This document shows, one piece after another, positions 1 to 25,790 of a DNA stretch of 25,790 bases (within the stretch, counting starts at the first letter, position 1; every line of letters starts with the position of its first letter). The position numbers were made by a program, and so were the translations under genes. The stretch lies in the IMG/VR virus record IMGVR_UViG_3300005731_000408, positions 1-25,790 of that record, one strand, 5' to 3'. The stretch comes from a virus. The notes under the pieces are model-generated. The model saw nothing but the letters and a program-made list of their open reading frames with translations, searched no databases and was not told the DNA's origin.

Positions 1-19
1 CCATTTCCGGACTTTCGCA

Positions 20-325
20 CTACTTCTCCAACACCCGGTCGATCTTACTGTCGATCCGGTCCAGTTTAAGCGACATGCGGTCAAGTTCTTTGTTGACCCC
101 TTCGCGTGTCGCGTAATGGTTGGCGGCATAGAGCTTGTGCGCGGCGATATCGTCATGAAGCTTGGAGATTTCGCCACTCGATTTGTCTTCAAACTCAGCG
201 ATTTGTTTAGTTGCCGCAACGCGCACGCCGGCAATTTGTTTGATCAACCAAGTTGAAACCCCAATTGCGCCACCCACTAGCGACAATATGAATATCAACA
301 CTTCCCACGTCACTGCCCCGGTCAT
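20..325 (-). CDS. Small membrane protein with coiled coil, lysis-associated
   Basis: A 101-residue protein with one N-terminal membrane segment (about residues 8-29, rich in I, L, V and G) followed by a charged helical region. The last third has regularly spaced hydrophobic residues (RMSLKLDRIDSKIDRVLEK), which looks like a coiled coil. The start is the ATG at 323-325, with AAGG about nine bases upstream. It is the last gene after the endolysin and holin-like genes, where phages often keep a lysis accessory or spanin-type protein. I do not recognise a named family. An inner-membrane spanin subunit or a holin accessory protein are both possible. A terminator-like hairpin lies between it and the holin-like gene, so it may be expressed at a reduced level. 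Confidence 0.65.
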   Translation of the reverse strand: MTGAVTWEVLIFILSLVGGAIGVSTWLIKQIAGVRVAATKQIAEFEDKSSGEISKLHDDIAAHKLYAANHYATREGVNKELDRMSLKLDRIDSKIDRVLEK

Positions 326-354
326 AAAACAGCCTTATCAATTTCGAGTATGAG

Positions 355-379
355 AAAAGGCGCGGCAGAACACCGCGCC
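355..379 (-). terminator. Rho-independent terminator after holin-like gene
   Basis: A perfect 7-bp stem (GGCGCGG at 359-365 with CCGCGCC at 373-379) encloses a 7-base loop. Read on the minus strand it is followed by TTTTCTCAT. It sits six bases beyond the stop codon of the holin-like gene and before the coiled-coil gene, so it should end or attenuate the lysis transcript. Confidence 0.7.
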
Positions 380-384
380 ATCAA

Positions 385-864
385 TTATGTGCGTTTGCCG
401 GTCACCCAGCCGCCAAGAACAGCGGTGCCGGTGGTGGTGGCGAACTTGACCGGGTCAAATAGCCATTCCATCGACATGTCGACATAGCGGTCATATGGCG
501 GCGGGAATGCCGCAATGTTCCAATGTTGCGGCCAAATCCCTTGTTGGTGCCACAGCACATTGTAGACCATCAGCAACAGCCACGTGCTAAGGCCGGGCAG
601 AAACGCCAAGCCAAGGATCAACCAAAACACCCAATAATTCATTTTGACCTTTTGCCGGTTGGTCCCTTCAACATTGGCCGACTGATAAGAAATCACCAAT
701 TGCTCAAAAAAGGCGATTTGCTTATCAGCGACAATACGCTCGCTTTCGGTCGTTGCGTTCAGCTTGTCGCGATAAGCTTGGTTCAACCCACCAATCAAGT
801 CTTTGCCCAAGCCGGTTCCCAACAAGCTGGTGAAGAATGCACCAATCAGTTTGAAGAACTGCAT
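385..864 (-). CDS. Holin-like membrane protein
   Basis: A 159-residue protein starting at the ATG at 862-864, which overlaps the endolysin stop (TGATG), indicating translational coupling. The N-terminus (MQFFKLIGAFFTSLLGTGLG) is amphipathic or hydrophobic. A second hydrophobic block at about residues 78-103 (YWVFWLILGLAFLPGLSTWLLL) is a clear membrane segment, and a weaker hydrophobic stretch lies near the C-terminus (FATTTGTAVLGGWVTG). This layout and the position directly after the endolysin fit the three-segment holins of alphaproteobacterial phages and gene transfer agents. Its expected role is to permeabilise the inner membrane at the end of infection. The open frame extends upstream into the endolysin gene, but that extension has no ribosome binding site and only shadows the endolysin. 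Confidence 0.65.
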   Translation of the reverse strand: MQFFKLIGAFFTSLLGTGLGKDLIGGLNQAYRDKLNATTESERIVADKQIAFFEQLVISYQSANVEGTNRQKVKMNYWVFWLILGLAFLPGLSTWLLLMVYNVLWHQQGIWPQHWNIAAFPPPYDRYVDMSMEWLFDPVKFATTTGTAVLGGWVTGKRT

Positions 865-1787
865 CACACTTCCACCGTTGTTTTGTTGATTGAGTTTAGG
901 CGACGGGTCAGCACATCGCGATAGCGCCACAAGCCCCACACAATCACGCCAATGATCACAGCGGCAACAATCCAGCCCCATGGCAAACCAGAAACGAACG
1001 CAAGTCCTCCAGCAAAGATCGATCCGCCACCGCCTTTGGTCACAGCATCTTTGGCCACTTGCCCCGCCATTTGTGCATCGCGGCGCAATTGCGCCAATGT
1101 GGCTGGCCCAAGAATGCTATCATTCACCAAATGCGGATGCGCTTGCTGATAGGCAAGCAATGCCGCTTTGGTCTTTTTGCCCATCCACCCATCAATGGCG
1201 CCGGGATTGAATCCACGCGAGGTGAGCAGCTCTTGCGCTTCTTTCACCACCGGATCAGGCTTGGTTGATGGCTTCGCCCGCACTTTGCGTTGCACGCCCT
1301 CACCCACATGATCGCTTGGATAGATGCCTTCAAGCAATATCCGTGCGGTTTCTTTGCGGCGGCGCACTAGACCGGCCAACACTTTGCCTTTGGCTTTGTG
1401 ATAATTGCGCGCCAGATAGTCAGCCGCTTCGCGCTTTTTGCCCGCGCGCCACAACTTGGCCCACACCCAACCAAATGTGGCCGGTCCCATATTGTAGACA
1501 TTGTCTGTGCCAGCATCGAACTCATGTTGATTTGCACCAGGCATGCCATCAACCACAAACGGCTCGTAGTCATGTTCAAGCATTGCATCAAACAACTTAT
1601 CTGCCTCACGCGCGCTGATTTTGGTCTTGCCGGGGATCAACACGCCCTTAAAGAAATCACGCGCCACTGGGCTGGCTAGGGTCGCGCCGGTGCCAATGGT
1701 GGGCACACCAACGGGATCAAGGTAACAAGTCAGCACGGTGCCTTCATGGCCGCGCGAATAAGCGCGCCCCTTATCGGACATTCTCAT
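864..1787 (-). CDS. Endolysin: GH24 lysozyme with peptidoglycan-binding domain and C-terminal membrane segment
   Basis: A 307-residue endolysin. Residues 10-150 are a T4-type (GH24) lysozyme with the catalytic spacing E-x8-D-x5-T at E15, D24 and T30 (HEG ... LDPVGVPTIGTG). It should cleave the glycan strands of peptidoglycan. Residues 180-235 form a PG_binding_1-like repeat (VKEAQELLTSRGFNPGAIDG, then GKKTKAALLAYQ). Residues 256-287 are strongly hydrophobic (GLPWGWIVAAVIIGVIVWGL) and followed by arginines, so the protein is probably anchored at its C-terminus. I chose the ATG at 1785-1787 because GGAG lies seven bases upstream; the open frame continues further but runs through a terminator hairpin. 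The gene is coupled to the holin-like gene by TGATG. A C-terminal anchor on a GH24 endolysin is less usual than an N-terminal signal-arrest segment. Confidence 0.9.
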   Translation of the reverse strand: MRMSDKGRAYSRGHEGTVLTCYLDPVGVPTIGTGATLASPVARDFFKGVLIPGKTKISAREADKLFDAMLEHDYEPFVVDGMPGANQHEFDAGTDNVYNMGPATFGWVWAKLWRAGKKREAADYLARNYHKAKGKVLAGLVRRRKETARILLEGIYPSDHVGEGVQRKVRAKPSTKPDPVVKEAQELLTSRGFNPGAIDGWMGKKTKAALLAYQQAHPHLVNDSILGPATLAQLRRDAQMAGQVAKDAVTKGGGGSIFAGGLAFVSGLPWGWIVAAVIIGVIVWGLWRYRDVLTRRLNSINKTTVEV

Positions 1788-1819
1788 GTCAGTTCTCCAA
1801 TGTTCAGATTTTGGGTAAT

Positions 1820-1839
1820 AAAAAAGCCGCGTCAGCGGC
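1820..1839 (-). terminator. Rho-independent terminator upstream of endolysin gene
   Basis: On the minus strand GCCGC-TGAC-GCGGC (1839 to 1826) is followed by six T and then ATTA. It lies between the plus-strand membrane gene and the endolysin start, so leftward transcription from the tail operon should stop here unless antiterminated. The stem is only 5 bp but all G-C. Confidence 0.6.
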
Positions 1840-1843
1840 GGCG

Positions 1844-1884
1844 TTGACAAACTGCTCTGCAAACCTATTCTGCGGTTAGAATAG
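1844..1884 (+). promoter_or_regulatory. Promoter with overlapping operator-like dyad
   Basis: A perfect -35 hexamer TTGACA (1844-1849), a 16-base spacer and TATTCT (1866-1871) form a sigma70-type promoter pointing rightward to the only plus-strand gene. A perfect inverted repeat, CTATTCT-N6-AGAATAG (1865-1871 and 1878-1884), covers the -10 and the expected start of transcription. That is a typical place for a repressor operator. The regulator is not in this window. Confidence 0.55.
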
Positions 1885-1903
1885 CATTGGGTACATATTG
1901 ATT

Positions 1904-2140
1904 ATGATATTTCTTGGTAGAATTCTTTCGTGGGCGATGGTTGTTTTAGGCCTATTCATGACGGCAGCTGGTTTGTACATTGCATTTTCGTTCCAAGGTG
2001 AAGCTCGCCTTGCAGCTGCCAAGAGATATCTTGGTTCAGTAACAACTGGCGACGCGATCAATCAGGGCATGTTAATGCTTACTGCCGGTGTGATAATTGG
2101 TCTGATCACCATCATCGCAAACAACACCAAACCTAACTAG
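1904..2140 (+). CDS. Small two-segment membrane protein, moron candidate
   Basis: The only plausible plus-strand gene in the window, 78 residues. It has two predicted membrane helices: about residues 1-30 (ILSWAMVVLGLFMTAAGLYI) and 53-72 (GMLMLTAGVIIGLITIIA), joined by a short polar loop (GEARLAAAKRYLGSVTTGDA). The start is taken as the ATG at 1904-1906; a TTG two codons upstream is possible. The ribosome binding site is weak. It is preceded by its own promoter and dyad and points against the late operon. Its stop TAG and the stop of the convergent gene share the four bases CTAG. This is the usual setting of a moron expressed in the lysogen, such as a superinfection-exclusion or host-envelope protein, but no function can be assigned from sequence. 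Confidence 0.65.
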   Translation: MIFLGRILSWAMVVLGLFMTAAGLYIAFSFQGEARLAAAKRYLGSVTTGDAINQGMLMLTAGVIIGLITIIANNTKPN

Positions 2141-2403
2141 CGCCTCAAATTCGGTCGGATGAACCGCTCATAAAAAGCGGTCACTTGCGGTTTGAAGCGA
2201 TGATAAATCGGTCGACCCGACATCATCAGCAAGATGCATATGGGCACCAACGGCCACACGATTGGTGGCGTGTTTTCTAAAATGCACCACATCAAAATGG
2301 CGTCAGAACCGCCATTATCGTGAAACGCACAGCATTGGCGAATGGGAAAGATCAGCTCCAAAAACCAGAAGCCGGTGCACCCGTCAGAAACTAACTCCAC
2401 CAT
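2137..2403 (-). CDS. Small membrane protein with CCxxHD motif
   Basis: An 88-residue protein. The N-terminal third carries DGC at residues 7-9 and then QCCAFHDNGG at about 23-32. This resembles the calcium-loop and CCxxHD active-site signature of phospholipase A2-like proteins. A hydrophobic segment (PPIVWPLVPICILLMMSG, about residues 46-63) follows, and the C-terminus is basic (RFIRPNLRR). The ATG at 2401-2403 overlaps the end of the fibre-assembly-like gene by 13 bases; a GTG one codon later is also possible. It lies between the fibre genes and the lysis genes, where a membrane-active lysis or entry protein would be plausible. Phospholipase activity is an inference from six or seven residues only. 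The usual tyrosine after HD is absent. Confidence 0.6.
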   Translation of the reverse strand: MVELVSDGCTGFWFLELIFPIRQCCAFHDNGGSDAILMWCILENTPPIVWPLVPICILLMMSGRPIYHRFKPQVTAFYERFIRPNLRR

Positions 2404-2819
2404 TTGTCATCTGTGTAATCAGTTGGAATCGGCTCCATAGCTTCGAGCGAACTTGCCTTGGCAACAATAACATCAATCGCTTGATTGCCTGCACGTATGG
2501 CCGCAACCTGCGCAATCTGCTCTGGCGTCCACGTCTCTTTTCCTTGTTCCAACCAAGAAATCATCAATCGCTGGAAGTAAGCTTGCTTGTCAGGATCGGC
2601 GATCAAACTGATGCGGCGCTGTCTCTCCACCTTCACTTCGCCAACAGAAACATCGCGTGGCAAACATTCTTCAATCTGATTTCCATCCCGAACCCAATCC
2701 AACACAATTCCGAATGCACTGTTGAGAGGGTCAGCATTCACAACGCGGGGACCGCTTGGCGTTTCAACCTCAACATAAGTTTGATCCGCGTCAGTATATT
2801 TTGCGCTTAGTATTTTCAT
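2391..2819 (-). CDS. Tail fibre assembly-like protein
   Basis: A 142-residue protein directly after the collagen-repeat fibre gene. I use the ATG at 2817-2819, which overlaps the fibre stop as TGATG; an ATG two codons upstream would also work. The N-terminal half is a small beta-rich region (MKILSAKYTDADQTYVEVE). The C-terminal half is helical and basic (VKVERQRRISLIADPDKQAY) and ends in PIPTDYTDDKWWS. That layout, an ERxRR helix followed by a PIPxDYxDDxWW tail, recurs in small proteins encoded behind phage tail fibres. The likely role is as a chaperone for fibre folding or as a minor fibre component. The family call rests on context and the C-terminal pattern. Confidence 0.6.
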   Translation of the reverse strand: MKILSAKYTDADQTYVEVETPSGPRVVNADPLNSAFGIVLDWVRDGNQIEECLPRDVSVGEVKVERQRRISLIADPDKQAYFQRLMISWLEQGKETWTPEQIAQVAAIRAGNQAIDVIVAKASSLEAMEPIPTDYTDDKWWS

Positions 2820-4648
2820 CACCATAGCTCCGCTTCAAAACCGATATAGACACCCGGATTTCCATCAAACCGCAAAGTAGTTGCCTGACCGGTCACAAAA
2901 CCCGCGCCAGAACCGGCAAGGCCAACAATGTAGGGATTGCCATTTGTTTTCGAAATCGCAGTTAGGTTGCGAACCGTGCCGTTATCGACCGATTGGAAGT
3001 GGGTTTGATCACTCATTATCAGGTTGGGTTCGGCATGCATTGGCACCGGCATGGGCATGACGAAGTTTAAGGATGTCGCACTATACATATTGCCCATGGC
3101 AAAATAGACCGTCGACGCACCATCATCACCGTTTATGCGCCAATGATAGGCCATACATCGCAGCAAGTCGGCGTCCTTGTCCACCGGCCCCGAAGGGTCT
3201 TGAACCCCGGTGAGATCACCGCTGCATAAGGAAAAATGTGACAAGTCCAATGTGAAGGCTGAAAATGCAGCACCTTCATGGATCCGCAACATCAAATGAT
3301 CGTTCGCATCGCCAATCACCTTGCCCGATATCGAGGGCATTGCAAATTTGAATTGCACCTTGTTCCAAACACCACCCGTCAGCGTCACGGTTTCACCATG
3401 CGCCACCACCGCACCACTTGGAGCGCCACCTATTCCAAAGCGTTGCTGAACATCAAAGTAGAAGTCTTTTGTCACGGTTGAGTAGATAAAATAGGTAAGC
3501 GTTACCTCTTGCCCAGCAAGTTTACGAACGCCCCGAATTTTTTGCACCCACACATCATTTGCGGCAGTGGCTGGCGTCGTTCTGTCGTGGCGACATAAGT
3601 ATTCGGGTTCACCGGGCACATCGGTCTGCCCAACAACATGCCGCTGGCGACTGACTGTTCCAGCTCCGCCAGCTCCAAAAAAATGTCTGTGACGATCGGC
3701 ACAGAACTCACCATCAACATTTGAACTAACGCCCCAACGCCAATGGTCGAAGTTCCCGTTATCAATGAAGTTTTTCTGAGAGGGCGTTTCGCCCCCACCA
3801 CCACCGGCGAGCGCTGTGCGCAGATTAGTCCCGGTAGAATAGACCAACAAACTGTCACCCTGCCCCAACACCCGGACAGGCTCACCATCAATCGTCTCAG
3901 TGCCGGCAGGCAACAGGGAAAGCAAACCTTCCCCCTCATTCTTGACCACAACTAAAAAGTCAGAACCAAGGGTTGCAGCTGGGTCAAAACCAAACTCAAT
4001 AGGTACCGCCTTGTCAGCAATCAGTGTATCGCCTTTGTTGCCAACCACAACGGCATAGTCGGCGCTTTTGATGAACTGCAAGCCAGACAAAATGCCATTT
4101 AGACCATTTGCACCATCCGCACCGTTTATACCATCCACACCGTTGGCTCCGTCAGTGCCCGGATCACCTTGATCGCCTTTGTCGCCCTTGTCTCCCTTCA
4201 CCCCCTGCGGACCCCGCATGCTCAGCTTAAATGTCCAAACGCCCGTTTCTTTGAGGTAGAGATCACCATTGTCGGCGTTGATATAGAGACCGTTGTCGGT
4301 GCCGTTAGCATCGTCAGGAACGCCATTACCAACATCCACCCGAACAGGGTTTTCTAACCCTTGAATGTACTGAGCAACTAGCTCATTCATTGTCCGGTGC
4401 AATCCCCATTCGTAGGAGCCGTGAAGAATGGAATAGCTTTGTCCACTAGCATCAGCGCCGGTATAGGCAATCGACATTTCAATATGTGAGGTGTCGGTGA
4501 CCTGCTCCACAAAAGCCATATGATCACCGGCCACAATGATCGCATCGCCTTCACGGACAACGAGATTGGTCCATGCCCCGCCCGTTAATACAAGTGTCTT
4601 GCTGCCCTGCACCACAGCAACGGTGCCAGCATTGTAAATCTCTGCCAT
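2819..4648 (-). CDS. Tail fibre with collagen-like repeats
   Basis: A 609-residue structural protein. Residues 1-145 form an N-terminal region likely to attach to the tail. Residues 146-185 are thirteen uninterrupted Gly-X-Y triplets (GPQGVKGDKGDKGDQGDPG and onward), a collagen-like trimeric stalk found in many phage fibres. The C-terminal part begins near residue 290 with KNFIDNGNFDHWRWGVS, an opening common to phage receptor-binding domains that fold as beta-sandwiches resembling carbohydrate-binding modules, and continues to the end. The gene follows the tail tip and the three small SKPG-motif genes and is coupled to a fibre-assembly-like gene, so it is the best candidate for the host-recognition protein. 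The start ATG has AGG about ten bases upstream. Confidence 0.85.
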   Translation of the reverse strand: MAEIYNAGTVAVVQGSKTLVLTGGAWTNLVVREGDAIIVAGDHMAFVEQVTDTSHIEMSIAYTGADASGQSYSILHGSYEWGLHRTMNELVAQYIQGLENPVRVDVGNGVPDDANGTDNGLYINADNGDLYLKETGVWTFKLSMRGPQGVKGDKGDKGDQGDPGTDGANGVDGINGADGANGLNGILSGLQFIKSADYAVVVGNKGDTLIADKAVPIEFGFDPAATLGSDFLVVVKNEGEGLLSLLPAGTETIDGEPVRVLGQGDSLLVYSTGTNLRTALAGGGGGETPSQKNFIDNGNFDHWRWGVSSNVDGEFCADRHRHFFGAGGAGTVSRQRHVVGQTDVPGEPEYLCRHDRTTPATAANDVWVQKIRGVRKLAGQEVTLTYFIYSTVTKDFYFDVQQRFGIGGAPSGAVVAHGETVTLTGGVWNKVQFKFAMPSISGKVIGDANDHLMLRIHEGAAFSAFTLDLSHFSLCSGDLTGVQDPSGPVDKDADLLRCMAYHWRINGDDGASTVYFAMGNMYSATSLNFVMPMPVPMHAEPNLIMSDQTHFQSVDNGTVRNLTAISKTNGNPYIVGLAGSGAGFVTGQATTLRFDGNPGVYIGFEAELW

Positions 4649-4659
4649 GTTTAAATTGC

Positions 4660-5148
4660 CTATTGGGTCTGTTCGAGAAGTCGATATTTCAAGCTAAAGC
4701 CAGTAGCACTGCCATATTCTTGCGTGTGCGCCGAGATGGCCAACCGATTATTGTGCGGCACGACGCTCAGCGACACAGCCTCTGTGTAGTTCGGGCCAAA
4801 TTGCCCATTTTGATAGTAAAAAATGCCAAGCCCGCTATTGGCGAACGTCCGGCCAGACCAATAGGTCGTTTCGCCACCATTAAACGTCGCCAAAATATAG
4901 ACCAGCGGCACACCAGCGAAAGTCTTTGGATAGGCAATGTCGTAGTTCTGGAACCACCAGTTTCGACCACCAGCACCACCAAGATTGTCCTTGATCCAAC
5001 CTGAAGGACTATTGTGGCTAAAGCGGCCATATTCCATCAATTGCGAGAAGTCCGAATTGAACAATTGCTGACCATAGTTGGCCGTATGCGCATCAAATCC
5101 GGGCTTTGACAAGATCAGTTTTTGCGAGGTTAGCAGCAGCCTTGCCAT
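4660..5148 (-). CDS. Small tail-associated protein, third of three SKPG-motif genes
   Basis: A 162-residue protein. Its first 25 residues (LILSKPGFDAHTANYGQQL) match the N-termini of the two genes upstream, with a shared core of SKPG[FY]D. The rest is rich in aromatic residues, glycine and asparagine (GGRNWWFQNYDIAYP; YWSGRTFANSGLGIFYYQNG), suggesting a beta-structured surface domain. I use the ATG at 5146-5148, preceded by GGGGGTGAG; the frame also has a GTG one codon earlier. It lies between the tail tip gene and the fibre. A role as a tail-tip decoration or fibre-attachment protein is inferred from position. No named family is recognised. Confidence 0.65.
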   Translation of the reverse strand: MARLLLTSQKLILSKPGFDAHTANYGQQLFNSDFSQLMEYGRFSHNSPSGWIKDNLGGAGGRNWWFQNYDIAYPKTFAGVPLVYILATFNGGETTYWSGRTFANSGLGIFYYQNGQFGPNYTEAVSLSVVPHNNRLAISAHTQEYGSATGFSLKYRLLEQTQ

Positions 5149-5151
5149 CAC

Positions 5152-5502
5152 TCACCCCCACGGCAAATTGGTGACTTGGTAATATAGATTTGGATCATAG
5201 GAAGAGCCTCGATCAACAAATCGGCGATAGTAGCCGAGCGTGTTTGAGGCGTAGCGTAACCCCACCTGATACCGTGCACAGTTCAGGATTACGAATGGCT
5301 TGAACCCCATATCCGGCAAGACTAGCGCCTGCTCGGAAATCGAAACGGATACAACGCCACTTTGCACGATTTGCAGCGTTTGCGCATGAATGGACAACAT
5401 CAGATTTTGCGGCAATGCGCTATCGACATCATAACCAGCCTTAGAGACAAACAGTCCCAATTCGTTGCCAGCGCGGCGACCCAATCTTACACGAGCTACC
5501 AT
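5152..5502 (-). CDS. Small tail-associated protein, second of three SKPG-motif genes
   Basis: A 116-residue protein beginning MVARVRLGRRAGNELGLFVS and continuing KAGYDVDSALPQNL. The N-terminal block aligns with those of its two neighbours. The remainder (RYQVGLRYASNTLGYYRRFV) looks like a small beta domain. The start is the ATG at 5500-5502, which overlaps the upstream stop as TAATG and has GGAGG five bases upstream. It is translationally coupled on the upstream side and separated from the next gene by only three bases. Probably a structural component of the tail tip or fibre network. Function is not established. Confidence 0.65.
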   Translation of the reverse strand: MVARVRLGRRAGNELGLFVSKAGYDVDSALPQNLMLSIHAQTLQIVQSGVVSVSISEQALVLPDMGFKPFVILNCARYQVGLRYASNTLGYYRRFVDRGSSYDPNLYYQVTNLPWG

Positions 5503-5855
5503 TAGGGCCTCCACATCACATAAAATCCGCCGGCATGAGACGCATCAAGCGCAAATGTCGAGCCTAGATCAATCGCATAATTGGTCGTCATATACCGGTC
5601 TGAACCGGCCCATTGCCCATAGTTCACTTTTTGAACAAATAAGAAAAATGGCATATCGCTATAGCCCGTTAAACTGACGGACTGACCGCCTGCGAGGTGG
5701 CCAAAATCGATCAGGTTTCCAGCGTCATATACACGGCTATCAAATGCCAAGTATTTTGCTGGTAAGTTCGCACTCATCACATCATAGCCCGGTCGTGCAA
5801 TGCGCAAGCCATGTCCGCCACCCGGCAGCGGCCCAAATAAAACTTGATCTACCAT
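5502..5855 (-). CDS. Small tail-associated protein, first of three SKPG-motif genes
   Basis: A 117-residue protein encoded directly after the tail tip gene (TAATG overlap). Residues 16-40 (GLRIARPGYDVMSANLPAKY) carry the shared N-terminal motif, here ARPGYD, seen in the next two genes. The C-terminal half (VQKVNYGQWAGSDRYMTTNY) is aromatic and likely beta-rich. Three such genes in tandem, each with a conserved head and a divergent tail, suggest duplication followed by divergence. The position between tip and fibre favours a structural, host-contact role. This is inferred, not shown. Confidence 0.65.
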   Translation of the reverse strand: MVDQVLFGPLPGGGHGLRIARPGYDVMSANLPAKYLAFDSRVYDAGNLIDFGHLAGGQSVSLTGYSDMPFFLFVQKVNYGQWAGSDRYMTTNYAIDLGSTFALDASHAGGFYVMWRP

Positions 5856-8512
5856 TAATCTGACAATGTAAGCTTGTTGTTGTCCAAATCGATCACCAGC
5901 TTACCGTCTGCAGACTGTATCTTGCCCGCTGTGACCGTCCCCATGTTGGCAGAGATTGCCGATAACTCATTCACCGTCAGATTGGGAATGAACGCTGAAT
6001 TTATCAAACCATCACTCCCAAACAGACCCAACAATTCCCCATTGCTGTTCACAATCACCGTTTCTTCCGCAACCAATGCGATCTGGCTGGTGCCATCATC
6101 TTTGGCGACCAGCAAAATACCGCTTTCAATCCAACCATCATTGCTTGCCGCTCGCACCATCATTTTCATGGTGGCTTCAGCACCGCCAGCCGTTGCCACC
6201 GCATCAATCTTGAACAAGCCTTGTGCAAAGCTATCGCCCATGGCGGCAATAGTATCATTCAGCGAAGTGGCAAGCGCCCCATCTGCATTTGCCCGCGCTG
6301 TTTGTTCCAGCAATATCGCGGCAGTCACATCGTCCACTTGAGAAGAAACAACGGTCAGCAAATCGGCCAACGCGGCGTCACCATCTGCCCGTAGTGTGCT
6401 TTCTGTCAGTATTTGGCTTAACGCCGTACCAACCTTTGCTTGCAACAATTGCCGCTGGACATGGGCGTGAACATGTTCGCCCGTCACTTCTGATGCGAAG
6501 CGCTCAAGCTCATTGATGATATAATCAAGCGTTGCTTGCAGCGAGCCAGCACCGGTTGCATTCAGCACCCCAACCGTGTTGCTCAAATCCTTTGCCAAAT
6601 GGCCAAAATCAATGCTTTCAGGCGACAGCACTTGCATTGGACCGGTTGGCACTGCAATCGGCACCCAATTGGTCCAGTTGGCTTCGCGCCCCGGCACCGC
6701 ATCCAAAATCGCACGCGCTTCATAGGTCAGCCCCGGCATCACCCCATCACTGGAGTAGAACTCACCATCACCTGCGCTTGTGTCAGTCGCTTTGAAAAGC
6801 GTTGGATTTGGATCACCCTGAATACGATATTCAACTTTAAGTCCTCGAATGGCAGGGTCAGTAATCGGATTGTAAGTAAACTTTAGCGCAGGCAGGTTTT
6901 CGCCACCCGAACCACTCAGCGCCACCGCTTCCACCCCAAAGCCAAACACATCTTTTTGGTAGCCATAGAACGGTCGATCACGCGCCGGTTCTGCTACTTG
7001 TTCGGCAGTCGCATCGTCAGCAAATGCATCTGCGCTGACTTCTTGCAGATCCAGCATAATGCGCGCCGCATCCCAATCAATTTCACTTGCGGTGATTTCG
7101 TACGGTTTTGTCCCGCGCAAAGGATGTTCGCTTTCCCAAACTATCCAATCGCCAACTTCAAGCTGCAGATCCTTGATATCCAATGTGATCTGCGCAGTTG
7201 CTTGCAAACGCGAGCGAAACAATTGCTGTTTGACCAGCAAATAGGCTTGGTGTGCATCCTGCACCGCTGGAAGATCAACACGCTGCAACCGTGACCGGCC
7301 ATCTTCTGCAACAAAGCTCGCTGGTTCCAAGGCCGCATAAGCTTTGGCGGTGAACTCAGTCGAATGGGTGTAAGTGCCCTGCACCCCAGAATACAAAAAC
7401 GCGCCCGACCGCTTAGGCGAAAACTTCACCGGCGCGTCGTCCGGCAAATCCCCGTCTGTGATGGTCAGCACCGGCACTTTGGCCTTACCAGCAAACACCG
7501 TCACTCGACCCTGCAGTTCGCCGCGTACGCCACCCATGGTGTCGCACAATCGATCAATTACCGCATATGGGTCATCTTCGTCACTCCAAACCAAATGGCC
7601 TTCATAACGATTGCGCCAAGAACTGTCTGGTCGCTGGACTTGCTCATCACAAATGTTCATCGCAGTGATCAACCCACTAAAGTCCAAATCAGCCGTTGTT
7701 AGGTCTGCACCTAGCCGACGCAAACCATTCAATCGAAACCCGCGCGCAAAATGATTGGCCGCAACCGCTGGGTTGGTGCCATATTGCCATGTCATTGGAT
7801 CATCAAACCGAAGCGCGCCAGCTCCACCCACGGTGCTGTCCTTGCGCGGATCGTAAAGCTTTGCGCCACGCAACACGAACTTAAACGATGGCTCGCCATT
7901 AAACTTTTCTTTGTCGCTTTGCAGCGTCACCACCACGTAGCACTGGCCAGTGAACTTCTTGGAACTGTCCCAACCCGGCGTGCGGTTCACCAACTCAGTG
8001 TCTGCCAATTGGCCGGGTCGGCCATCATGAAAGCGAATATCGATTAGTGCGCCATATTCGGCCACCTGATACCGTGCCTGCTCGTTATTGAGGTATGGCC
8101 CGGCGACCGGCAAAAGATCGCGCTGACGCCCATCCACATAAATGCTTTCAAGCCCGTCGCACATATGGTCCGCCAAAACGAAAACATGCTGCGCAAACTT
8201 GGCATCATCATATTCGTTATAATGCACCTTATGGCCACCCAACACCGCGCGGCCAATCACTCCTTGAAACGCTTGGCGCTCCCCATAGGTGGTTTGTGCT
8301 GGATCTCGATTGTCATTGGCAGCACTTCCGCGACTGCCAAACAGATAGTTCATCGCGTAGCTGCCAGCCAGCGACAGGCCAAAGCTCAGTAAAGCGCCGG
8401 GCAAGGTGGCCGCAAATCCTGCACCAAACATCGCTGTAACCAAAGGCGCAGCTGTAGCGGCCTCGGTCATCAGCAAACCAAAGCTCAGCGCCACCAAAAT
8501 GCGAATAATCAT
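5855..8512 (-). CDS. Tail tip / host specificity protein (gpJ-like)
   Basis: An 885-residue tail tip protein. The first 60 residues are strongly hydrophobic and glycine-rich (MFGAGFAATLPGALLSFGLS), as is common in this family; a true signal peptide is less likely. Residues of about 100-500 carry the tail-hub region, for example DPYAVIDRLCDTMGGVRGEL, then RVTVFAGKAKVPVLTITDGD and VGDWIVWESEHPLRG, which is characteristic of gpJ and gene-transfer-agent tip proteins. A fibronectin-like part follows (about 530-620). The C-terminus (LTVNELSAISANMGTVTAGK) is the helical and beta tip region seen in many gpJ homologues. It should form the distal hub that contacts the receptor and nucleates tail assembly. 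It directly abuts the DUF6950-like gene. Confidence 0.88.
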   Translation of the reverse strand: MIIRILVALSFGLLMTEAATAAPLVTAMFGAGFAATLPGALLSFGLSLAGSYAMNYLFGSRGSAANDNRDPAQTTYGERQAFQGVIGRAVLGGHKVHYNEYDDAKFAQHVFVLADHMCDGLESIYVDGRQRDLLPVAGPYLNNEQARYQVAEYGALIDIRFHDGRPGQLADTELVNRTPGWDSSKKFTGQCYVVVTLQSDKEKFNGEPSFKFVLRGAKLYDPRKDSTVGGAGALRFDDPMTWQYGTNPAVAANHFARGFRLNGLRRLGADLTTADLDFSGLITAMNICDEQVQRPDSSWRNRYEGHLVWSDEDDPYAVIDRLCDTMGGVRGELQGRVTVFAGKAKVPVLTITDGDLPDDAPVKFSPKRSGAFLYSGVQGTYTHSTEFTAKAYAALEPASFVAEDGRSRLQRVDLPAVQDAHQAYLLVKQQLFRSRLQATAQITLDIKDLQLEVGDWIVWESEHPLRGTKPYEITASEIDWDAARIMLDLQEVSADAFADDATAEQVAEPARDRPFYGYQKDVFGFGVEAVALSGSGGENLPALKFTYNPITDPAIRGLKVEYRIQGDPNPTLFKATDTSAGDGEFYSSDGVMPGLTYEARAILDAVPGREANWTNWVPIAVPTGPMQVLSPESIDFGHLAKDLSNTVGVLNATGAGSLQATLDYIINELERFASEVTGEHVHAHVQRQLLQAKVGTALSQILTESTLRADGDAALADLLTVVSSQVDDVTAAILLEQTARANADGALATSLNDTIAAMGDSFAQGLFKIDAVATAGGAEATMKMMVRAASNDGWIESGILLVAKDDGTSQIALVAEETVIVNSNGELLGLFGSDGLINSAFIPNLTVNELSAISANMGTVTAGKIQSADGKLVIDLDNNKLTLSD

Positions 8513-8854
8513 CTAAACTGAAAACACCCTTGAAAGTGCTGTTATAGGCAAGTGGTAGTAGCCATCTTCATTGATGCCCACCGCCTTGCCATTTATCACC
8601 ACGCAACCCGCTTCAATGCCGTTGCGCATCACAACGCCAATGTCACCATCCTTGGCCGACAAAGGCGATATCTCATTAAAAAAGCGGGACAGCAAATTCG
8701 CTATCCCGCCTTCATTTCGTATCAAGCGTAACGCACTGCGCCGATCTTTGTATTGGTTCAGATATTCCAATATCGGATGGTCTGGACCGTGTCTTTGCCG
8801 CACCGACTTGGCCATGTGATGACCACAATCAGCAGTGCCCCATTTGAAGTTCAC
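8513..8854 (-). CDS. DUF6950-like tail protein (NlpC/P60-type fold)
   Basis: A 113-residue protein with the pattern of DUF6950 proteins encoded just before alphaproteobacterial tail tip genes. An N-terminal FKWGTADCGHHMAKSV carries the candidate catalytic Cys in DCG, followed by YKDRRSALRLIRNEGGI and then DGDIGVVMRNGIEAG. These resemble NlpC/P60 cysteine peptidases, so a tail-tip peptidoglycan hydrolase helping DNA entry is plausible. A conserved catalytic His is not obvious to me. I choose the GTG at 8852-8854, which overlaps the upstream stop as GTGA and has GGGGG five bases upstream. A TTG at 8866 is the alternative. The N-terminus is short compared with relatives, which usually have some 15-20 residues before the Cys. 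Confidence 0.7.
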   Translation of the reverse strand: MNFKWGTADCGHHMAKSVRQRHGPDHPILEYLNQYKDRRSALRLIRNEGGIANLLSRFFNEISPLSAKDGDIGVVMRNGIEAGCVVINGKAVGINEDGYYHLPITALSRVFSV

Positions 8855-9432
8855 GCCTGCCCCCAATTCACATCCTTGTGGATCTGGCCATTTAGGTTGC
8901 CAATTTCATCCATCGAGGTATCAGTCGGATCAAACAGCTTTTGCGTGCCACCATTGCGGATCAGTCCGCCCGGAATAGATAAGTCGATCGAAGTCGAAGC
9001 GCATTTGAGCGACAACACCGCTCCTGGCACCTCATCAAACGGCGCTTCTTCAATTCGACCCCGAAAGAATGTTTGCACCTCGATAATTTCTGCCGTTGCT
9101 GGATCCATCAGCCCAAGCTGAACCGTGACCGGCTTGAGATGCCAATCCTCTTCATAGAACCGCACTAACACATCATCAGTCAGCCCCTTTTCAGGCAAGG
9201 CGCTCATCTTCAATTCAAGCTGACCAACAGATCCGTCAAGGGCTTCTCGGATCTCGCCCACTTCGATCAAACTGCCACCGGCACGATAGGTCACGCCATT
9301 GTAAGGCTTTTCGCCCTCATGGGTCCAAAACCCATAAGTGCCAGAACCAAGTTCGAACGTGTAAAGCGCCACCTGATACCGCGCATTGCCAGTCAGCGCA
9401 TTTTGGAAAGCAACCGATAGAGATTTTGCCAT
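8851..9432 (-). CDS. DUF2163-like tail tip protein (GTA gp13 / BR0599 type)
   Basis: A 193-residue protein. The opening (MAKSLSVAFQNALTGNARYQ) leads to YGFWTHEGEKPYNGVTYRAG and then IEVGEIREALDGSVGQLELK. This matches the DUF2163 / phage BR0599 family that forms part of the distal tail and hub in gene transfer agents and related siphophages. The later FFRGRIEEAPFDEVPG is also typical. It lies exactly where expected, between a conserved 213-residue tail protein and the NlpC/P60-like protein. The upstream stop overlaps its ATG (TGATG). It probably builds the ring between tail tube and tip. Confidence 0.78.
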   Translation of the reverse strand: MAKSLSVAFQNALTGNARYQVALYTFELGSGTYGFWTHEGEKPYNGVTYRAGGSLIEVGEIREALDGSVGQLELKMSALPEKGLTDDVLVRFYEEDWHLKPVTVQLGLMDPATAEIIEVQTFFRGRIEEAPFDEVPGAVLSLKCASTSIDLSIPGGLIRNGGTQKLFDPTDTSMDEIGNLNGQIHKDVNWGQA

Positions 9433-10073
9433 CAGCTCACCCTCGATGTCGCAGAGAACGTCAACCGGCTTTCGTATATGCCGCTCTCAAGACCCTTGAC
9501 CGAAACTGGCTCAACAACAAACTCACCCGCAGCTTTGTGAAAACTTACGCTGTTGCCAACATTCACCTGCAGACTTATGGCTGGCCGGATCTCAATTGAA
9601 ACTTCACCACCCGCACTTCCAAGGGCCGTGACCTGAACGCGATGCAAACTCTTGCGAACACCGGTATCAACAGACAAATAGTCCCCTGCAGCCAAAGAGA
9701 ACAAAGCGGGGAGCTGCTCAACAACAATATTCTGCAAGTCAGTGATCGTCTTTAACTGACCAGAACCATCAAATGCGCCACCGCCAGCCACATTGAGACC
9801 ATCAAAGTTTTCATAGCCAATTGGGAACTGACGCGCCGGGTCGTGCAACAATATCGGGTACAAACCACCCTCGACTTTGTCAAAAAACGCCTGCCATTCG
9901 CCTTGTGCTGTGCGATCGAGCAAATCAGTGGTCATTGCTGCTCGCCAGTATTGCGGCGCATATTGGCCCGATAGGCCCTTGCCGGAACGCAAACGGTTTT
10001 GATTGGTCACATGCACCAAACGAAAACTTGAAGAAGCAAACCGAGAAGTTGGCAGTTGAACGGTTTCAGTCAC
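9432..10073 (-). CDS. Conserved distal tail protein
   Basis: A 213-residue protein following the tape measure gene, in the place where distal tail protein or lambda gpM/gpL equivalents lie. Visible features are LSGQYAPQYWRAAMTTDLLD, then GEWQAFFDKVEGGLYPILLH, and C-terminal beta-strand segments ending in ESRLTFSATSRVS. The start is a GTG at 10071-10073 overlapping the tape measure stop (TAGTG), so expression is probably coupled. I cannot assign it to a numbered family with certainty. Genomic context makes a structural role at the tail end very likely. Confidence 0.7.
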   Translation of the reverse strand: MTETVQLPTSRFASSSFRLVHVTNQNRLRSGKGLSGQYAPQYWRAAMTTDLLDRTAQGEWQAFFDKVEGGLYPILLHDPARQFPIGYENFDGLNVAGGGAFDGSGQLKTITDLQNIVVEQLPALFSLAAGDYLSVDTGVRKSLHRVQVTALGSAGGEVSIEIRPAISLQVNVGNSVSFHKAAGEFVVEPVSVKGLESGIYESRLTFSATSRVS

Positions 10074-11866
10074 TAGCGCACCCGATTAATTTGATTGTGT
10101 CGCATCGCCCCTGCAACACGCTTGTCCATTTTCTTGTCATATTGGCGAATACCAGCCGAAACGCCTGCTTCAACCATCTCAAGAATTTCAGAGTTTCCAC
10201 GCGCACCAGACACATCGATCGTCATATGTAGTGATCCCGAAGTATTGCCTGATCGAAGCCGATCATTTGGAACAACAATGCCTTGTTGGCCCGGCACAAT
10301 AAGCTCTGGTCCCCGTTCGCCCACTAAGTAGGGTTGGTTGGCCTGTATCAGACCACCGTTGGCCCGCGCGCCAATTGGAAATGGCAGTCCGCCACCGCCC
10401 GTTAGTCCACCCATCAAAGCACCAAACAAGGCATTCAAGCCCTGCTGCGCCTGCTGACGCAACCAAGCTCTAGCAATGTCTTCAATCGTGCCAAGCACTG
10501 CATCGCCGAAACTTTCGGTACCATCAATCATCGCATCATAGTGCGACATGGCAACGCTGGTCATGCCTTCGATTTGGCGTTGCAAAGCTTCTTGTGCAGC
10601 CGCCTGAGCCTCAATGGATTGCGTTAATGCGTCATTGGCCGTGATCTGCGCACGGATCTGATCAGCCTCGTCGCTCATCACATCGACGCCCGCGCGCCGG
10701 ATGTTGTTTAGGATCTCTTGCTCAAGCTTGGTTTTTCCAATGAGAGACGCCTCATGTTGGAGCGCTTGCATGACTTTCTCATACTGCGAAATCTCTTTGT
10801 CACGCCCACCTCCACTTGGCGCGCGTCCGTTGCCGAGCCCCTTTGGACGGGTCGGCGGCAGGCCGTTGATGGCGCTTTTCGAAAACACACCAAGTTGGTC
10901 AAATGAATACTCTTCGATTTCCGGACGCGAACTATAAAAGCCATCATAGCCCTCGCTTGGAGTGAAGAAATCTGCCAATGGTTGCCCCAAATCTCCGGTA
11001 TACAGTGCTCCTTTGATCTTTCGCTTCCCCAAGGCCTCAGTGCCACCGCCAAACCGCCTCGCATATTCATATTCGGTCATTGGCGTATACTCATCGCTGT
11101 GCACCAATCCCTTGATTGCCTGTACCGCGTTGAGTGCACCACCTTTCCACCATGTGTCCCAACGTTGCATCAACAAATCGAATTCTTTGGCAACTTCCTT
11201 GGCCGCGACCGCCGCTTCATCGTCAAGCACAAGTCCCAATTCACGCGCGCGATCGCGCATGTCTGAAATGCCTTGCTCACCCTCATCGATTAAGCGCACA
11301 AACTGCTCGCCAGCAGTGCCACCAAAAATTTCGTCAGCGATCCTGATCTGCGCGGCGACTTCGAGTTCGCCCAAGCGCCCGATGATCTCGCCAAGTAGAG
11401 CGTCTGGCTCTTTGAGCTTTTTAGCCAACTCATTCGTGGAGTAACCGAGCCGTTCAAATGCTTCTTTAGCTGGCCCTGCTTTGGTGAAGATGAATTCATC
11501 TGCACGCAGGTTGAGCTCCTTTAGCCCATCTGTCAGTGCATCGATCCCCACACGCTTTTGATCGGCTACAAATTTAAGCTCCTGAAAAGCTTCAAAGCTC
11601 ACACCCGCAGTTTCAGCTTCAGCGGCAAGGTCCGCAACGCTCTGAGCGGCGACATTGATCGCTGCGACACCCGCTGTTATTGCCCCGACAAAGAACCCGC
11701 CTTTGAGCAAATTCGCTGTCGACATGATTGACCCGGCAAACTGAGCCATGTTGCGATCAGCAATTGCAATCTTGCCCGCCGCTCTGTCCAAATCTTGCGT
11801 GAACCCAGCGACCGCTGGGCGTGCATCATTCTTGCCCTTAATCCGCCAGATTAGATCTTTGATCAT
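10073..11866 (-). CDS. Tail length tape measure protein
   Basis: A 597-residue tape measure protein. The N-terminus (MIKDLIWRIKGKNDARPAVA) leads into a hydrophobic segment at about residues 54-76 (LLKGGFFVGAITAGVAAINV). Next comes a long helical region (SFEAFQELKFVADQKRVGID) typical of phage tape measures. The C-terminal part has a glycine-rich hinge and the frequent LVGERGPELIVPGQQGIVV motif, which is widespread in siphophage tape measures. It follows the G/GT chaperone genes, as in lambda. By the usual rule of about 1.5 angstrom per residue, a tail near 90 nm is expected; that length is an inference. No obvious lytic domain is visible. Confidence 0.9.
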   Translation of the reverse strand: MIKDLIWRIKGKNDARPAVAGFTQDLDRAAGKIAIADRNMAQFAGSIMSTANLLKGGFFVGAITAGVAAINVAAQSVADLAAEAETAGVSFEAFQELKFVADQKRVGIDALTDGLKELNLRADEFIFTKAGPAKEAFERLGYSTNELAKKLKEPDALLGEIIGRLGELEVAAQIRIADEIFGGTAGEQFVRLIDEGEQGISDMRDRARELGLVLDDEAAVAAKEVAKEFDLLMQRWDTWWKGGALNAVQAIKGLVHSDEYTPMTEYEYARRFGGGTEALGKRKIKGALYTGDLGQPLADFFTPSEGYDGFYSSRPEIEEYSFDQLGVFSKSAINGLPPTRPKGLGNGRAPSGGGRDKEISQYEKVMQALQHEASLIGKTKLEQEILNNIRRAGVDVMSDEADQIRAQITANDALTQSIEAQAAAQEALQRQIEGMTSVAMSHYDAMIDGTESFGDAVLGTIEDIARAWLRQQAQQGLNALFGALMGGLTGGGGLPFPIGARANGGLIQANQPYLVGERGPELIVPGQQGIVVPNDRLRSGNTSGSLHMTIDVSGARGNSEILEMVEAGVSAGIRQYDKKMDKRVAGAMRHNQINRVR

Positions 11867-11868
11867 CG

Positions 11869-12341
11869 CTACTTCTTTTGCTCAATTTGGAAATAGGCGA
11901 GCCAACCGTTATATTCATTAACGGTCATCTCTTCGATTTCAGCTAAGGTTTTGTGGAGCCGATCCGCCAGCCTGTACATGTTCAGGCGAAGCGGATCGGC
12001 CTTTAGTTTTTTACCTGTTCCTTGACGGAAACATGGTTCTTCATGGCCAAGCCGATGTACGACACGACACGCTCATCAACACCACGATAAAGCTCGATCG
12101 CGTGGGTATCTTCGAACAACCGCTCACCATTTGCGTCCTTCGCCTTTCGGGCAATGAGATGACACAACATGAGCTGATAATTGTTCTCGGACTTCGCGTT
12201 GAGCATGAAGCTCTCGTTTAGGGTTGGCGGATCGTAATAAACCTTCAACGGCTTATCCTTCTCGCCCCACTCTGGAACTTCGATGCAGCTGTTGAGCTGA
12301 TCAGTATAGTGCTTCTTTGCCCGATCAATGAGGCTCATCAT
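11869..12341 (-). CDS. Tail assembly chaperone G-T fusion made by -1 frameshift
   Basis: The extended product of the tail chaperone gene. Ribosomes read the upstream frame to AAA AAC at 12006-12011, slip back one base on A AAA AAC, and continue with CTA AAG GCC to the TAG at 11869-11871. This adds 45 residues (including YRLADRLHKTLAEIEEM and NEYNGWLAYFQIEQKK) for a total of about 157. The added part resembles the T-type C-terminus of tail assembly chaperones, with a LADRL helix and an EWLAYF-type motif. The T frame has no ribosome binding site of its own. As in lambda gpG/gpGT, the short and long forms should coat and bind the tape measure during tail assembly, and are not expected in the finished tail. 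Confidence 0.8.
11958..12012 (-). other. Programmed -1 frameshift signal: slippery heptamer plus stem-loop
   Basis: On the minus strand AAAAAAC (12012 to 12006) is in the zero frame as xxA AAA AAC, the classical form for simultaneous -1 slippage. Five bases later (TAAAG) begins GCCGATCCGC (12000-11991), perfectly complementary to GCGGATCGGC (11967-11958). Inside that loop is a second 5-bp stem (GCCTG with CAGGC; 11970-11974 with 11983-11987). The zero-frame stop TAA follows the heptamer immediately. Confidence 0.85.
12003..12341 (-). CDS. Tail assembly chaperone G (short form)
   Basis: The unshifted product, 112 residues, ending at the TAA right after the slippery heptamer. It is mostly helical (SLIDRAKKHYTDQLNSCIEV, then YQLMLCHLIARKAKDANGER and LYRGVDERVVSYIGLAM), as expected for siphophage tail assembly chaperones lying between the tail tube and tape measure genes. 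The start overlaps the tail tube stop in ATGATGA, so either of two adjacent ATGs could serve. Most ribosomes should make this form and a minority the longer fusion. The ratio is functionally important in lambda. The family assignment rests on position, size and the frameshift. Confidence 0.85.
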   Translation of the reverse strand: MMSLIDRAKKHYTDQLNSCIEVPEWGEKDKPLKVYYDPPTLNESFMLNAKSENNYQLMLCHLIARKAKDANGERLFEDTHAIELYRGVDERVVSYIGLAMKNHVSVKEQVKN

Positions 12342-12733
12342 GCCACCGTCGCATGCGTTAGAGGACCATTGCCAACAACTGAAAAGCTACGTGTCACAAT
12401 GCCGTCTTTTGAGCCGTTGCTGTTGATCGACTGCACGATACAATTGCCTGAATACTCCGTGTCACCGGATCCATCGCCACCCGGATAAAGACCCACAGTG
12501 ATTTCGCTGCCCAACGTTAGGGCCTCTTGCCCGTTGGCGTCAGAAGCATCCCAGAATGCCTCAATCTCGGCACTCCAGTCTTTGATGCCACCTGCCTTGC
12601 GTGTTTTCCACTCGTCGCCCATTGCTGTATCTTCTTTGATATCGGCGGATTTTGTAAGCGACCAGTTTTGGATCTCAGCGACAGCGTTGCTGCCAACTTT
12701 CACCACACCATCATTGCCATCTGTCGTTGACAT
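12338..12733 (-). CDS. Major tail tube protein
   Basis: A 131-residue protein with the hallmarks of siphophage tail tube subunits. The beginning is DGNDGVVKVGSNAVAEIQNW, followed by SADIKEDTAMGDEWKTRKAG, a loop region typical of this family, and a beta-strand C-terminus (GIVTRSFSVVGNGPL). It should polymerise as stacked hexamers around the tape measure. It has a good ribosome binding site (AGGAG eight bases before the ATG). It lies between the tail terminator-like gene and the tail chaperone genes, and its stop overlaps the chaperone start. Confidence 0.85.
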   Translation of the reverse strand: MSTTDGNDGVVKVGSNAVAEIQNWSLTKSADIKEDTAMGDEWKTRKAGGIKDWSAEIEAFWDASDANGQEALTLGSEITVGLYPGGDGSGDTEYSGNCIVQSINSNGSKDGIVTRSFSVVGNGPLTHATVA

Positions 12734-12744
12734 CTGGTTTTCTC

Positions 12745-13191
12745 CTATTGAATTGAGTTTGAGGGTTGATGGCTCAGAGTGCGGTAGCGCACCTTATAAA
12801 CCATCTGGATATTGGCGACCCGCTGATCAGTGCCACCGCCAATGTCCATATTTGTAGAAACAAGCCGGATCGACTTCACCAAACCAGCAAGCTTTGGATC
12901 ATCGCCAAAAACCAGTTCTACGGCTTCAGCAATGTCGTCCAGCTCATCTTCAATGGTGTTTCCACCTTTCACATACCCTTCAAGAGAGATGCTGACCTCT
13001 CGATCAAGAGGCGGCGTCTTACCCATTGCGGACACATCAGAGTTTTCAGACGGTGCAAACACCAGAATGATTGGCCCATCGACTGGATCAATTTTGTGCG
13101 TGCGGGCCTTCAACACCTTGGTGTTTGGAATGGCGATTGCGCTCAGTTTTGCAATAAACGCTTCACGGATCTGCTGCCGAACGTGGGTCAT
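12745..13191 (-). CDS. Tail terminator protein (gpU-like)
   Basis: A 148-residue protein immediately upstream of the tail tube gene, the normal place of gpU-type tail terminators. It opens THVRQQIREAFIAKLSAIAI and contains REVSISLEGYVKGGNTIEDE, then LDDIAEAVELVFGDDPKL, and ends with a beta strand (VANIQMVYKVRYRT). This alternation of an N-terminal helix, strands and a central DD-containing helix fits the gpU fold, which caps the growing tail and joins it to the head. The start ATG overlaps the stop of the previous gene (ATGA). Confidence 0.75.
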   Translation of the reverse strand: MTHVRQQIREAFIAKLSAIAIPNTKVLKARTHKIDPVDGPIILVFAPSENSDVSAMGKTPPLDREVSISLEGYVKGGNTIEDELDDIAEAVELVFGDDPKLAGLVKSIRLVSTNMDIGGGTDQRVANIQMVYKVRYRTLSHQPSNSIQ

Positions 13192-13517
13192 CCATCGCGC
13201 TCCAATTCGAGACGCGCCACGCCTTGTCCGTCGATGTCGATCGGTGCAGCGACACGATAGTTCTGTGCGTTTAGAACCACCAGATCGTCTTCACCGAACC
13301 CATTGGGTAAATCGCTCGCCTTGCACGTTATCGTGGCATCCCCGACGCTCACCGGCACCGGGCCAAGATCATCGACCTGAAGCGACGCGTTATCGAAAAT
13401 GCCAACGAGGTTGAACACTTCACCACCTGTTGAAAGCTGATAGGTGAAGTTGGTGCCAAATTCATCGGCATTTAAGAACACAGCGAGGTCACTTTCCATC
13501 GTTTGAGTCAGTGACAT
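13188..13517 (-). CDS. Head-tail joining protein (gpFII-like)
   Basis: A 109-residue protein beginning MSLTQTMESDLAVFLNADEF. I choose the ATG at 13515-13517 because GAGGAGG lies seven to eight bases upstream; the longer open frame upstream shadows the preceding gene. The beta-rich C-terminus (EDDLVVLNAQNYRVAAPIDI, then GVARLELER) is typical of head-tail connector proteins of the gpFII / head closure type, which often end with a YRV-containing strand and LER-like tail. It overlaps the preceding small gene by 29 bases and the tail terminator gene by four. Confidence 0.75.
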   Translation of the reverse strand: MSLTQTMESDLAVFLNADEFGTNFTYQLSTGGEVFNLVGIFDNASLQVDDLGPVPVSVGDATITCKASDLPNGFGEDDLVVLNAQNYRVAAPIDIDGQGVARLELERDG

Positions 13518-13701
13518 CGGGATCCTCCTCTGCCTTGCTCGACTCGCGTTTCTTGACGAACTGAGCTTTCTTGGCATCAACAAGGCCACGCGCGATGACA
13601 GTATTGACGGTCATGGTCTTCCCGCGCGGCTGCATTTTGCCAGCCAAAGGGACTGTCTTAAGAAGCCGAATTTTGATCTTCAGTGGCTTCTTCGTCGTCA
13701 C
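13489..13701 (-). CDS. Small head-region protein overlapping both neighbours
   Basis: About 70 residues reading VTTKKPLKIKIRLLKTVPLA, then GKMQPRGKTMTVNTVIARGL and VDAKKAQFVKK. The pattern [KR]LLKxVxLAGKxxxxGxxxxVxxxxARGLVDA is one I associate with tiny proteins (DUF7210-like) near capsid genes of many phages, so I consider it real although it is hidden in overlaps. The start is uncertain: GTG at 13699-13701 places the conserved core close to the N-terminus, and an ATG at 13717-13719 is possible. Both lie inside the acidic repeat of the upstream gene in another frame. The C-terminus overlaps the start of the head-tail joining gene. Function unknown. Confidence 0.6.
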   Translation of the reverse strand: MTTKKPLKIKIRLLKTVPLAGKMQPRGKTMTVNTVIARGLVDAKKAQFVKKRESSKAEEDPDVTDSNDGK

Positions 13702-14095
13702 CGTCGTCTGGGTTGCCATCTTCTTCGTCGTCGCCATTTCCATCACCCTCGTCTGGGTTGCCATCTTCTTCGTCGTCGTCTGACACTCCACCCTCATCTT
13801 GGCTGGCAACCTTGGCGACTGGCGCTTCAATAGCGACAACTTCGGAAACCATGCCGAGCGCTTTCTCAAGCTGACGGTCGAGTTTCTCATCATCAACAAA
13901 ACCGACCACTTCGCCCTTTTTGAAGTTGAGCGTCTCAGCGACTTTGAAAAACTCACGCCGCTCGTCATCCTTGCCCACAGCACGGCGTTTCACTTTTGTG
14001 AGTTTGTGACCACGGTCATCGGCCTGCGTAGCAGTCAATCCAATGACCATGCCAACAGACACGCGACCTGCGACCTTAAATTTCAGAACTTTCAT
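13658..14095 (-). CDS. Hypothetical head-region protein with acidic repeat tail
   Basis: A 145-residue protein. The start is the ATG at 14093-14095, with GGAGA eight bases upstream. The N-terminal 100 residues are basic to mixed (MKVLKFKVAGRVSVGMVIGL; RREFFKVAETLNFKKGEVVG), with two segments of the form K[FV]xxxxxxxGxVxG that may each be a small beta barrel. The C-terminal 45 residues are almost only D, E, G, N and P (DDEEDGNPDEGDGNGDDEED), encoded by a near-perfect 45-base duplication. It lies directly behind the major capsid gene. A capsid accessory role is plausible; no named family is recognised. Confidence 0.65.
   Translation of the reverse strand: MKVLKFKVAGRVSVGMVIGLTATQADDRGHKLTKVKRRAVGKDDERREFFKVAETLNFKKGEVVGFVDDEKLDRQLEKALGMVSEVVAIEAPVAKVASQDEGGVSDDDEEDGNPDEGDGNGDDEEDGNPDDGDDEEATEDQNSAS
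13704..13778 (-). repeat. Direct repeat encoding acidic tail
   Basis: A 30-base sequence occurs at 13704-13733 and again, identically, at 13749-13778, a period of 45 bases (15 codons). It encodes the DDEEDGNPD unit of the acidic C-terminus. In another frame the leftmost copy is also the start region of the small overlapping gene, so copy-number changes by slippage would alter both genes without breaking the frame. Confidence 0.9.
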
Positions 14096-14110
14096 TTTGA
14101 AAATCTCCAA

Positions 14111-14139
14111 AGAGAAAAGCCCGCTCACTTGGCGGGCTT
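14111..14139 (-). terminator. Terminator-like hairpin after major capsid gene
   Basis: A perfect 8-bp stem (AAGCCCGC at 14117-14124 with GCGGGCTT at 14132-14139) has a 7-base loop and, on the minus strand, is followed by a T-rich run (TTTTCTCTTT counting the end of the stem). It sits about 30 bases after the major capsid stop and just before the GGAGA ribosome site of the next gene. It should reduce transcription into the tail genes or stabilise the capsid mRNA. Confidence 0.75.
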
Positions 14140-14169
14140 GTTCTCAGTTTCAGTTAAGAGCTTGTGGCT

Positions 14170-15099
14170 TTACTCGAAAGTCACCTGCACTGCGCCAGAC
14201 CATTGGCCATAGCCAACGTTACCGGACCAATCGACCCCATAAAGATGCTCTTTGTTGAGCTTCTCATAGTCGGTACCTTCACCCAAACCAAATGGAGTAA
14301 TCGGAACCTCTTCTTGGAGAATGAATGGCTTCACTTGATGATCCGTACGGAACAAGGCGAACTTGGTTGTCCAGCTCAACCGCGCATTAGGCTGCACGAA
14401 GACTTTGAACTGACCATTTAGAGCTGGAAGAGATGCGCTCTTGCCACCTTCACCCAACATCGCAGACACGGCCGTCAACGCCACGCCCATCATGTTGATT
14501 GGCGCTTGCACAACGAAGTTTGTCGCCGATTGGTTTGTCGGCTCGCCCGCTTCGTCCTTAAAGCCTAGCATTGCTTGAATTGCAGCAATGACAGCATTGC
14601 TAAATTCTTCGGCTGTTGGCGCGGCTGGTGTAGCAGCCGTTGAAGTGAGCTTGTTAGACTGATCACCGTCTTTGCCAGGGTGAGCAGTATCGAAGAAGTA
14701 CGCCCCATCATAGCAAAGCTCAGAGGCACCATTCACAATCAGCGTTGAAAGCAAACTTGCCGGTAGGGCAATTGCGCGTTTTACAAGGTCACCAATTCGA
14801 ATTTCGATTTGTCCGCTTTTGTCGCGACGCATGTCTTTCGATTTGAAGCCAATTGAATTGTCAAAATCTTCGTTCGTAATGCTGAACGAGTTTTCTGAAA
14901 TTTCTTGTTTGGAACGACCATTTGCGAACTTGCTCATCGCTGGGGTTGCGCCCAACCATGCATAGTCCTCGTTCGCCTCGGTCGAGTTCACTTTCATGAC
15001 CAAAGAGTCAATCCAGCTAACTTCACCGTCATCGATCGCGGCGTACATCATCGCCATGACGGACGAGGTCGTTAGCAACTTAATTTGAGATGCTGACAT
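14170..15099 (-). CDS. Major head (capsid) protein, Mu gpT family
   Basis: A 309-residue protein clearly of the Mu-like prophage major head subunit gpT family. It has DEDYAWLGATP-type sequence near residue 45 (ANEDYAWLGATPAMSKF), followed by SFSITNEDFDNSIGFKSKDM and ALPASLLSTLIVNGASELCY, and then DGAYFFDTAHPGKDGDQSN. These segments define the gpT group of HK97-fold capsid proteins. It forms the icosahedral shell. It follows the lambda D-type decoration protein gene and the protease/scaffold gene, so a Mu-type capsid has been combined with lambda-type packaging genes. Its length is about that of Mu gpT. Confidence 0.9.
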   Translation of the reverse strand: MSASQIKLLTTSSVMAMMYAAIDDGEVSWIDSLVMKVNSTEANEDYAWLGATPAMSKFANGRSKQEISENSFSITNEDFDNSIGFKSKDMRRDKSGQIEIRIGDLVKRAIALPASLLSTLIVNGASELCYDGAYFFDTAHPGKDGDQSNKLTSTAATPAAPTAEEFSNAVIAAIQAMLGFKDEAGEPTNQSATNFVVQAPINMMGVALTAVSAMLGEGGKSASLPALNGQFKVFVQPNARLSWTTKFALFRTDHQVKPFILQEEVPITPFGLGEGTDYEKLNKEHLYGVDWSGNVGYGQWSGAVQVTFE

Positions 15100-15112
15100 G
15101 TTGATTTAGTCC

Positions 15113-15535
15113 TTAAACTTGCAGAGCCGCTTTGACCAACGCCACGTCAAAATTGACAAGACAAGTAGTCCCATCGATATGACGACTGACATAGCCGATC
15201 AAAGTATTGCCACCCGCAGTGAGTGTGAAAGTACCATCGTCAGAGGCGTAAACCGCTGGATGGTCATTTGAAGTGATGGCCGCACCAACAACCTCTAATT
15301 CAACGCGACCGCGTTCATAGAGATAGACGTCCTTATCGCCTGCAGCACCATTGGTGTTGTCCGCCTCAGCTTCTGAGAAGCCGCAAAAAGCATCACCAGC
15401 AGCTAATGGGCGCGCATAACCCGCGTCGTTCTCGCCAACTGCTGCCCCTTGATAAATCAAAGCAGCGGCAGCGACCGGCAAAAAGCTTTTGTCGCTGAGT
15501 AGCATTACTCGTTTTGTGTTTTCAGAAAGTGACAT
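15113..15535 (-). CDS. Head decoration protein (lambda gpD-like)
   Basis: A 140-residue protein with the compact beta composition and position of capsid decoration (cement) proteins. It contains LPVAAAALIYQGAAVGENDA, then GYARPLAAGDAFCGFSEAEA, and RGRVELEVVGAAITSNDHPA, with a C-terminal NTLIGYVSRHIDGTTC. That layout recurs in phage decoration proteins, where trimers stabilise the expanded shell. Its ATG overlaps the stop of the S49 protease gene (TAATG). It lies 13 bases before the major head gene in transcription order. Confidence 0.75.
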   Translation of the reverse strand: MSLSENTKRVMLLSDKSFLPVAAAALIYQGAAVGENDAGYARPLAAGDAFCGFSEAEADNTNGAAGDKDVYLYERGRVELEVVGAAITSNDHPAVYASDDGTFTLTAGGNTLIGYVSRHIDGTTCLVNFDVALVKAALQV

Positions 15536-16032
15536 TAGCCTTTAGCCTCACGTTTCTTAAACGCCACATAGTGTTCAGCTTTGACAAACTCGCCTCGAAG
15601 CGCGTCGCTAGCTTCCCACTCTGCTGTCCAACCTTCAGGAGTTTGGGCAACAGTGCCGTTTGTTTCAGTTGCAGCGTTTGGTGCAGGAGTTGCCCCACTC
15701 GCCAGTTCATCGTCAGACTTAAGAGCGACAAGCGATTGCCCCTTTTTGAAGTCGTCAGAGTTCATGATCCGAAGCGCTGCTTGCTCAGGCGTTGTTTTGC
15801 CATCCGCTTGCATCTCTTGGATCAGTTTTTCGCAACCGGGTTGCGCCAAAGCGCCAATCCCAGCAATACGGTCACGCTCTTGCTTAGCAGCCGCATCGAT
15901 CAGCGCTTGCTGACCTTCAGTGGCTTGCGATGCAATTGCAGCTACCAATTCAGGGTCAGATGCGTTTAGGGCTGTAACCCGTTCCGCAACTGTCGAGGTT
16001 GGCTTGTTGCCCCCCGCCTGTTCGTTGGGCAT
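15535..16032 (-). CDS. Nested scaffold protein (Nu3-like) from an internal start
   Basis: An in-frame internal ATG at 16030-16032 (residue 300 of the protease) is preceded by AGGAG nine bases upstream (16042-16046). It would give a 165-residue protein, MPNEQAGGNKPTSTVAERVT to the shared C-terminus. It starts just after a low-complexity linker (NNNQGGRSATATTSQEHTD) that separates the protease from its C-terminal region. The product is helical and charged, as expected of a scaffold that fills the prohead before DNA entry. Lambda makes Nu3 inside gene C in just this way. Confidence 0.65.
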   Translation of the reverse strand: MPNEQAGGNKPTSTVAERVTALNASDPELVAAIASQATEGQQALIDAAAKQERDRIAGIGALAQPGCEKLIQEMQADGKTTPEQAALRIMNSDDFKKGQSLVALKSDDELASGATPAPNAATETNGTVAQTPEGWTAEWEASDALRGEFVKAEHYVAFKKREAKG

Positions 16033-16929
16033 GTCTGTATGCTCCTGTGAAGTGGTGGCCGTTGCGGATCGTCCACCTTGGTTGTTGTTATCTGGTCGGG
16101 CCGCAAACCCCGCCAAAACTTGTTCCATCGACATGATCCCGTCGATCATGCCGCGCTCCAATGCGTCCGGCGCTGAGAACACCAGACCTTGGCCAAAATT
16201 CTCGAGAATGTGCTCAGCAGAAACGCCTTTGAAATCCGCGAGTGCGTCAATGAACATCTGACCAGCGTCGTCGACGATGGCTTGCAGCTCGGCTTGACCT
16301 TCATCGCTCTGTGGATCGAGCCGCTTGTTTGGAGATTGGGAAGCTGTAACTTCGATTTTGGTCGCGCCAAGTTTTGCAAAAATGCCATCCATGTCGGTGT
16401 AGCTGATCACCGAACCGACAGACCCAACCATCGAGGTGCGTGTTGCAAATACTTTTTCTGCAGCACTCGCGATCCAATAGGCCGCCGAACAACCAACACC
16501 ATTGATCAATGCATGAACCGGTTTTAGCTCGTTGAGCTGCTGGACCCGTTTCGCCGCTTCATCAAGGTTTGTGCAGACCCCGCCCGGGCTGTCGATTTCA
16601 AGTACAACCGCGTCGAACTCATCGGATGCCGCTAGGTCAAGGTCACGTTCAAACTCTTCATAAGAATATGTGTAGCCGTTCGAGCGATGTCCGAGCGGGC
16701 CATAAACGCGAACGATCGCAACCGAACCCTTGCGATGTGCCATCGAATTCTTGGCCAAGGCGTCTACAGACGCACCCATCTCAGGCGCTTCCATCGCAGC
16801 CAAGTCGATCCCAAACTGCTTTGAGGCGAGTTGGCTAAACAAGACTGGATTGCGTTGCTGCAGCATTGTCGCCATAGCAACGAGACTGACTTGACTAGTA
16901 TTGATCAAGCTGGGGCCTGAGAAAATCAT
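15535..16929 (-). CDS. Head maturation protease, S49 family (lambda gpC-like)
   Basis: A 464-residue S49 (SppA/ClpP-fold) peptidase. The fold is shown by EIDSPGGVCTNLDEAAKRV near residue 111 and NGVGCSAAYWIASAAEKVFA around residues 143-162. Ser148 is the candidate nucleophile, and Lys202 in SPNKRLDP is a candidate general base. Residues 1-290 make the protease. Residues 300-464 are helical, charged and rich in A, Q and E, and look like a scaffold domain. In lambda the same layout lets gpC cleave scaffold and portal during prohead maturation. The gene overlaps the portal gene by four bases (ATGA) and the decoration gene by one. Confidence 0.9.
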   Translation of the reverse strand: MIFSGPSLINTSQVSLVAMATMLQQRNPVLFSQLASKQFGIDLAAMEAPEMGASVDALAKNSMAHRKGSVAIVRVYGPLGHRSNGYTYSYEEFERDLDLAASDEFDAVVLEIDSPGGVCTNLDEAAKRVQQLNELKPVHALINGVGCSAAYWIASAAEKVFATRTSMVGSVGSVISYTDMDGIFAKLGATKIEVTASQSPNKRLDPQSDEGQAELQAIVDDAGQMFIDALADFKGVSAEHILENFGQGLVFSAPDALERGMIDGIMSMEQVLAGFAARPDNNNQGGRSATATTSQEHTDMPNEQAGGNKPTSTVAERVTALNASDPELVAAIASQATEGQQALIDAAAKQERDRIAGIGALAQPGCEKLIQEMQADGKTTPEQAALRIMNSDDFKKGQSLVALKSDDELASGATPAPNAATETNGTVAQTPEGWTAEWEASDALRGEFVKAEHYVAFKKREAKG

Positions 16930-18494
16930 TCTTCGTCCTCTTCTTCTTCATCGTCCGGATCAGATTGCTCCGGCTCGGCATCGACTGAAGGTGTTAGGCC
17001 ATCAGCAACACGGCGATCATTTTCGTGCGCGAGTTGGTCGTGTTTCTCGTCAAACTCGCCGCCCGTTCTTTCAAGCATTGCTTGCTGTCGTGTTTTCGCG
17101 CCGGTCTTGATATCGACCTCATCGGCCCTCGCTTCTTTGAGCGGATCGATCGACATGCGAGGTGGCCCGATCCATTCACCGGTCAGCCATGCCTCTCGAA
17201 TAACAGGATCATCAAAGAAGCCCGGCGCTTCGATGCGACCAGAAGAAACCGCCTCGACCATGAACCACTCAAAAATGGGATCGAGCGCATGGCGAGCGAG
17301 CCAGCCACGGCGCTTTCGGAACGCCTGCCATGCCATCTCAAGAGCAGCACGACTTGCGGAATAGGAACTGGTGAAGTGCTTAACCAACAGCTCGAATGGA
17401 ATTTCAAGCGCTACACCAATCTGACGAAGGACCGCCGTTACAAAAGGTTCAAACTCGGAGTTTGGACGTCCGTTCTGAGGTATGTTGACGCTTTCGCCCG
17501 GCCCAAGATCAACGATCAGCCCGTCTTTGAGTTCAATTTCGTCGTCACCCTTGGTGATATTTGACGACCCAGCCTCAAACGGGTTCGCACCACCAGTTTC
17601 TTCAGCGTTCGCTTCGCGTTCAATGAAAGCGAAAAGTGCTGCTGCTTTGACAGCCGCATTGACTTCAGAACTCGTGTAATCGCTGAGCTGTTTGACCAGC
17701 TCAATGATCGGCGCGAGATATGGGACACCGCGAGGTTGTCCGGGGCGTAAATGCGCGATCGGAAGCAACATAAGCGGCAAGCCATTCTTGCCAATTGCAG
17801 GCACATATTCCCACTTACGATCTTTTACGCTTTCCACATCGCCGGGATGGTATTTGGTGAAGTGGTATCCTTCCACCACACCCGAACTGCTGAATTGGAC
17901 GCCGCCCTTAATTCGTTCGCTGTCCGACTTGCCTTGTGGATTAGAAATTCGCTCGGCCTCGATCAGGACCAACTTTAGTCCATAGACTTCACCGGGGCGC
18001 TTGTCATAGCGACGGGCAATACCCACGTCGCCCTTCTCAAGTGCACTGCGCAAGATCAACTCTTGCTGATCATACCAAGGTAAGTTCCCGCCCCAGCTCA
18101 TGGTCTTACAGGCCAAAGCAAATTCGCGCCTGATTTGAGCGCTTTTTTCCTGTGCTTCTTCACGCGACAAGCCAAGCAACTTGCGCGGCAAAGCAGGACG
18201 GTATTGCAGGCCGGTGCCAATCACACCAGAAACATTGGTCAGTAATGCGCCAGACGCCAATGGTGTGTTGCGGATCAGATCGCTTGAACTTGACCGCAGG
18301 TCTGGCAAATCGCGCAGGGTCTCTGAGGCAGCACTCCCACTACCCGCATCCCAAGCCCGCAATCGATCGCTTCGCGACGGAATGCCATTGTAACCACCAA
18401 CTGCTGAAGTAGTGCTTTTTTGCGCCCCCGAAAAACGGTACGCGATTTGGGCCACCGACTTTGCAAGGCGATAGCGCAATGATTGATTATTCAT
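16926..18494 (-). CDS. Portal protein (lambda gpB-type)
   Basis: A 522-residue portal protein of the lambda family. Recognisable segments are SSSDLIRNTPLASGALLTNV near residue 70, PWYDQQELILRSALEKGDVG near 165, GVPYLAPIIELVKQLSDYTS near 260, and LEIPFELLVKHFTSSYSASR near 365 followed by ALEMAWQAFRKRRGWLARH. The C-terminus is acidic (DDEEEEDEE). It forms the dodecameric ring at one capsid vertex through which DNA is packaged and ejected. It lies between the gpW-position protein and the head protease, the same order as in lambda. Confidence 0.92.
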   Translation of the reverse strand: MNNQSLRYRLAKSVAQIAYRFSGAQKSTTSAVGGYNGIPSRSDRLRAWDAGSGSAASETLRDLPDLRSSSSDLIRNTPLASGALLTNVSGVIGTGLQYRPALPRKLLGLSREEAQEKSAQIRREFALACKTMSWGGNLPWYDQQELILRSALEKGDVGIARRYDKRPGEVYGLKLVLIEAERISNPQGKSDSERIKGGVQFSSSGVVEGYHFTKYHPGDVESVKDRKWEYVPAIGKNGLPLMLLPIAHLRPGQPRGVPYLAPIIELVKQLSDYTSSEVNAAVKAAALFAFIEREANAEETGGANPFEAGSSNITKGDDEIELKDGLIVDLGPGESVNIPQNGRPNSEFEPFVTAVLRQIGVALEIPFELLVKHFTSSYSASRAALEMAWQAFRKRRGWLARHALDPIFEWFMVEAVSSGRIEAPGFFDDPVIREAWLTGEWIGPPRMSIDPLKEARADEVDIKTGAKTRQQAMLERTGGEFDEKHDQLAHENDRRVADGLTPSVDAEPEQSDPDDEEEEDEE

Positions 18495-18501
18495 GTGATA
18501 A

Positions 18502-18735
18502 CTATCCTACGATCCGAACAGTGCGGCGGCGTTTGTTCGCTGGGACGCTGATTTTTTTGACTTTGAGGTCCCAGTAATCAATTTGCGTTTGGATCCAAGC
18601 AGCATTGGCCCGCGTAAGTGTTCGAGACCCGTTTTCGGTCTGGATCGTGTAGCTTTGTGAGCCAGCAACGGCTTTACTCGCCGCCAGCCAAACTTCGAGC
18701 TGCTCTTGTGCTTGCGAAAGAGTGATGCCAGCCAT
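18502..18735 (-). CDS. Small gpW-position protein (DUF6148-like)
   Basis: A 77-residue protein, MAGITLSQAQEQLEVWLAAS, then KAVAGSQSYTIQTENGSRTL and TRANAAWIQTQIDYWDLKVK. This pattern (TLxQAxxxLxxWLxA ... SYxI ... RxLTRA ... IxYWxxxV) is that of DUF6148 and similar proteins that lie between large terminase and portal genes. The position equals lambda gpW, which seals the filled head. Its ATG overlaps the terminase stop (TAATG). The C-terminus is very basic (KRRRTVR). Confidence 0.8.
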   Translation of the reverse strand: MAGITLSQAQEQLEVWLAASKAVAGSQSYTIQTENGSRTLTRANAAWIQTQIDYWDLKVKKISVPANKRRRTVRIVG

Positions 18736-20822
18736 TATCTACCCTTCATGTGGCGCACTCGACGCCGTTGCGTTGGTTTAGATTTATCGTCGTCGAGCAA
18801 TGCTTTTGCTTTACCCAACGGTGCCGCATAACTGTTCATCTCAATCGGCGCTGCCCAAACTGGCGGCGCGGTCCAATCGATCAGTTCTGCTTTCAAAATA
18901 ATCACGAGTGCTTTTCCATAGACCGACAAATCCAATTGCTCGTTGGGCTGTGATTTTATCACTTTCGCCCAGCCTTTTTCGGTGCGCTGTTCTGCGCAGA
19001 TTTCAGAGAAAACCCGATCCTCAAGATTTGAGGACAAATGGTATTTGCCCGGTCCGTCCTCTTCGCGGGTCATTGCCATTGTCACCTCATCTTTGAGCTT
19101 GTCTGTACCTACAAAAACAATTCGGAGGTCTGTTGTTTGCTTGCGTTTGGCCCCAAGGATTTTTTCCGGTGCGCGATACTGCGCCCGATCACGATCGAAG
19201 CCGCCCAAACCCTTGGCGATAAAGAAGCGGTGCCCATATCCCTTGGTCCGCATAACCCGCAAAAACTTATAGGCGTTTGCGGTCGTCCCAGGAGCGCCAC
19301 CACTATCAACAATCATCGCGCGCGGCAGAAGTTCATACTCTGATCCGGCAACCTCAATTGGCTTATCAAGCAACGGTTGAAGCGCGAGCCAATCCTCAAT
19401 ATATCGTGGCGGGTCAATTGCCCGTTTGTCAGCCGCGCCCGGTGCATCCTTTGGCGGCTTCACGATATCAATCCGATCGATCAAATAGCGTTCAAGATCG
19501 GCGCACCAAGCCTCCCAACTCACAACGAACTTGTTGGGCTGAACATCAACTTGGATGGTGATAAACCGTGTACCAGTCGGAGCAATTCCAAGCGGGTAAT
19601 TGCTGGCCAATTTTTTGAGCAACTCAGTGGAAAGCACATTTTCAGCGAGCATCGCTTTTTGGAGATAGCATCTCCCTTGGTCAATGTTTGCCGTCGTCTT
19701 GAGCTTGGTTTCGTCTCCTGTTTTCTCGAAGTGCGCCTCGGCTTGCAACTGACGTGAAACCAATTGCTTCCAAGATTGCAACGCCGCTGCTGGCCCTTCG
19801 TGCCAATAGCTAACGATACCGTCGCCCCGAATATCCTGATCATCAATGCCGACCAGCTCGCCGGTTGAACTTTCATGTAACCACTTTGATCGGCGGTTAA
19901 GTTCCGCTTTGCGATCGGCCTCTATCACGCCACCACAATGGCTGCACACCATATAGGCTGTTTCAGCGCTTTTGCCCGGATCGCCCTTGTCATCCCATTT
20001 CAACTGGGAGAACAAAGGTTCAAAATACTCACCACAATCATCGCATGGCCAATAGAGCTTTCCACGGCTCCCAGAATTAAAAAGCGAAAGCAGCCCTGTT
20101 GTTGGTGGCGCTTCATGCGGCGATGACGGTTTCCAGTCTGGATCAAGTTGTGGCCGTGAAGGTGATCCTTCAGCGATCGCCATTCCAGTTGAAAAGAATG
20201 ATTGTATCCTCTTCAGTCCAAGATCAAATGGGCTTCCCTCTTCGTCGATATCGTCTGGCATGCGATCGTAATCGGTCAGCAATACGTCTGGCCAATCGAT
20301 CATTGAAAAGAAATCAGCCACCGGCCATGCGATCTGCAAATTCATGCCGCCCTTGAATTTCTTTTCGTAAATATTGTCCGAGCCTCGCCCCTTTGCCTTG
20401 CGCTCTTCAACGGCAGGCGATCCGCTCACCATCTTGTCCAGCTTACTTGTCGAAAACAGCTTGGCCATTTTCTGGCTTGAGCAGACCACCAACATGTCGC
20501 GCGGCATGCAAACGATACGCTGACCGATCGGGTTAAGGATCAACGCTTCGGATTTCACCGAACGCGCCGGACCTACAAAAACAACCGCCTCAAAACGTCG
20601 AGACGTTGTCATGCTCATCGGCTCGACCAACTGCGGAACCGTATTGTTGTCCCAATCACCCGTATAAGCTGGCGACTTGATTTTGCGATCCTGCTCGGCC
20701 CAAGTTGGCACATCAATTCGCGAATGCGGTGCCAAGCTCGGTATCGTCTCTTGAACAATTCCACTTGCAGATGCGTATGGTGGTGGAGGCATCGGCGGCA
20801 AGAACTTGTTCAGATCACGCAT
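18735..20822 (-). CDS. terL: Terminase large subunit, GpA family
   Basis: A 695-residue lambda GpA-type terminase. The ATPase domain has a Walker A-like GPARSVKS at residues 84-91 and a Walker B-like DVLLTDYDRMP at 179-189. Two CxxC pairs (C260/C263 and C293/C296) form the zinc site usual in this family. The nuclease domain shows the conserved QVDVQ (D426) and MIVDSGG (D506). It cuts concatemeric DNA and drives it into the prohead. The Walker A has Val in place of the usual Gly before Lys; lambda gpA itself has an aberrant version. The ATG overlaps the small terminase stop by eight bases. The N-terminus is proline-rich (KFLPPMPPPPY). Confidence 0.93.
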   Translation of the reverse strand: MRDLNKFLPPMPPPPYASASGIVQETIPSLAPHSRIDVPTWAEQDRKIKSPAYTGDWDNNTVPQLVEPMSMTTSRRFEAVVFVGPARSVKSEALILNPIGQRIVCMPRDMLVVCSSQKMAKLFSTSKLDKMVSGSPAVEERKAKGRGSDNIYEKKFKGGMNLQIAWPVADFFSMIDWPDVLLTDYDRMPDDIDEEGSPFDLGLKRIQSFFSTGMAIAEGSPSRPQLDPDWKPSSPHEAPPTTGLLSLFNSGSRGKLYWPCDDCGEYFEPLFSQLKWDDKGDPGKSAETAYMVCSHCGGVIEADRKAELNRRSKWLHESSTGELVGIDDQDIRGDGIVSYWHEGPAAALQSWKQLVSRQLQAEAHFEKTGDETKLKTTANIDQGRCYLQKAMLAENVLSTELLKKLASNYPLGIAPTGTRFITIQVDVQPNKFVVSWEAWCADLERYLIDRIDIVKPPKDAPGAADKRAIDPPRYIEDWLALQPLLDKPIEVAGSEYELLPRAMIVDSGGAPGTTANAYKFLRVMRTKGYGHRFFIAKGLGGFDRDRAQYRAPEKILGAKRKQTTDLRIVFVGTDKLKDEVTMAMTREEDGPGKYHLSSNLEDRVFSEICAEQRTEKGWAKVIKSQPNEQLDLSVYGKALVIILKAELIDWTAPPVWAAPIEMNSYAAPLGKAKALLDDDKSKPTQRRRVRHMKGR

Positions 20823-21456
20823 CTAGTAAATCTCGCCGTTCCTTGGTTTTGGGTTTGTCGTTCTTTTCGAAAAAGTCCGATATCTGTTTTTGCGTTTCCA
20901 CCAGCAATTCGTCGCAAACAACGAACGCTTTCTCGATCGTCTCACCTTCGATTTGACAATCGCGCTCTAGCCTATCCGGCAAGGTCGTTACCGTGTCGCG
21001 GATCAACACGAACATTTGGTCAAGCAACGAAACCACGTTGGCTCGATCGATAAGCTCGCCTCGCTCTCGCTGAAAAGCCTCCCACGCCATCTGTGTTTCA
21101 AAGACTTCACGTTTTTCTTTTGGCGTTAATGCATCAATGCCCGAACCAGATGCGCCACCGGTAAGCGCCAACTGCAAAGCTCGAACCGCATTCGATTGTG
21201 CCTCGCTCGCATTCTTCTCAGCATCGTTTCGCGCATGAAACCAAGCCCAACAATGCGAGAGCTGAAATTCATAAGTCTGACCGTTGCTGCCCTTTTCCAA
21301 AAACGGCAGGCCAGCCTCAAGCCACTTGTCGATCGTGTTCGTCGAAACCGAAAAACCAGCAGCCACTTGCTTTTTGCTGATGACCTCATCGACCATCCCG
21401 GCATCGAGCGGGTAGCGCTTCACGATGTCATCGAGATCGAATTCCTTGAAGTCCAC
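20815..21456 (-). CDS. terS: Terminase small subunit (Nu1-like)
   Basis: A 213-residue DNA-recognition subunit of terminase. Residues of about 27-55 (VISKKQVAAGFSVSTNTIDK, then WLEAGLPFLEKG) form the winged helix-turn-helix typical of Nu1-type small terminases, with the WxxxGLP motif after the recognition helix. The C-terminal half is helical (EVFETQMAWEAFQRERGEL) and likely mediates oligomerisation and contact with the large subunit. The start is a GTG at 21454-21456 with AGAGG seven bases upstream. It should bind the packaging (cos or pac) site, which is often close to this gene. Confidence 0.85.
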   Translation of the reverse strand: MDFKEFDLDDIVKRYPLDAGMVDEVISKKQVAAGFSVSTNTIDKWLEAGLPFLEKGSNGQTYEFQLSHCWAWFHARNDAEKNASEAQSNAVRALQLALTGGASGSGIDALTPKEKREVFETQMAWEAFQRERGELIDRANVVSLLDQMFVLIRDTVTTLPDRLERDCQIEGETIEKAFVVCDELLVETQKQISDFFEKNDKPKTKERRDLLDA

Positions 21457-21588
21457 GATATGCCTCTTGGCGGGACGACAACAACATCAACGTCATCACC
21501 AACCCCTAAAAAAAATGTCACGCGTAAAAGAACAGGGGCCCGAACTACCCACGGGCCGGAACTGTTTTGGCTGGAAGGACCCAACCTT
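21457..21588 (-). other. Short non-coding gap with hairpin before terminase
   Basis: A 132-base gap holding no gene I can support. On the minus strand GGCCCG (21557-21552) pairs with CGGGCC (21542-21537) across a 9-base loop, followed by CCTGTTCTTTTAC. This may be a weak terminator for the gpZ-like gene. A run of eight A (plus strand, 21508-21515) lies in the same gap. Being directly upstream of the small terminase gene, the gap is also one place a packaging site could lie, but no repeat set is visible. Confidence 0.35.
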
Positions 21589-22368
21589 TTATGGCCGCAC
21601 TCGATCTAAGTGATATGCGAACCGCTTTGGAAACTCACGGTTTGCAGCTTTGGTGGCAGCTTTGCCGAACGCATATCGCTTACGATAGTCAGGCGCACCC
21701 TCGACAAAGATGAAGACCGCTTTGATCTTCTTACCAAGCCGCTGGTAGATACCGCGAGGCAATGCGTTGATGCCGCGATCTGCTTTGTTGCCGCGCGGGA
21801 CAAAAAACCTTGCTTTCCCTTGCTTCACGTTGCGGCGGCGCGAGTTGTTGGTCTCCGATAAAGTCGATTGCAGTCCGGCATGACGTTCTAGCTGCGATAA
21901 TATCCGAACAATGGTTGCGCCAGTAATGCCGCCATATCGATCCCGCCGATAACCGTAGGCTGGGATTGCAAACTCATTGGGTCGCATTACGCCAATGCGC
22001 CGCAGCCTCACTTCAAATGCTTTGGCTCGTCGTTTTCCACCTTCGATCTGTACCCGCAGATATTTGGCGGGCGCATTTCCTTTAGGCGAAAAGTCCTCGA
22101 TGTATAGGGCTGCAGTATGCTCGCCCACCTTGGCTTTGATCACGCGCGGTGAATTCCAAGTGTATTTCTTGGGACGATCAAACGAGCGCCTGATCTTGTT
22201 CGTTTCTGCCCTGCGCGCTGAAAAGATCGTATCGTTCAACGCATCTCGGATGACAAATGGGAGCTTGCGGCTTTCCAGTGCAGTGAGGCTCCCTTTTACC
22301 TCGTCTATGTTGTGAGCGACACTTAGACCCGCACCGGAATTGGAGCGCCGGACAATTGGTACTGCCAT
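21589..22368 (-). CDS. Tail-completion protein, gpZ-like
   Basis: A 259-residue protein. The core RKLPFVIRDALNDTIFSARR, then DRPKKYTWNSPRVIKAKVGE, PAKYLRVQIEGGKRRAKAFE, and the C-terminal FIFVEGAPDYRKRYAFGKAA resemble the prophage minor tail protein Z group (KLPFxxxxALNDT ... KYLxxQxEGGxR ... PxYRKRxxF). Lambda gpZ is needed for correct joining of tails to heads. I chose the ATG at 22366-22368, with GGATGGCGAG upstream; a TTG 39 codons further upstream would extend it without similarity to the family. Its location upstream of the terminase genes, away from the other tail genes, is unusual compared with lambda but seems shared by some alphaproteobacterial prophages. Confidence 0.65.
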   Translation of the reverse strand: MAVPIVRRSNSGAGLSVAHNIDEVKGSLTALESRKLPFVIRDALNDTIFSARRAETNKIRRSFDRPKKYTWNSPRVIKAKVGEHTAALYIEDFSPKGNAPAKYLRVQIEGGKRRAKAFEVRLRRIGVMRPNEFAIPAYGYRRDRYGGITGATIVRILSQLERHAGLQSTLSETNNSRRRNVKQGKARFFVPRGNKADRGINALPRGIYQRLGKKIKAVFIFVEGAPDYRKRYAFGKAATKAANREFPKRFAYHLDRVRP

Positions 22369-22386
22369 CACTCGCCATCCAACCTT

Positions 22387-22400
22387 CTGCAAATTTGCAG
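22387..22400. promoter_or_regulatory. 14-bp perfect palindrome
   Basis: CTGCAAATTTGCAG is a perfect 14-base palindrome about 20 bases upstream of the chosen start of the gpZ-like gene. It could be a protein-binding site controlling the packaging operon. A second, 10-base palindrome (AGCAATTGCT, 22481-22490) lies about 90 bases further upstream. Confidence 0.4.
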
Positions 22401-22524
22401 TTTTCCAGAGCCAGTATTGCACCGCATTACCAGTGCGCAGTTCATCGATCCGCTCCGCCTTTAACGCAAACGCGCCGCCGAGCAATTGCTGGGCAGCGCG
22501 TCTTTGAACCTTTTTTGTTATGCA

Positions 22525-22555
22525 ATTAGAACTTCAAACTTTGGTGACTCGTCAA
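22525..22555 (-). promoter_or_regulatory. Possible promoter for the packaging and head operon
   Basis: On the minus strand TTGACG (22555-22550) and TCTAAT (22530-22525) each match sigma70 hexamers at five of six positions. The 19-base spacer is longer than ideal. It lies in the 193-base gap between the upstream gene and the gpZ-like gene, the first sizeable gap before the long run of structural genes. It may need an activator. Confidence 0.3.
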
Positions 22556-22561
22556 CACCCC

Positions 22562-23131
22562 TCAACCCACTTTTTTCACTGCGCATGCCCAAGGCTGGCG
22601 CGAAACCCTTGGTGAGTGCGGGATATGGTCCTCCAAATTATTTTCAAGAAATTGCGCCAGAGCGTCCAATGCATCCCACCATGCCTCATATTGTGCCCTA
22701 GCCCGCTTCATTTCGTGCGGCGGCGTGCCATCCCAATCATAAATGATGTGTTTGGAGCCATCTGATAGCTTGATGGTAGCCGGATGCCCACCGCGTCCAA
22801 TGCGGGCCACCTTCTTTCCCGCGCCCTCTTCATACCAATCAGGCCGCGTCCCCTTGAGCCCATGGGCAAGCACCAAAGCCGGGGCTGGTTGTTCTGATGC
22901 CATGATCGCATCATAGGTGCTAAACGCATCCATGTGGCAGTTTTTGGCGATCAATCCCTCAACCACACCATCTTGGATCATCTGACCATATTCCTGTACT
23001 TGGCCGATTGCCCCTTGGCCAGACGAATACCCCAGCATGCGAATATCACTTCCAGCCCTTGCCCTCGCCACTTGCTGGTCGATCAGCGCCCACTGCACCA
23101 AGTTTTCAATATCAATTATCTTTTTGGCCAT
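22562..23131 (-). CDS. Conserved phage protein of unknown function
   Basis: A 189-residue soluble protein. Visible features are an N-terminal DIENLVQWALIDQQVARARA, a central ALVLAHGLKGTRPDWYEEGA, and a C-terminal half with KRARAQYEAWWDALDALAQF, then LEDHIPHSPRVSRQPW. I recognise this combination (HxxxGxRPDW ... YxxWWDALxxLAxxL ... PxxPW) from uncharacterised proteins of alphaproteobacterial prophages, usually close to the packaging genes, but no function is known to me. The start codon lies in GGTGAAAATATGG, a weak ribosome site. It stands alone between the replication genes and the packaging operon. Confidence 0.65.
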   Translation of the reverse strand: MAKKIIDIENLVQWALIDQQVARARAGSDIRMLGYSSGQGAIGQVQEYGQMIQDGVVEGLIAKNCHMDAFSTYDAIMASEQPAPALVLAHGLKGTRPDWYEEGAGKKVARIGRGGHPATIKLSDGSKHIIYDWDGTPPHEMKRARAQYEAWWDALDALAQFLENNLEDHIPHSPRVSRQPWACAVKKVG

Positions 23132-23332
23132 ATTTTCACCGTCAGGAGGGTAGGAATGTAGAAGGAGGCTAGAACGCCCATATTTTCAAAAGTTGCTGCG
23201 CTTTATCTCTTTGTTTTCATTCACTTTTCTTTCTTTCATTAGGAATATAGGGAGGATAGGGAGTATAAAAGTCGTGTGACGCATATGAATCTGTGTTTCC
23301 CCCACACCCCAAAAGGTCACTCACATGTACGC

Positions 23333-23347
23333 GGGTAACGATTACCC
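23333..23347. promoter_or_regulatory. Perfect dyad in the intergenic region
   Basis: GGGTAA-CGA-TTACCC is an inverted repeat with 6-base arms and a 3-base centre. It is immediately followed by one of the purine/pyrimidine-biased repeats. It is a likely binding site for a dimeric protein (replication initiator or repressor). Confidence 0.45.
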
Positions 23348-23383
23348 TCCCTTGCCTCCCTGTCGCATGTAAATCGTTGAATA

Positions 23384-23444
23384 GAAAAGAGAAAACGAAG
23401 GACGGTAAGGAAAGCTAGGCTCCGTGTTGCCTCCCTTGCGTCCT
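23384..23444 (-). terminator. Possible terminator after primase-helicase gene
   Basis: On the minus strand AGGACG (23444-23439) pairs with CGTCCT (23404-23399), and the next AAGG and CCTT also pair across a small internal loop. A T-rich stretch (TCGTTTTCTCTTTTC) follows. It begins eleven bases beyond the primase-helicase stop. The loop is large, so the call is moderate at best. Confidence 0.4.
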
Positions 23445-23455
23445 GATTTTGGGCG

Positions 23456-25183
23456 CTATTTGGGATCGAAGTCTGGATCCAGCTCGCCATCTTCGCGCTC
23501 TCTTTGGATAAATTCGGGCTTCAACCGGATGCCGACATATTTCATCAGCCCGGATTTCTTTTGTTTCGACGCACCACGGCTTTCAGCTTGATCAGGCAAT
23601 CGCCGCTGGAATGTTGGTTGATGGAAGGGAGACCACCCCTGTTCATCCTTAATGCGATCATAGGCGGCATAGATCTCGCCCGGCGCCATCATGTCGTTTT
23701 CATCGCCAGTGAAGTCGCAGCAATTGTCCAAAAACGCACCAATTGGGTTACTGTCTTCCCGATATTCTTTGGTGGCATTGAGCACCTCATCAGGCGGATT
23801 TAGGCCCTCTTCAAAGTAGCTAAGAGCGCCCTGCACCAACCAATTGAATATCCCTTCGCGCTCATCCCAAAGCTTGCGCCCTAACATCTTGTCAACACGC
23901 TCCTTGGGCAGCTGCACCGCCCACGGCACCAACAAGACACGCCGCCAAATGCCGTTGTCATCATTGTGGATTTGCGGCTTGTGGTTGCCCGAAATGATCA
24001 ACTTGAAGTCGGGATATATCTCGTTGAATTCTTTGTTGAGTTGGCGGATCAATATCGGCTCATCTGAGGTCAATGATTTGATCATAGCCTCTTTGAATTT
24101 CATGTTGCTTTCCGGCTCGGAGGCACGGACTAAACGCGAACCGGGTAAGCGCACGAGGTCCGGAGTGGCGTCACTGCCCTTGCGTTTCTGGTCGCCTGCG
24201 AGGGTCTCAATCGGCACCGTTGTTGAATAGTCATCAAGTATCCGGCAAACGATATCAACCAAGGTTGATTTGCCATTGCGGCCACCACCGTGGAAGAATG
24301 CAAACACCTGCTCATGCGTCAGCCCGGTGATGCAATAACCCATATAGCGCTGTATGAAGCGCCGGATCTCGTCAGATGGCTGCATCTCTTCAAGAAAAGC
24401 GTCAAATAGCGGCGCAGTGGCGTCGGGATCATAGTTTACAGGCACCATTTTGGTCAGAAACTGCTCCTGGTCGTGGTCGCCCAATTTGACGTCCCACACC
24501 TTTTTGTCGCCCGCCAGATGCTCTTTGAACTCAAGTGTTCCGTTCGCGCAATTCACCAGCAATGGGTTTTCATCCATCTTGGCCAATTCACGTGTGATGT
24601 ACGGTTGCGCCTCTTGCAGCATATTGTCGATTTTCGAAGAACCGGCTGATGATTTCGCATGCTTTTGGCGCGAGGATCTGCGCGACACCAACGCCTTGCG
24701 CACCTGATCAGCTTCAGATCGCAATATCCGCAACTCGGATAGACGTTTCTTGTCCTCTTCGGATCGATCATCGGACTTCATAGAATCCAGCCGAGCAAAC
24801 TCTTCTTTGGTGTCTTCCTCTTCTTGCAGTGTGCGCTTTTCAAACGCCAAGTGTTCGATCAGAAAACGCTCATTGGCGATGCGCTCTGCTGTGTCGTGGC
24901 ACAAGCGCCGGATCTGCGATTTGTGTTCATCCCACTTCCAGCGTTTGCTGTCATAAATGTGGAAGCCAACGTTAGGCACATGCAAAACAGTGTCACGGTA
25001 TCGGGCGAGAAAACGTCGACCGTTTCCAATGTCTGTCTCCGGCTCTTTGGCCGTGATCTCCAATATTGGATCGGCCTCCAACAGATCAGCGCGCCGATCT
25101 TCGGGCTTTGCTTTCATGTCAGGTTGCGGGATTGGCTCAATCTCAATTGCGCCCTCAATTGCGTCGCGGATCTCATTGCCCAT
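23456..25183 (-). CDS. D5/P4-family primase-helicase (SF3 helicase)
   Basis: A 575-residue phage replication protein of the P4-type primase C-terminal family. Residues 190-290 form the D5_N-like region (PLLVNCANGTLEF ... EEMQPSDEIRRFIQRYMGYC). The SF3 helicase follows: Walker A GGGRNGKST at 299-307, a Walker B-like segment around 349-358 (SRLVRASEPE), motif C LIISGNHKP around 395-403, and candidate arginine fingers in GIWRRVLLVPW. A charged helical segment at about 112-170 (EEEDTKEEFARLDSM) looks like a coiled coil. I chose the third of three consecutive ATGs (25181-25183), six bases after GGGAG. The gene overlaps the Toprim gene by eleven bases, so both likely act together in initiating phage DNA replication. 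Confidence 0.88.
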   Translation of the reverse strand: MGNEIRDAIEGAIEIEPIPQPDMKAKPEDRRADLLEADPILEITAKEPETDIGNGRRFLARYRDTVLHVPNVGFHIYDSKRWKWDEHKSQIRRLCHDTAERIANERFLIEHLAFEKRTLQEEEDTKEEFARLDSMKSDDRSEEDKKRLSELRILRSEADQVRKALVSRRSSRQKHAKSSAGSSKIDNMLQEAQPYITRELAKMDENPLLVNCANGTLEFKEHLAGDKKVWDVKLGDHDQEQFLTKMVPVNYDPDATAPLFDAFLEEMQPSDEIRRFIQRYMGYCITGLTHEQVFAFFHGGGRNGKSTLVDIVCRILDDYSTTVPIETLAGDQKRKGSDATPDLVRLPGSRLVRASEPESNMKFKEAMIKSLTSDEPILIRQLNKEFNEIYPDFKLIISGNHKPQIHNDDNGIWRRVLLVPWAVQLPKERVDKMLGRKLWDEREGIFNWLVQGALSYFEEGLNPPDEVLNATKEYREDSNPIGAFLDNCCDFTGDENDMMAPGEIYAAYDRIKDEQGWSPFHQPTFQRRLPDQAESRGASKQKKSGLMKYVGIRLKPEFIQREREDGELDPDFDPK

Positions 25184-25790
25184 CATCATCTCCCACCAAC
25201 ATGTCATTAAAGTCCTTGCCCGGCGCTGCATCGGCAATTCTGGCCACCAAGCCGGGTCGCAGCGCCATGGCGCGCCTGCCGCACCGCAGTAGCTTTTTTT
25301 CCGTCGCGGCGCTGTCGCTGTCCGCATCCCGTAATATGATAAATTCCTTGCACCACTCAGGCGGCACAAAGGCTAGTGCGTCCAAATCTGGAATATCGTG
25401 GCGACGCGTGCCCGTTTCATCCATGCCCGTGGGACCAGCCATATTGCCCAAATTCACCCCGCACCAGTAGGCGGTGTTGGGCTGATACGCTTCTTGTAAT
25501 GCGGTCAGTGTAGTTTCTATGCCCTCACCCATTACCAATCGTTTGGGGCTTTTGGGCGTATATAGCCAGATCGCTCCACCCTTTTGCGAACCGCGCACTA
25601 TCTTGGAGGGCAATGGCTGGCCAGTGTTTGGATCATCGAGCAATCGCTTACCCTTCGGCTGGCTGGCGTCGAGATAGGTCATATGCACCGCACCAAGCTT
25701 GCCATCAGGCAACATAATCGCACCGATCATGGCCGGACATGTGTCGATCACTTGCCATTCGACCTTGCTACCAATCTTCACTTGGCAGCG
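25173..25790 (-). CDS. Toprim-domain primase, 3' part (runs off the window)
   Basis: The C-terminal 205 or so residues of a primase; the frame stays open to the right edge, so the N-terminus (possibly with a zinc finger) lies outside. The part seen begins with a region matching the segment before Toprim in phage primases (GAIMLPDGKLGAVHMTYLDA, then GKRLLDD). The Toprim core follows: LVMGEGIETTLTAL with the conserved Glu, and FIILRDADSDSAATEKKLL with DxD. The end is GKDFNDMLVGDDDGQ, a common tail (KDFNDML) of these proteins. It synthesises primers for phage DNA replication together with the following SF3 helicase. An internal GTG at 25779-25781 should not be taken as the start. Confidence 0.85.
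   Translation of the reverse strand, partial: RCQVKIGSKVEWQVIDTCPAMIGAIMLPDGKLGAVHMTYLDASQPKGKRLLDDPNTGQPLPSKIVRGSQKGGAIWLYTPKSPKRLVMGEGIETTLTALQEAYQPNTAYWCGVNLGNMAGPTGMDETGTRRHDIPDLDALAFVPPEWCKEFIILRDADSDSAATEKKLLRCGRRAMALRPGLVARIADAAPGKDFNDMLVGDDDGQ

Follow-up and report, generated by a model that had tools for sequence, protein, structure and literature searches.

Analysis of a contig of 25,790 bases from an uncultured tailed phage (IMG/VR record IMGVR_UViG_3300005731_000408; the whole of this stretch is called the window) indicated that a programmed -1 ribosomal frameshift very probably fixes the relative amounts of two tail assembly chaperones, G and the fusion GT. That a -1 frameshift joins G and T had been proposed in a first-pass annotation made from the sequence of the window, and several lines of evidence upheld the proposal: synteny, homology of both G and T, a profile match across the junction, a slippery heptamer present in 80 of 80 relatives (the best 80 of 561) and codon constraint on a downstream stem. 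That G and T are joined by frameshifting is textbook knowledge from phages such as lambda and HK97 and is no surprise in a tail module of the lambda type. The new part is the predicted stem, unusually strong, conserved and constrained at the codon level, at the slip site of the tail chaperones; a limited text search of the open literature returned no paper whose title or abstract reports a stem of this kind in these phages.

Anatomy of the slip site

All features of the site lie on the minus strand. Gene G, the zero-frame tail assembly chaperone, is an open reading frame of 112 codons (12341-12003) whose 3' end reads GTA AAA AAC TAA. The slippery heptamer AAAAAAC (12012-12006), which is A_AAA_AAC in the frame of G, covers the last two codons of the gene, and the zero-frame stop TAA (12005-12003) follows immediately. 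A spacer of 5 nt, TAAAG (12005-12001, stop codon included), leads to an outer stem in which the 5' arm GCCGATCCGC (12000-11991) and the 3' arm GCGGATCGGC (11967-11958) form Watson-Crick pairs at 10 of 10 positions; enclosed within it is an inner stem made up of GCCTG (11987-11983) and CAGGC (11974-11970). T occupies the -1 frame (12006-11869) with 45 codons and the stop TAG (11871-11869), and its 45 residues read LKADPLRLNMYRLADRLHKTLAEIEEMTVNEYNGWLAYFQIEQKK. Together with G, this gives a GT fusion of 157 aa. Upstream, a candidate Shine-Dalgarno-like element, AAGGA (12019-12023), is located 6 nt before the heptamer.

These coordinates agree with the first-pass annotation as regards the heptamer in the correct frame with a stop directly behind it, the 5-base spacer, the perfect 10-bp stem holding an inner 5-bp stem, and a fusion of about 157 residues beside a G of 112. 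It had also placed the end of T three bases before the start codon of the tape measure gene (ATG at 11866); this was right to within one base, the actual gap being 2 nt (CG). Its label "prophage" goes beyond the evidence, the source being an IMG/VR contig without host flank.

Identity of G and T and their genomic context

The gene order is tail tube, G, T, tape measure protein (TMP). The upstream neighbour (12338-12733, minus strand) was assigned as the tail tube (major tail) protein based on Pfam Phage_tail_2 (E=1e-6) and phrog_1407, major tail protein, and the downstream neighbour (10073-11866, minus strand) as the TMP based on phrog_10574, tail length tape measure protein (E=7.5e-106). The 157-aa GT matched phrog_16513, "tail assembly chaperone", over residues 5-151 (E=1.9e-9), and this match spans the junction. 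G alone matched the same family weakly (E=0.004), while T alone matched phrog_337, "tail protein" (E=2.2e-4), in line with the earlier suggestion that the -1 frame encodes 45 residues resembling T. Another family, phrog_344 "tail assembly chaperone", was matched by 35 of 44 relatives of G. Searches of Pfam and NCBIfam gave no match for the G or T of the window; the Pfam families Phage_TAC_* and Phage_tail_T appeared as weak matches in a few relatives only. A sequence-profile search of the PDB was likewise without a match.

The AlphaFold2 model of G (pLDDT 91.8) had the HK97 tail assembly chaperone 2ob9 as its top fold match in the PDB (probability 0.99-1.00, TM about 0.5, E 0.014), followed by YqbN; among predicted viral structures (BFVD), the tail assembly chaperone of phage RcRhea was nearest (TM 0.81). 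Judged by homology and predicted fold, G is a tail assembly chaperone.

The large terminase has its nearest counterpart in Sinorhizobium phage phi3LM21 (48%), and the hosts of the named relatives are all alphaproteobacteria (Roseobacter, Rhodobacter, Dinoroseobacter, Sinorhizobium and Pelagibacter). Relatedness of this kind makes an alphaproteobacterial host likely for the source phage. A search for near-identical DNA returned only a 58-bp piece of the portal gene in Vibrio phages, and none in plasmids. Protein scans of viral contigs yielded one close relative with the tail tube protein and no relative with the TMP, and a scan of genome contigs yielded two distant T-like loci.

Conservation of the heptamer and coding of T

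In order to avoid selection on DNA, IMG/VR was scanned with patterns of the T protein; of the 561 relatives that this gave, the best 80 were fetched. AAAAAAC was in register in 80 of these 80, which had been found by T protein only, and was directly followed by TAA or TGA in 71 of the same best 80 of 561, with a stop soon after in the rest. Among named phages, the end of G carries AAAAAAC in CRP-406, -811, -823 and -831, HTVC026P, HTVC202P and phi3LM21, AAAAAAG in HTVC111P and HTVC112P, and GGGAAAC in R4C, RcSaxon and RcRhea; in all of these, T lies in the -1 frame after the heptamer. The string AAAAAAC by itself is unremarkable in the window (3 occurrences vs. 6.9 expected), so the evidence rests on the frame and place of the heptamer, the stem and the conservation. 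One distant G-T relative, L005, reads TTT AAA AAA AGC at the junction (about 3391-3408), without a proper in-frame X_XXY_YYZ heptamer. The T frame also behaves as coding sequence: 20 of 31 differences between the window and its nearest relative (L066) fall at third codon positions, as do 52% of the differences over all pairs.

The T frame contains two ATG codons, at 11979 and 11928, and in the phi3LM21 record T is deposited as a separate 36-aa ORF, as would be the case if T were a small gene with its own start, coupled to the stop of G. This reading is nevertheless highly improbable. At 19 of 56 dereplicated sites, T codons 1-12 include no ATG, GTG or TTG; Met stands at codon 27 in just 25 of the 56, and ATG 11979 falls inside the loop of the hairpin. 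Moreover, the open frame, the conserved residues and the profile match of T all start at the heptamer, upstream of both ATG codons, and an own start would leave no reason for the retention of the heptamer in 80 of the best 80 of 561 relatives.

Transcriptional slippage on the A run, rather than slippage of the ribosome, also has very little probability. Runs of A are prone to slippage, and those of some relatives (L004, HTVC026P and HTVC202P) have eight or nine A, but the run of the window has six only; for bacterial transcriptional slippage, runs of nine A or T are cited (PMC5009743). A homopolymer mechanism is inapplicable to the GGGAAAC of the Cronusvirus relatives, and a codon-constrained stem at a 5-nt spacer suits a ribosome.

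As the first-pass annotation had anticipated for simple gene callers, T is mostly missed. The RcSaxon and RcRhea records give the homologues as joined frameshift CDS, but T is absent from 9 of the 12 phage records inspected although the -1 frame and the heptamer are present (MN698240, MN698245, MN698246, MN698248, PV211008, PV211010, PV211013, PV211014 and MK882925), and hence from most deposited annotations of such phages among those inspected.

Selection on the downstream stem

The 76 nt 3' of the heptamer had a predicted folding energy of -32.8 kcal/mol, compared to -17.4 +/- 3.2 kcal/mol for dinucleotide shuffles, none of which was as low (0/200). In a codon null, in which the T protein was kept and synonymous codons were drawn from the usage of the contig itself, 0 of 300 shuffles were as low as the window (z -6.3). 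This downstream structure was also by far the strongest among the 23 in-frame X_XXY_YYZ heptamers of the window's genes, the next reaching -22.7.

A scan with the DNA pattern AAAAAACTRAARGCNGAYCC gave 95 stretches, 90 of which were G-T junctions by a simple rule, and 36 dereplicated sites of the ADRL type could be aligned without gaps. The outer helix was paired in 92.2% of cells across these 36 sites, vs. 87.6% in column shuffles (0/500 as high), and sliding the partner of the outer stem by 1 to 3 columns lowered pairing to 21-46%. Synonymous shuffles were beaten at z<-2 by 34 of the 36 sites, with a mean energy z of -4.0, and 9.2 of 10 outer-stem pairs were observed vs. 6.0 of 10 in the codon null. 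Because the fold is far more stable than that of synonymous-codon shuffles, selection acts on the stem as nucleic acid, beyond the protein code.

Codon choice within the stem was strongly biased, with GCC held in 35 of 36 sites (12.5 expected), CCG in 32 of 36 (11.8), GCG in 28 of 36 (8.3) and GAT in 35 of 35 (20.8); the Asn codon of the loop showed no codon bias. In a positional scan, the stem codons reached z values of 14 to 30, except for the Asp codon of the 5' arm (5.0) and the covarying Arg codon (8.1); shared ancestry lifted some other positions to a z of about 10. In the nearest relative (L019/L066/L116, one contig), all 20 bases of the outer stem are kept while neighbouring third positions differ, and one pair of the inner stem has changed from C-G to U-A. 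Beyond this relative, the exact register of the inner stem is not conserved (60% of cells paired), and other sites use other registers.

Compensatory stem changes, for which the first-pass annotation had advised a comparison across relatives, are present: pair 14-54 was seen as C-G, G-C, G-U and A-U, pair 13-55 as G-C, G-U and A-U, and pair 18-50 changed from U-A to C-G in L024. On the tree, however, the changes at pair 14-54 perhaps reflect one or two events and that at pair 18-50 one, and a tree-based covariation test was under-powered, with only 2-3 independent pairs. As the double changes amount to few independent events, covariation alone is modest evidence, and codon choice provides the stronger test.

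Both arms of the stem encode conserved residues, and random synonymous codons still form 6.0 of 10 pairs on average, which would be compatible with a stem that arises as a by-product of the conserved ADP and LADRL peptides, without a function as RNA. We consider this most unlikely in view of the excess of pairs and the energies relative to the codon null, and of a strong codon bias confined to places where pairing requires it. Furthermore, in L024 an Asp to Gly change in the 3' arm goes together with GAT to GAC in the 5' arm, so that the pair is retained, and in a second clade the partner of this 5' arm is another 3' segment. The start-codon, codon-bias and codon-null tests led us to set aside three readings: initiation of T at its own start, slippage during transcription, and a stem imposed by the protein sequence only.

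A hairpin about 90 nt before the TMP start, on the same transcript, might mainly act in a different process, for instance by restricting read-through into the TMP gene or in mRNA processing, with frameshifting incidental. This, too, has a low probability, as the hairpin begins at a fixed distance of 5 nt from the heptamer in every ADRL-type site. It is not followed by a T-run and is therefore not an intrinsic terminator, and Rfam contained no match to it.

Distribution of the stem among relatives

In the second clade (L028, L038, L064, L067 and L089), the 5' arm keeps its position but has its partner further downstream, for example GCAGATCC with GGGTCTGC, and the resulting stems are long and beyond the codon null (z -2.6 to -5.7). 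A very long hairpin with the same spacer was noted in L038 (12100-12171, minus strand) and in L064, L067, L089, L028 and L032, where T begins ADPDLxFAYRLAKDLG. In L117 (995-1066 of a 39-kb record), the outer stem, read from the alignment, continues unbroken as CCGATCCGCAAGA / TCTTGCGGATCGG. The GC-rich L022 (3653-3720), which the simple T rule left out, has arms GGACC/GGTCC that by eye appear paired with the register shifted by one base.

In CRP-406, CRP-811, HTVC026P and HTVC202P, heptamer and T are intact but there is no significant stem, and the stem is absent from L124. Since heptamer and T persist without a significant stem in several relatives, the stem is not a fixed requirement in this family. 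It would then boost or tune the site in part of the family rather than be its defining element. Natural sets of sites with and without the stem thus exist for measuring its effect on the G:GT ratio.

Sequence upstream of the heptamer

The Glu codon at position -4 is GAG in 36 of 39 sites, compared to 14 expected. Other Glu codons tested showed no such bias except codon -1, where the preference for GAA is forced by the heptamer itself. Together with the next codon, this GAG forms GAGGA in relatives, 6-7 nt before the heptamer, the window having AAGGA. The duplex energies of this Shine-Dalgarno-like element go only modestly beyond the codon null (-6.0 vs. -4.5). For -1 shifts, stimulatory Shine-Dalgarno elements are placed 9-14 nt upstream (PMC5009743); the spacing of AAGGA/GAGGA falls outside this range of known -1 stimulators and is nearer to the heptamer.

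Comparison with known systems and proposed mechanism

The G/GT chaperones of lambda and the -1 frameshift conserved in long-tailed phages were reportedly described by Levin in 1993 and by Xu in 2004, with a review in PMC5009743. The window shares with lambda the order tail tube, G, T and TMP, the heptamer at the end of G and a T that is read in the -1 frame only. The features typical of lambda were found in the window: flanking tail tube and TMP genes, chaperone homology and fold, an in-frame heptamer and a T without a conserved start of its own. In contrast, the heptamer of lambda is G_GGA_AAG without a strong abutting hairpin, the first 50 nt of its site reaching -7.3 kcal/mol (window, -32.8) at a codon-null z of -1.2, and its T is far longer, with about 145 codons according to the deposited coordinates vs. 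45 in the window. Strong comparative evidence at the codon level from metagenomic phages indicates that a hairpin under selection is part of the slip site in this group, whereas the site of lambda shows none.

HK97 gp13 and its -1 fusion (2ob9), deposited as a -1 joined CDS, share the fold of G but have only about 15-17% identity to it, and the G of the window has no Pfam match. HK97 was left out as a yardstick for the stem, since its heptamer was not located by the simple frame rule. Homologous G/T pairs with 25-41% identity are found in the Cronusvirus phages RcSaxon, RcRhea and vB_DshS-R4C, the Roseobacter CRP and Pelagibacter HTVC phages and Sinorhizobium phi3LM21. These alphaproteobacterial phages have a slippery heptamer at the same place; it varies between AAAAAAC, AAAAAAG and GGGAAAC, and in many of them the strong stem is absent or different.

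The dnaX gene of E. coli, an unrelated gene, likewise combines an A-rich heptamer with a stem-loop a few nt downstream (PMC3711429, PMC5009743). It has A_AAA_AAG and a Shine-Dalgarno sequence 9-14 nt upstream, whereas the window has A_AAA_AAC and a candidate element at 6-7 nt; the window therefore shares with dnaX the downstream stem-loop, and neither the heptamer A_AAA_AAG nor a Shine-Dalgarno sequence at 9-14 nt.

Slippage itself, its stimulation by the hairpin, its efficiency and the role of the products in assembly are what we infer from these features. Most ribosomes would end at the TAA and release G (112 aa). The hairpin 5 nt downstream would pause ribosomes with AAA in the P site and AAC in the A site, and on A_AAA_AAC a minority would re-pair one base back, from AAA AAC to AAA AAA; continuing in the -1 frame, these would produce GT (157 aa). 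By analogy with lambda, for which binding of G to the TMP and of T to the tail tube subunit is described (PMC5009743), G would coat the TMP and the T part of GT would recruit the tail tube subunit.

The stem argues for stimulation of frameshifting, since the lambda site has no strong abutting stem and, in dnaX, the efficiency of frameshifting correlates with the calculated strength of the stem (PMC5009743). The same source describes A_AAA_AAC as much less shift-prone in E. coli than A_AAA_AAG, so the stem may do no more than offset a weaker heptamer. The first-pass suggestion of an efficient version of the signal, although favoured by the stem, therefore goes further than the evidence. Reported values are a G:GT ratio of about 30:1 for lambda (PMC5009743) and a measured 7% for an HK97-like tail chaperone cluster (PMC3711429). 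A bolder reading holds both that the Shine-Dalgarno-like element, A_AAA_AAC and the selected stem act as a composite signal raising frameshifting well above that of lambda, with a G:GT ratio far from 30:1, and that the 3' arm of the stem was re-invented in sister clades; taken jointly, we regard these two propositions as rather doubtful.

Other features of the window

Between the major capsid and head-tail attachment genes lies an acidic ORF (13658-14128, minus strand) that contains a tandem repeat of 45 bp (DDEEDGNPD...). It is overlapped by a long open frame (13489-13983) and has no PHROG match. The primase appears split over two overlapping adjacent ORFs on the minus strand (25173-25781 and 23456-25369). 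In alignments of PHROG primases (about 855 aa), the second ORF is covered from position 349 onwards only, and the split primase probably consists of two genes with overlapping stop and start.
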